Assembly (NCBI GenBank): GCA_024644585.1
Contig: JAHEHM010000002.1
Span: 1-59,011 of the forward strand
Direction of reading: 5' to 3'
Origin: Porticoccaceae bacterium
Lineage (GTDB): Bacteria > Pseudomonadota > Gammaproteobacteria > Pseudomonadales > Porticoccaceae
Length of the DNA stretch: 59,011 nt
Shown here: positions 1 through 59,011 of the stretch, in pieces
How the letters are laid out: every line of letters begins with the position of its first letter
How positions within the stretch are numbered: position 1 is the stretch's first letter
Made by a program: the position numbers and the translations under genes
The notes under the pieces: model-generated
Seen by the model: the letters and a program-made list of their open reading frames with translations, nothing else
Told to the model about the DNA's origin: nothing
Databases searched by the model: none

Positions 1-2796
1 GATACGCCAAACTCTGGTATTGCTCACAGCCTAGAAGAAGCCTATCAGGTTGCCGATCGTTTTGGGTTCCCCTGTGTTATTCGTCCCTCGTTTACTATGG
101 GTGGATCAGGTGGTGGTATCGCCTATAACCGCGAAGAATTCGAACAAATTTGCCGACGTGGAATCGACCTTTCGCCAACCAATGAATTATTGATTGATGA
201 ATCACTGATTGGTTGGAAAGAATTTGAAATGGAAGTGGTGAGAGATCGCAATGATAACTGCATCATTATCTGTGCCATTGAAAACTTGGACCCTATGGGT
301 ATCCATACCGGTGATTCAATCACTGTTGCACCGGCGCAAACCTTAACCGATAAAGAATATCAGATAATGCGTAATGCCTCGGTGAGTGTATTGCGTGAGA
401 TTGGTGTTGAAACGGGCGGCTCAAATGTACAGTTTGCGGTAAACCCAGAAGACGGTCGCTTGATTGTTATCGAGATGAACCCGCGTGTTTCACGTTCATC
501 AGCATTGGCCTCAAAAGCGACGGGCTTCCCCATTGCTAAGGTTGCGGCCAAGTTAGCCATTGGTTACACATTAGATGAGCTTCAAAATGAAATTACTGGC
601 GGAGCAACACCGGCTTCTTTTGAGCCAAGTATCGATTATGTGGTAACTAAGGTTCCGCGTTTTGCCTTCGAGAAATTTAGCCAAGCCAGTCCAAAACTTA
701 CCACTCAGATGAAGTCTGTTGGTGAGGTTATGGCGATCGGTCGCACTTTCCAAGAATCTATGCAAAAAGCATTGCGTGGACTAGAAGTAGGCGTTTCTGG
801 ATTTGACCCTGTAGTCGATCCTGCAGATGATTCATCCACCAGTATTTTGAATAACCAACTCGCGGAAGCAGGCCCAGATCGTATCTGGTATGTGGCCGAC
901 GGTTTCCGCGCCGGTATGAGTCTTGAAGAGATGTTTAATATCACCAAGATTGATCCCTGGTTCTTGGTGCAAATTGAAGATTTAATCAAGCATGAGCAAC
1001 AGCTTCAGGGTACTGAGCTCAACGCTTTAGATAAAACGTCATTATTTAAACTTAAGCGCAAAGGCTTTTCCGATAAGCGCTTAGGTAGCATCCTAGGCTG
1101 TGGCGAACAGGCGGTACGTGAATATCGCAATCAACTAGATATTCACCCGGTTTATAAGCGTGTGGATACCTGTGCGGCAGAATTTTCTACCGATACTGCC
1201 TATATGTATTCAACCTATGAAGAAGAATGTGAAGCGCAGCCCAGTGGCCGCGATAAAATTTTAGTACTAGGTGGTGGTCCCAACAGAATTGGTCAGGGCA
1301 TTGAATTTGACTACTGCTGTGTGCATGCGGCACTCGCCATGCGTGATGATGGTTATGAAACCATTATGGTCAACTGTAACCCTGAAACCGTATCTACTGA
1401 CTACGATACCTCTGATCGATTGTTCTTCGAGCCAGTGACTCTAGAAGACGTTCTAGAAATTGTGCGGTTAGAAAAACCTAAGGGTGTGATCGTTCAGTTT
1501 GGCGGTCAGACACCATTGAAGTTAGCTCGAGCTCTTGAAGCAGAGGGTGTGCCCATTGTAGGTACTACCCCTGATGCTATTGACCGTGCTGAAGATCGTG
1601 AAAGATTCCAACAGATGATCGATAAGCTCGGTCTATTACAGCCATCAAATGCGACGGCTAGAAGTGCTGAAGATGCAGTTGTTCTGGCTGAAAAAATTGG
1701 TTATCCCTTGGTTGTTCGTCCTTCCTATGTATTAGGCGGTCGTGCCATGGAAATCGTCTACAAAGAAGACGAGCTAAGACATTACATGCGCACCGCTGTA
1801 GAGGTGTCAGAAGACTCACCGGTACTCTTGGACTTCTTCCTACCAAATGCTATCGAAGTTGATGTTGATGCCGTCAGTGATGGCGAGCAGGTAGTGATCG
1901 GCGCGATTATGCAGCATATTGAGCAAGCGGGTATTCACTCTGGTGATTCAGCCTGTTCATTACCGCCTTACAGTCTCAGTGAAGATGTCCAAAATGAGAT
2001 GCGCGAAGTCTGTAAAAAAATGGCTCGTGAACTCGGCGTTCGCGGTCTGATGAATGTACAGTTAGCACTGCAAGACGACGAAATCTATGTGATTGAAGTA
2101 AACCCTCGTGCATCGAGAACAGTGCCTTTTGTTTCTAAATGTATTGGCACCTCGCTGGCTAAAATAGCCGCTCGCTGTATGGTTGGCCAAACACTAGAAT
2201 CTCAAGGCTTCACCAAAGAAATTGTTCCGCCTTATTACAGTGTCAAAGAAGCGGTATTCCCGTTTAATAAATTCCCAGGAATTGACCCCATTCTTGGGCC
2301 AGAAATGAAGTCAACGGGTGAAGTCATGGGTGTGGGTGAAACCTTTGCTGAAGCCTATGGTAAAGCCGAACTCGGTGCTAGCGATGAAATACCGACTAAG
2401 GGAACTGCCTTTATCAGCGTGCGTGATAGAGATAAGCATCAGTTACCTAGTTTAGCAAAAGACCTATTATCTATGGGCTTTAAGCTGGTTGCTTCAAAGG
2501 GTACAGCAAAAGTGATTACCGATGCTGGCCTTGAGGTTGAATTGGTTAATAAAGTTCAAGAAGGCAGACCGCATATTGTAGATATGATAAAAAGTGATAA
2601 GATTCATCTTATTATTAATACCACTGAGGGTCGCAAAGCCATCTCTGACTCCAGTGCTATTCGCTCTAGTGCAGAGCAACATCAAGTTTACTATACTACA
2701 ACGATGGCAGGCGGAAGAGCCGTATGCGAAGCTCTCATGTTTGCTGGTGATATCCAAGTTCGTGATTTACAAACGCTACACAAGGCAATTAGCTAA
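1..2796 (+). CDS. carB: Carbamoyl-phosphate synthase large subunit, 5'-truncated by window edge
   Basis: Frame +1 is open from base 1 ([43 protein letters not shown]...); two ATP-grasp repeats ([36 protein letters not shown]) and C-terminal MGS-like domain. Confidence 0.97.
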
Positions 2797-3275
2797 TGCA
2801 AAAAATTCCAATGACAGTTGAGGGTGAAGCCGCACTTCGAATTGAGCTTGAAAAGCTCAAGAAAGAAGATCGCCCAACGGTTATTCAGGCAATTGCAGAA
2901 GCCCGTGAGCATGGCGATCTAAAAGAGAATGCTGAATACCATGCCGCCAGAGAACAGCAGGGTTTTATTGAAGGACGTATCCAAGATATAGAATCAAAGC
3001 TTTCTCTGTGTCAGGTGGTGGATATTTCTCAGATGCCCGAAGGCGATCGCGTTATTTTTGGTTCAACCGTGACTATTATCAATACTGAAACTGATGATGA
3101 GGTCACCTACAAAATTGTCGGTGATGATGAAGCGGATGTAAAAGCGGGTATGATTTCCTATCAGTCACCCATAGCTCGAGCACTTATCAGTAAAGAGATT
3201 GGTGATGTGGTTAATGTACATACTCCCGGCGGCGAAGTGGAGTATGAAATTGACGACGTGATCTATAACAGCTAA
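2796..3275 (+). CDS. greA: Transcription elongation factor GreA
   Basis: 159 aa, [27 protein letters not shown]... [23 protein letters not shown] motif; TAATG overlap with carB stop. Confidence 0.97.
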
Positions 3276-3296
3276 ATCAGTAATACCTGTTAAGCA

Positions 3297-4205
3297 TTAC
3301 TGATTGAGCAAGAACAGCATCAATGCCTTTTGTGCGTGCAAACGATTTTCTGCCTCATCCCAAACCACAGAAATAGATGTATCTTCTAGCAATTCAGCTG
3401 AAACTTCTTCGCCTCGGTGCGCAGGCAGGCAGTGCATAAAGAGTGCCTTATCTGCAGCCTTGGCCATGAGTGCATGATTGACCTGAAAACCATCAAAATG
3501 CTCTAGCCTAGTAGCCTGTTCAGCTTCTTGCCCCATAGAGGCAAACACATCTGTAGTCACAAGATCAGCATCATTCACCGCTTGCGCAGGATCATTAGTT
3601 AAAACAACGCGATCACCAGCACTCGCCACAATAGTCGCATCGGGTTCATAGCCCACAGGGCAGGCAATGCGCAATTTAAAATCAAATTGCATGGCCGCAT
3701 TGATCCACGAATGACACATATTATTACCATCGCCAATCCAGGCAACCGTTTTACCCTGAATAGATCCGCGATGCTCTACATAGGTCTGCACATCGGCAAG
3801 TAACTGACAGGGATGAAAGCTATCGGTTAACGCATTGATCACTGGCACAGCAGAATGCTTGGCAAAGGTCTCAATTTTGTCATGACCAAAGGTTCTGATC
3901 ATAATAATGTCGGTCATTCTCGAGATCACTCTCGCAGAATCTTCAATCGGTTCGCCGCGACCTAACTGGGTATCAGTTGGCGACAGAAATAGCGCACTTC
4001 CACCTAACTGCGCCATACCGGCTTCAAAGGATACTCGGGTTCTAGTGGATGATTTTTCAAAAATCATCGCCAATACCTTTTGCGCCAATACCGGCTGTTG
4101 GGTGTTTTCACGATGTGCTTTTTTTAACGCAATCGCAGAATCAATCACCTGATTAAGTTCAGCGGGTGAAAGGTCATGTAAGGTAAGAAAATGTCTAACA
4201 GCCAT
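3297..4205 (-). CDS. argF: Ornithine carbamoyltransferase
   Basis: [12 protein letters not shown] carbamoyl-phosphate motif, [11 protein letters not shown] motif. Confidence 0.96.
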
Positions 4206-4216
4206 GTGCGTGACGC

Positions 4217-5395
4217 CTATTGGAAGTCTTTAATAAGGGGTGCCAGAATACTCACAACCTGTTGAGCTTCTTGGTCAGTCATAATCATTGGCGGTAATAG
4301 TCTGATTACCGAATCAGCGGTAACATTAATCACCAAGCCATGTTTCAGGGCTTCAGTGTATAAAGATTTACAGGGTTTAGTTAATTCAACCCCAATCATA
4401 CAGCCACAGCCTCTAATATCTTTAACATGCTCAACGCCTTCTAGTGCATCGGTCAGCCCTTGCATAATAATATTACCCACTATGACCGCTCTTTGGTAAA
4501 TATCACCAGATTCAATAAGCTCTACGACCTTGAGTGCAACCGCGCTAGCTAGGGGGTTACCACCAAAGGTAGAACCATGATTACCCGGTTGCATCAATTT
4601 AGCCGCCTCACCATGAGCCAGACAGGCGCCAATAGGCATGCCGTTACCAAGGCCCTTAGCCGTAGTTACTACATCAGGCTGAACACCACTGTATTGATGG
4701 TAAAAGAACATACCTGTTCTACCATTGCCAGTTTGAACTTCGTCAAACATTAGCAGCCAGTCAAGCTCATCGCACAAATCTCTTAACTGCTGAAAATAAT
4801 CCGCATCAGCCAGATTTATGCCGCCTTCACCCTGAATAGGCTCCACAAAAATGGCACAGATATCAGGGTTATTATTCGCAATAGTTTTTAATGCCTCGAT
4901 ATCATTAAAAGGACCGCGCACAAAACCTGAAACAAGAGGTTCAAAGCCTGCCTGTATTTTTCTACTACCAGAGGCGGTCAATGTGGCTAATGTTCTACCA
5001 TGGAAAGCATTATCCATGACCAATACCGTAGGTAACTTAATGCCTTTTTTATTGCCATGTAAGCGAGCTAATTTTATAGCCGCCTCATTCGCCTCCGCTC
5101 CAGAGTTACCAAAAAATACATTAGTCATACCCGATATGTCACACAATTTTTCAGCCAGTTGCTGTTGACTTGGAATCGCAAAAAAATTGGAACAATGGAT
5201 TAATTCAGCCGCTTGATCAGCAATAACTTTACTAATTTCAGGATGTGAATGACCTAGACCGCAGACAGCAATGCCAGATAGCGCGTCCAGATATTTGTTA
5301 CCTTTTTCATCGTACAGCCAAGCACCTTCGCCACTGACTAATGTCATGGCTTTTTCGCCGTAGGTATTCATTAAGGCTTTATCGCCCATAATCAC
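4217..5395 (-). CDS. argD: Acetylornithine/succinyldiaminopimelate aminotransferase
   Basis: Class III aminotransferase; [43 protein letters not shown] (PLP lysine); first codon is GTG, start may be an internal ATG. Confidence 0.93.
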
Positions 5396-5421
5396 TCACA
5401 TTCAATGTTTTTAAAAAAACG

Positions 5422-5447
5422 AAAAAAGGGCAGTTTTGCTGCCCTTT
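5422..5447 (-). terminator. Terminator-like hairpin in the argD 5' leader
   Basis: Minus strand AAAGGGCAG-CAAAA-CTGCCCTTT followed by a T-rich tract (TTTTTTCGTTTTTTT); no minus-strand gene ends upstream of it. Confidence 0.55.
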
Positions 5448-5457
5448 GAATGTCAAT

Positions 5458-5486
5458 ATTATAGGAATATTTAACATTCATCGCAA
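5458..5486 (-). promoter_or_regulatory. Candidate sigma70 promoter for argD-argF
   Basis: Minus strand TTGCGA - 17 nt - TATAAT. Confidence 0.5.
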
Positions 5487-5572
5487 TAACACTCATTTAG
5501 CGTTTCTTACTTTAGCTATAAGGTTAAAAAGGGTAAAATATCCACAACAGCAATCAATACAGGGTTTTTTTA

Positions 5573-5905
5573 ATGGATATAATGGAAACAATACGTGATC
5601 AAGTAGAAAACAATTCAGTTCTACTCTACATGAAAGGGTCACCCAATCAACCACAATGTGGTTTTTCAGCGCGAACAGTTCAGGCATTAATGGCCTGCGG
5701 GCATCGCTTCGCCTTTGTTGACGTTCTATCAAACCCAGAAATCAGAGAAAATCTGCCAAAATATGGTAATTGGCCAACCTTCCCACAGTTATGGGTAGCC
5801 GGTGAACTTGTTGGTGGTTGTGATATCGTCACTGAAATGCATGAAAAAGGTGAGTTGAAGACATTAATTGATGAAAACCTGGGTGAAGCACCAGCGGGTG
5901 AGTAA
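5573..5905 (+). CDS. grxD: Monothiol glutaredoxin (Grx4 type)
   Basis: PQCGFSARTVQAL CGFS active site; WPTFPQLWVAGELVGGCDI. Confidence 0.95.
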   Translation: MDIMETIRDQVENNSVLLYMKGSPNQPQCGFSARTVQALMACGHRFAFVDVLSNPEIRENLPKYGNWPTFPQLWVAGELVGGCDIVTEMHEKGELKTLIDENLGEAPAGE

Positions 5906-5913
5906 TTTAAATT

Positions 5914-5956
5914 AAAAAAACCGCTCGCTGATTCTGATCACCGAGCGGTTTTTTTT
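5914..5956. terminator. Bidirectional intrinsic terminator between grxD and FTR1 gene
   Basis: AAAAAAACCGCTCG...CGAGCGGTTTTTTTT. Confidence 0.85.
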
Positions 5957-5990
5957 GCCTTATTAAAAGGCAGAAACTAAGAAGATTGTG

Positions 5991-6902
5991 TTAGGAAGTT
6001 TTGGAAAAATAAAATTTTCGCCATAATCGTAAACCAAAGGCTAAAGAGAGTATCCAGACAAATAACTCTATCCAGTTGGGGTTACTGTTATAGCCCACAA
6101 AGCCTTTCAGAAAAACACCAATATGCCCCTTATCATGCAGAAGGTGAGTGTATTTTTCCTTGCCGTTTAAATTGTACGAATAAAAGGCAGGATTATCTGA
6201 TTCGCTCAATTCAGCTTTTGGCTTAAGAATACTGTAGGGGCGTTTGATATCTTGCTTAGTCTCTAAGCCAACCGCTTGTAAATGATCACCCTTAACCAGA
6301 AATTCTTCAATTTCATGGGTACCATAAGTCATCATGCCCGAAGCAAAAACCACTAATAATAGGCTAGTAGCTCTAAAGAACGACTTAAGTTGTATGCGCT
6401 TACCCTGAACAACAATCGCATAACCAATAGCAATGGCAAGCACTAAGCCGCCCACAAAGCCGGTGTAAGAGAACGATTCAGTCATTGAGAAACTACCCAT
6501 CAGGAAAATAGCGGTTTCAAAGCCTTCTCTAAAAATTGCGAAGAAAATAATTAAAAAGATTCCCCAGCCAGCACTCTCTACCGCTTGGTTAGCCTCATCT
6601 TTTAATGCAGCTGTAGCCCCAACTTGTTTTGAAAGCCAAAAAATCACATACCAGATTAAACCAGCGGTAGCGATCATAGCGACACCCTCGAATAGGGCCT
6701 CAATCGATGCATTGCCAATAGAGCTCTTTACTTGAACCAGTGCGAAGCCAGTAATAATACTCGCAACGATTGCAGCACCGACCCCTAACCATAATTGGCG
6801 GATTTCTCTATTGAGTTCCTGCTTAATAAGGAGGGTATAGATAATTCCAACGATTAGTGAGGCTTCAAGGCCTTCGCGGAACATAATAATAAATTCGTTC
6901 AT
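5991..6902 (-). CDS. FTR1-family high-affinity iron permease
   Basis: Two REXXE motifs (REGLE, REGFE), multiple TM segments, 303 aa. Confidence 0.88.
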   Translation of the reverse strand: MNEFIIMFREGLEASLIVGIIYTLLIKQELNREIRQLWLGVGAAIVASIITGFALVQVKSSIGNASIEALFEGVAMIATAGLIWYVIFWLSKQVGATAALKDEANQAVESAGWGIFLIIFFAIFREGFETAIFLMGSFSMTESFSYTGFVGGLVLAIAIGYAIVVQGKRIQLKSFFRATSLLLVVFASGMMTYGTHEIEEFLVKGDHLQAVGLETKQDIKRPYSILKPKAELSESDNPAFYSYNLNGKEKYTHLLHDKGHIGVFLKGFVGYNSNPNWIELFVWILSLAFGLRLWRKFYFSKTS

Positions 6903-7004
6903 AGTGGGATTGCTCTATATTTAGTTGCAAGGGTACATAAAGTTGTTATTGATCAGTTTGCCTATTTTTGATCTGAGAAATTTTACAAAAAAAACAATCT
7001 AAAT

Positions 7005-7023
7005 GCAAATAATTATCATTTAT
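7005..7023. promoter_or_regulatory. Possible weak Fur box upstream of FTR1 gene
   Basis: GCAAATAATTATCATTTAT, 12/19 to GATAATGATAATCATTATC by manual alignment. Confidence 0.4.
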
Positions 7024-7120
7024 AAAATAATTGAATACCCTGTATTTACTGAGGATTTTAGCTTTTGGTTTGGTTTAAAGGGTGAAAAAGAGCAAAATGA
7101 ATAAAATAATTGTTGCAAAT

Positions 7121-7139
7121 ATAAATGATAATCATTACC
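7121..7139. promoter_or_regulatory. Fur box upstream of TonB-dependent siderophore receptor
   Basis: ATAAATGATAATCATTACC, 15/19 to GATAATGATAATCATTATC by manual alignment. Confidence 0.7.
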
Positions 7140-7184
7140 ATTAACAACAAATCCCAATATTGTTTTTAACTAGAGATAATTTTT

Positions 7185-9290
7185 ATGAAAAGAGTAAGAC
7201 TATTAGATGTTGCTACTTTGTGCGCATTTTTTGTTGTTGGTCCTGTTTTGGCTGAAAGTTCTGATTTTGAAGAAATTTTGGTTAAAGGTAGAGTGCTTCA
7301 AAGCGATCAAATGAACGCACTCAAAACACCCACCCCAATTATCAATGTTCCTCAATCTCTTTCGATTGTTACCGATGAAGATGTTCGAAAAAAAGGTTTC
7401 AAGGAAATAGGCGATATTGTTAGATATACCCCTGGTATTAATACCTCTTTAGGTGAGGGGCATCGTGACGCTGTAGTTTTTCGTGGCGTTAGATCCACCG
7501 CAGACTTTTATCAAGATGGCGTAAGAGACGATGTTCAATACTACCGTCCTCTATATAATGTGGAGCAAGTAGAGGTTCTAAGAGGACCTAACGCGCTATT
7601 ATTTGGTCGTGGTGGAACCGGTGGCATTATAAATAGAGTGTCCAAGAAGGCAGTTAATGGTCAAGATTTCAAAACCGTAGATATTGGTGTTGATTCCTTT
7701 GGTGCGACTGATTTAGCGGCTGATGTAAACACTAATCTTAGCGATTCTGTTGCCTTCCGTTTAAATGTGCACAGTGATTCGCTAGAAAATCATAGAGATT
7801 TCTATAATGGTGATCGTTTTGGTATCAATCCTACAGTGAGTATCGCACTGGATGCAGACACTGATTTAGATTTATCCTATGAATATATTGATCATGAACG
7901 ATTCATTGATCGTGGTATTCCTACCGCAAATGGTGAGCCGGTTAAAGCCTTAAGCGATATTGTATTTGGAGACAAAGATGGAAACCTTAACACGGTTGAA
8001 GCCTCTGTTCTTCGTGCTGCACTAAGCCATAGATTTTCTGAGTCAACCAAAGGAAGCCTGTCTCTAACCTCAAGTAGCTTTGAAAAAATGTATCAAAATA
8101 CCTATGCTAATAGCTATGATCTTGATACTAATGTTGTAGAAATGGACGGATACCACGATCCCACTGAGAGAGATAATTTAATTCTATCGGCAAGCCTAGT
8201 TAATGAGCTTAATTTTGGGAATATGACCCATACTATCCTTACCGGTTTTGAATCAGTTAAAACAGATAATACCAATAAGCGCTTCAATACCTTATGGACA
8301 ACCAATGATTGTGATGAAAGTAACTATGATAGAGAATCATTTGCAGTAGCCGATCCGATTGATTTTTCAGTTAATGCAGGTGGAGAAACTACGGCGGTTG
8401 AGTACACAACTTCCTGTGCTCTTAAATCAAGTACTGAGACAGATATCACAGTTAGTTCTTTTTACATCCAAGACCAAATTGATGTTACTGACAATCTGAT
8501 GGTATTACTGGGTGGTCGCTATGATAAGTTCGACATCAAAGTTGATGATATTAAAAAGGACTCTTCAGCGGCACGAGTGGATACAGAGTTTTCACCAAGA
8601 TTTGGTCTAATTTATAAGCCACAAAACAATGTATCTCTTTACTACAGTTACAGTGAAAGTTTCGCACCAAGATCCGGCGAGCAGTATAAGAAGCTTACAG
8701 GCGGAGCAGCGGGTTCTGGTGAGACTCTAAAGCCTGATTACTTCGAGAGCTCAGAAATAGGCCTTAAACTAGACCTTAACAAGAGCCTAAGTCTAACCTC
8801 TGCCTATTTTGAAAGTGAATCTGAGATTGCAGATTATGATGGAACAAGCTCAGATTATATTACTGAGAGAGGTTTATCGGTTGATGGGTTTGAACTTGAG
8901 CTAAAGGGTCAAGTTAATGAAAATCTTAATGTTGCGTTCAGCTACAGCAATGTAAATGGCGAGACTGCTGAGGGCGGACAGCCGCGAGAAATCCCAGAGT
9001 CTACTTATTCGATCTGGACAACCTATGATATTAACCCTAACTTTGGTTGGGCATTGGGTGTCATGCATCAGGGCGAGTCAGCTGTGAAAGACAACAACTC
9101 CAATTTACTACTTCCGGCTTACACTAGAGTTGATGCGGCGGTTTACTACAGTCTTGCAGATGATCTTAAACTTCAATTAAATATTGAAAATCTATCTGAT
9201 GAGGTTTATTTCCCACATTCGCACAGTACACATCAGGTTGCTGTGGGTGAAGCAAGAAGTACTAGACTGTCATTAAGCAAAACTTTCTAA
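7185..9290 (+). CDS. TonB-dependent siderophore receptor
   Basis: 701 aa, signal peptide, plug (PQSLSIVTDEDV... VEQVEVLRGPNALLFGRGGTGGIINRVSK), C-terminal aromatic Phe. Confidence 0.93.
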   Translation: MKRVRLLDVATLCAFFVVGPVLAESSDFEEILVKGRVLQSDQMNALKTPTPIINVPQSLSIVTDEDVRKKGFKEIGDIVRYTPGINTSLGEGHRDAVVFRGVRSTADFYQDGVRDDVQYYRPLYNVEQVEVLRGPNALLFGRGGTGGIINRVSKKAVNGQDFKTVDIGVDSFGATDLAADVNTNLSDSVAFRLNVHSDSLENHRDFYNGDRFGINPTVSIALDADTDLDLSYEYIDHERFIDRGIPTANGEPVKALSDIVFGDKDGNLNTVEASVLRAALSHRFSESTKGSLSLTSSSFEKMYQNTYANSYDLDTNVVEMDGYHDPTERDNLILSASLVNELNFGNMTHTILTGFESVKTDNTNKRFNTLWTTNDCDESNYDRESFAVADPIDFSVNAGGETTAVEYTTSCALKSSTETDITVSSFYIQDQIDVTDNLMVLLGGRYDKFDIKVDDIKKDSSAARVDTEFSPRFGLIYKPQNNVSLYYSYSESFAPRSGEQYKKLTGGAAGSGETLKPDYFESSEIGLKLDLNKSLSLTSAYFESESEIADYDGTSSDYITERGLSVDGFELELKGQVNENLNVAFSYSNVNGETAEGGQPREIPESTYSIWTTYDINPNFGWALGVMHQGESAVKDNNSNLLLPAYTRVDAAVYYSLADDLKLQLNIENLSDEVYFPHSHSTHQVAVGEARSTRLSLSKTF

Positions 9291-9305
9291 AAGTTTGCTA
9301 ATGAG

Positions 9306-9335
9306 AAAAAGGGCGACTTTGTCGCCTTTTTTTTT
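9306..9335 (+). terminator. Intrinsic terminator after TonB receptor
   Basis: AAAAAGGGCGAC TTT GTCGCCTTTTTTTTT. Confidence 0.85.
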
Positions 9336-9501
9336 GCCAAAATACTGTTGAGATGGAGTTAAAACTGTAAATTTTAAATAATATGGATAAGGCTATAAAC
9401 ACAATAAAAACATTCAATTGGTTGAAAGTTTGCCGATGTGAAACTATCCTCTGTAGATTACATTTATTCAAAACAAGTAACTTTTATTAGGAGTAACCAA
9501 T

Positions 9502-10104
9502 ATGGCTGTATTAGTAGGTAAGCCAGCACCAGATTTCACGGCTGCTGCAGTAACTGGCAGTGGTGAGATTATCGATAACTTTAACCTTGCAGAGACAATT
9601 AAGGGCAAAAAGGCTGTTATTTTCTTTTACCCTCTCGATTTCACCTTTGTATGTCCTTCCGAGCTGATCGCATTTGATCACCGTTATCAAGAATTTGTTG
9701 ATCGTGGCGTAGAAGTCATTGGTATTTCGATTGATTCACAATTTTCTCACAATGCATGGCGTAATACTGACGTGAATGACGGTGGTATTGGTGCGGTTAA
9801 ATACCCATTGGTTGCCGATGTTAAGCACGAAATCTGTCAAGCATACGATGTTGAGCATGCGGATGGTGTTGCCTTCCGTGGTTCTTTCTTGATTGATGAA
9901 GATGGCCTGGTAAGACATCAGGTGGTTAATGATTTGCCGCTAGGTCGTAATATTGATGAGATGCTGCGTATGATTGACGCTCTTGCATTCCATCAGGATC
10001 ATGGCGAAGTCTGCCCTGCAGGTTGGAACAAAGGTGATAGCGGTATGAAAGACACTCCAGAGGGTGTTGCTGCATACCTATCAGAAAACGCTGACAAGCT
10101 TTAA
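9502..10104 (+). CDS. Typical 2-Cys peroxiredoxin (AhpC/Tsa family)
   Basis: FYPLDFTFVCPSE peroxidatic Cys, GEVCPAGW resolving Cys. Confidence 0.95.
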   Translation: MAVLVGKPAPDFTAAAVTGSGEIIDNFNLAETIKGKKAVIFFYPLDFTFVCPSELIAFDHRYQEFVDRGVEVIGISIDSQFSHNAWRNTDVNDGGIGAVKYPLVADVKHEICQAYDVEHADGVAFRGSFLIDEDGLVRHQVVNDLPLGRNIDEMLRMIDALAFHQDHGEVCPAGWNKGDSGMKDTPEGVAAYLSENADKL

Positions 10105-10123
10105 GTCGTTATCGTTTTATTCT

Positions 10124-10160
10124 GCGCCCGCGCTGCTAGGTAGTGCGGGCGTTTTGTTTT
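10124..10160 (+). terminator. Intrinsic terminator after peroxiredoxin
   Basis: CGCCCGC...GCGGGCGTTTTGTTTTT. Confidence 0.75.
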
Positions 10161-10168
10161 TACTTTGA

Positions 10169-10705
10169 TTATTTTCTGCGTTCAATCACATCATTAAAGA
10201 CTTCAAAATGGTCTTTTTTACGATCACTTAAAAAGCGCTTAATTACTGCGGTCACCACTGGAAAAGCCAGTTCATCCCAAGGGATATCTTGCTCATCAAA
10301 CAGCGCTACCTCCGTAGATTCAGCACTCGGACCAAAATCTAGATTGGCTAGCTGTGCGCGATAGAAAACATACACCTGATTGATGTATGGGATGTCATAA
10401 AGCGCGTAGAGTGCCGGATCAATAACTGATGCATGAGCCTCTTCTTGGCATTCTCTTAGTGCCCCCTCGAGGGTGGACTCATCATTCTCCATAAATCCGG
10501 CAGGGAGGGTCCAGCGACCCTTTTGCGGTTCAATAGCACGCTTACAAAGCAGTATTTGCTGATTATATTCAGGCAGTATACCCACAATAACCAAAGGGTT
10601 CTGGTAGTGAACAGTATTGCAGTTTGGGCAAACAAAGCGCAGTCTGTTATCTCCCTCTGGTATCTTCAGAGTAACTGGGGTGCCGCATTCTGAACAGTAA
10701 TTCAT
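10169..10705 (-). CDS. NUDIX hydrolase with N-terminal zinc ribbon
   Basis: MNYCSECG...CPNC zinc ribbon; Nudix box GFMENDESTLEGALRECQEEAHA; start trimmed to MNYCSECG with upstream GAGGGA. Confidence 0.88.
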   Translation of the reverse strand: MNYCSECGTPVTLKIPEGDNRLRFVCPNCNTVHYQNPLVIVGILPEYNQQILLCKRAIEPQKGRWTLPAGFMENDESTLEGALRECQEEAHASVIDPALYALYDIPYINQVYVFYRAQLANLDFGPSAESTEVALFDEQDIPWDELAFPVVTAVIKRFLSDRKKDHFEVFNDVIERRK

Positions 10706-10745
10706 AAATCCCTCAAGAATTGTTATAAAAACGTATAATGAACCT

Positions 10746-11363
10746 ATGTTAGCCACTATTTCACAACGATTAAAACATTATATGCCCTCGGTCGTTGAAT
10801 CCGAGGTTGAAAAGACTAGCGCTAAAGCTGCTGTGATGCTTCTTTTACAGGGTGATCCATTGGATCCGCATGTCATTTTAACCCAGCGCGCTAAACATCT
10901 TAACCATCATGCTGGAGAAGTGGCTTTTCCAGGTGGCATGAAAGAGCCTTGCGATCAAAATCTATTAGCAACTGCCTTACGTGAAACTGAAGAAGAAATT
11001 GGTCTAACTTCCGATAAGATAGAGTTACTTGGTATGTTGCCCTGTGATTCACCTCGGTTAAGTATGTTACGTGTGGCGCCATTTATGGGATGGGTGGCAT
11101 CGCCGTATCGTTTGCAGCCGGAGCCTTCTGAGATAGCCGCAGTATTTAATTTTCCTCTCAAATTGTTATTGGATACAGGTGGCTATAAATATTTCGAGCT
11201 CAGTGAAAGAAAAATTCAATTACCCTACGTAATGTATGGGGAATACAAAATTTGGGGATTCACTCTTAAAGTTATGGTGGATATGTTAAATTTTGTTTTA
11301 GATGCGCAAATTAATTTGCGTTATTCGACGCAGCAACAGCTTCAGCAGTTAACGGCTGAATAA
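10746..11363 (+). CDS. NUDIX hydrolase, CoA pyrophosphatase-like
   Basis: VAFPGGMKEPCDQNLLATALRETEEEIGL; CoA-NUDIX-like context. Confidence 0.85.
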   Translation: MLATISQRLKHYMPSVVESEVEKTSAKAAVMLLLQGDPLDPHVILTQRAKHLNHHAGEVAFPGGMKEPCDQNLLATALRETEEEIGLTSDKIELLGMLPCDSPRLSMLRVAPFMGWVASPYRLQPEPSEIAAVFNFPLKLLLDTGGYKYFELSERKIQLPYVMYGEYKIWGFTLKVMVDMLNFVLDAQINLRYSTQQQLQQLTAE

Positions 11364-11386
11364 TAGATACTAGTGAGAAGACTTTA

Positions 11387-11557
11387 ATGGATAAATCTAC
11401 ATCACCCTGCATTTCAATTTGTCGACTTAATGACGAAGATGTTTGCGTCGGCTGTTACCGCACCAGTGAAGAAATAAGAAACTGGATTTATCTGGATGAT
11501 GATCAGCGACAGGATGTGCTTGATAGCTGCATAGATAGAGCAGACAAAAACAATTAA
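11387..11557 (+). CDS. DUF1289-type small Cys-rich protein (56 aa; below the ORF-track cutoff)
   Basis: MDKSTSPCISICRLNDEDVCVGCYRTSEEIRNWIYLDDDQRQDVLDSCIDRADKNN: CxxxC..C.GC.Rt..Ei..W pattern. Confidence 0.8.
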   Translation: MDKSTSPCISICRLNDEDVCVGCYRTSEEIRNWIYLDDDQRQDVLDSCIDRADKNN

Positions 11558-11569
11558 TTCAGTCTTAGT

Positions 11570-12850
11570 CTAAATACTCGATTCAGATGTAATTGGCTTA
11601 AGACAGGTTGCAGCTACTTTTTTCACGCGAGTGCCGTTAATTTCAACGGTTTCGAATTTAAATTGATTTAAAGTAAAGCTGACATTGCCGTCGGGGATAC
11701 TTTCTAATTGCTCTAAAACTAGCCCATTCATGGTTTTTGGGCCATTGAGCGGTAAGTCCCACTGGGTTGCCTTATTAATTTCTCGAATAGTAGCAGTACC
11801 GTCAATTAAGAAACTACCATCATTCTGAGCCATTACCTCTTCAATACGATCAGCTTCATTGGTGGTGAAATCACCTACGATTTCTTCCAATATGTCTTCC
11901 AGAGTGACAAGACCTTGAACCTCACCGTATTCATCAACTACGATGGCAAAGCGACTACGCATTTTTTTGAAATTGAGAAGCTGTGTAGTCAACTTGGTGC
12001 TTTCGGGGATAAAGTAAGCCTCGTCAGCAAAGCGTTTAATAGCCTTGTGAGTAATAGTATCAGCGCGCAAAAGATGATTAGCTTTGCGGACATGAAAAAT
12101 GCCGATAATATTATTGATATCACCCGAGTACACCGGTTGGCGGGTGTATTCACAAGAAATAATTTTCTCCATTAGGACATCAATATTTTCCTCTAAATCC
12201 AGTCCGGTAACTTCGTTGCGTGGAATCATAATATCCTCAACTGTCATATTATCGAGGTCGAGAATGGCTCTTAGCATGCCCTGATTACTGTCAGAAAGTT
12301 TATGCCCAGACAGATCAACCAAAGACTTTAACTCTTCAGAATCTAAGCTATCGTCTCTATCTTTGTTGGGGTCAAAACCTAGTAGACCAATAAAGGTATT
12401 GGTTAGCCTATTGATAGACCAGATAAGAGGGGTTAAAAGCTGTAGCAGTGGCTTTAAAATATGACTGGCCTTGAACGCAAACCATTCGGGATTTTGGGCG
12501 GCAATGGTTTTAGGTGTTACTTCGGAAAAAACTAAAACTAAAATGGTTAGTGTTGCAGTCGCAACCCAAGGGGCTGCAGCTTCGCCAACGTAATGGATAG
12601 CGAGCATGTTGGCGATAATCGCCGCCAAAATATTAACCGCGTTATTACCAACTAAAATCAGCCCAATTAAGCGATCAGGCATAGCTAGAAGCTTAGCGGC
12701 ACGCCTTGCGCCAGCGCTTTTTTTGCGTTGGTGTCTTAATCGATAGGGGTTGAGTGACATCATGCTTGTTTCTGAGCCAGAAAAGAACGCCGACAAAATG
12801 AGCAGCGAAAACAATATGCCCCAAAGAAACAATGGGTGGGAACCTTCCAA
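11570..12850 (-). CDS. CNNM/CorC-HlyC family membrane protein with CBS domains
   Basis: N-terminal DUF21 (SAFFSGSETSMMSLNPYRLRH), CBS pair (ARVxxxPVY-like, VVDEYGEVQGLVTLEDILEEIVGD), C-terminal CorC_HlyC domain. Confidence 0.92.
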   Translation of the reverse strand: MEGSHPLFLWGILFSLLILSAFFSGSETSMMSLNPYRLRHQRKKSAGARRAAKLLAMPDRLIGLILVGNNAVNILAAIIANMLAIHYVGEAAAPWVATATLTILVLVFSEVTPKTIAAQNPEWFAFKASHILKPLLQLLTPLIWSINRLTNTFIGLLGFDPNKDRDDSLDSEELKSLVDLSGHKLSDSNQGMLRAILDLDNMTVEDIMIPRNEVTGLDLEENIDVLMEKIISCEYTRQPVYSGDINNIIGIFHVRKANHLLRADTITHKAIKRFADEAYFIPESTKLTTQLLNFKKMRSRFAIVVDEYGEVQGLVTLEDILEEIVGDFTTNEADRIEEVMAQNDGSFLIDGTATIREINKATQWDLPLNGPKTMNGLVLEQLESIPDGNVSFTLNQFKFETVEINGTRVKKVAATCLKPITSESSI

Positions 12851-12919
12851 AAATAGTGCCTCTAAAACTTAAGTAACCTAATGTTGAATGAGATTATGCA
12901 ATATATCAACCGACAAAGG

Positions 12920-13714
12920 TTAATTTAATACAAGCTCAATGACGACTTTACTGCCAATATAGCCTAGAAGAATCCCTGAAAAACCAACCCAGGTCCAGTT
13001 GATAGCTCTGCGACCACGCCATCCATAAAGATGTCTGCCGAAAAGTAATACGGCATAGACCATCCAGGCGACAATGCTAAAGGCGACTTTATGTATTAGC
13101 TGTTGGGCAAAAAAGTCGTCATACACATAAAAGCCTGTAATTAGCGATAGGGTTAGCAGAACCTGACCCACCCAAATTAATTTAAATAGCAGTGCTTCCA
13201 TGGTTTCAAGGGCAGGCATGGTGCGCATTAATGCGTCTTGATGCTTATGTTTTAGCTGCCAGTTCTGATAGCCCGCCAGCAGAGCTTGGAGTGCGGCAAT
13301 GGCCAAAAAACTGTAGGCCAGAATAGAAATCAAGATATGCGCCTGTAAACTTAGGGGTACAAAAATATTCGCCTTTGTGCTGCTGCTAGTGAGTGCTACC
13401 AATAAAGTAATAGCTGAAATGGGAAACAGAGCTAAGTAAAGGCTATGAATAGGTTTCTGTAGGCTACTAAAATACACCAATGCATTAATCACTAAGGCCA
13501 GTAATGCAATTATTTTCATGAGGCTAAGGTCGAGCCCACCATCTTTTGAAAGTAATTGAAATGCAGCAACAGCATGAAGCACAATAGCAGCTAGAGTTAT
13601 GGTTTGAAGTAAATTATTCTTCAAACCATCTCGGTTATATAGTGCAAGTAGGGTTGCTATCCATCCTATGACATAAAGTGTGATAGCACCTGAGCCAAAT
13701 GCAAAGGTAGTCAT
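12920..13714 (-). CDS. Cytochrome c assembly/CcsA-like inner membrane protein (YpjD type)
   Basis: 264 aa, multiple TMs, divergent from ffh as is typical for ypjD. Confidence 0.85.
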   Translation of the reverse strand: MTTFAFGSGAITLYVIGWIATLLALYNRDGLKNNLLQTITLAAIVLHAVAAFQLLSKDGGLDLSLMKIIALLALVINALVYFSSLQKPIHSLYLALFPISAITLLVALTSSSTKANIFVPLSLQAHILISILAYSFLAIAALQALLAGYQNWQLKHKHQDALMRTMPALETMEALLFKLIWVGQVLLTLSLITGFYVYDDFFAQQLIHKVAFSIVAWMVYAVLLFGRHLYGWRGRRAINWTWVGFSGILLGYIGSKVVIELVLN

Positions 13715-13828
13715 AATATTATCCGTAGGTAATTGAAGCTAAGTTTGGCATATTAAGGGCTATAGGTGAAGTGTAGTGCTCAAATACTGATATAATGAAG
13801 TCATAAACCTAACGATTTGGAAAAAAAG

Positions 13829-15217
13829 ATGGCAATGTTTGAAAACTTAAGTGAGCGCTTATCCCTGAGTCTTAAAAAAATCTCAGGAAAAGCCAGTTTA
13901 AGTGAAAGTAATATCCAAGAAACCCTGCGAGAAGTACGCGTAGCACTTTTGGAGGCCGATGTTGCATTGCCAGTTGTTAAAGACTTTATTGAATTAGTCA
14001 AACAACGTGCCGTCGGCACTGAGGTAAGTAGTAGCTTAAACCCAGGTCAGCAATTCCTGAAGATTGTTCAGGCAGAACTTGAATCGGTGATGGGGGAGAA
14101 AAATGAATCCCTCAGCCTAAATGCTCAACCGCCTGCGGTGATATTGATGGCGGGCTTGCAGGGCGCGGGTAAAACCACATCGGTAGCTAAGTTGTCACGT
14201 TACCTTGCAGAACGTGAAAAGAAAAAAGTCATGGTAGTGTCTGCGGATGTCTATCGTCCAGCGGCGATTGAGCAGCTAAAAACACTAGCCTCTGAGGTTG
14301 GCGCTGAATTTTTCCCTAGCTCACCGGATCAAAAGCCCACCCAAATTGTTAGCGATGCTATTGCGGCGGCAAAAACCAAATTTGCAGATGTCCTAATTAT
14401 TGATACTGCAGGTCGTCTGGCTATTGATGAGCCGATGATGGATGAAATTAAGCAGGTTCATAAGGTTGCAAACCCGATTGAGACGCTGTTTGTAATCGAC
14501 GCCATGATTGGTCAGGATTCGGTTAATACCGCTAAGGCTTTTAATGAGGCACTACCTCTAACAGGGGTTATCCTGACTAAGGTCGACGGTGACGCAAGAG
14601 GTGGTGCTGCTTTATCGGTTCGCCATGTCACGGGTAAGCCGATTAAATTTTTGGGTGTGGGTGAAAAAACTGATGCCCTAGAGCCATTTCATCCTGAGCG
14701 AATTGCATCACGCATTCTTGGGATGGGCGATGTACTCAGCCTTATCGAAGATGTAGAGCGTAAGGTTGATAAGAAAAAAGCAGAAAAGTTTGCCAAAAAA
14801 GTAGCCAAAGGAAAGCGCTTTGATCTTGAAGATTTGCGTGAGCAGCTTCAGCAAATGAAGCAGTTAGGTGGCATGGAAAGCATGATGGACAAGCTTCCAG
14901 GAATGGGCAATATGGCACAGATGACTCAGCAGAAGGATATGACGGGTCAATTTAGCAAGATGGAATACATCATAGATTCTATGACTCCCAAAGAGCGCTC
15001 TAATCCCGATATCTTAAATGGTTCTAGAAAAAGACGAATAACTCAGGGTTCTGGCACTACTATCCAAGACTTGAATCGCCTGTTGAAGCAGCATAAGCAA
15101 ATGGGCAAGATGATGAAAAAAATGAAGGGTAAGGGTATGCAAAATATGATGCGTGGCCTAGGCGGCGGTATGCCTCCTGGCGGCGGATTACCCCCTGGTG
15201 GTTTCCCAAAGTTTTAG
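13829..15217 (+). CDS. ffh: Signal recognition particle protein Ffh
   Basis: GLQGAGKTTSVAKLSRYL, DTAGRL, TKVDGDARGGAALS, Met-rich C-terminal M domain; ORF track start at 13817 is a TTG. Confidence 0.97.
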   Translation: MAMFENLSERLSLSLKKISGKASLSESNIQETLREVRVALLEADVALPVVKDFIELVKQRAVGTEVSSSLNPGQQFLKIVQAELESVMGEKNESLSLNAQPPAVILMAGLQGAGKTTSVAKLSRYLAEREKKKVMVVSADVYRPAAIEQLKTLASEVGAEFFPSSPDQKPTQIVSDAIAAAKTKFADVLIIDTAGRLAIDEPMMDEIKQVHKVANPIETLFVIDAMIGQDSVNTAKAFNEALPLTGVILTKVDGDARGGAALSVRHVTGKPIKFLGVGEKTDALEPFHPERIASRILGMGDVLSLIEDVERKVDKKKAEKFAKKVAKGKRFDLEDLREQLQQMKQLGGMESMMDKLPGMGNMAQMTQQKDMTGQFSKMEYIIDSMTPKERSNPDILNGSRKRRITQGSGTTIQDLNRLLKQHKQMGKMMKKMKGKGMQNMMRGLGGGMPPGGGLPPGGFPKF

Positions 15218-15404
15218 GCGGTAAAAAATCCATATTTATTCACAGAAACAGCTGCTGAATAAAGAGGTTTCCTTTCCACATTATTTCGCGTAATATACCG
15301 CGCCTTTCCTAGGGTCGTAGCATGTACCTGTGGTATGGCATTTGGATAAGATTAAATAGACAATTTGTGGCGTTATAAAACGTCCAAAAACAGGGTATCA
15401 GTAA

Positions 15405-15656
15405 ATGGTAACAATTAGATTGGCTCGCGGTGGTTCAAAAAAACGTCCGTTCTTCCACATTACAGTTTCAGACTCACGTAAAGCACGTGATGCTCGTTAC
15501 ATTGAGCGTATTGGGTTTTTTAATCCTATTGCACGCGGTGGCGAAGAGCGTTTACGCATTGACTTGGATCGCGCTAACTACTGGCAAGGCCAGGGTGCTC
15601 AGGTAAGTGACCGAGTAACTTCGCTTTTGAAAGAGGCTGCTAAGCTAGCAGCATAA
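15405..15656 (+). CDS. rpsP: 30S ribosomal protein S16
   Basis: [25 protein letters not shown]. Confidence 0.98.
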
Positions 15657-15669
15657 GAGGTTTGATCCT

Positions 15670-16212
15670 ATGAGCAATAACTCAATTGTTCAGGGAACCC
15701 TCATTATTGGGCGCATCACTGCGGTGTTTGGTGTGCGCGGCTGGGTGAAAGTGATGTCTTTTACTCAGCAACCAGAAAAGATTTTTGATTATCAGCCATG
15801 GCAGGTTGATAAGCAGGGGCGCTATCAAACCATTGAAGTGGATGAATGGAAAATTCATGGCGATGGACTGGTGGCACGCCTTAAAGGTATTGATGATCGC
15901 GATGTTGCACGTGAATGGTGTCAATTAGATATCAGGGTAGGGCAAGATGCTCTGCCAGACCTGCAAGATAGTGATTATTATTGGCATCAGCTTCAGGGTT
16001 TAGTGGTGTATAACCATTATGGAGATAGTATCCAGAGGTTGGGGAAAGTTTCTTCGATGCTAGAGACTGGCGCCAATGACGTAATTGTTGTGACTGGTGA
16101 TGCAGAGAGTATAGATCGTAATGAACGGTTAATACCCTACGCAAAACAATATGTCACAAATATTGATTTAGAGTCGCAGAAAATTGATGTTATCTGGGAT
16201 CCTGATTTTTAA
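15670..16212 (+). CDS. rimM: Ribosome maturation factor RimM
   Basis: [16 protein letters not shown]; ribosomal operon position. Confidence 0.96.
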
Positions 16213-16241
16213 GAAATCAGTTATTTAACGGAGGTCTGGTT

Positions 16242-16961
16242 ATGAAAATAGCATTGATTACTCTGTTTCCAGAAATGTTTGAAGCACTCACTGGCTACGG
16301 AATTAGTAGTCGTGCGGTTAATCAGGGGTTGGTAGAGATTTCTAGCTTTAATCCTAGAGATTATACCCATGACCCTCATGCAACTGTAGATGATCGCCCC
16401 TACGGCGGCGGTCCAGGTATGGTCATGACGATTGAGCCGCTTCGCAAAGCGATTAGCGCGGCTAAAGATTGGATACAGGGCGAACCCTTAGTGGTTTACC
16501 TGTCGCCTCAGGGCAAGGTTCTGCAGCAGAGTGCAGTCAACCAGTTTGCTACAGAGCAGTCACTAATTTTGATTGCTGGTCGCTACGAAGGAATTGATGA
16601 GCGTTTAATTGAGCTCGAAGTGGATCAAGAGTGGTCCATTGGTGATTATGTGTTAAGCGGGGGTGAATTGCCCGCAATGGTGTTTATGGATGCACTGATA
16701 AGGCAGCTGCCTGGTGCTCTTGGGCATAAAGAGTCAGCGAGTCAGGATTCATTTGCTGATGGAATTTTAGACTGTCCCCATTTCACAAGGCCTGAAAAAT
16801 ACCAAGGCCTAGATGTACCAGAGGTTTTACTTTCTGGTAATCATGAAAAAATTAGACAATGGCGACTTAAGCAGTCGCTGTTAAGAACGAAGCAAAGAAG
16901 ACCGGATTTATTGGAAAAGCTTGAGCTCGATGATGAGCAAAAAGCCCTTCTTAAGGAATGA
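16242..16961 (+). CDS. trmD: tRNA (guanine-N1)-methyltransferase
   Basis: [44 protein letters not shown]. Confidence 0.97.
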
Positions 16962-16980
16962 GAGTAATGCGCTGGCAGAT

Positions 16981-17039
16981 GATGGCAAAGGATAAGCCAT
17001 CCTCTCTGTACAGAGCTCTAAATCAGGTGGCTTGCCACC
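16981..17039 (+). other. Two RNA hairpins in trmD-rplS spacer (candidate L19 leader)
   Basis: GATGGC-N9-GCCATC (16981-17001) and GGTGG-CTTG-CCACC (17026-17039; G(CUUG)C tetraloop). Confidence 0.5.
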
Positions 17040-17066
17040 AACCAATGTATATTGAGGAGCAAAAAA

Positions 17067-17426
17067 ATGTCAAATAAGACGACTATTATCGCTGCAATTG
17101 AAAAAGAGCAGATGGATAAGAAAATCCCTGAGTTTGGTCCAGGTGATACAGTTTCTGTAAAAGTAAAAGTAAAAGAAGGTAGCCGTGAAAGACTTCAGGC
17201 CTTTGAGGGTGTTGTTCTAGCTAAGCGTAACCGTCAGCTTAATTCAGCTTTTACTGTCCGTAAAATTTCAAATGGTATTGGTGTGGAGCGTACGTTCCAG
17301 ACTTACAGCCCATTAGTGGATAGCATTGAAGTGAAGCGTCGAGGTGCTGTACGTCGCGCTAAACTCTATTATCTTCGTGATCGTTCAGGAAGATCAGCAA
17401 GAATTAAAGAAAAACTTGCTAAATAA
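17067..17426 (+). CDS. rplS: 50S ribosomal protein L19
   Basis: [49 protein letters not shown] at 17067 preceded by TTGAGGAGC. Confidence 0.97.
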
Positions 17427-17433
17427 CTATCTG

Positions 17434-17464
17434 AAAAGGCGACCTTATAGGTCGCCTTTTTTTT
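17434..17464 (+). terminator. Intrinsic terminator after rplS
   Basis: AAAAGGCGACC TTATA GGTCGCCTTTTTTTT. Confidence 0.9.
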
Positions 17465-17620
17465 AAATCTTTTTTCATCCTTCCTTACTGCAATTTCCTC
17501 AGAAAATACCATTGATAGAGTCTATGCTTAACTCATTGTAGTAGGGCGAGGTAGGCCTATCTTTAAGTAATCTTGGTAATGTCTGCCATTCATCGATGAG
17601 TTAATGACGAGGGGAAAAGG

Positions 17621-17725
17621 ATGTTTTATACTCATATAAATAAATTGGGCGCAGGACGCATAATTAGTTGCTTCTGCGTATTAACTTTAATTAATTTTAT
17701 TTCTGGCGTGGGTGAAAAGAACTGA
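17621..17725 (+). CDS. Putative 34-aa small ORF coupled to the response regulator
   Basis: MFYTHINKLGAGRIISCFCVLTLINFISGVGEKN; preceded by GAGGGGAAAAGG; stop overlaps next start (TGATG at 17723-17727); hydrophobic core. Confidence 0.45.
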   Translation: MFYTHINKLGAGRIISCFCVLTLINFISGVGEKN

Positions 17726-18402
17726 TGCATATTCTTATTGTTGACGACCACGCTTTTGTTTGTGCAGGGCTAAAAGCGACCCTGCTTGATACATTGGATG
17801 ATATTCAGGTTACTACCACCGAAAGAGGTGAAGAGGTTCTATCAATTCTTGGCAAAGAAGATATTGATCTGATTATCTTAGATCTATTTATGCCGGGTGG
17901 TTATGGGGGTTTTGGGTTGATTGGTTTACTTCATGATCGATACCCCTGCCTGCCTATTATCGTGCTTTCAGCCTCAGAAAATTCAACGCATATTAGAAAG
18001 TGTTTTGAATTGGGTGTTACTGGCTTTGTTACTAAGTCTGCCCCCAAAGAAGCACTGATTGAGGCGATTGCCAAGGCATTAGAGGGTGAGCGTTATGTGC
18101 CGAAATATCTTATTGAGTCTGTAGCCGAGGTAGCTCGTGTTTTTGATGAGGTAGACTCTGGCGTTAATGTAGAAATTATTGCCGAGTTAATTACTGACAG
18201 ACAGTTTGATATTTTGAGCTGTATAAGTCGTGGTCATTCAAATAAACAAATTGCCCGCGAATTAGAGCTTTCGGAAAACACGGTTAAGGTGCATGTAAGC
18301 GCTATGCTAAAATCCTTAGGATTAAGTAATCGAACACAGGCAGGAATTTTGGGCCAAAAATTAGGTCTGGCAGAGTCAGTGGATATTGAGGCGGGTGTTT
18401 AG
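17725..18402 (+). CDS. NarL/LuxR-family response regulator
   Basis: REC (HILIVDDH, LIILDLFMPGG, K in FVTKSAP) plus LuxR HTH (LTDRQFDILSCISRGHSNKQIARELELSENTVKVHVSAMLKSL). Confidence 0.95.
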   Translation: MHILIVDDHAFVCAGLKATLLDTLDDIQVTTTERGEEVLSILGKEDIDLIILDLFMPGGYGGFGLIGLLHDRYPCLPIIVLSASENSTHIRKCFELGVTGFVTKSAPKEALIEAIAKALEGERYVPKYLIESVAEVARVFDEVDSGVNVEIIAELITDRQFDILSCISRGHSNKQIARELELSENTVKVHVSAMLKSLGLSNRTQAGILGQKLGLAESVDIEAGV

Positions 18403-18483
18403 CCGAATATTTTCAGTAAACAATAATAATATATAAGCAACTTTTTACGTTGCCTTATGAGAAAGTAATAGAGGAAGTAATAA

Positions 18484-20616
18484 ATGAAGGATAATTCACT
18501 AAAGCTACCATTTTTGATGGTAGCGCTGTCTGCTTCGACTCAGGTTTTTTCTGCGCAAGGGCTGCTGACTGAAGAAGACATATTTGCTGAGATTGATTCG
18601 GTTACTGGCGTAACTCATCTTAAGCAATCATTAAGTCAGGTTCCAGCCGCTGTCACTATTATTGATAGGCGAACCATAGAGGCTTCAACAGCCCTTAACT
18701 TAGTGGATTTATTTCGTTTAGTGCCTGGATTTCAGGTGTATTTTCTTCATGGCAACAAGCCGGGTGTGACCTATCATGTGCCTGGTGGGGATTATTCGCG
18801 ACGATTAGAAGTCAAAGTTGACGGGCGCTCTGTTTATGAGCCACTTTTGTCATCGGTAGAGTGGAATACCTTAGGTGTTGATATTGATGACATTGAATAC
18901 ATAGAAGTGGTTCGAGGCTCTAATACCGCGGCCGATGGCAGCAATGCGTTTATCGCTTCCTTCAATATAGTAACGCGCTCTCCGCTAGCGGATGCGGGAA
19001 CTAAATTCAGTGTTCAGCATGGTAATCAAGGAATCAAGAGTCGAGCAATTTCACATTCTTCTCAATTTGACCAGTTAGCGACGCGTTTCACCTTAAAAGC
19101 TAGCGAAAATAATGGTTTTGATCTTGAAGATTATCCAGATTATGCAGGCAAAGATTTTAGTGATTCAGCTGATACATTTACTATTAGATATCAAGGTTTA
19201 TGGACACCCTCGGTAACTGACAGTATTAATTTTCAATTAGGCACAGGTGATACCAAAACCACCATTGGCCCCAGTGACTATAAAAAGCGTCATTGGAAAA
19301 ATAAATATCAACATTTCAATTGGAAGCGCATAGCTAATGAGTGGAGTGATGTTGAGTTAGTGCTTTACCATAATCAAATTGACTTTGTGGATAATGACGA
19401 TCCATATGATGTTGCAACAGCACTTTATCTTTATGGTGCCGATGAAGAAGATGGTAAATCACTGCATCAGCGTATGGGTGGTGATCTTGTTCTGCCTTCT
19501 AATATTCAGCAAATATTAGGAAGTGGACCGAACCAAATCATTGCTCAGCCAACCTATGCTCATTTCTCTGATCGCTGGGATGCTGAGTTAAGATCGAATA
19601 TTTATAGTATTGATAATTTGCGTATGAGCCTTGCCATGGGTAGTCGCCATGATAGCTTTGAAACCGAATTGTTTCTGGGCGGTCCGGGTCAGGTTAGTCA
19701 GATAAGCAACCGATTAAATGCCAATTTGGAGTGGACTGCCTCGGATGCACTGACAATAAATTTGGGTAATGCCCTTGAAAAAATAAGAAATAAAGATAAT
19801 ACGAATTCCTATCGCGCTGCTGCCAATTATCAACTCTCCAAAAAGCATATATTTCGATTAGCTGGGAGTCATAGTTACCGAGATCCAACGCTATTAGAAG
19901 TAAACCAAAATTCGATCTACACCTACGATAATCAAGGTGAGAAAATTACTCTTTATACTCGCGTTAAATCGGATAATGATATTGCCACAGAGAAGCAGGT
20001 TAGTCGTGAAATAGGTTATCTGGGTTTATTTGATGACAAAAAATTATCCCTTGATATTCGAATTTTTGATGAAGAGCTTACAAACCTTATTGGCGAGCGC
20101 AGAGAGCGCTTTTTAGGGCCACTTCAGGATAGCATAAATATCATTGATAACACTGAGAACGTCAAATTGAAGGGCATCGAGTGGCAACTCCAGTATAGGC
20201 CCACAAACCAATTATTGCTGAGCCTAAACCATAGCTATTTAGTGGCTGAAGGCGATAGCCGGTATGGCTATGATAAGCATGATGATGCCGCTTCTGAGAA
20301 TGATCTTATTCTAGATCTAGATAAAACGGTGCCAGAGAATATGGCTAATCTACTGGTTAGCTATGAAATGCCTGGGGGGCTTAAATTCAGTGGCTCCTAT
20401 CATTATAAGGAAGGTTACAAGCCAAAACCGGGTGCAGTTAGCTTACCCAGTCATTCGCGATTTGATTTGAAAGCCTCAAAGCGGTGGTTTAGCCAAAGTA
20501 ATTGGATGGAATTATCGTTAACCGCACAAAATGTTGGCGATGATTATCAAGAGCATTTTTCATTTAATAAATTCGAAAGTCTCTATGTACTTGGATTTAA
20601 GCTCGGATCCAATTAA
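18484..20616 (+). CDS. TonB-dependent receptor
   Basis: 710 aa, signal peptide, plug (PAAVTIIDRRTIEASTALNLVDLFRLVPGFQV..., IEYIEVVRGSNTAADGSNAFIASFNIVTRSP), beta-barrel. Confidence 0.92.
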   Translation: MKDNSLKLPFLMVALSASTQVFSAQGLLTEEDIFAEIDSVTGVTHLKQSLSQVPAAVTIIDRRTIEASTALNLVDLFRLVPGFQVYFLHGNKPGVTYHVPGGDYSRRLEVKVDGRSVYEPLLSSVEWNTLGVDIDDIEYIEVVRGSNTAADGSNAFIASFNIVTRSPLADAGTKFSVQHGNQGIKSRAISHSSQFDQLATRFTLKASENNGFDLEDYPDYAGKDFSDSADTFTIRYQGLWTPSVTDSINFQLGTGDTKTTIGPSDYKKRHWKNKYQHFNWKRIANEWSDVELVLYHNQIDFVDNDDPYDVATALYLYGADEEDGKSLHQRMGGDLVLPSNIQQILGSGPNQIIAQPTYAHFSDRWDAELRSNIYSIDNLRMSLAMGSRHDSFETELFLGGPGQVSQISNRLNANLEWTASDALTINLGNALEKIRNKDNTNSYRAAANYQLSKKHIFRLAGSHSYRDPTLLEVNQNSIYTYDNQGEKITLYTRVKSDNDIATEKQVSREIGYLGLFDDKKLSLDIRIFDEELTNLIGERRERFLGPLQDSINIIDNTENVKLKGIEWQLQYRPTNQLLLSLNHSYLVAEGDSRYGYDKHDDAASENDLILDLDKTVPENMANLLVSYEMPGGLKFSGSYHYKEGYKPKPGAVSLPSHSRFDLKASKRWFSQSNWMELSLTAQNVGDDYQEHFSFNKFESLYVLGFKLGSN

Positions 20617-20660
20617 CAGGCAATTAGGATGGTAACTTTTGCGGAAGAAAAAACTTATTA

Positions 20661-21653
20661 ATGACTAAATTTATGCATATAAGAATAATTCTCAATAAGG
20701 TAGGTAAAATTTTCAACCTATCTTGTCTGTGTGTGCTTATGTGTTTTTTGTTTTTGTCTGCTAATGCCGCTAGTGCCTCCAATGACAAGGGTAGTCAAAC
20801 ACACGCTTTATTTGTACTGAGCAAAGATAGCACTAGCTATACCCATGTTGTTGATCTGATTGTTGCAGAATGGGCTAAAAATAATCAATACGCCATTGTT
20901 TTAAAAGAAGAGCAAAATAAATTAGAAATCATGCTCGATAAAACCGATATTGTTATCAGCTTTGGCACCAGTGCCGCTGAAACTGTGTTTAAGAATAAGT
21001 TTAAAAAACCTCATATCGTAACCTTAATAACCGAAAGTTCATTTGATAGTTTAGCCAAGCAGTATTTTGGCACTGAAGCCGTTGCGCTAGCTGCGGGTAT
21101 TAGCCCTATACTCTTGGATCAGCCTTTTGAAAGAAAAATTGCACTGGCTAAAAAGTTATTGCCAAAGGCTAGTCGCGTGGGAGTTATGTTGGGTTCGGCA
21201 ACAAAAGAAAAAATTACAACCTATAATAATTCTATTATAGATAGAAAGATGAAGCCGCAAACATTAATTATTGATGCTGGTAAAAACCCAGTACGCCAGC
21301 TTGATCCGATAATTAAACAAAGTGATGTATTTATACCTGTTGCCGACAGTCATCTTATTAATGTCACCACTGCGAAATGGATTTTACAGTTGAGTTATCG
21401 ATACCGAGTTCCTGTTATTGGCTATTCATCAAACTTTGTTGATGCGGGGGCTCTTGCCTCTGTTTATTCCTCCGCCGAGGGTGTTGCAAAACAGACACTA
21501 GAACTTCTGGGTACTGTATTCCACAAAGACTATACTCATACTGTGCACTCGCCAAAATTCTGTACGGTGAAATTTAATACAAATGTTGCCTGGTATTTGA
21601 ATCTAACCATTCCGGATGAACTTGCAATTGAAGCCGGTCGATGTGAGTTATGA
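20661..21653 (+). CDS. Periplasmic ABC-type substrate-binding-like protein (PF04392-like), no ABC permease/ATPase nearby
   Basis: Signal peptide; DIVISFGTSAAETVF..., AVALAAGISPILLDQPFERKIALAKKLLPKASRVGVMLGSATKE, PVADSHLINVTTAKWILQLSYRYRVPVIGYSSNFVDAGALASVY. Confidence 0.8.
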   Translation: MTKFMHIRIILNKVGKIFNLSCLCVLMCFLFLSANAASASNDKGSQTHALFVLSKDSTSYTHVVDLIVAEWAKNNQYAIVLKEEQNKLEIMLDKTDIVISFGTSAAETVFKNKFKKPHIVTLITESSFDSLAKQYFGTEAVALAAGISPILLDQPFERKIALAKKLLPKASRVGVMLGSATKEKITTYNNSIIDRKMKPQTLIIDAGKNPVRQLDPIIKQSDVFIPVADSHLINVTTAKWILQLSYRYRVPVIGYSSNFVDAGALASVYSSAEGVAKQTLELLGTVFHKDYTHTVHSPKFCTVKFNTNVAWYLNLTIPDELAIEAGRCEL

Positions 21654-23911
21654 AGCTCCCTTTTGATCACAACAGCATCTCAAGCCGATTAATCTTTACA
21701 GGGCTTTTACCATTAGCGCTTCTAAGTATTTTAATGGCATTTTATTTTATATCTAACCAGCGTGCAGAAATGCTCAGTAATCTTCATGATACTGGTCATA
21801 TTGCAGTGCGTCAGGTGTCTCAAAACACAGCATTTGCACTCTACGCAGGTGATCGAAAAAGACTGGATGCGCTAAGTTATGCAACCTTAGAGACGCCTTC
21901 AGTTGAGGGTGTCGTTTTTTATAGCTACAAAGATAATGAACAAATAAAAATTGGCAGTATCGGCCCATCTAAAGGGGAAATACCAGCAAATATTGATATT
22001 AGCGTACCCTTCGAAATGGGGGGTTATTGGTATTTTTATTCAGAAATAATCTCTGAGCGCTCACCTATAATGGATTTTGCAGAGGAGGTTGAATATGAGC
22101 CTGAAAAAATCGGTTGGGTACTTGTTTCCCTGAGTGACAAAATTCTTCGTCAAAAAGAACGGAGTTTTATCCTAACCGCGGCAACAGTGGTTTTATTAAG
22201 TTTATTGTTAGCTTTCTGGCTGTCTATTCGCATCAGCCGAACCGTTTCGGAGCCGCTGGAAACACTTAAAGATGTTGTTGGGAAAATGGAGGCCGGGGAT
22301 TTAAATCCCGTGGCCAATGAAACGGGAATTTCTGAGTTAGCCAAATTGGCGCGAGGCATTAACGGTTTGGCGGATAGTGTGCGCCAATCCAATCAATTGA
22401 TGCAAAGTGAAATTGATCGAGCCACTCAAGAACTCAAGAAAACGTTGACTGATCTTGAGAAAGCGATGCGAACTAAGGATCAATTTTTAGCCAGAATGAG
22501 TCATGAACTCAGAACGCCTCTAACCGCGGTTCTTGGGTTCTCTAAAATGCTGCATGATGAAGGAGAGGAACTTAACCGTAATGAGCAGCTAAGAGTGATT
22601 CAGCGATGCTCAACGGTTCTTCTAACCATGATTGACGATGTGTTGGATTTTTCTCGAGCAGAGCGAAGTGGCTTTACCTTGAATATTGTCGCCTTCGAGC
22701 TTGATACGTTAGTGGAAGATTTGAATACTTTATTTACACGAGAGGCAAACAATAAAAATCTTAGCTTAAATATAGATCTGGATAACACTGTACCTGTTTA
22801 TCTATTTGGCGACCCAGTTCGGTTGGCTCAAGTTATTAGCAATTTACTCAATAATGCGATTAAGTTTACTGAATCTGGATCAATAGCCCTAGCGATAACT
22901 ATTCAACAGACTAAAGAGGATAAAGTAGTCTTAAAGTTTGTTATTACAGATACGGGTAAGGGTATTGCTAAGACAAAAATCCCCAGCCTTTTTGATCCAT
23001 TTATTCAGGAAGATACTTCTATTAACCGTCGCTATGGTGGCAGTGGTTTGGGGCTATCAATCGCTAAGCGTCTAGTGGTTGCTATGGGAGGCGACATCAA
23101 TATTGATAGCGAAGTCGGTCAGGGAACAACGGTTGCGTTTACCTGCGAGTTTACTCACAACGAAAATGCTATTGTGGAACAACAAAATGAAGATATTAAT
23201 CAGCAGCTAGCGGGTAATAGATTATCTGGTGTCAGTATTTTGGTTGCTGAGGATAATGAGTTTAATCAGCAGCTTTTAGTCAAACTTTTAGAGCATCATG
23301 GTGCAGTTTGTAAGGTGGCTAATAATGGTCAAGAGGCTATTAGTATGTCAGCGGCTGATATTTTTGATGTGATACTTATGGACCTTCATATGCCAATTAT
23401 TGATGGCATGGAAGCGACTAAAAATTTGGTAAAGAATGTAGGTAGCCCACCTATTATAGGTTTAACTGCGGATATTACGGATTCAGTAAAGCGTCAGTTA
23501 ATGGATGCGGGAGCAAAAAGTGTCGAGCAAAAACCCATTGATGAAATCAAATTATTGAATACAATTTCAGAGGTTTTGGAGCCAGAACCAAAGCAAACTC
23601 AATTCTCAGGGGAGGGAATGCTGTCTTCAGTAATCCCGGTTGCGGATTTAAAAAAAGAAATCGAAAGGAATCTAGATAACCTTGAAACGAGTTTTCGAGA
23701 CAGCGATCAGGCTGCAATAAGTTCCTTACTTCATGATCTGATGGGGTTTTGTGGGTTATATGGTATATCTGAAATTCGCGACTTAGTGGTTGAGCTTAAG
23801 AACTCAGAGATGGATTCAAGGGATACTGCTAGTAAAGGTTTCGAGGTAATTAATCGAATACGTCAATATATGAAAACGTCGGCTAAATTCAAATCCACTG
23901 AATCTGTTTAA
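21650..23911 (+). CDS. Hybrid sensor histidine kinase (TM-periplasmic-TM-HAMP-HisKA-HATPase-REC-Hpt)
   Basis: FLARMSHELRTPLTAVLGFS; N box NLLNNAIKFTESGSI; GGSGLGLSIAKRL; REC VSILVAEDNEFNQQLL...VILMDLHMPIIDG; Hpt-like HDLMGFCGLYGISEIRDLVVELK; ATGA overlap with upstream gene. Confidence 0.93.
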   Translation: MKLPFDHNSISSRLIFTGLLPLALLSILMAFYFISNQRAEMLSNLHDTGHIAVRQVSQNTAFALYAGDRKRLDALSYATLETPSVEGVVFYSYKDNEQIKIGSIGPSKGEIPANIDISVPFEMGGYWYFYSEIISERSPIMDFAEEVEYEPEKIGWVLVSLSDKILRQKERSFILTAATVVLLSLLLAFWLSIRISRTVSEPLETLKDVVGKMEAGDLNPVANETGISELAKLARGINGLADSVRQSNQLMQSEIDRATQELKKTLTDLEKAMRTKDQFLARMSHELRTPLTAVLGFSKMLHDEGEELNRNEQLRVIQRCSTVLLTMIDDVLDFSRAERSGFTLNIVAFELDTLVEDLNTLFTREANNKNLSLNIDLDNTVPVYLFGDPVRLAQVISNLLNNAIKFTESGSIALAITIQQTKEDKVVLKFVITDTGKGIAKTKIPSLFDPFIQEDTSINRRYGGSGLGLSIAKRLVVAMGGDINIDSEVGQGTTVAFTCEFTHNENAIVEQQNEDINQQLAGNRLSGVSILVAEDNEFNQQLLVKLLEHHGAVCKVANNGQEAISMSAADIFDVILMDLHMPIIDGMEATKNLVKNVGSPPIIGLTADITDSVKRQLMDAGAKSVEQKPIDEIKLLNTISEVLEPEPKQTQFSGEGMLSSVIPVADLKKEIERNLDNLETSFRDSDQAAISSLLHDLMGFCGLYGISEIRDLVVELKNSEMDSRDTASKGFEVINRIRQYMKTSAKFKSTESV

Positions 23912-24029
23912 TAAATCCAGTACAGAAGAATTAGTACATCCGTATTAACGCATCAGTGTAATATTAATTTGGTTGATTATGTTCTAAATTTACTAGTACA
24001 GGATCAACTGTCCCAGTAGGAAGCTTTAA

Positions 24030-24146
24030 ATGGATTTACATTGGTTAGCAAGCACAAACCCCAACACCATTGTTAAGTCTCTGCAGTTTCATCTTTTCGG
24101 TCAAAAAATTTGTTCGATGGATGTCGGGGCTGTTGTTTCATGGTAG
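24030..24146 (+). CDS. Putative 38-aa small ORF between hybrid HK and rnr
   Basis: MDLHWLASTNPNTIVKSLQFHLFGQKICSMDVGAVVSW; AGGAAG 8-10 nt upstream; followed by dyads and an intrinsic terminator. Confidence 0.45.
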   Translation: MDLHWLASTNPNTIVKSLQFHLFGQKICSMDVGAVVSW

Positions 24147-24174
24147 TCATCATATGGCAACAGGGTAGTTGCTA

Positions 24175-24192
24175 TGTACCATAGATGGTACA
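24175..24192. repeat. Perfect inverted repeat
   Basis: TGTACCAT-AG-ATGGTACA. Confidence 0.7.
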
Positions 24193-24220
24193 GGTTGATC
24201 TTGTTATTTACTCCCTCTTT

Positions 24221-24248
24221 AAACCTCGCTCCCGCGAGGTTTTTTTTA
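24221..24248 (+). terminator. Intrinsic terminator upstream of rnr
   Basis: AAACCTCGC TCCC GCGAGGTTTTTTTT. Confidence 0.88.
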
Positions 24249-24338
24249 TCAAAAATAAACTTTGTATAAAATTTACAAGAAGTTCTTCTCTCTAAGCCGT
24301 ATCCGTCATAGACTGTTAAAAATTTAATTTGGATAAAT

Positions 24339-26732
24339 ATGAAAAAAACCAAGTCCAACAAGGATGCCTTTGCCGATCGAGAAGCATCTAAATATGAAAA
24401 TCCTATTCCGAGTCGAGAATTTATTCTAGATTTTTTGGAGCAGAGTATTGGCCCATTGACCCATGAAGCTGTCTGTAAGGCTTTAGAGCTTTATGATGCT
24501 GATCAGGTTGAAGCCATGCGCCGCCGACTCAATGCGATGGAGAGAGATGGCCAGGTTGCACGCAATCGACGTGGCGGGTTTGGCACTCTAGGTAAGCTGA
24601 ATTTAGTGAAGGGTCGCGTGATAGGTCATGCTGAGGGCTATGGCTTTGTAGCGCCGCTAAGCGGTGAGGGTGATGACATTTATCTGTCTAGTGCTCAGAT
24701 GCGCCGAGTTTTTGACGGCGACATTGTTCTTGTACGAATTGCAGGCTGGGATCGTCGAGGCCGTCCCGAAGGGTCTTTAGTCGATGTTGTAGAGCGCTCA
24801 ACACAACAACTTGTGGGTCGTTATTTTCGTGAAAGCGGAATTAATTTTGTGCGGCCAGATAACCCTAGAATCAGCCAAGATATTTTAATTACCGGTGAGC
24901 GGCCCTGTTCAGCTGAGCCGGGCCAGATCGTTGTTGTAGATATCTTAGAGCCGCCCACGCGCAATAATTTACCGGTTGGCTTTGTGTCTGAGGTATTGGG
25001 TGAGCATTTGGATCCAGGCATCGAAATTGATATGGCAATCCGTAACTACGGCATTCCTCATCAGTGGTCAGATGACCTGGTAGCAGAAACGGATGAAATA
25101 CCATCCGAAATTACTCATTGTGACAATAGAATTGACCTAAGATCTGTTCCACTTATTACCATTGATGGTGAAGATGCCAGAGACTTTGATGATGCGGTTT
25201 TCTGTCAGCCACTAGAGGGCGGCGGTTGGCAGTTAATTGTCGCTATTGCCGATGTATCTCATTACGTTTACGTGGGCTCAGCACTGGATAAAGAAGCTTT
25301 TTCGCGCGGAAATTCTGTTTATTTTCCAAATCATGTTGTCCCGATGCTGCCGGAAAAGCTATCTAATGGCTTATGTTCTCTGAATCCTGCTGAGGATCGG
25401 TTCTGCATGGTCTGTGAAATGCAGATTAGTGACAAAGGGATTATAGAGGGTTATCAGTTTTACGAAGCCATGATGCACTCCCATGCACGCATGACATACA
25501 CTCAGGTTGCACAAATAGTTTCTGAGCAAAACCAACAGGAAGAGTCTGCCGTGAGACAGCAATTTTCAGCCATATTGCCTCAGGTTGATGCTTTACAGGG
25601 TCTTGCGCAGCAGTTACAAAAACGTCGAAGTCAGCGTGGTGCTATTGATTTCGATACTCAAGAAACCCGTATTCTTTTTGATAGTAAGCGCAAAATTAAC
25701 CAAATTATTCCCGTTGATAGAACCGATGCTCATCGGTTAATTGAAGAATGTATGCTGTGTGCCAATCTTTGTGCCGCAGAATTTTTACAAAAGTCGAAAT
25801 TACCCGCCTTATATCGTGTCCATGAGGGCCCTAGCGAGGAGCGATTAATATCTGTTCGCGACTTTTTAGGTGAATTAGGTATAGGTTTAGGGGGTGGCGA
25901 TGATCCAATGCCAATGCATTATAGGCAGGTACTAAATGGCGTTAAACATCGCGATGATGCACAGATTATTCAGTCTGTCTTATTAAGGTCTATGAGCCAA
26001 GCAGTGTACCAATGTGAAAACTTAGGTCACTTTGGTTTAGCATTTGATGCCTATACGCACTTCACCTCACCTATTCGAAGATATTCAGATCTGTTAGTCC
26101 ATCGTGCTATTCGCAGTTTGATTAAAAGTGGTAAAAAATCGCCACATATTCGTCGACCTAATGATTCTTCAGCTGATGATAAGCAGGTTTACTATCCCTA
26201 TGAGTTGGGTTCTCTTGAAGAGGTGGGTCAGCACCTTTCGGTGACCGAGCGCCGTGCTGATGAGGCTACCAGAGATGTGGTTAATTGGCTCAAATGCGAG
26301 TTTCTTATGGACCGTGTGTCCGAGCAGTACACTGGAGTAGTCAGTGCAGTCACTGGTTTTGGCTTGTTTGTTATGCTGGATGAGTTGATGGTTGAAGGGC
26401 TGATTCATGTGACCGGCCTACCAAAGGATTATTATCATCATGAAGCGACACAGCATCGTATGGTTGGTGAGAGAACCGGTAGAGTCTTTCGCTTAGGCCA
26501 AAAGGTTCGCGTTCAGGTGGTTCGTGTTAATCTAGAAGAAAGAAAGATTGATTTTGAGCTTATCGACACAGGCTCAAAGGAAACCCAAAACCCTAAAGCA
26601 AAATCAACTAAAAAACAGCATGATGATAGGCCAAAAAAAAATAGAGCTAAGAAATCATCTAAGAGTCGACGCAAGCCCGACGGTAATACCAATAAGGCAG
26701 GTGCTAAACGAAAGCGAAAATCTCGGCGTTAA
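24339..26732 (+). CDS. rnr: Ribonuclease R
   Basis: CSD/RNB/S1 architecture; DDFDDAVFC-type RNB motif (IDGEDARDFDDAV), FTSPIRRYSDLLVHR, basic C-terminal tail. Confidence 0.97.
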   Translation: MKKTKSNKDAFADREASKYENPIPSREFILDFLEQSIGPLTHEAVCKALELYDADQVEAMRRRLNAMERDGQVARNRRGGFGTLGKLNLVKGRVIGHAEGYGFVAPLSGEGDDIYLSSAQMRRVFDGDIVLVRIAGWDRRGRPEGSLVDVVERSTQQLVGRYFRESGINFVRPDNPRISQDILITGERPCSAEPGQIVVVDILEPPTRNNLPVGFVSEVLGEHLDPGIEIDMAIRNYGIPHQWSDDLVAETDEIPSEITHCDNRIDLRSVPLITIDGEDARDFDDAVFCQPLEGGGWQLIVAIADVSHYVYVGSALDKEAFSRGNSVYFPNHVVPMLPEKLSNGLCSLNPAEDRFCMVCEMQISDKGIIEGYQFYEAMMHSHARMTYTQVAQIVSEQNQQEESAVRQQFSAILPQVDALQGLAQQLQKRRSQRGAIDFDTQETRILFDSKRKINQIIPVDRTDAHRLIEECMLCANLCAAEFLQKSKLPALYRVHEGPSEERLISVRDFLGELGIGLGGGDDPMPMHYRQVLNGVKHRDDAQIIQSVLLRSMSQAVYQCENLGHFGLAFDAYTHFTSPIRRYSDLLVHRAIRSLIKSGKKSPHIRRPNDSSADDKQVYYPYELGSLEEVGQHLSVTERRADEATRDVVNWLKCEFLMDRVSEQYTGVVSAVTGFGLFVMLDELMVEGLIHVTGLPKDYYHHEATQHRMVGERTGRVFRLGQKVRVQVVRVNLEERKIDFELIDTGSKETQNPKAKSTKKQHDDRPKKNRAKKSSKSRRKPDGNTNKAGAKRKRKSRR

Positions 26733-27412
26733 GCTTTAAGGTGGCTGGGAATGAGCTCATTGAGTAATGCGCCGATATAGTCAATAAATACGGTGCCTAT
26801 ATCATGGGTATAAAAATCGGCATCGCTACTACCAAGAGCGAGTATACCAAGGGGTTCCGATGAGTTTAGTGGCAGTGCTATCACTGAGCCTATACTCGTG
26901 GCAGGCTGCTTGAAGAGAAGTTTCATTTGCTCTTCTCGCAGAACCCCGCTAACCGCTTTTTGCGCGTTTAAGAGGCTACTTATTTTTGATTTTGCGTCTT
27001 CTTCTGAGATCAGATTAGCCGAAGTTTTGGATGTAAATGCACCCTTATCTATTAGGGTTAGGCTGTAAAACTCAGTATTAAAGTCATTTTTAAGGCTAGT
27101 ATCTAGTGCCTCTATCAGGCTGTTAAGGTCTTTAGCCTGTATAAGTTTGAGCACTAGTTGATTGGTTTTAGCCAGCAATTGGTCGTTGTTTTTTGCAGTG
27201 CCAATCAGCTGTTCGACCTGTGCACTTATGGCTTTATTTTTATCGCGCATAATAGTGATTTGGCGTTCAACCAGTGAAATAGCTTTGCCACTATCGTGAG
27301 AGACGTTAATAGCCTCTAGAATATCGGGGTTTTCTTCGAAAAAATTCGGGTGGCCAGTTAAATAATCACGCACTGATTGCAATTCTTTTGCCTGCGCTTT
27401 TTTAGTTGTCAT
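26729..27412 (-). CDS. DUF484 (GAF-like) family protein
   Basis: VRDYLTGHPNFFEENPDIL motif; adjacent to dapF as in other gammaproteobacteria. Confidence 0.88.
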   Translation of the reverse strand: MTTKKAQAKELQSVRDYLTGHPNFFEENPDILEAINVSHDSGKAISLVERQITIMRDKNKAISAQVEQLIGTAKNNDQLLAKTNQLVLKLIQAKDLNSLIEALDTSLKNDFNTEFYSLTLIDKGAFTSKTSANLISEEDAKSKISSLLNAQKAVSGVLREEQMKLLFKQPATSIGSVIALPLNSSEPLGILALGSSDADFYTHDIGTVFIDYIGALLNELIPSHLKA

Positions 27413-28239
27413 AGTTTAATCTTTCCGTGAAAAACAGTTTCTGCAGGACCGGTCATAAGGATAGGCTGGTCTTCTCCCTGCCACTCAATGGTCAGCTTGC
27501 CGCCCAGCAGTTGAATTTCAATAGTATTATCTACCAAACCCTGCTGAATAGCCGCTACTGCAGCTGCACAGGCTCCAGAGCCACAGGCCTGAGTTTCACC
27601 TACACCGCGCTCATAAACCCGCAGTGCAATATTTTGGCGATCAATTATCTGCATAAAGCCTACATTGACACTTTCTGGGAAAATTTCATGCGCCTGAATA
27701 AGTGAACCGATGGTTGTTACGTCTGCATGATCTATATCTTCAATCTGAAGTACTGCGTGAGGATTGCCAACGGATAGAGCGGCAATCTGCAGACTACTGT
27801 TGTTGATATCAATAGTATATAAGTCGTTCTGTTGGTCAGATAGCAAGGGTATATCCGCAGGGATAAAACTGGGTGCGCCCATGTTAGCGGTGATCATATT
27901 TTTGGAATTGGAATGTATTTCCATAACGCGATTTTTGGTTTGTATGCGTACAGTTTTTTTACCAGATAGCTGCTGATCTGCAATGTATCGTCCAATGCAT
28001 CGAGCGCCATTGCCGCATTGCTCAACTTCGGAGCCATCGCAATTAAATATGCGGTAGTTAAAATCGATATTTTTGTCTGTAGGGGGCTCAATAACTAGCA
28101 CCTGATCACAGCCAATGCCTAAATTACGGTTAGCTATACGCTTGATGATCTCTGTCGTCAGTCTGATACTTTGACGAACAGCATCGAGCACCACAAAGTC
28201 ATTGCCTAAACCATGCATTTTGGTAAATCTTGTCTGCAT
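27409..28239 (-). CDS. dapF: Diaminopimelate epimerase
   Basis: MQTRFTKMHGLGNDFVVLD; NCDGSEVEQCGNGARC; GVGETQACGSGACA. Confidence 0.97.
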   Translation of the reverse strand: MQTRFTKMHGLGNDFVVLDAVRQSIRLTTEIIKRIANRNLGIGCDQVLVIEPPTDKNIDFNYRIFNCDGSEVEQCGNGARCIGRYIADQQLSGKKTVRIQTKNRVMEIHSNSKNMITANMGAPSFIPADIPLLSDQQNDLYTIDINNSSLQIAALSVGNPHAVLQIEDIDHADVTTIGSLIQAHEIFPESVNVGFMQIIDRQNIALRVYERGVGETQACGSGACAAAVAAIQQGLVDNTIEIQLLGGKLTIEWQGEDQPILMTGPAETVFHGKIKL

Positions 28240-28253
28240 TCTGCGACGCTCCA

Positions 28254-29507
28254 TTAGGATTCTTCTATCAACTGTTCACCGCGAACAAGATCCTCTAGGG
28301 TTTCTCTGGCTCGCACTAGATGAATTTTTTCATTGTCGATCATCACTTCAGCGACTCTCGGGCGGCTATTGTAATTAGAGCTCATGGTGAAGCCATAGGC
28401 GCCTGCAGATGAAAGATACAGATAATCACCCTCAGATATTGATAATGCTCTATCTTTGGCTAAAAAGTCGCCAGTTTCGCATACCGGGCCAACAACGTCG
28501 TAAATTGCATTGTGCTCGCATTCTGTGGCCACTGTATTGATGTCCATCCAGGCGTCATACAGGGCTGGTCGCAACATATCGTTCATAGCGGCATCTACGA
28601 CGGCAAAGTTTTTATCGCCATTTTTCTTAATCACCTGCACCTGCATTAATAGGATACCTGCATTGGCAGTAATAGAACGACCCGGCTCCATAATCAGTGT
28701 TTCAGTGCGGCCTTCTAGTAAGGGAGCTAGAGCGTCCATATAGCTCTCTAAGGAGGGTACTACTTCATTTTGGTAGCACACACCTAAACCACCACCAATA
28801 TCCAGGTGATGGAGTTTTATACCAGCGTCAGCAAGACGATCCACCAAAACTAAAAGGTGTTTCATGGCATCTATAAACGGCGTGATATCGGTAAGCTGTG
28901 AGCCAATATGGCAGTCGACACCTACCACCGCGATACTGTCCATCTGTGCCGCCTGTTGATAGACATCAAAGGCTCGACTGATGTCGATACCAAATTTATT
29001 TTCTTTAAGGCCGGTAGAAATATAGGGGTGAGTTTTGGCATCTACATCTGGATTGACTCTCAGTGAGACTGGAGCGATCTTATTGACTTCAGCAGCAGTC
29101 TTATTTAATAACCTAAGTTCAGATTCAGATTCAACATTAAAACAGTGAATACCCACTTCCAGTGCGCGACGCATTTCATCGGCTGTTTTCGCCACACCAG
29201 AATAAACAACCTTAGTTGGATCGCCGCCGGCCATTAATACACGCTCTAATTCGCCAGCAGAAACAATATCAAAGCCCGCGCCTAGCTTGGCAAGGGTTTG
29301 TAACACAGCAATATTGGAGTTGGATTTTACGGCATAGCAGATAAGATGATCGCGTGAAGCTAAGGCGCGCTGATAACTAAGAAAGTTATCACTAATGGCT
29401 GCTTTACTGTAGGCATAACAGGGCGAGCCCTGTTGTTCGACGATGGTTTTTAATGGCACCTGTTCCATTATTCGCTGGTTGCCAACTGTTTTAACTGAGC
29501 TATGCAT
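28254..29507 (-). CDS. lysA: Diaminopimelate decarboxylase
   Basis: YAVKSNSNIAVLQ PLP lysine; GPVCETGDFLAKDR; CHIGSQLTD. Confidence 0.97.
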   Translation of the reverse strand: MHSSVKTVGNQRIMEQVPLKTIVEQQGSPCYAYSKAAISDNFLSYQRALASRDHLICYAVKSNSNIAVLQTLAKLGAGFDIVSAGELERVLMAGGDPTKVVYSGVAKTADEMRRALEVGIHCFNVESESELRLLNKTAAEVNKIAPVSLRVNPDVDAKTHPYISTGLKENKFGIDISRAFDVYQQAAQMDSIAVVGVDCHIGSQLTDITPFIDAMKHLLVLVDRLADAGIKLHHLDIGGGLGVCYQNEVVPSLESYMDALAPLLEGRTETLIMEPGRSITANAGILLMQVQVIKKNGDKNFAVVDAAMNDMLRPALYDAWMDINTVATECEHNAIYDVVGPVCETGDFLAKDRALSISEGDYLYLSSAGAYGFTMSSNYNSRPRVAEVMIDNEKIHLVRARETLEDLVRGEQLIEES

Positions 29508-29509
29508 GC

Positions 29510-29635
29510 TTATTTAGACTCCGCATTTTGTGAGGATGCTGTTTCATCCGGTAAGTATAGGTCACCCGTATTACCGCAGCTAATGAGGCCGCAGACTAGC
29601 AAAAGGCAAAGAAGCATAGGGAATCGTTGATGCAT
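29510..29635 (-). CDS. lptM: LptM/YifL-like small lipoprotein (41 aa; below the ORF-track cutoff)
   Basis: MHQRFPMLLCLLLVCGLISCGNTGDLYLPDETASSQNAESK: lipobox LISC and CGxxGxLYLP signature; conserved lysA-adjacent position. Confidence 0.85.
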   Translation of the reverse strand: MHQRFPMLLCLLLVCGLISCGNTGDLYLPDETASSQNAESK

Positions 29636-29729
29636 GTTCTGTTTCCATGGAAAAAGCAGTAGTATAGCGGTAGTAACCAACCACACTCAAACAATTATGC
29701 ACAGCAGTTGCTGACAGGTATTTTTAACT

Positions 29730-30062
29730 ATGACTGAAGCCCAGTTTAACCAAATCGTCGACGAGCTCATGTTTTCAATCGAAGAAAGTATTGATGATAG
29801 CGGTGCGGATATAGATTACGAAAATACTGCCGGTATGTTGACCATTACCTGTGAAGCTAATGGCTCGCAAATTATTTTATCCCGCCAGCCAGCATTAGGT
29901 GAGGTTTGGCTGGCTGCAAAGTCAGGCGGCTTTCACTTTAAATTAGACGCTGAATCCACCAAGTCTTTGTGGCGCAATACTGTTAGCGGCGAGCCTTTGA
30001 TAGAGATGTTGACCGCTGCCTGCCTTGCCCAATCCGGTGAGCAGGTTAACTTCGACTTTTAA
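29730..30062 (+). CDS. cyaY: Frataxin homolog CyaY
   Basis: Frataxin fold signature ([24 protein letters not shown]). Confidence 0.95.
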
Positions 30063-31476
30063 CTAGCTCTAATGCGCGTTTGGCTGCAGCTCTCACCTGT
30101 TCTGGCGCTGTTCCACCCTGGTGGTTTCTGGCGGCTACTGAGCCTTCTAATGTAAGAACTTCAAAGACGTCTTGGTCGATAAGGTCTGAGAAGCTTTGCA
30201 GTTCTTCGAGGCTCATCTCAGATAAATCTTTGTTGTTTTCGATACCATAGGCAACTGCATTGCCCACTACTTCGTGAGAGTCTCTGAAAGGAGTGCCCTT
30301 GCGGACCAAATAGTCTGCCAAGTCGGTTGCTGTTGAGAACCCTCGGCGTGCAGCTTCGTACATAGAATCATGATTAGCCTGAATGGCGGGGATCATATCG
30401 CCAAAGGCGCGCAGACAGTCTTGAATGGTATCCACGGCATCAAATAGGGGTTCCTTATCTTCTTGGTTATCCTTGTTGTAAGCCAGAGGTTGTGACTTCA
30501 TAAGGGTCAGTAAAGAAATAAGCTGTCCGGTAACTCTGCCGGTTTTACCTCTCACCAATTCTGGGACATCGGGATTTTTCTTTTGCGGCATAATCGAAGA
30601 ACCCGTGCAAAAGCGATCAGGAAGATCAATAAACTGAAACTGTGCCGAGGCCCAAAGAATTAATTCCTCAGAAATACGCGAAAAATGTGTCATTAAAAGA
30701 CTGGCAAATGCACAAAACTCAATAGCAAAATCACGATCACTGACAGAGTCCAAAGAGTTTTCTGAGGGCTTAGAAAAGCCAAGCTCATTGGCGGTATAGT
30801 CTCTATCAATAGGATAGCTGGTGCCTGCAAGTGCTGCCGAGCCTAATGGACTTTGATTGAGTCGTTTGCGGCAATCGCAAAGCCGCTCATAGTCGCGCTG
30901 AATCATTTCGTTCCAAGCTAAAAGATGGTGCCCAAAGGTCACTGGCTGAGCAGTCTGCAAATGGGTAAAGCCAGGCATAATTGTCGACGCTTCATTGCTG
31001 GCAAGTTCAATAATATTCTTCTGTAGTTGGCTTATTTGTGGCTTGATAGTATCAATTTGATCGCGCAGCCAAAGACGAATGTCAGTAGCAACCTGATCAT
31101 TTCTGGAGCGGCCGGTATGCAATTTTTTGCCCACAATACCGATGCGTTCAGTGAGCGCCGCTTCAATATTCATATGAACATCTTCAAGAATCTGTGACCA
31201 GACAAATTGCCCCTGATTAATTTCCTCACCAATTTGTTCAAGACCATCAATGATTTGCTTGAGCTCATCAGCAGTGAGAACACCTACTTTGGTCAGCATC
31301 TTGGCATGGGCAATAGAGCCTTGAATATCCTGCTGGGCTAGACGTTGATCAAAGTCAACGGATGCAGTAAAACGTGCTACGAATGTATCTACTGGCTCGT
31401 TAAAGCGCCCGCCCCAAGAGGCATTAGTCGCTGAATTATCGCGCTTATCACTGTTTTTCTTATCAGATTTACTCAT
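30046..31476 (-). CDS. argH: Argininosuccinate lyase
   Basis: [12 protein letters not shown] signature; 476 aa. Confidence 0.97.
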
Positions 31477-31660
31477 CGAGTTTTTTGCCCAAAAGATGTA
31501 ATTTGGAGCGATTATAGCTAATCCTGATGCTTGGGGGCTAGAAGTTAGCCCAGATCCATGGGTTTTTTTTTAATAAACCGCTGGTTTTAAAAGGTTTACT
31601 CTGACAAATTGGCTGAAATTGATGATAATGTCAGCCTAGACGTTAAATTAGGTTAAAGCC

Positions 31661-32596
31661 GTGACCAAAAAAATTCGTATAGCCACAAGAAAAAGCCCCT
31701 TAGCTTTATGGCAGGCTGAATATGTTAAGGCTGAATTGCTTCATTATCATCCTGGTTTGCAGGTTGAGTTGGTGGCAATGAGTACCCGTGGAGACAAACT
31801 ATTGGATGCTCCTTTGGCTAAGGTCGGTGGAAAAGGGTTATTTGTTAAAGAGCTTGAGCTGGCAATGCTGGAGGGCAGGGCAGATATTGCCGTGCATTCA
31901 ATGAAAGATGTGCCCATGGAATTTCCTGAGGGGTTGGGCTTGCAGGTCATCTGTGAGCGAGAGGATCCCACGGATGCCTTTGTATCAAATAACTATCCCG
32001 ATCTTTCTCAGTTACCCGATAATGCGGTTGTTGGCTCTTCTAGCTTGCGTCGCCAAACTCAAATTCGTGCGCAGTTTCCAAATTTACAAATTAAAGATTT
32101 GCGCGGCAATGTTAATACCCGATTAGATAAACTGGATAATGGGGAATATGACGCGTTGATTCTTGCTAGTGCGGGATTAATTCGTTTGGATATGAGTCAT
32201 AGAATCGCCTCTAGACTGAATACTGAGCTCTGCCTGCCTGCGGGTGGTCAAGGTGCTGTGGGTATTGAATGCCGATCTAATGATGAGGCTATTTTAGCGC
32301 TTTTAAGCCCTTTACATCACCAGGATACAGCTAGCTGTGTGATAGCTGAGCGTGCACTAAATCGTCGATTACAGGGGGGCTGTCAGGTGCCCATTGCCTG
32401 TTTTGCAGAACTTTCATCTGATCGTCAGTCGATAGGTGTTAGAGGTCTAGTGGGTAGTGTTGATGGTCAGAAGATTTTACAGTCCCAGCTATCTGGCCCT
32501 GTGGCTAAAGCGCAACAATTGGGTGAAGCCTTGGCAGAGCAGCTGCTCGAGATGGGAGCCGGTGAAATACTTAGCGAAGTACTAGGTAATCAGTAA
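31661..32596 (+). CDS. hemC: Porphobilinogen deaminase
   Basis: [18 protein letters not shown]; dipyrromethane Cys in [19 protein letters not shown] start. Confidence 0.97.
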
Positions 32597-33336
32597 TGCC
32601 TAATAAGTCGGTATTAGTGGTTAGGCCATTGCGTGAGGAGGATGCATTTCTCAAGTTGCTGGATCAGGCTGGGGTTCCTTTTAATTACATCCCCATTATG
32701 AGTATTGACCCTGTAGCGGCAGACAGTGATGATTTTGCTCGCGCAACCCGTTGTATCAATGGGTTAGATCAGTTTGATCAGGTAATTTTTATTAGTGCTA
32801 ATGCCGCGGAAATTGGCTTGCCAATGATTGCTCAGCGTTGGCCTGAAATACCAAAAAATACAGAGTTTTTCGCGGTGGGTCAGCAAACTGCCGATATTTT
32901 TTCAGCCTTTGATTACCCTGTTAGCTATCCAAAGCATCAACCTAATACCGAAGGTTTACTGCAAGAGCTTGCGCAATTACAAGATTTAACAGCCCAGTCA
33001 GTGCTTATTTTGCGCGGCGGCAGTGGCAGGCAGACATTAGGTGATGAATTAGTAAGGCGTGGCGCTCAGGTAACCTATGCTGAGTTATACCAGCGTAATA
33101 TAGATTCTAAACATCTTATCGAAGCGCAAAATTTTGCACCACAGGCTAGCTGTGTAGTTGTTCATAGCGGTGAGTTGTTGCAAGCGATGGGCGTGCCCGC
33201 TGATAAGCATATACCCCTGGTAGTCCCCAGTGATAGAATTGCGCAATTAGCTCAAGAGATGGGATACCAGAGCGTACAGGTTGCCCAGAATGCCTTGCCT
33301 TCTTCGATGTATGAAGCAGTTGTGCAAGCGCTTTAA
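32596..33336 (+). CDS. hemD: Uroporphyrinogen-III synthase
   Basis: Follows hemC with overlap; FISANAAEIGL, LRGGSGRQTLGDELVRRGAQV. Confidence 0.93.
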   Translation: MPNKSVLVVRPLREEDAFLKLLDQAGVPFNYIPIMSIDPVAADSDDFARATRCINGLDQFDQVIFISANAAEIGLPMIAQRWPEIPKNTEFFAVGQQTADIFSAFDYPVSYPKHQPNTEGLLQELAQLQDLTAQSVLILRGGSGRQTLGDELVRRGAQVTYAELYQRNIDSKHLIEAQNFAPQASCVVVHSGELLQAMGVPADKHIPLVVPSDRIAQLAQEMGYQSVQVAQNALPSSMYEAVVQAL

Positions 33337-33369
33337 TTTAAGAATTGAGAAACAAGTGAAAATAATTAT

Positions 33370-34452
33370 ATGAAAGCATCGATTTTAGCCAAACTGGATA
33401 ACCTTGATGACCGCTACCAAGAGGTTGCTGCATTATTAAGTGATTCAGAGACAATTGCAGACCAAAATAGGTTTAGAGATTTGTCAAAAGAATATGCTGA
33501 GTTAGAGCCGGTGGTTAAGGCCTATGTAGACTATCGTGACGTGATTAATAATCTTCAAGAAGCCAAACTCCTACTTAAAGATTCAGATCCTGATATGCGG
33601 GCTATGGCACAGGATGAGCTTGCGGAAGCCGAATCTCAAAGGGAGCCTCTAGAGTTAGATCTTCAGCGACTATTACTTCCAAAAGATCCCAATGATGATA
33701 AGAATGTTTTTTTGGAAATTCGTGCGGGTACTGGGGGTGATGAAGCGGCTATTTTTTCGGGTGATCTTTTTAGAATGTACAGTCGCTTTGCCGAAGGTAA
33801 GGGCTGGAAGGTTGAGGTCATCAGTGAAAGCGAAGGGGACCATGGCGGTTACAAAGAGATTATTACTAGAATCGTTGGCAAAGGGGTTTATTCGCTACTC
33901 AAGTTTGAATCTGGTGCCCATCGTGTTCAGCGAGTGCCTGAAACTGAATCTCAGGGTCGAATTCATACCTCAGCCTGTACGGTAGCGGTTATGCCCGAAG
34001 CGGATGAGCAGGATGCGATCGAGATTAATAAAGGGGATTTACGTGTGGACACATTTCGTGCCTCGGGCTCGGGTGGACAGCACGTCAATAAAACCGATTC
34101 AGCTATTCGTTTGACCCACCTGCCTACAGGTATTGTTGTGGAATGTCAGGACGAACGTTCACAGCATAAAAATCGCGCCAAGGCGATGTCAGTGCTTCAG
34201 GCGCGTTTAAATAATGCGCAATCTGATGCGGCGGCTCAAGAGCAGTCCGAGCAACGCAAAAATTTAGTCGGTAGCGGCGATCGCTCTGAACGCATTCGAA
34301 CCTATAACTTCCCACAGGGGCGAGTCACAGATCATCGAATTAACCTAACTCTGTACAAGTTAGGTGAGGTTGTGGAGGGTAGTCTGGGTGAAATTGTTCA
34401 GCCCTTGATTAATGAGTTCCAGGCCGAACAGCTTGCCAGTCTAGCCGACTAA
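33370..34452 (+). CDS. prfA: Peptide chain release factor 1
   Basis: [38 protein letters not shown]. Confidence 0.98.
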
Positions 34453-34464
34453 CAGCCGTCTATT

Positions 34465-35304
34465 ATGGCTAATGTTTCCGATCTTCTAAAATATTCTGAT
34501 CAGCTGCAATCCACCAGTGATTCAGCGCAGTTGGATTGCGAGCTATTACTCTGTTACGTATTGGATGTTGATCGAGCCTGGCTGCGAACCTGGCCGGAAA
34601 AACCAGTTTCACAGTCTTTAGAGGCTAAGTTTTGTGCTCTGCTTGAGCGCAGAATTCAGGGTCAGCCAATTGCTTATCTTGTGGGTTCTCGTGGATTCTG
34701 GTCGATGGATTTGCAAGTTTCACAGGATACCCTGATACCGCGACCCGAAACTGAGTTGCTAGTTGAGCTTGCATTAGGCCTAAGGTTGCCTAAAAAAAGC
34801 TATGGATTGGACTTAGGCACCGGCACTGGTGCTGTTGCCTTAGCCTTGGCGACTGAACGACCCGATATGAATTTTATCGCGGTGGATTATCAGGTTGGCG
34901 CGGTTAGTTTGGCTAAAAAAAATTGCCAAGCTCTAAGGCTTCCCAATGTTAATATTTTTCAAAGTGACTGGTTTGACTCTGTGCCGTTAACAGACAATCA
35001 ATTTGATTTGATTGTTAGTAATCCACCCTATATTTCTGCAAATGACCCTCATCTTCAGCAGGGTGATGTTCGCTATGAGCCTAACAGTGCATTAGTTTCT
35101 GGTATTGATGGCCTGGATGATTTGAAAAAAATTATTACTAAAAGCCCATGTTACTTAAGATCCGATGGCTGGCTGTTACTTGAGCATGGTTTCGATCAGG
35201 CACCTGCTGTTGTGCGTCTTATGATCGAGGCTGGCTTTCAAAAAGTCGTAACCCACAAAGATTATAATCAGATAGACCGTGTGACCCTAGGGCAATGGGT
35301 ATAA
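34465..35304 (+). CDS. prmC: Protein-(glutamine-N5) methyltransferase, release factor-specific
   Basis: DLGTGTGAVALALA; VSNPPYIS. Confidence 0.96.
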   Translation: MANVSDLLKYSDQLQSTSDSAQLDCELLLCYVLDVDRAWLRTWPEKPVSQSLEAKFCALLERRIQGQPIAYLVGSRGFWSMDLQVSQDTLIPRPETELLVELALGLRLPKKSYGLDLGTGTGAVALALATERPDMNFIAVDYQVGAVSLAKKNCQALRLPNVNIFQSDWFDSVPLTDNQFDLIVSNPPYISANDPHLQQGDVRYEPNSALVSGIDGLDDLKKIITKSPCYLRSDGWLLLEHGFDQAPAVVRLMIEAGFQKVVTHKDYNQIDRVTLGQWV

Positions 35305-35492
35305 ATTCAACTGTGACTTTTTCATTTGATCGAAGGCGATAAAAATATGATCGAAAAGAACAGACAGGGCAGGGTTGGTTATTTTTTAAGCGGTTTAGGT
35401 GCATTTCTGCTACACTTGCCGCAAATTTACCATCGTGGCAAATGGATTTAGGCTATTCGCCAGTATAAAAAACAAACAAAGTATCTATTAAC

Positions 35493-36818
35493 TTGACTAA
35501 TAATTCTGAACAATCAAAAGACCAGCCGTCGCAAAAAACCTCTGCACCAACTGAGGCTGGCAAAAACCGAAGATCATCAAAATCTAATCGTCGAAAATCT
35601 CCAAAGTGGGATATTTCTCAGTTTGTTGTGGCCCCGCAAGAGGGAAAGTCTCGATTTCATGATTTTGATTTACCCACAGAGCTTATGCAGGGTATTCATA
35701 AAATTGGTTTTGAATATTGCACGCCCATTCAGGCTGCTTCATTACCCCACACTCTGCATGGTTATGATCTGGTAGGTAAGGCACAGACGGGTACAGGTAA
35801 AACAGCGGCCTTTTTATTGAGTATTATTGCTGACCTAATCAAGCATCCTGTTGAGGGTGATCGCTATTTAGGTGAGGCTAGAGCCATGATTATGGCACCT
35901 ACTAGAGAACTGGCTATTCAAATTGCCGATGACGCATCAAATTTGGTAAAGCATCTTGATTTGGGGGTTCACTGTTTGGTCGGTGGCATGGACTATGGCA
36001 AGCAGTTATCAAAACTCCAACGCAGGCACTGTGATATTTTGGTGGGTACACCGGGGCGCCTTTTAGATTTTGCTAATAATCGAGATATTTACCTAGATCA
36101 GGTAGAGGTTCTGGTAATTGATGAAGCCGATCGCATGCTTGATATGGGATTTATCCCTCAGGTTAGACGTCTTGTGCAGCTAACGCCAAAGAAAGAAGAC
36201 CGTCAAACACTCTTATATTCAGCGACATTTACCCCCGAGATTATGCGTCTTTCTCAGTCTTGGACCTTTGAGCCGGTGACGGTAGAGATTGATGCGGAAA
36301 AGATAGCCACTGATACGGTTGAGCAGAAAATCTACATTGCCTCTACTGAGGAAAAGATGATTTTACTGCAAAATATTTTGCGATCAGATGAGGTAGATTC
36401 GGTGATGGTTTTTGCTAACCGAAGAGATATCTGTCGAACATTGCATGAAAAACTTCAAAAGCAGGGCTTTAAAGTCGGTATTCTGTCGGGAGATGTTCCG
36501 CAAAATCGTCGTATGAAAGCATTGGAATCATTCAAATCTGGTGCGTTAAAGATAATGGTGGCTACGGATGTGGCTGGTCGAGGTATTCATGTTGACGGTG
36601 TCAGCCATGTGATTAATTACACCCTGCCGGAAGAGCCTGAAGACTATGTGCATCGGATTGGCAGAACCGGTCGTGCTGGAAAAACAGGAACTTCAATCAG
36701 CTTTGCCTGTGAAGACGATGCCTTCCGTTTAGAGCCCATTGAGAAATTGTTAGAGACCAAGCTTAATTGTGTAATGCCAGACCTTGCCCTTCTTGAGCCG
36801 CCAAAAACTAAAGCTTAA
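35493..36818 (+). CDS. rhlB: DEAD-box RNA helicase, RhlB-like
   Basis: AQTGTGKTAAFL, PTRELAIQ, DEAD box DEADRMLDMGF, SATF, HRIGRTGRAG; TTG start. Confidence 0.9.
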   Translation: MTNNSEQSKDQPSQKTSAPTEAGKNRRSSKSNRRKSPKWDISQFVVAPQEGKSRFHDFDLPTELMQGIHKIGFEYCTPIQAASLPHTLHGYDLVGKAQTGTGKTAAFLLSIIADLIKHPVEGDRYLGEARAMIMAPTRELAIQIADDASNLVKHLDLGVHCLVGGMDYGKQLSKLQRRHCDILVGTPGRLLDFANNRDIYLDQVEVLVIDEADRMLDMGFIPQVRRLVQLTPKKEDRQTLLYSATFTPEIMRLSQSWTFEPVTVEIDAEKIATDTVEQKIYIASTEEKMILLQNILRSDEVDSVMVFANRRDICRTLHEKLQKQGFKVGILSGDVPQNRRMKALESFKSGALKIMVATDVAGRGIHVDGVSHVINYTLPEEPEDYVHRIGRTGRAGKTGTSISFACEDDAFRLEPIEKLLETKLNCVMPDLALLEPPKTKA

Positions 36819-36840
36819 ATCGAGCGGATGTTTTTGGTGT

Positions 36841-37314
36841 TCAGGCGTGGCGCATCAGTCTTTGTTTCTGGCGACCCCAGTCTTTCTCTTTAGAATCCAT
36901 GCGTTTGTCGTAGGCTACCTTGCCCTTGGCTAGGGCAATTTCACATTTTACTAAATGACCTTTCCAGTAAAGAGTGGTGCAGACACAGGTTCGGCCCTTC
37001 TGTTTAATGGCATCCTCAATTCTTTTTAATTCACGCGCGTTTAACAGTAGCTTGCGTGTTCTTGTGGGCTCAGTGACATAATGGGTTGAAACTGTATTTA
37101 ACGGCGTGATATTAGTTCCTATTAGCCATGCCTCATTATCTTTCACAAACACATAGGTATCTGTCAGATTAACACTGCCGCCGCGCAAACTTTTCACTTC
37201 CCAACCCTGCAGAGCAAGACCTGCTTCGAACTTCTCCTCAATAAAGTAGTCATGTCGAACTTTACGGTTTTGGGCAATTGTGTTGGATTGCTGTTTAGGT
37301 TTCTTTTTACTCAT
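36841..37314 (-). CDS. smpB: SsrA-binding protein SmpB
   Basis: [32 protein letters not shown]. Confidence 0.97.
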
Positions 37315-37472
37315 GTTGCGATTATACGTTGACCATTGATTTTGTCATGACAAATTAAACTATTTATCTCAATCGTTTATGCTTATTCATACAGTCATTA
37401 ATAAAAATCTACAATATTAGGTCAGAGCTGTAAAAATGTTTACAATTTAGCCTTCAATGATTAGGAGTTGAT

Positions 37473-38843
37473 ATGGCACTTCAACAAAAAGGCATGCATG
37501 GCGCTTGGGTCAGTCGCTGGACTTTTATTATGGCGGCAACGGGTTCAGCCGTCGGGCTGGGGAATATGTGGAAATTCCCTTATGTTGCAGGCAGTAATGG
37601 CGGTGGTGCTTTTGTGCTGGTGTATCTTGCCTGTATTTTGCTTATTGGTGTGCCGGTTATGATGGCCGAGGTTATGCTGGGCCGTCATGGGCGAAAAAGT
37701 CCAATTAATTCTGTGAGTGATATTGTGGATGAAAGCGGAGCTAACCGCCGGTGGGCTTATTTAGGTTGGTTGGGGGTTGTGGCTGGTGTTTTGATTCTGT
37801 CCTTTTATGCCGTAATAGCTGGCTGGGCACTAAGCTATATTATTGAAATGGGTTCTGGTGCACTTCGTGGTGTTGACGGCAATTCAGCCGCCGCCGCATT
37901 TACCAATTTACTCAATGACCCCTCAAGATTGATATTTTGGCAGACGGTATTTTTAGTTCTCTGTGTTGCCGTAGTTATGGGTGGGGTTAAAAAAGGACTC
38001 GGAGTTGCCGTTGAGACATTAATGCCGTTGCTGTTCTTTATTTTGATTGGGCTACTGATCTTCAGTATGTTTGAGGGAAATTTTAGTGCAGCGGTTAAGT
38101 TCCTTTTTGATTTTAATTTTAATCAGCTGACTTGGCGTTCAGTGCTTGAAGCTATGGGGCAGGCATTTTTCACACTCAGTATTGGTATGGGTGCGATTAT
38201 GGCCTACGGTGCTTACATGCCGCAAAAAACGAGTATTGGCAAAACCATTCTAGTGGTGGCATTTTTTGATAGTGCCGTGGCTATTATTTCTGGACTGATT
38301 ATATTTTCTATTGTTTTTGCTACCCAGGGGATTGAGCCCAGCGCAGGTCCTGGCTTAATGTTTATCAGCCTGCCGGTAGCCTTTGGTACTATGCCGGGCG
38401 GACTATTAATTGGTGCTATCTTCTTTATTTTGGTTTCTATTGCAGCATGGAGTTCAGCTATTTCACTTCTCGAACCCTGTGTGGCATGGCTAGTTGAGGC
38501 GAAAAACATGAACCGATTTAAGGCCAATACAATTCTTGCGGTATTGGTGTGGACTCTTGGTTTAGGCACCGTATTTTCCTTTAATCTGTGGTCGGGTTAT
38601 CAGGTGTTTGGTTTTACATTCTTTGATTTCTTAGATTTTTTAACAGCTAATATTATGCTGCCAATTTCTGGCTTATTGATCGCATTATTTGTTGGCTATG
38701 TGGTGGATAAGAAAATTATTGATTCAGAAATGTTAGGTATTCAGCCCAAGGTGGCGTTAATATGGCGCTTTGCTTTGCGTTACCTAGCCCCACTAGCAAT
38801 TGGCGCTGTTTTTATAATGGGCTTTTACGATAAATTCTTTTAG
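37473..38843 (+). CDS. Sodium-dependent transporter, NSS/SNF family
   Basis: GSAVGLGNMWKFPYVAGSNGGGAFVLVYL signature, about 11-12 TMs. Confidence 0.94.
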   Translation: MALQQKGMHGAWVSRWTFIMAATGSAVGLGNMWKFPYVAGSNGGGAFVLVYLACILLIGVPVMMAEVMLGRHGRKSPINSVSDIVDESGANRRWAYLGWLGVVAGVLILSFYAVIAGWALSYIIEMGSGALRGVDGNSAAAAFTNLLNDPSRLIFWQTVFLVLCVAVVMGGVKKGLGVAVETLMPLLFFILIGLLIFSMFEGNFSAAVKFLFDFNFNQLTWRSVLEAMGQAFFTLSIGMGAIMAYGAYMPQKTSIGKTILVVAFFDSAVAIISGLIIFSIVFATQGIEPSAGPGLMFISLPVAFGTMPGGLLIGAIFFILVSIAAWSSAISLLEPCVAWLVEAKNMNRFKANTILAVLVWTLGLGTVFSFNLWSGYQVFGFTFFDFLDFLTANIMLPISGLLIALFVGYVVDKKIIDSEMLGIQPKVALIWRFALRYLAPLAIGAVFIMGFYDKFF

Positions 38844-38845
38844 GG

Positions 38846-39283
38846 GTGGCAGTGACAAAGGTCAGCAGGTCAGCATTGGTTCCATACTCAGCAGAGTCAA
38901 TGTTCTGCCTAGTGAACGATGTGGCGAGCTATCCGCAATTTATGGATGGCTGTCAATCAGTTGAGATTATTGAGCACACAGAGCAACTCATGGTGGCTTC
39001 ACTGTGTTTAAAAAAAGCCGGTATTGAGGTTAATCTAACCACAGAAAATCAATTAATACCGGGTGTAAGTATTGAAATGAGCTTGCAGGACGGACCCTTT
39101 AGTTCATTTATGGGGTTATGGAGGTTTAAGGCGCTTTCTGATTCAGCTTCAAAGTTGTCCCTTGATCTTGAGTTTGAATTTAAACGTCGAGGTCTAGGTA
39201 GCGTTGCTGCTGGAATGTTTTCTGGGGTTGCTAACAATCTTGTAGATTCCTTGTGCCGGCGAGCAGATGAAGTGTATAAATAG
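38846..39283 (+). CDS. ratA: RatA/COQ10-type START-domain protein
   Basis: VSRSALVPYSAESMFCLVNDVASYPQFMDGCQSVEI. Confidence 0.93.
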   Translation: MAVTKVSRSALVPYSAESMFCLVNDVASYPQFMDGCQSVEIIEHTEQLMVASLCLKKAGIEVNLTTENQLIPGVSIEMSLQDGPFSSFMGLWRFKALSDSASKLSLDLEFEFKRRGLGSVAAGMFSGVANNLVDSLCRRADEVYK

Positions 39284-39291
39284 GAAAAAAA

Positions 39292-39621
39292 ATGACAGCA
39301 AGTGAGATAAATATTATTGTTGAGGTAGCCTACGCGCTACCTGAAAAACAGGTGCTAAAAGAACTGACTGTGGCTGAGGGTACCACTGCCTTAGAGGCGG
39401 TTAAGCAGTCCGGCATATTGGCCTTGTTCCCGGACATAGATATCGAAAATACTAAGATGGGTATATTCTCTCAGGTATTGGGTACTAAGGGTCTAGAAGC
39501 GCCAGAGGGCTATGTTTTAAAGGCCAGAGATAGGGTAGAGCTTTATCGGGCCCTTATTGCTGACCCGAAAGAAGTGCGACGCCGCAGAGCTGAAGAAGCT
39601 AAGGCACAAAAAACCGACTAA
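39292..39621 (+). CDS. ratB: RatB/RnfH-family protein
   Basis: INIIVEVAYALPEKQVLKELTV...DRVELYRALIADPKEVRRRRAE. Confidence 0.93.
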   Translation: MTASEINIIVEVAYALPEKQVLKELTVAEGTTALEAVKQSGILALFPDIDIENTKMGIFSQVLGTKGLEAPEGYVLKARDRVELYRALIADPKEVRRRRAEEAKAQKTD

Positions 39622-39987
39622 TTATTCTGCAGTTTGATCAGCATCGGTTAATTGAAAATCACCGGATACGCTTTTCAAGAGCTCTTTGTTATCAAAGCTA
39701 AGCTTGAGCTGACGCTCTGATCTTCTGCCCTCTGAGTCAACTCTACTGTAAAAATAATCCCAGCGTGAATTGTCAAAGGTATCGGTGGTTAGGGGGGTGC
39801 CCAAGATATATTGAACCTGAGACATAGTCATACCAATTTGTAATTTGCTAACCATTTCTTGGTTGACTATGTTACCTTGTTGAACAGTGACTTTGTGAAT
39901 ACTTGGAAACTGAATCCAGCTACAACTAGAAATTAATGATAAACAGAGTAAGATCAAGATAGAATATATACGCATTTGGGCTTCCAT
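39622..39987 (-). CDS. bamE: Outer membrane assembly lipoprotein BamE
   Basis: Lipobox (LISSCSWIQFPSIHKV), QGNIVNQEMVSKLQIGMTMSQVQYILGTPL. Confidence 0.95.
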   Translation of the reverse strand: MEAQMRIYSILILLCLSLISSCSWIQFPSIHKVTVQQGNIVNQEMVSKLQIGMTMSQVQYILGTPLTTDTFDNSRWDYFYSRVDSEGRRSERQLKLSFDNKELLKSVSGDFQLTDADQTAE

Positions 39988-40041
39988 GAAGGTTCAAGTC
40001 ACAAGATAATGGCTAAATGATAACATAGAGAAGGGTAAAGT

Positions 40042-40449
40042 ATGTCTCCAGAAGATATGGAACTTAAAAAAGCGGGTTTGAAGGTAACACTACCCCGTAT
40101 CAGAATTTTACAAATTTTAGAAAACTGTTCTGAGCGACATATGACCGCTGAAGATATCTATCAGTCTCTTCGAGATGCAGGTGAAGATGTGGGTATTGCC
40201 ACCGTATACCGAGTGTTAACTCAGTTTGAGACTGCAGGATTGGTTGAAAGACACAATTTTGATTCTGGGCCAGCTGTCTATGAGCTTGATCGCGGCGAGC
40301 ACCATGATCATATGGTATGCACTGAAACGGGCAAGGTTATTGAGTTTCATAACCACGAAATTGAAGAATTGCAGGAAAAAATTGCCGAGCAAAACGGCTA
40401 TCAATTAGTGGGTCACAGCCTAGTGCTGTATGTAAAACCCAAAGATTAA
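40042..40449 (+). CDS. fur: Ferric uptake regulator Fur
   Basis: LKKAGLKVTLPRIRILQIL; HHDHMVCTETGKVIEF. Confidence 0.97.
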   Translation: MSPEDMELKKAGLKVTLPRIRILQILENCSERHMTAEDIYQSLRDAGEDVGIATVYRVLTQFETAGLVERHNFDSGPAVYELDRGEHHDHMVCTETGKVIEFHNHEIEELQEKIAEQNGYQLVGHSLVLYVKPKD

Positions 40450-40474
40450 TCTTAAGCCAATTAATTTAAATATC

Positions 40475-41263
40475 TTAAAAGCCGTGTTCAGCGCTTGGAA
40501 ATTCGCCGCTGTGAACCTCTTGTTTATAGGCTTTCAGTGCGTTTTGAATGTTAGATTCTTGCAGTAAATAATTCTTTGCAAATTTGGGTAGCTTAGCTGA
40601 TATCCCTAACATATCTTGTAGCACCAGAACCTGAGCATCAGTGGCTGGTCCGGCCCCTATCCCAATAACCGGTATGTCCAAATTTTTCGCCAGTGACTCA
40701 CCTAAGCTTGATGGGATGCATTCAACCACTAACAGATCGGCGCCAGCTTCCTCAAGCTGCTTCGCTTCATAAAGCATTTTATCAGCGGCCTCGGTGTTTT
40801 TCCCTTGAACTTTAAAGCCACTCAGCTTGTGAACTGATTGCGGAGTTAACCCGAGATGCCCACAGACTGGAATACCTCGTTCAGTCAATGCATGAACGGT
40901 TTCGGCAAGCCATTCGCCCCCTTCCAGTTTGACCATTTGCGCGCCGGCCTGCATAAGGATGGCTGCATTTTCTAAGGCTTGGGGAATAGTTGCGTAAGAC
41001 ATGAAAGGCATATCAGCTATGATTAGGGAGGCGCTAATGCCGCGATTAACATTGGCAGTATGGTAGGCCATTTCATCAATCGTTACGGGTAGGGTAGTCT
41101 CTTGACCCTGAATCACATTACCCAGAGAGTCACCCACCAATGTGACTTCAATTTCAGCCTCATCAATTAACTTTGCAAAACTATAATCATAGGCAGTGAT
41201 AACGGCAAATTTTTTGCCCTCAGCTTTGATAGATTTTAGGCGCTCAATAGTTACATTTTTCAT
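40475..41263 (-). CDS. panB: 3-methyl-2-oxobutanoate hydroxymethyltransferase
   Basis: ITAYDYSFAKLIDEAEIEVTLVGDSLGNVIQGQETTLPVT; GHLGLTPQS. Confidence 0.97.
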   Translation of the reverse strand: MKNVTIERLKSIKAEGKKFAVITAYDYSFAKLIDEAEIEVTLVGDSLGNVIQGQETTLPVTIDEMAYHTANVNRGISASLIIADMPFMSYATIPQALENAAILMQAGAQMVKLEGGEWLAETVHALTERGIPVCGHLGLTPQSVHKLSGFKVQGKNTEAADKMLYEAKQLEEAGADLLVVECIPSSLGESLAKNLDIPVIGIGAGPATDAQVLVLQDMLGISAKLPKFAKNYLLQESNIQNALKAYKQEVHSGEFPSAEHGF

Positions 41264-41335
41264 AATTTAATGGCTCAAAAATAAGTCGCAGGATCGATGA
41301 GTAAACTCTATTGTAGCATCTTAAAGAAAGGATGA

Positions 41336-42028
41336 TTATTGAATAGGATGCGGGTTGTAATAATGCCGACCGGAATGACCGCGAAGGATATATTTCACAA
41401 GATTATAATAATCTGAGTTACCCTCGGCTAAATTAATTTCACTGGTATTTACAATAAGAAGAGGGCTATCTTCGTAATGGTAAAAAAACTGCGTATAAGC
41501 GTCATTAAGCTGTTCTAGGTACGATTGGTCTATACCGCGCTCAATTGGATTGCCGCGCTGCTGTACACGGTTTAAAAGGGTGCTAGTGGGCGCCTGAAGG
41601 CATATCACTAAGTCGGGTTGTGGCAGTTCTTCAATTACCCTGTCATACAGGGTTTGATAAAGACGATATTCGTCATCATCCAGAGTAATTTGAGCAAATA
41701 AGGGATCCTTTTCAATTAAAAAGTCTGACACCTGACCCTCATGAAAGAGCTCGCCCTGCTTTAATGCTTGAAGTTTTTGAATTCTTTGGAACAGAAAAGA
41801 CAGTTGAGTCGGTAGAGCATTAGCGCGTTTATTCTGATAGAAGCGCTCTAAAAACGGATTTTCGTGGGCGTCTTCAAGCATTGTTTTGCAATTAAATGTT
41901 TCAGCAAGACGCTTGGCTAATGTAGTTTTACCAACGCCAATCGGACCTTCCACTGCTATATAGTGAGGAATAGTAATATTGGCGGCCTCAGTTTCTAGGC
42001 CTAATTCATTAAGAAATGCGACTTCCAC
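41336..42028 (-). CDS. Deoxynucleoside kinase family protein
   Basis: VEGPIGVGKTTLAKRLAE P-loop; dNK-like; panB-folK neighbourhood. Confidence 0.9.
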   Translation of the reverse strand: MEVAFLNELGLETEAANITIPHYIAVEGPIGVGKTTLAKRLAETFNCKTMLEDAHENPFLERFYQNKRANALPTQLSFLFQRIQKLQALKQGELFHEGQVSDFLIEKDPLFAQITLDDDEYRLYQTLYDRVIEELPQPDLVICLQAPTSTLLNRVQQRGNPIERGIDQSYLEQLNDAYTQFFYHYEDSPLLIVNTSEINLAEGNSDYYNLVKYILRGHSGRHYYNPHPIQ

Positions 42029-42063
42029 TCAAATATTCTCCAGTGACTGGGCTTAGAAAACGT

Positions 42064-42570
42064 TTAGTCATGTAACTTTACGATACCTTGCATTGAACAG
42101 TTTGCCAATAGACTAGAAATATTTCCACGCTTAGGGATAACTAAATTGGGGTCTAAATCATTGAGTGGTGCTAGAACGAAAGCGCGCTCATGGGCACGTG
42201 GATGGGGCAGGATTAGTTGTTCTGAGTTTTCAATCAGCTGATCAAAAACCAATATATCTAAATCCAGTGTTCTAGCGCCCCAGCGCTCCTTTCTTACTCG
42301 GCCTTGCTGATTTTCAATACTTTGTAGCGCTAGTAATAATTGATGGGCGCTAAGACTTGTTTCGATCTTGATGGCAGCGTTGATATAGTCGGGCTGATCG
42401 CCAGGACCTATGGCCTGAGTCTGGTAAAAGGGAGAGGTTCTAAGTAAGTTAATGGTGGTTTGATTATCGATACTTTGAATAGCATTTAAGAGTTGTTGTT
42501 TTGGGCTTTCAAAAATACCGTTGCGATCATTTCCCAGGTTACTGCCTAGGCCGACAAATGCCACATGCAT
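42064..42570 (-). CDS. folK: 2-amino-4-hydroxy-6-hydroxymethyldihydropteridine pyrophosphokinase
   Basis: VGLGSNLGN; RWGARTLDLDIL. Confidence 0.97.
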   Translation of the reverse strand: MHVAFVGLGSNLGNDRNGIFESPKQQLLNAIQSIDNQTTINLLRTSPFYQTQAIGPGDQPDYINAAIKIETSLSAHQLLLALQSIENQQGRVRKERWGARTLDLDILVFDQLIENSEQLILPHPRAHERAFVLAPLNDLDPNLVIPKRGNISSLLANCSMQGIVKLHD

Positions 42571-43925
42571 TAGTCTGACTGCCTTGGTCGCCGTCTGGGT
42601 CTTCGCCCTTTTGATTGCCCAGCATTTAATTTTTGTACCATCTGTTGACGTGTTTCCTCATCGACATCTTGGTACTTTGTCCACCAGTCGCCAAGGCCGT
42701 CGAGTTGCTCTCCTGTTTGTTCGCGAAGAAGAACGAAATCATAGGCCGCACGGAATCGAGGCTGTTCCATTAGTCGTTTGGCTCGATTGCCACCGCGTTT
42801 TGAAAGAGTTAGCTGCATTGCCCAAATTTCTCGCATCGCCAGGGTAAAGCGTTTTGGAATGGCAGTGATGGGAATTTGATTGCTAATGACCTCACTGGCT
42901 GCTTTGTTAATTGCAGTAGTAGCGGGCTGGCCATGGTTTTGAAGTTCTTGAGCTGTTTTCTGCACAGCTGGCCAGAGCATGGCAGCATAAATAAAAGCTG
43001 GTGTTACACGCTGCTTGTTTTGTATACGCAGATCAGTATTGGTTAGCGCCTGCTTGACCATTGCCAAAGCCGTTGGATGCCCCTGCTCTATAAGACGATT
43101 AGTTTGGGGCACAAGATGGGCGAACAGCTTGTATTCGAGAAGTCTTTCAAATACGTCTAAACCATAGCCACTCATAAACAGTTTAAGTGTCTCATCAAAC
43201 ATTCTCGGCGATGAGACATGCTTGAGCTTAGACCCTAATTTAACCATCGGCTTTGAGCTTTTAGGGTCAATGTCAAAGCCTAACTTGCCGGCAAATCTAG
43301 CCACACGAAGCATTCTGACGGGGTCTTCGCTGTACCTTATCGATGGCGTACCAATAATGCGAATAGTCCGTGATTCAAGATCATCTAAACCATCACAGTA
43401 GTCATGCAGGCAGTTCTTCTCAGTATCATAGTAAAGCGCATTGATAGTTAGATCGCGTCTTGTTGCATCATCAACCAGAGAACCAAATTTATTATCTCTT
43501 GTGAGTAAGCCACTTTCAGTCTGTTGCACTAGGTTAGTATGTTCTGTGTCGTTAGATCTAAACGTAGTAACTTCGATAATATCTCGACCAAATTGAACAT
43601 GCACAATTTGAAAGCGCCGGCCAATAATTCTTGAACGTCGAAATAGTCGTTTAACTTGCTGGGGTGTTGCATTGGTGGCTATATCAAAATCTTTTGGTTT
43701 TAAGCCAAGAAGGATGTCGCGAACGCAACCCCCAACCACGTAGGCTTCAAAATTTCTGCTTTGAAGTACACGCACAACTTCACGAGCATTTTTACATATA
43801 TCCGCGGGATCGAGACTATGCTCATTTGATGTCAGGACGCACTGGTCGTCTGTCGCTTTTCGCGATGATGATCGATTAAAAAAATGGGTTAGACGTTTAA
43901 GCACATTAATAGCCGTTGTGTACAA
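42570..43925 (-). CDS. pcnB: Poly(A) polymerase I (non-AUG start)
   Basis: AYVVGGCVRDILLGLKPKDFDIATNATPQQVKRLFRRSRIIGRRF; basic C-terminus; first codon of ORF is TTG. Confidence 0.95.
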   Translation of the reverse strand: MYTTAINVLKRLTHFFNRSSSRKATDDQCVLTSNEHSLDPADICKNAREVVRVLQSRNFEAYVVGGCVRDILLGLKPKDFDIATNATPQQVKRLFRRSRIIGRRFQIVHVQFGRDIIEVTTFRSNDTEHTNLVQQTESGLLTRDNKFGSLVDDATRRDLTINALYYDTEKNCLHDYCDGLDDLESRTIRIIGTPSIRYSEDPVRMLRVARFAGKLGFDIDPKSSKPMVKLGSKLKHVSSPRMFDETLKLFMSGYGLDVFERLLEYKLFAHLVPQTNRLIEQGHPTALAMVKQALTNTDLRIQNKQRVTPAFIYAAMLWPAVQKTAQELQNHGQPATTAINKAASEVISNQIPITAIPKRFTLAMREIWAMQLTLSKRGGNRAKRLMEQPRFRAAYDFVLLREQTGEQLDGLGDWWTKYQDVDEETRQQMVQKLNAGQSKGRRPRRRPRQSD

Positions 43926-44020
43926 AACGAATAGTTTAACAGAGCAAATCCAGCACTGTTAGGATTATTATCATGGAAAAATTATTACTGATAAAAGTGG
44001 GAGTTTTTTGAGCAGAAAAT

Positions 44021-44048
44021 AAAAAAGGGTTGCCTCTCGGCAGCCCCC
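44021..44048 (-). terminator. Intrinsic terminator (minus strand)
   Basis: Minus strand GGGCTGCC GAGA GGCAACCC TTTTTT (one mismatch in stem). Confidence 0.8.
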
Positions 44049-44160
44049 CTCAATTGTTCGTCAGCAAATGCTTTAGAACACTTTGCAATCCATCCGGTTT
44101 TTATTGTTATTTATTTTTATTATTATTGAAGTCTCCCTCAACTGGTATCTATCTAACCAA
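44021..44160 (-). ncRNA. Candidate CrcZ-position sRNA with AAN-repeat tract
   Basis: Minus strand AATAATAATAAAAATAAATAACAATAAAAACC (44096-44130) then terminator; lies between cbrB-like gene and pcnB. The 5' end is a guess. Confidence 0.45.
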
Positions 44161-44227
44161 AATTAGTTTGTGGTAACAACTAGGATAAATGCCAGTTAAC
44201 GCAAAAATAGCCCAAAACACCTCAAAA

Positions 44228-44244
44228 TGTTACTTTTTGTAACA
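44228..44244. promoter_or_regulatory. Perfect inverted repeat, candidate regulator-binding site
   Basis: TGTTAC-TTTTT-GTAACA, plus an additional GTAACA half-site at 44173-44178. Confidence 0.5.
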
Positions 44245-44278
44245 ATTAATGCGGTAAAAGAGCCTTTTTTTGAGGTGA

Positions 44279-45484
44279 TTACTTCTGTTTATCAAGCTTT
44301 AATTTGATTCTACGTTGCCATAATGACTTGCGACTGATCCCCAAATTTTTGGCCAGAGCCGTTTCAGACATATGCTCCTGATTTTGAGTAACAAAGCGAA
44401 TAAAGTAATCCTCTAAGGATAAATTGGGTAGGTCTTTTTGCCTGTCAGTGCTCGTTTTTTGCGATTTATTTTTTTGGGGTAGACTGAGCGAAGGGGTATC
44501 AATAATACCCTCAGAATTGGTAAAAATAAGCGCCTGATGAATAGACTCTTTGAGCTGAATGACATTTCCAGGCCAGTCGCAGGCATTTAAGGCTTTGATA
44601 GCATTGCCTGTTAGGCTGATATCACGTTGTATTTTTTTTGCGTATTGGCTTAAAAAATGTCTGGCCAGCAATGAGATATCTGATTTCCGTTCTCTTAATG
44701 GAGGGACATTGATCGTAATGCTACTGAGTTTATATAAGAGATCTTCGCGAAATGAATTTAGTGCTGTCGCGGTGGTTAGATCTTTTTCTGTAGAGGCAAT
44801 TATGCGTATTTTTTTGTTACTAAGACTCAAGGCAACCATTTTTTGAAGTGACGGATCCAGTTCACAGATATTGTGAAAATAAAGTGTTTTCTGGTTGTCC
44901 GTATCAAGTTCTTTATTGAGCTGCTGTCGGGTTACCGACGCGCAATCTATCATTATGAGTGGGAAGCAAGAAAATGGGCTGGTTTGATGTATCTCTCTGA
45001 CTATTTTGCGTTTCCCTGAACCAGGTTCTCCGATAATTAGTATTGGCGTAACACGTTTTGCCATCTGTTTTATTTTACCGGCTATTTTTATAATTTGAGG
45101 ACTATTGCCTATTAGCGGAATAGGGTTGTTTGTCTGGAGTATTTTGCTAATGACCTGCTGCAGTAACTCAAACTCCATCGGCTGAGCTAAATAATCTGCC
45201 GCTCCTCTTTGAATGACTTCAATGGCCTGTCTTAGATCAGGATTATGAGATAGGAATACCACGGATTTTTTGGCGCAGCGATTTATTATTGTGTTGGTGT
45301 TAATTTTTGGTATATCAATATCACAGAGAACAGCATCAAAAGTCGTGGTATTAAAAGCTTCAAGTGCCAATTTGTTAGAGTTAACCTGAGTAACATCTAA
45401 CTTAAGTTTCTTGAATAGGCTAAGCAAAGCTTTCTCATTGAAAAGCTGTTCAGTGATGATTAATATTTTTGATGTTGATGCCAT
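44279..45484 (-). CDS. Divergent NtrC-family regulator in cbrB position, GAFTGA-less
   Basis: REC-like N-terminus (FDAVLCDIDIPK), AAA+ with Walker A GEPGSGKRK, degenerate Walker B TLYFHNI, FREDLLYKL arginine region, Fis-type HTH (ETALAKNLGISRKSLWQRRIKL). Confidence 0.85.
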   Translation of the reverse strand: MASTSKILIITEQLFNEKALLSLFKKLKLDVTQVNSNKLALEAFNTTTFDAVLCDIDIPKINTNTIINRCAKKSVVFLSHNPDLRQAIEVIQRGAADYLAQPMEFELLQQVISKILQTNNPIPLIGNSPQIIKIAGKIKQMAKRVTPILIIGEPGSGKRKIVREIHQTSPFSCFPLIMIDCASVTRQQLNKELDTDNQKTLYFHNICELDPSLQKMVALSLSNKKIRIIASTEKDLTTATALNSFREDLLYKLSSITINVPPLRERKSDISLLARHFLSQYAKKIQRDISLTGNAIKALNACDWPGNVIQLKESIHQALIFTNSEGIIDTPSLSLPQKNKSQKTSTDRQKDLPNLSLEDYFIRFVTQNQEHMSETALAKNLGISRKSLWQRRIKLKLDKQK

Positions 45485-45527
45485 GGGCTAAGCATAACGC
45501 AAATAAATCCTAATGGGAGAAAGAAAC

Positions 45528-46442
45528 CTAGAGATTTGCGGGTGCAGCAATACCGATTTCAAGAGGAGGAATACTGGAGAGATCCCAGTGGGCAGTTGCC
45601 CAGGTTAAAATTTCCCCAGTTGATGACTGGCGGAGTTCTATGGGTGGGTTTTGTTTAAGCCAGTCCAGCGCTAACCATAGCTGTTCCGATTCATGGCCAA
45701 CGCTGAGTGCTTTGGCAAAATGCTGTTTGCTGAGTTTTTGTCCCAGTGAATTTAGCGCAAGGGGTATATGCAAATAGTTGGGGGTTGGATAATTAAGGCA
45801 TTTTTGTAACAAAATCTGTCTTGGGGTTGAGTCTAAAAGATCAAATCCCCGTACAATTTCAGTTATTCCCTGATGATAATCATCAACCACTACCGCCAAT
45901 TGATATGAAATTAAGCCATCACGCCTTAGCACCACAAAGTCACCTACATCGCTGTTAAGCAACTGATGAAATTCACCCATAACACTGTCAGTAAAGCCAA
46001 GTTTATCGCAATTATGGCCAATAGCTTGCATGCCTCTATTGATTGAAAAGCGACAGGAGGCATCTATTGTGGAAAGATTTTTTTGACTGCACTTGCCGTC
46101 GTAAATTCCGCTTAACTCTGAAATTCGCTGTCGGGTACAGGTGCAGTTATAAACAAGATTTTTGAGTCTTAGGCTTTGTAAAACGTCATGATACTGATCG
46201 ATCTGGTCACTTTGATAGACAACCGAATCATCCCAAGCAAGACCATGCTGCTCTAGCTGTTTAAGAATACCACTGGCAGAGCCTTGAATTTCACGAGGTG
46301 GGTCAAGGTCTTCAATTCTTACCAGCCACTTTCCTTGATTTTTTTTGGCCTGTAGATAACTAGCGACTGCCGCTAGAAGTGAGCCAAAGTGAAGCGGACC
46401 TGTGGGGGAGGGGGCAAAACGACCAACGTAGGAATTTAGCAT
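45528..46442 (-). CDS. gluQ: Glutamyl-Q tRNA(Asp) synthetase
   Basis: GRFAPSPTGPLHFGSLLAAVASYL; truncated GluRS fold, adjacent to dksA. Confidence 0.95.
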   Translation of the reverse strand: MLNSYVGRFAPSPTGPLHFGSLLAAVASYLQAKKNQGKWLVRIEDLDPPREIQGSASGILKQLEQHGLAWDDSVVYQSDQIDQYHDVLQSLRLKNLVYNCTCTRQRISELSGIYDGKCSQKNLSTIDASCRFSINRGMQAIGHNCDKLGFTDSVMGEFHQLLNSDVGDFVVLRRDGLISYQLAVVVDDYHQGITEIVRGFDLLDSTPRQILLQKCLNYPTPNYLHIPLALNSLGQKLSKQHFAKALSVGHESEQLWLALDWLKQNPPIELRQSSTGEILTWATAHWDLSSIPPLEIGIAAPANL

Positions 46443-46485
46443 CTAAAGATTGCTATTTAAGCGAAGCAATAGAGCTGTCGGCAAT

Positions 46486-46968
46486 TTAGCCGCCAGTTAT
46501 TTGCTTTTCCTTGATTTCATCAAGTGTTTTGCAATCAATACAAAGATCGGCCGTAGGTCTTGCTTCTAATCTTCGAATACCGACTTCTACGCCACATTGA
46601 TCACAGAATCCGTAATCGTCCTCTTCAACACGAACTAGTGTTTTATCAATTTTCTTGATGAGCTTGCGCTCGCGGTCTCGGGTGCGTAATTCAAGGCTAA
46701 ATTCTTCTTCTTGAGTAGCACGATCAGCAGGGTCAGGGAAGTTCGCCGCTTCATCTTTCATATGATTAACGGTGCGGTCAACTTCTTCCATAAGTTCTCT
46801 GCGCCATGCATTCAAGATTAATTTGAAATGCGCACGCTGAAGATCGTTCATATACTCCTCATTAGCCTTTGGCTGATAAGGGGCTATGCCGTGAAGCGTC
46901 ACTGAACTCGGAGCTTTGGAAGCCTTAGTTGAAGTGCTTACCGCTGTTTTTTTCTTTGCTGTTGCCAT
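46486..46968 (-). CDS. dksA: RNA polymerase-binding transcription factor DksA
   Basis: Zinc finger [27 protein letters not shown]; coiled-coil with [11 protein letters not shown]. Confidence 0.97.
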
Positions 46969-47156
46969 GCTTTATGCCCAAAATTTAATAAGCTTAAAAA
47001 GTAAAGCAGGGGGTTATAGAGAATTTATAACAATTTATCAAGATAAATTTTACCCTTTTTACTTTGTTTTGGTATCAAGTCTCTAGTAGATTAAGATTCT
47101 GTCTAAAAATATAGCACATATTCGGCAATGAATATTTGCTGTAAATGTGAACTGTA

Positions 47157-47909
47157 TTGCATAGGAAAAAACCGTTGAAAATCAATCCCGAGCTTTATCC
47201 AGCGAAATTTGTGAAAAGATATAAACGCTTTTTTAGTGATGTTATCACCGAGCAGGGTGATGCCTTAACTTTGCATTGCCCTAATACTGGATCCATGAAA
47301 AATTGTTTAGTAGCTGAATCTGCCTGTTGGTATTCGCTTTCCAATAACCCAAAAAGAAAACTTCCAGGAACATTGGAATTAGTGACAACGGAGTTTGGCA
47401 ATCTCGCCGGCATCAATACGCATAGAGCCAATCATCTGGTCAAAGAGGCTATTTTAGAGAATAAAATCTCGCAACTAACCGGATATGAGAACCTTCGTAC
47501 GGAGGTTAAATACGGTAAAGAAAATAGTCGCATTGACTTACTACTTGAAGATGCCGATAAAGGTCTTTGTTATGTTGAAGTAAAAAATGTCACCCTAGAG
47601 GGCCCGGATGGGTTGGTGATGTTTCCCGATGCCGTAACTAGCCGAGGAGCAAAACATCTTCGAGAGCTTATTGATGTGATTGATCAGGGTCATAGAGCCG
47701 TGCTTTTTTTCTGCGTTCAGGTGAACAATGCTCTAAAAATGGAAGTGGCCAGTGAGGTTGACCCGCTATATGCCAAAACCCTAGCTGAAGCCATAGCTGT
47801 TGGGGTTGAGGTTATTGCATGGCGAGCCAATTTAAGCGCACATGAAATAGTCTTAAGCCAAGCTATTCCTTGTCTTCAAGATCTGCCAGTGCCTGAGCGC
47901 GCAGACTAA
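47157..47909 (+). CDS. sfsA: Sugar fermentation stimulation protein homolog SfsA
   Basis: VKRYKRFFSDVITEQGDALTLHCPNTGSM; YVEVKNVTL; non-ATG start (TTG 47157 or 47175). Confidence 0.95.
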   Translation: MHRKKPLKINPELYPAKFVKRYKRFFSDVITEQGDALTLHCPNTGSMKNCLVAESACWYSLSNNPKRKLPGTLELVTTEFGNLAGINTHRANHLVKEAILENKISQLTGYENLRTEVKYGKENSRIDLLLEDADKGLCYVEVKNVTLEGPDGLVMFPDAVTSRGAKHLRELIDVIDQGHRAVLFFCVQVNNALKMEVASEVDPLYAKTLAEAIAVGVEVIAWRANLSAHEIVLSQAIPCLQDLPVPERAD

Positions 47910-48276
47910 CTGGTGCAGGGGGTAGCTCTTGACCTGCGCTGATCGTAAAATCCTGTCCACTTTGATGTAAATCTATGGCTTGCAGGTGGTCACCACTGCA
48001 GGGCCCTAAAACACAGAGCCCTGAATCAATCTCAAATAGTGCGCCATGAAATGCACATTGAATAGTCTGCTGGTCAATGCTTAAAAATTGATTGGGTGAC
48101 CAATTGAGTGGGCTACCTCTATGGGGACATATATTCCAATAGGCATAAATAGCATCAGCCTTTCTCACCGCAAAAAGTGGCCTGTCTTGAATAACCATTT
48201 CAATTGAATGCCCCTCTTCAATATCATTGAGAGAGCAGAGCGGTATTTCATTTTCAAGGCAAGCACTAGCTACCAT
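47863..48276 (-). CDS. Rieske [2Fe-2S] ferredoxin-like protein
   Basis: CPHRGSPL...IQCAFHGALFEI (CxH...CxxH). Confidence 0.9.
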   Translation of the reverse strand: MVASACLENEIPLCSLNDIEEGHSIEMVIQDRPLFAVRKADAIYAYWNICPHRGSPLNWSPNQFLSIDQQTIQCAFHGALFEIDSGLCVLGPCSGDHLQAIDLHQSGQDFTISAGQELPPAPVSLRAQALADLEDKE

Positions 48277-48444
48277 AGTTGGGTCTTCCCATAGGGTAAT
48301 ACTTTTATAGCCTCCATCTTGAAGTTAAACAATTAAAAGTCAATGTTTGGCGGCCAATCTTTAGGGCAAAAGTGTTCATTGTTTGCCCCCTATAAAGATA
48401 TAAGGTAAGTTGAGGTTTTTCGATCATTACGAGATCTGTTATTT

Positions 48445-49131
48445 ATGACTGTTGATATTGTGACTGGTTCAACCAGCGATCATCTAGTGGCCCTTGAGCA
48501 GGCCGTTGATCACAGGGTTGAGCAGTATATTCACAGGCAGATAGTAGAGCCGCTGTTAGATTTACAGCAGGCCGCGACTGAAGCGGGCTTTGATTTAAAA
48601 ATCTGTAGTGCCTTTAGATCTTTTGAACGGCAATTAATTATATGGAATGGCAAGGCTTCGGGCTCAAGAGCGGTAATGGATGAGTTGGGTCAGCCCATGG
48701 ATATAGCATCATTAGGTGCATGGCAAAAAATTCAGGCAATTATGCGTTGGTCCGCATTACCTGGTGCCTCAAGACATCATTGGGGTACTGATTTTGATAT
48801 CTATGATGCAAAGGCAATGCCTGAAGGCTATCAAATAAAGCTAACCCCCGATGAGGTGCAGGGGAAGGGTCTATTTACACCTATGCATGATTGGCTTGAT
48901 CAATATATACAGGCAGGACATACCGCTTTTTATCGCCCCTATGAGTTTGATACTGGCGGTATTGCGCCAGAGCGCTGGCATCTTAGTTATCGCCCGCTAG
49001 CAGATCAATATGCAGCACTGCAGACGGTTGATGTGATTGCCCAAAGACTGCAACAATCAAAAATACTATTACTTGATACAGTGATTGAAAATTTGGATGA
49101 GATTTACAATCGTTATATCCTTGTGAACTAA
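48445..49131 (+). CDS. M15-family D-alanyl-D-alanine carboxypeptidase-like
   Basis: SAFRSFERQLIIWNGK; SALPGASRHHWGTDFDIYD; APERWHLSY Zn ligands. Confidence 0.9.
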   Translation: MTVDIVTGSTSDHLVALEQAVDHRVEQYIHRQIVEPLLDLQQAATEAGFDLKICSAFRSFERQLIIWNGKASGSRAVMDELGQPMDIASLGAWQKIQAIMRWSALPGASRHHWGTDFDIYDAKAMPEGYQIKLTPDEVQGKGLFTPMHDWLDQYIQAGHTAFYRPYEFDTGGIAPERWHLSYRPLADQYAALQTVDVIAQRLQQSKILLLDTVIENLDEIYNRYILVN

Positions 49132-49158
49132 TTGCCTGATTATGGAAAACTTTAAAAT

Positions 49159-49938
49159 ATGAAATCAACTGACCCAATATGGGATCATATGATCGCTGAA
49201 GCCAAGCAACTGGCTGTGGCTGAACCAATGCTGGCGGATTACTTTAAGAGTGCAATTTTGCAGCATCAAGATTTAGAGTCTGCAGTGAGTCATATTCTTG
49301 CAGAGAGCTTTGTTGATTCTCCATTAGCTGTCCATGATGCTAAATCAGTAATTACTGAAGCCTTTAATTCTGATTTAACCATTGCTCAGTCAATTAGGCG
49401 TGATATAGAAGCCGCCTACGAGCGCGATGCTGCCTGCCAGCAATATTTAATGCCTCTAATTTACTTTAAAGGATTTCAGGCTCTGCAATTATACAGAGTG
49501 GCTCATTGGCTATGGCTAAATGAGAGAGTGGCTTTGGCATTATTTTTTCAAAATAGTATTTCAGAACGCTTTACTGTGGATATTCACCCAGCGGCCAAGT
49601 TAGGCAGCGGCATTATGATTGATCATGCCACTGGCTTGGTGATCGGTGAGACGGCAGTGGTAGGTGATGATGTCTCGATTTTGCATTCTGTGACCCTAGG
49701 CGGCAGTGGATGCCAACAGGGTGATCGGCATCCAAAAATTGGCAACGGAGTATTACTTGCGGCAGGCGCCAAAGTTCTTGGCAATATTACTGTGGGTGAT
49801 GGTGTAAAGGTGGGTGCGGGGAGTTTGGTTCTTGAATCGGTTCCCGGTCATGTCACTGTGGCGGGGGTGCCGGCTAAGATTGTGGGTGCTCCGGCTGAAG
49901 AAAATCCGGCATTAGAAATGGATCATTTTATCGAGTAG
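49159..49938 (+). CDS. cysE: Serine O-acetyltransferase (copy 1)
   Basis: RDIEAAYERDAACQQYLMPLIYFKGFQALQLYRVAHWLW; hexapeptide HPAAKLGSGIMIDHATGLVIGETAVVGDD. Confidence 0.95.
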   Translation: MKSTDPIWDHMIAEAKQLAVAEPMLADYFKSAILQHQDLESAVSHILAESFVDSPLAVHDAKSVITEAFNSDLTIAQSIRRDIEAAYERDAACQQYLMPLIYFKGFQALQLYRVAHWLWLNERVALALFFQNSISERFTVDIHPAAKLGSGIMIDHATGLVIGETAVVGDDVSILHSVTLGGSGCQQGDRHPKIGNGVLLAAGAKVLGNITVGDGVKVGAGSLVLESVPGHVTVAGVPAKIVGAPAEENPALEMDHFIE

Positions 49939-49951
49939 GGGCATTGTCTTT

Positions 49952-50338
49952 ATGTTGCATAAAGTTCTTGCGGTATTAAATCGACGAACAAGAGTTGCCG
50001 GGAAAAACTCATGGCAAGGTCTTAAAGATGCCTTTGCAAATGAAGAAGCTTTTAAAGTCCAATCTATCCTATGTTTGATCTTAATTCCCTTGGCACTAGT
50101 CATTGCCGAAAATTATTTACAGTTACTTCTTCTTCTCTGTTCACTTTTTTTGGTGCTAATTGTCGAGCTTCTCAATACCAGTATTGAAATGGTTGTAGAT
50201 CGAATTGGTACAGAGTTTCACAAGCTTTCAGGACGAGCAAAAGATATCGGATCTGCGGCAGTCTGCCTGTCTATGGTGGTATTTATACTGGTTTGGTCAA
50301 CGGTAATCGCGCAGAATTTCGGTGTTTTAGATTATTAA
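49952..50338 (+). CDS. dgkA: Diacylglycerol kinase
   Basis: NSWQGLKDAFANEEAFKVQ; VELLNTSIEMVVDRIG; GRAKDIGSAAV. Confidence 0.94.
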   Translation: MLHKVLAVLNRRTRVAGKNSWQGLKDAFANEEAFKVQSILCLILIPLALVIAENYLQLLLLLCSLFLVLIVELLNTSIEMVVDRIGTEFHKLSGRAKDIGSAAVCLSMVVFILVWSTVIAQNFGVLDY

Positions 50339-51540
50339 TCTAAGCAGATACCAATCAAATAACCCAGTTGCTGACGCAGAACCTGAAGCCGACTTTCTGA
50401 AAAGCCCTCTAAAATAAATTGATCCTTATCATAGCTTTGAAAGCGCGCGATAGAGGATAATTCATCAATACTAAATTGACTGCAATGCAAAACAATAAGC
50501 CCTTCTTGGACATGTGATGCAAGAGCCATATTTTGCTTTTTGAGGGCAATAATCGACTGTTCGTACCAGAATTGAGGGGTTGTACCAATATCGTCACTGC
50601 TGATAATCCAGTTGATTTCTAATTCAATACCAGATTTTTTAGACAGCTGTTCAACCAGTTGCTGTAGGCTATAAACGGCCATCAAACAGACGAGCAAATG
50701 TTGTTTAGAGCAATGGGTAGACCGAATAGCAAAACAAAAGCTATCCTCAGTGCCCTCAATTCGCTCGCCACCATAAAGCTGCAGTGTGCGCAGAATACAG
50801 TAGTCCAATTTTTCTAATAGCTGATCTAAGTTGTCTCTATTTAATTGCGCGAGAAGTCGTTGATTATTTTTTATATTGCCACTGACTAGAGAATAAAAGT
50901 ATTTATTGTTGGGAGCTAATGAGGAATCTCCAGAGGTGGAAAGCAAGGGTTGTATTTTGGTTTCCAGTGCAGAGATTTCGTCCGCTAAGGGTTCGGTTTT
51001 TCCTGGTAGTCGCTCGCTCAGACGCTCAATTCGGGCTGTTATTTGATCAACAAATCGATAGCAACCATAGGTGCAAAGCACAGTGAAGGCTAACCAGAGT
51101 AATAACCAATTAATAAATATCCGGTGATATTGCGCCATAATTGGCTGGCTATTAACTTCTACAGAGATAATTCCAGCTTGGGTATTTTGAAACTCAATAG
51201 TCTGTTTAAAGGTTTTGGTTTCAGTGATTTTGAGTAAGCTACTGGCACTTTGAGCAATCAGCTGACCCTCAATATCCATTAAGCTGGCACTAATTACTCG
51301 TTCATCTTCTGTAGCTCTTTGAAGAGATACTTGCTGACTGATAGTGTCATTGCTTAGAAGGGGTGTTAGGATTGCTTCATGCAGCTGAGCAAGGCTCGAA
51401 AATCCCTTGTCATCAATTGCTTGCTTTGCCAGTTGGTCGGTTTGTGCAAACAGCAGCAACCAGCTTACAAGGCCAAAAAGAAGGCATGTAAAAAGAACAG
51501 TAGCGGATATTTTCTTTGGCATCGTAAATTGTCGACGCAT
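50335..51540 (-). CDS. AhpA/YtjB(Smp)-like membrane protein, divergent from serB
   Basis: TM-extracytoplasmic-TM topology and conserved position opposite serB. Confidence 0.7.
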   Translation of the reverse strand: MRRQFTMPKKISATVLFTCLLFGLVSWLLLFAQTDQLAKQAIDDKGFSSLAQLHEAILTPLLSNDTISQQVSLQRATEDERVISASLMDIEGQLIAQSASSLLKITETKTFKQTIEFQNTQAGIISVEVNSQPIMAQYHRIFINWLLLWLAFTVLCTYGCYRFVDQITARIERLSERLPGKTEPLADEISALETKIQPLLSTSGDSSLAPNNKYFYSLVSGNIKNNQRLLAQLNRDNLDQLLEKLDYCILRTLQLYGGERIEGTEDSFCFAIRSTHCSKQHLLVCLMAVYSLQQLVEQLSKKSGIELEINWIISSDDIGTTPQFWYEQSIIALKKQNMALASHVQEGLIVLHCSQFSIDELSSIARFQSYDKDQFILEGFSESRLQVLRQQLGYLIGICLD

Positions 51541-51626
51541 GGATTGCCTTTTTTTTGCAGTTATTTTTACACATATTCTATCCTATTCTCACAGCTTTTA
51601 TATAATGTCTGATAGAGAATTACTAT

Positions 51627-52859
51627 TTGGAATCAGTTTTGAAAGATATTCTATTAATAAATGTATTTGGTGAAGACAAACCTGGGGTCACAAGTGCGGT
51701 GACCAGTCTCTTGTCTAACTTTGATGTAACTATTCTAGATATAGGCCAAGCGGTCATCCATGACCAATTAAATTTAGGTCTTCTAGCCGCAATTCCAGGT
51801 GAAGCAAACTCAGATGATTTAATGGCTCAGGTGCAGGCATGTACCACTGAATTAAATATGCGTGTGAAATTTTTGCCCATTTCAGAGCAGCGTTATCAGC
51901 AATGGGTTGAGCAGCAGGGTAAGCCCCGCCATATAGTGACCCTTTTAGCGAGAAAAATTGAAGCGCAGCATTTAGCGGCGCTAACTGCTGTTGTTTCAAG
52001 GTACCAGCTTAATATAGATAAGATGGTCAGGCTTTCAGGCCGCATTGATTTGCATGAAACTGAAGAGCTCGGAAGAGCCTGTGTTGAGTTTTCAGTCCGC
52101 GGTGAAGCCTCAAATCCGCAAGCATTTAAAAAATCATTACTCGAGCTAGCCCATCAGTACGATATTGATATCGCCTTTCAAGAAGACAATATTTTCAGAC
52201 GTAACCGCCGATTGGTTGTATTCGATATGGATTCAACTCTAATAGATGCAGAAGTTATTGACGAATTAGCAATTGAAGCTGGCGTGGGTCAGCAGGTGGC
52301 TGAAATCACCGAAGCGGCAATGCAGGGTAAGCTTGATTTTAAACAGAGTTTTGAGCAGCGCTTGGCTCTGTTAGAGGGTTTAGATGCATCGGTTTTGCAA
52401 AAAATTGCACAGCGTTTGCAACTTAATGAGGGCGCCGAACATCTTATCTCCACATTGAAAAAACTGGGCTATAAGACTGCGATTGTGTCCGGTGGGTTTA
52501 GTTTTTTTGGCGAGTATCTCCAAGAAATTTTGGGTGTGGACTATGTCTATGCCAATCAATTAGATATTGAAAATGGAAAGGTAACCGGCCGAGTTAAGGG
52601 TGATATTATTGACGGTCAACGCAAGGCTGATCTATTGCGAGAGCTTGCTATGCGCGATGGCCTAATGTTGGAGCAGGTTATTGCCGTGGGTGATGGCGCC
52701 AATGATTTACCCATGCTAGATATTGCAGGGCTAGGCATCGCATTTAGAGCGAAACCTCTGGTGGAAGCGTCCGCAAAACAGGCGATATCCAGCTTAGGCT
52801 TGGATGGTATTCTTTATCTTCTGGGGTATTCAGACAAAGATACCGGTATTTTGGGTTAA
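51627..52859 (+). CDS. serB: Phosphoserine phosphatase with N-terminal ACT-like domains
   Basis: VVFDMDSTLIDAEVIDELA; VSGGFSFF; GDGANDLPML. Confidence 0.97.
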   Translation: MESVLKDILLINVFGEDKPGVTSAVTSLLSNFDVTILDIGQAVIHDQLNLGLLAAIPGEANSDDLMAQVQACTTELNMRVKFLPISEQRYQQWVEQQGKPRHIVTLLARKIEAQHLAALTAVVSRYQLNIDKMVRLSGRIDLHETEELGRACVEFSVRGEASNPQAFKKSLLELAHQYDIDIAFQEDNIFRRNRRLVVFDMDSTLIDAEVIDELAIEAGVGQQVAEITEAAMQGKLDFKQSFEQRLALLEGLDASVLQKIAQRLQLNEGAEHLISTLKKLGYKTAIVSGGFSFFGEYLQEILGVDYVYANQLDIENGKVTGRVKGDIIDGQRKADLLRELAMRDGLMLEQVIAVGDGANDLPMLDIAGLGIAFRAKPLVEASAKQAISSLGLDGILYLLGYSDKDTGILG

Positions 52860-52970
52860 TCATTTATTGCTCCCTGCCTATAGTTTGCAGGGGGTGTGAC
52901 TTTAATTAGTTAAAAGTTTTGATACATCGGGTATCATAGTTTTTTTAGCATTAATTGAGAGCAAGTTACC

Positions 52971-53540
52971 ATGGGAAATTACTCTACCAACGAATTTCGG
53001 TCCGGTCTAAAAGTGATGTTAGACGGAGATCCCTGTTCGATTTTAGATAACGAATTTGTAAAACCCGGTAAGGGTCAGGCGTTTAATCGTGTAAAACTAC
53101 GCAATTTAAAAACCGGTAGAGTGTTGGAGAAGACCTTTAAGTCAGGCGAATCCGTTGAAGGTGCTGATGTGCTAGATATGGATATGCAATATCTCTATGA
53201 AGATGGTGATTTTTGGTACTTTATGGAGCCCGATACCTTTGAGCAACATCAGGCCACTGAAACTGCGGTTGGTGATGCCAAGCTTTGGTTGAAGGAGCAG
53301 GATACCTGTATGGTCACTCTGTATAACGGCTCGCCACTTTCAGTGACACCGCCTATTCATGTTGAATTAGAAATTGTTGAAACAGACCCAGGTCTTCGCG
53401 GAGATACCGCACAGGGCGGTAGCAAGCCGGCGAGACTAGTCACTGGAGCAACGGTTAAAGTCCCCTTATTTTTAGATCAGGGTGATGTGATTAAGGTCGA
53501 TACCCGCACCGCCGAATATCAGGGTCGTGCCAAGGATTGA
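52971..53540 (+). CDS. efp: Elongation factor P
   Basis: [22 protein letters not shown]: Lys modification site of EpmA type. Confidence 0.97.
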
Positions 53541-53571
53541 TCGTTTACAGGCTTAGACTGAGGACTACCCC

Positions 53572-54534
53572 ATAGATAATTGGCAACCCAGTGCAAAGCC
53601 TTTGATGCTGCAAATGCGGGCAAATCTGCTCGCATTTTTTCGCGCTTACTTTGCCGAGCAGTCAGTGATGGAAGTTGATCCGCCATTATTGGCAACAACC
53701 TCAGTGACTGACATCAATATTGAAAGTATTGGTGCGCAGGCTATGGGTCAGTCTTGCTTTCTTCAAACTTCCCCAGAATTTTTTATGAAACGATTGCTAG
53801 TATCAGGTGCTGGTGATATTTATAGCCTGGGGAAGGTATTTAGAGAGGCTGAGCAGGGTTCACGTCACAACCCAGAATTTACCCTATTAGAATGGTACCG
53901 TCTTGACTGGGACGAATTTCAGCTGATATCCGAAGTTGAAAACCTTGTTATCGGTGCCTATCAATCTATTCAAAATATAGAGATTCCAGTGAGTCGAATA
54001 AATTATGGGGACTGTTTCGAGCAGACACTGGGTATTGATCCTCATAAGGCAAAATTAAGCATACTGCAGTCCTTAGTCGAAGAAAAAGGCTACCCGCAAT
54101 GGGGCAGTGAAACCCGTGCTAACTGTCTAGATTTGTTGTTTACTGAGTTTGTTGAGCCCAAATTATCAAAAGGTTTAGTTACTGTGCATGATTACCCCGC
54201 CTGTCAGGCGGCGCTTGCTCAAACTTATAAGGATGCCAAGGGTCGCCTGGTGAGTCGCCGATTTGAGAGCTTTCTGAATGGATTAGAGCTAGCAAATGGT
54301 TATTTTGAGCTGACAGATGCAGAGCAACAGTCGCAGCGGTTTCAACATGATGTTAAACAAAGGCAGCAGGCTAATAAACCAGTTATGAGTATTGATGCCA
54401 AGCTAGATCAAGCAATGCGACAGGGGCTGCCAAGTTGTAGCGGCGTTGCCTTGGGTGTAGATCGGCTGTTAATGCAGCTATCACAGGCTCAATCGATCAA
54501 TGAGGTTTTGGCATTCCCTTGGGACCGTTGCTAG
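53572..54534 (+). CDS. epmA: EF-P--(R)-beta-lysine ligase, likely starting at an ATA codon (ORF track start 53602)
   Basis: Class II LysRS-like (QTSPEFFMKRLLVSGAGDIYSLGKVFRE, NPEFTLLEWYR, CSGVALGVDRL); conserved WQPSA N-terminus lies upstream of the first ATG/TTG; GAGGA 7 nt before ATA. Confidence 0.9.
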   Translation: MDNWQPSAKPLMLQMRANLLAFFRAYFAEQSVMEVDPPLLATTSVTDINIESIGAQAMGQSCFLQTSPEFFMKRLLVSGAGDIYSLGKVFREAEQGSRHNPEFTLLEWYRLDWDEFQLISEVENLVIGAYQSIQNIEIPVSRINYGDCFEQTLGIDPHKAKLSILQSLVEEKGYPQWGSETRANCLDLLFTEFVEPKLSKGLVTVHDYPACQAALAQTYKDAKGRLVSRRFESFLNGLELANGYFELTDAEQQSQRFQHDVKQRQQANKPVMSIDAKLDQAMRQGLPSCSGVALGVDRLLMQLSQAQSINEVLAFPWDRC

Positions 54535-54540
54535 CAGAAT

Positions 54541-55329
54541 TTAAGATTTAAAATAGTGGTTCATAACCTTTGAAGGTTTATCAACATCGGCTTTGCCCAC
54601 CACCTCTGCAGGAACGCCAGCGATAATCGAATGTGCAGGTACTGATTTCAAAACCACACTGGATGCGGCGACCATTGAGCCCTCAGCCACTTCAATATTT
54701 CCCAAAACCTTTGCGCCTGGCCCTAGTAAAACATTCTTTCTGATTTTAGGATGACGATCACCGCTTTCTTTTCCAGTACCGCCAAGGGTTACTGATTGCA
54801 TAATTGAAACTGAATCTTCAACCACAGCGGTTTCTCCTATAACTAGGCCGGTGGCATGATCAATCAAGATACCAGAACCAATTTTGGCTGCTGGATGAAT
54901 ATCCACAGCAAAATGAGTAGAGATACTATGCTGTAACATCAGGGCTAAGGATTGATTGCCTCTATTCCATAGCTGATGAGTTACTCTGTAGGCCTGCAAT
55001 GCAAGAAAACCTTTGAAGTAAAGAAAGGGAGTACTGTAAACAGAGCATGCTGAATCTCTATCTACTGTGGCCTGAATATCACGAGATGCAGCATACAGAA
55101 CCTGTTCACTGGTAAATATCTCATTGAATAATGGCAGTAAGGTGGCAAAGGGTATGGCTTGATTCGATAGCTTTGACGCTAGATGGAAGCCTAATGACTC
55201 ACCCATATTGTTGTGATCAAGTACGGTTGTCTGTAAAAAATTCGCCAGCATGGACTCATCCTTAATGACAACAGCGACCTCATCAACAATTTTGTGCCAC
55301 ACAAAGGCAATCGATTCCTGTTTATTCAC
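54541..55329 (-). CDS. cysE: Serine O-acetyltransferase (copy 2); ORF open from 55434, GTG at 55329 likelier start
   Basis: RDIQATVDRDSACSVYSTPFLYFKGFLALQAYRVTH; HPAAKIGSGILIDHATGLVIGETAVVEDSVSI; long form would overlap comF on the same strand. Confidence 0.92.
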   Translation of the reverse strand: MNKQESIAFVWHKIVDEVAVVIKDESMLANFLQTTVLDHNNMGESLGFHLASKLSNQAIPFATLLPLFNEIFTSEQVLYAASRDIQATVDRDSACSVYSTPFLYFKGFLALQAYRVTHQLWNRGNQSLALMLQHSISTHFAVDIHPAAKIGSGILIDHATGLVIGETAVVEDSVSIMQSVTLGGTGKESGDRHPKIRKNVLLGPGAKVLGNIEVAEGSMVAASSVVLKSVPAHSIIAGVPAEVVGKADVDKPSKVMNHYFKS

Positions 55330-55360
55330 TACATTCTCAGTGGTTAATTTATCTATTGGG

Positions 55361-56131
55361 TTATATTTTGATCGAGCTTGACTGATTATGCCAGCTTGTT
55401 TTTGCAATACACCATAAATCCACTGATTTTGCACCTGCTTCTACAAGACATTTACTCAGGGCATTAGCTGTGGCGCCCGTGGTAGTAATGTCGTCAACAA
55501 TCGCTAGTGATTTCCCTTCAATTAATTCTGAATTTCGAACAGCAAAGGTATGGGATAAAAGCTTTAATCGCTGTGCGCGGTTTTGAGTTTTTTGTGGCTT
55601 ACCCAGTTGCGTGCGATAGCAAATACCCTGATGTAAATGAGTCATGCTCAGCTCAGAGCAAAGACGGTGAGCAATTAACGCGCTTTGATTAAATCCCCGT
55701 CGCAGAATCTTGAGGGGATGGGCCGGTATTGGAATAACTATGCTAGGCAATGTCTGCGCTCTATAGGCTCGCTTTAAACGTTTTGCTAATAACGCACTTA
55801 ACTTTTTAGTCTCAGGGGCATGGAGTGTTTGCTTGATATTTTTTAGCGCGGTGGAAATAGGATATTGATAGTCGCAAAGCGCAATGCAACGACTGAAATA
55901 GGGTGGATTTTTTTGGCAATTAGGGCAGGTACTTGATTGGGGGAGTGGTTCGGAGCAGCGGACACAGGCTTGATCTATGTAAGGTAAGCTTGTTTCACAG
56001 TTGAGGCAATACAGTTCCTGCGCTAGCAAGAGTGGCTCGAGACAGAGAGAGCAACGACTCGGTAAAAACTGATGTTTAAGTTTTTTTAACGCAATCTTAA
56101 AAAATAATTGGCTGTTAAATGATACCGACAT
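55361..56131 (-). CDS. comF: ComF-family phosphoribosyltransferase
   Basis: Zn-finger CSLCLEPLL...CLNC; PRPP motif LAIVDDITTTGATANALSKCL. Confidence 0.93.
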   Translation of the reverse strand: MSVSFNSQLFFKIALKKLKHQFLPSRCSLCLEPLLLAQELYCLNCETSLPYIDQACVRCSEPLPQSSTCPNCQKNPPYFSRCIALCDYQYPISTALKNIKQTLHAPETKKLSALLAKRLKRAYRAQTLPSIVIPIPAHPLKILRRGFNQSALIAHRLCSELSMTHLHQGICYRTQLGKPQKTQNRAQRLKLLSHTFAVRNSELIEGKSLAIVDDITTTGATANALSKCLVEAGAKSVDLWCIAKTSWHNQSSSIKI

Positions 56132-56163
56132 CCTGTCTTTGTATCTCCCTTTGAAGCAAGGTT

Positions 56164-56712
56164 TTAAATCACCTTGCTGGTTGGATCCTCATCTTCCTCA
56201 TCAACTGCCTCAGGATCTACCTCTGGACGGTCAGGTGAGGCTTTTTTAGCTTCATTTTCACTGAGACCATAGTCTTCGCTTAAAATGCCACCAGGTACCT
56301 TAGGCGCGTAATCTCTGGGTGGTTGAACATCTTCAGGATTAATTAAAGGCTTGCCGTCTTCATCGGTTAAATTTAGATCCGAGCCGCCGGATTTGAGGAG
56401 TTGGCGTCCAATTTCTGGGCTTGCCAATCTAATTGCGCTCGTAGCTAAGTGCTCGTGAATTTGGCGATAACTTTGTGACATGCTCGTAGTGAGATGAGAC
56501 ACCTTCAAAAAATGTTCGGTGACTTCTTGCTGATATCTTTTAAGCTGACGTTCAGATTGCGCCAGTTTTTTTTCTAAATCCTGGACTGAATGGTCGCCCG
56601 CTTGATTCTTGCGTGCAAAGAGATGGCCTATGCCTGCCCCAATAAGAAAGAATGTCGCTGCTGTAATAATAATTGTTAACGTACTCATACTGCCCTCTAA
56701 AATACTTATCAC
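56164..56712 (-). CDS. zapG: DUF1043 / YhcB (ZapG)-like membrane protein
   Basis: N-terminal TM plus coiled-coil, FLIGAGIGHLFARK, HLTTSMSQSYRQIHEHLATSAIRL; adjacent to zapE. Confidence 0.85.
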   Translation of the reverse strand: MISILEGSMSTLTIIITAATFFLIGAGIGHLFARKNQAGDHSVQDLEKKLAQSERQLKRYQQEVTEHFLKVSHLTTSMSQSYRQIHEHLATSAIRLASPEIGRQLLKSGGSDLNLTDEDGKPLINPEDVQPPRDYAPKVPGGILSEDYGLSENEAKKASPDRPEVDPEAVDEEDEDPTSKVI

Positions 56713-56882
56713 TGAACATATTGCTGCTCAATATTGTACCCCAATATAGAGACTTATAGGCTAATTTGCCAGTGCAAAGAGTATTCTATAGCGTATTTTA
56801 AGGCGCAAATTAATCTTATTGCGGGTTGTTTTGCAGATCATGGATAGGTAGAGTGCAGTTTGTCTAATTTTTTTCCAATTCA

Positions 56883-57998
56883 ATGACAACTCCAAAACAG
56901 CGCTACGGTTCAGATTTAAAACGCGAGGGCTTCGTTGCAGACAAGGCTCAGAAGCTGGCTGTGGATCATCTAGATACATTGTATTTTCGGTTGGTGGCTG
57001 CCTATAACCACAGGCGAGACACAAGCTTCGCCAGTAAAATGAAGCGCATCATAAAGCGCAAAAAAAATAATCCGGTACTCGGGCTTTATTTATGGGGCGG
57101 CGTGGGTCGCGGCAAAACCTATCTGATGGATAATTTTTTTGAAAGCCTGCCCTTTGAATCAAAGTTGCGTATTCATTTCCATCGTTTTATGCGCAGAGTT
57201 CATGCAGAGCTAGGTGAATTTAAAGGGCATGCCAATCCCTTAGAAAAAGTAGCAGATAAAATTGCCAGTGAAACGCTGGTGATCTGTTTTGATGAATTCT
57301 TTGTCAGTGATATCACTGATGCAATGTTATTGGGAACATTATTTGAGGCTTTATTTGCTCGGGGTGTTTGCCTTGTTGCAACCTCAAATGTAGAGCCTAA
57401 TAAGTTGTATAAAAATGGCTTACAACGGCAACGCTTCCTTCCCGCTATTGAGTTAATTAACAGCCGCTGCCAGGTGATTAATGTGGATGGTGGCACTGAT
57501 TACCGTTTGCGAACCCTGACTAGCAACTCGTTATATCATCAGCCGCTAACTGATGAGAGTCGCAATGCAATTGAAGGTATTTTTCATTCTTTGGTGGCAG
57601 ATAAAAGTACTTTAATAGAGTATTCAGAGGTCGCTATTGCGGGCAGAGATATTCCTGTGATCGCAAAAAGCTCAGATGTTATTTGGTTTGATTTCAAAGC
57701 TATCTGTGAGGGTCCTCGCAGTCAGAATGATTACATTGATCTTTCTTGCGAATATCATGCCGTGGTTATTTCTAATATCCCAACCCTAAATAAAGAAAAA
57801 GACGATGCGACACGTCGATTTATTAATTTGGTGGATGAGTTTTATGATCGCAACGTAAATTTAGTGATCTCGGCAGACCAGCCTATAGAAACTCTTTATC
57901 AGGGGTCTAAATTGGTATTTGAGTTTGAACGTACAAAAAGTCGACTTATAGAGATGCAAACTTCGGAATTTCTCTCTCGAGCGCACCGCTCCGAGTAG
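56883..57998 (+). CDS. zapE: Cell division ATPase ZapE (AFG1-like)
   Basis: GLYLWGGVGRGKTYLMDNFFESLP; ICFDEFFVSDITDAMLLGTLFEALF. Confidence 0.96.
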   Translation: MTTPKQRYGSDLKREGFVADKAQKLAVDHLDTLYFRLVAAYNHRRDTSFASKMKRIIKRKKNNPVLGLYLWGGVGRGKTYLMDNFFESLPFESKLRIHFHRFMRRVHAELGEFKGHANPLEKVADKIASETLVICFDEFFVSDITDAMLLGTLFEALFARGVCLVATSNVEPNKLYKNGLQRQRFLPAIELINSRCQVINVDGGTDYRLRTLTSNSLYHQPLTDESRNAIEGIFHSLVADKSTLIEYSEVAIAGRDIPVIAKSSDVIWFDFKAICEGPRSQNDYIDLSCEYHAVVISNIPTLNKEKDDATRRFINLVDEFYDRNVNLVISADQPIETLYQGSKLVFEFERTKSRLIEMQTSEFLSRAHRSE

Positions 57999-58171
57999 TT
58001 TGCGAGTATTTTATTGCGGTTTAAATCTGCCTAAAGGGCAGGAAATAAAAGGTAATTTCGAAACATATGTAAAAAAATTGATTTTTAGGTCAATCAGTAC
58101 TTGTAATAGCGCACTATGCTCTTTACAATTCGCCCCCTTTTTTGGGATAGCCCAAGTTCAGGCAGGAACTA

Positions 58172-58600
58172 ATGAAAACGTATAGTGCAAAAGCAGAATC
58201 AGTAGAACGCGATTGGTACATTGTTGATGCGGCCGATAAGACTCTTGGCCGTTTAGCGACCGAAGTTGCGTCTAGGTTGCGTGGCAAACATAAGCCAGAA
58301 TACACCCCACATGTTGATACTGGCGATTACATCGTTATTATCAATGCAGAGAAAGTGACGGTAACTGGTAACAAAGCCACCAAGAAAATTTATTACTCTC
58401 ACACTGGATATCCTGGTGGAATCAAGGATATTACTTTTGAAAAGTTGATGGAGAAAGCACCAGAGCGTGCACTTCAGTCAGCGGTCAAAGGTATGTTACC
58501 TAAGGGTCCATTAGGACGTGAGATGTTCAGAAAGCTAAAGATCTATGTTGGCTCAGAGCACCCACATGCGGCACAACAGCCACAGACACTAGAACTGTAA
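58172..58600 (+). CDS. rplM: 50S ribosomal protein L13
   Basis: [59 protein letters not shown]. Confidence 0.98.
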
Positions 58601-58612
58601 CGGAAAGAAATC

Positions 58613-59005
58613 ATGGCAGATACTCAATATTACGGCACTGGCCGACGTAAAACATCAGCGGCACGTGTATTTTTGAAAAGCGGCAAGGGTGAGATTCAAG
58701 TTAACAATCTTTCTTTGGATAAATACTTTGGTCGTGAAGTTGCAAGAATGATTGTACGTCAACCATTTGACGTAGTTGATCTTGCTGATAAATTCGACGT
58801 TAAAATCTCAGTTGCCGGTGGTGGTAACTTTGGACAAGCCGGTGCAATCCGTCATGGTATTGCTAGAGCTTTGGTAGAATATGACGAAGGTCTTCGTTCT
58901 CCATTGCGTAAAGCTGGATTCTTGACCCGAGATGCTCGTCAAGTTGAGCGTAAAAAAGTTGGTTTGCACAAGGCGAGAAAACGTCCACAGTTCTCCAAAC
59001 GTTAA
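58613..59005 (+). CDS. rpsI: 30S ribosomal protein S9
   Basis: [15 protein letters not shown]... [18 protein letters not shown]-terminus. Confidence 0.98.
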
Positions 59006-59011
59006 TTTTTA

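Follow-up and report, generated by a model that had tools for sequence, protein, structure and literature searches.

A CbrB orthologue without sigma54-contact loops in a SAR92-clade bacterium appears to have been rewired towards a sigma70-type promoter of a CrcZ-like small RNA

The DNA analysed here (the window) is a 59,011-nucleotide stretch from a 1.41-Mb, 91% complete assembly of a Porticoccaceae bacterium. It carries the gene order dksA-gluQ-[cbrB]-pcnB-folK-dNK-panB. A preliminary description made from the window sequence had proposed that the intact 401-aa reading frame behind gluQ is a CbrB-type regulator that lost both its sigma54-contacting machinery and its partner kinase CbrA. The reading frame, the gene order and all of the protein motifs that it listed were found again. 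The position between gluQ(-cbrA) and pcnB is that of the CbrB orthologue group, with synteny in dozens of genomes, and an orthologue with 92% identity comes from a contig whose title reads SAR92 clade bacterium. SAR92 bacteria are small ocean bacteria, and CbrB is a master switch for carbon use. The genes and protein domains of the locus are as follows.

45528 to 46442, minus strand: gluQ, upstream neighbour of cbrB; most relatives carry cbrA between the two genes, the window does not
44279 to 45484, minus strand: CbrB orthologue without sigma54-contact loops, 401 aa (including stop codon), from reading frame, domain and alignment evidence and the tree
45131 to 45484, minus strand: receiver domain, aa 1-118, which retains Asp55 but has TEQ in place of the acidic pocket and Q in place of the switch Lys
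44699 to 45115, minus strand: shortened AAA+ core, aa 124-262, from Pfam, alignment and model; Walker A is retained, Walker B reads HN, and both L1/GAFTGA and the L2 hairpin are missing
44890 to 44906, minus strand: junction of the missing L1/GAFTGA, about aa 193-199, from alignment
44444 to 44695, minus strand: AAA+ lid, aa 264-347, from Pfam
44282 to 44419, minus strand: Fis-type HTH, aa 356-401, the region best conserved within the family, from alignment
42570 to 43925, minus strand: pcnB, downstream neighbour of cbrB; the small RNA sits between cbrB and pcnB

The window protein begins its receiver with ILIITEQ, has DYLAQP with Gln in place of the switch Lys, and retains Walker A (GEPGSGK), FREDLLYKL and the C-terminal HTH. 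Pfam matches were obtained to Response_reg, Sigma54_activ_2 (PF14532, throughout) and the AAA lid. PF00158 matched in two pieces only, one on either side of a gap, with the middle missing. Alignment confirmed that the GAFTGA segment is absent and recovered neither an intact loop nor an intact Walker B, where TLFLDE has become TLYFHN. From ...LNKEL to TLYFHN there are about 6 residues rather than the roughly 20 first estimated. A second deletion removes the pre-sensor-I/L2 hairpin between ALSLSNKK and IRIIAST. Since the L1/GAFTGA and L2 hairpin segments are both absent, both sigma54-contact loops are missing. Compared with the sigma54-dependent bEBP class, window CbrB has no GAFTGA loop L1 and has HN in place of the Walker B Asp-Glu. 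The shortened AAA+ core was nevertheless modelled by AlphaFold as a compact fold (pLDDT about 90), and the nearest structures are NtrX, NtrC1 and other NtrC-family structures.

The protein is assigned to CbrB by its HTH signature (SLEDYF...SETELAxKLGISRKxLWERR) and by tree and BLAST. As had been anticipated, it branches within CbrB, apart from the two other bEBPs of its genome, which were the only non-CbrB outgroups. It sits on a very long branch, and its HTH, at 59% to a Pseudomonadaceae genome, is more diverged than those of most relatives (0.61-0.72).

The receiver has indeed lost its acidic pocket and switch Lys; the phospho-acceptor Asp55 is still there. At the acidic pair, Asp, Thr/Ser and Lys positions of a phosphorylatable receiver, the window protein has TEQ, D, S and Q. 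The partner kinase is missing as well. No cbrA was found between gluQ and cbrB or elsewhere in the 91%-complete assembly, and relocation of CbrA within the genome was dismissed on this result. The best CbrA match covers a histidine-kinase domain only (32% over about 230 aa). No SSF domain was detected anywhere in the assembly; the Pfam SSF model misses CbrA throughout the group and is hence uninformative as a CbrA test. The genome encodes an intact rpoN and two complete bEBPs, so the change in CbrB is not explained by sigma54 loss, and rpoN loss was excluded as its cause.

Syntenic regions of 82 genomes were placed in a tree, with the window genome as G000. CbrB with GAFTGA (or GSFTGA) is distributed throughout the order, including several further genera of the window's own family. 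Full-length loop-less CbrBs all fall in one clade, which contains genus g25 and the SAR92 genus g1 together with genus g102, whose sampled CbrB lacks the entire AAA+ domain. The sigma54-contact loops are absent from 36/36 full-length SAR92 CbrBs and from G170 of sister genus g25. Walker B is altered in the same 36/36, and in several the Walker A Lys is Arg. GAFTGA loss peculiar to the window genome is thereby ruled out, and the altered Walker B of the window, TLYFHN, is nothing special either. The simplest reading is that the loops were lost in a single event at the root of the g1/g25/g102 clade. In one genome, G183, cbrB seems split by a frame change after GAFTGA, which may be a real frameshift or an assembly error.

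Nearly all SAR92 genomes with loop-less CbrB carry a 950-1000-aa CbrA directly upstream. The preliminary description had joined the loss of sigma54 machinery and the loss of CbrA in one story. The retention of CbrA by nearly all loop-less relatives separates the two and places sigma54 uncoupling before CbrA loss. The receiver is intact wherever cbrA adjoins, and is degraded only in the CbrA-less genomes G000, G005, G046, G048 and G218. Within the SAR92 genus the acidic pocket and switch Lys were lost only in the window species and G005. As read from these sequences, CbrA loss and receiver pocket decay are later events in the lineage of these two. The outgroup genome G048 has no cbrA; its CbrB keeps GAFTGA and a sigma54 promoter, and its receiver Asp is Glu, as it is in G046.

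The AAA+ domain is gone from CbrB in G016/G017/G033, in G006/G019, in G248 (genus g102) and in G142 (genus g24), leaving receiver-HTH proteins of 183-210 aa. On the tree these deletions are placed as four separate events. The sisters of G142, G236 and G237, have a full CbrB. G008, G013, G198, G199 and G194 have lost cbrA as well as cbrB from the locus but retain the small RNA. This RNA lies in the cbrB-pcnB spacer, where the following features were recognised.

44150 to 44179, minus strand: sigma70-type small RNA promoter, TTGTTA at 44179-44174 and TAGATA or TTAGAT at about 44156-44150; a weaker match than in relatives
44021 to 44145, minus strand: putative CrcZ-like small RNA of about 125 nt, its 5' end placed by reference to the -10
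44126 to 44141, minus strand: 5' hairpin of the small RNA, kept across relatives with varying stem sequence
44098 to 44127, minus strand: single A-rich run of seven overlapping AANAANAA (Hfq distal-face type)
44021 to 44049, minus strand: intrinsic terminator of the small RNA, with compensatory changes across relatives

The unit consists of a sigma70-type promoter, the 5' hairpin, one AANAANAA run, a GGATGGATTGC block, a hairpin and the terminator, all on the same strand. In SAR92 spacers the promoter is conserved as TTGnnn-16-TAGAAT/TACAAT. The covariance model R1 finds the small RNA once per genome in SAR92 and also matches the syntenic spacers of same-family genomes with full CbrB and sigma54 promoters (E 2e-5 to 5e-4). 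The window has the A-rich AANAANAA run, the terminator and the cbrB-pcnB location of a CrcZ. Covariance models revealed no significant similarity to Pseudomonas CrcZ, and the Rfam CrcZ model RF01675 gave the window RNA 16.9 bits against a gathering threshold of 95 (E 0.15). "CrcZ-like" is therefore a label based on where the RNA lies, on its A-rich run and on the link provided by same-family genomes; it does not imply direct similarity.

Two groups depart from one small RNA per genome. A SAR92 subclade (G001, G022, G031, G191, G192, G197, G200 and G205) has CbrA, loop-less CbrB and a short spacer of 89-166 bp, in which no small RNA was found. R1 located none elsewhere in those genomes, and relocation was rejected. 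In G233 (genus g100), which has neither CbrA nor CbrB at the locus, two tandem R1 matches in the gluQ-pcnB spacer (L151:3154-3299 and 3479-3627) suggest that the small RNA was duplicated.

The spacers were also searched for sigma54-like elements (TGGCAC-N5-TGC type; score of at least 9 of 12, with GG and GC in place). Such a site is present in 26/29 genomes with a GAFTGA-bearing CbrB and in 2/41 with a loop-less or AAA+-less one; one of the two, in G012, is a weak site scoring 9/12. Fisher's test gives p 1e-13, a value that ignores shared ancestry and overstates a contrast that is mostly one evolutionary event. Loop loss and the change of crcZ promoter are best read as a concordant change on one branch. 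G142 is an exception to this correlation, with a sigma54-type promoter beside its AAA+-less CbrB. An order of events can be read from these distributions, with loop and promoter changing first, followed by loss of the AAA+ domain or of CbrA and the receiver pocket.

Upstream of the small RNA promoter lies a candidate binding site.

44228 to 44244, no strand assigned: palindrome TGTTAC-N5-GTAACA, putative CbrB site, half-site from PMC6296734

A genome-wide search showed this to be the only TGTTWC-N5-GTAACA match in the 1.41-Mb window assembly, and the spacer palindrome of G005 is likewise the sole one in its own assembly. The half-site is the TGTTAC subsite recognised by P. putida CbrB, where subsites are spaced 12-16 nt apart (PMC6296734). 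In spacers of genomes with full CbrB, the forward and reverse hexamers occur at varied, mostly wider spacings. Within the loop-less clade the compact form is found in 13 spacers, including those of the window and of G170 in sister genus g25; G002 has one further mismatch. The end of the palindrome is separated from the -35 by 45-46 bp in nine genomes; the distance is 36 bp in G002 and 48 bp in both G000 and G005. At least one palindrome is present in 37/40 surveyed genomes with CbrB and in 0/4 without it, these four sharing an ancestor. Most SAR92 genomes have a TGTTAC-N5-GTAACA upstream of genes for a 260-aa DUF3450-type protein and an exbB-like protein, named by sequence resemblance rather than family search, which follow thyA-folA (L171-L200; e.g. 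L192:1501-1517). In 13/13 promoters measured there, the palindrome ends exactly 46 bp from a TTGATT-type -35. The DUF3450-exbB operon is a likely second target of CbrB.

Because the intact reading frame alone could not distinguish repurposing from decay, as the preliminary description had assumed it could, selection on cbrB was examined. The cbrB genes of the window species and G005 differ by 50 synonymous and 40 replacement changes, against a neutral expectation from site counts of about 20 and 70 (p 7e-12). The synonymous excess is seen in receiver, AAA+ and HTH alike, and indicates purifying selection in every domain. The dN/dS is 0.21 for cbrB, 0.16 for gluQ and 0.035 for pcnB. The cbrB gene of the window species evolves faster than its neighbours, yet under constraint. 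Purifying selection and the intact palindrome of CbrB half-sites beside the gene support the repurposing, rather than the decay, that had been proposed.

We consider it probable that CbrB of this SAR92-clade bacterium was once a sigma54-dependent AAA+ activator and now regulates the small RNA's sigma70-type promoter, and the CbrAB-CrcZ circuit appears to be rewired, not simply broken. This model builds on features read from sequence: the deletions, the change of promoter, the palindrome with its spacing, and the signs of conservation and selection. Ancestral CbrB would have bound spaced TGTTAC subsites and used its ATPase ring and GAFTGA loop to open the crcZ sigma54 promoter, yielding an RNA that titrates Hfq. 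Both sigma54-contact loops were then deleted and ATPase residues decayed, probably in the ancestor shared by SAR92 and its two sister genera. Meanwhile the crcZ promoter became sigma70-type, and the small RNA, if transcribed, would now bind or titrate Hfq through a single site. In its present form CbrB is most likely a dimer that occupies a single compact palindrome, TGTTWC-N5-GTAACA. From there it would modulate transcription by contacting the housekeeping polymerase, with activation likelier than repression. CbrA phosphorylation presumably still sets CbrB activity in most relatives. In the window species CbrA is gone and the receiver is probably unable to bind Mg; CbrB would there be constitutive, or governed by protein level or another ligand.

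Several observations count against this model. The G022 clade lacks the small RNA, and several SAR92 subclades keep CbrB while the spacer palindrome is absent, so control of the small RNA does not hold throughout. Four close relatives without CbrA and CbrB have kept the small RNA, which can evidently persist without CbrB. The window promoter itself fits the model less well, with its 48-bp spacing and weaker -10. The sigma54 promoter beside the AAA+-less CbrB of G142 and the lack of significant similarity between the small RNA and Pseudomonas CrcZ weigh on the same side.

We wondered whether CbrB of the window lineage is instead a relic on its way out after the loss of CbrA. The destroyed receiver pocket, the very long branch and the complete loss of cbrB from the sister clade G008/G013/G198/G199 keep this a rival reading. 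It is unlikely, as the reading frame is intact in two species at 92% identity, the excess of synonymous change extends to each domain, and a perfect palindrome is present in both species and absent from the CbrB-less sisters. There is a still smaller chance that the palindrome belongs to another transcription factor and that it tracks CbrB only as a side effect of genome reduction. The CbrB-less genomes are indeed small (1.2-1.7 Mb) and descend from one ancestor, which makes the co-loss close to a single event. The window genome is equally small (1.4 Mb) yet keeps both site and CbrB, the half-site is a known P. putida CbrB subsite, and the site also lies directly behind cbrB in G170 of sister genus g25.

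CbrB might also bind the palindrome but repress the small RNA, or have its main effect on other genes, for instance those of the DUF3450-exbB operon. The G022 clade has CbrAB without the small RNA, and its one genome-wide palindrome precedes that operon; in the window a TGTTAC half-site overlaps the -35. The same -35 half-site is found in G008, which has no CbrB, and a palindrome 46 bp upstream of the -35 fits activation better than occlusion. With the spacer site as the sole palindrome in the G000 and G005 assemblies, we regard repression or a main role elsewhere as rather improbable. That CbrB still works at sigma54 promoters, for example by joining the ring of another bEBP, is very improbable. 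The genome does encode rpoN and two complete bEBPs, but both contact loops and Walker B are gone, no sigma54 promoter is left next door, and the AAA+ domain has proved dispensable in four lineages. Regulation from the sigma70-type promoter remains the reading that we favour. We hold more tentatively, at somewhat less than even confidence, the whole scenario: conversion of a global sigma54 AAA+ activator into a sigma70-promoter regulator in steps visible among living relatives, with a fixed 45-46-bp geometry at two unrelated promoters, a two-domain receiver-HTH form in four separate lineages and a small RNA promoter switching sigma factor in parallel.

The locus resembles CbrAB-CrcZ of Pseudomonas and Azotobacter in gene order, in the CbrA of most relatives, in the receiver-AAA+-HTH architecture, in the TGTTAC half-site and in an A-rich small RNA between cbrB and pcnB. 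It differs in having no GAFTGA or L2 loop, a dead Walker B, no CbrA in the window species, a sigma70-type promoter instead of a sigma54 promoter and a compact palindrome instead of spaced subsites. Pseudomonas CrcZ, which titrates Hfq, has 407 nt and six A-rich stretches (PMC4063720); the RNA described here has about 125 nt and one. PgtA (NCBIfam NF047793, 414 aa) was the sole NCBIfam model listed that aligned end to end (residues 4-400), which points to the same short architecture; at 112 bits against a curated cut-off of 650 it represents another system with other synteny.

The kind of change seen in CbrB has precedent, as GAFTGA-less regulators of the bEBP family act at sigma70 promoters, namely NtrC of Caulobacter and Rhodobacter capsulatus and VspR of Vibrio (PMC10274813). 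CbrB would share with them the lack of the loop and the action at a sigma70 promoter. Those proteins belong to another orthologue group and have retained their AAA+ domain; in NtrC, binding or hydrolysis of ATP is important. In contrast, the CbrB ATPase has decayed, to the point of deletion in some lineages, and the change of the target promoter can be traced alongside. As far as the literature consulted shows, the concordant promoter switch and the repeated AAA+ deletion are new.

Intermediate forms seldom survive, which makes the joint departure of a regulator and its promoter from sigma54 difficult to study. In this one family, full, loop-less, AAA+-less and absent CbrB coexist beside the same small RNA, which makes the order of events readable and testable. 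A literature search for SAR92 with CbrAB returned nothing, and a 2022 review describes CbrAB as unique to Pseudomonadaceae (PMC8871633). Contrary to that description, many families of the order were observed to have CbrA and full CbrB together with a sigma54 promoter that precedes AANAANAA clusters (L077-L090, L108-L114). This suggests that the carbon switch occurs widely in the order and extends to abundant marine bacteria.
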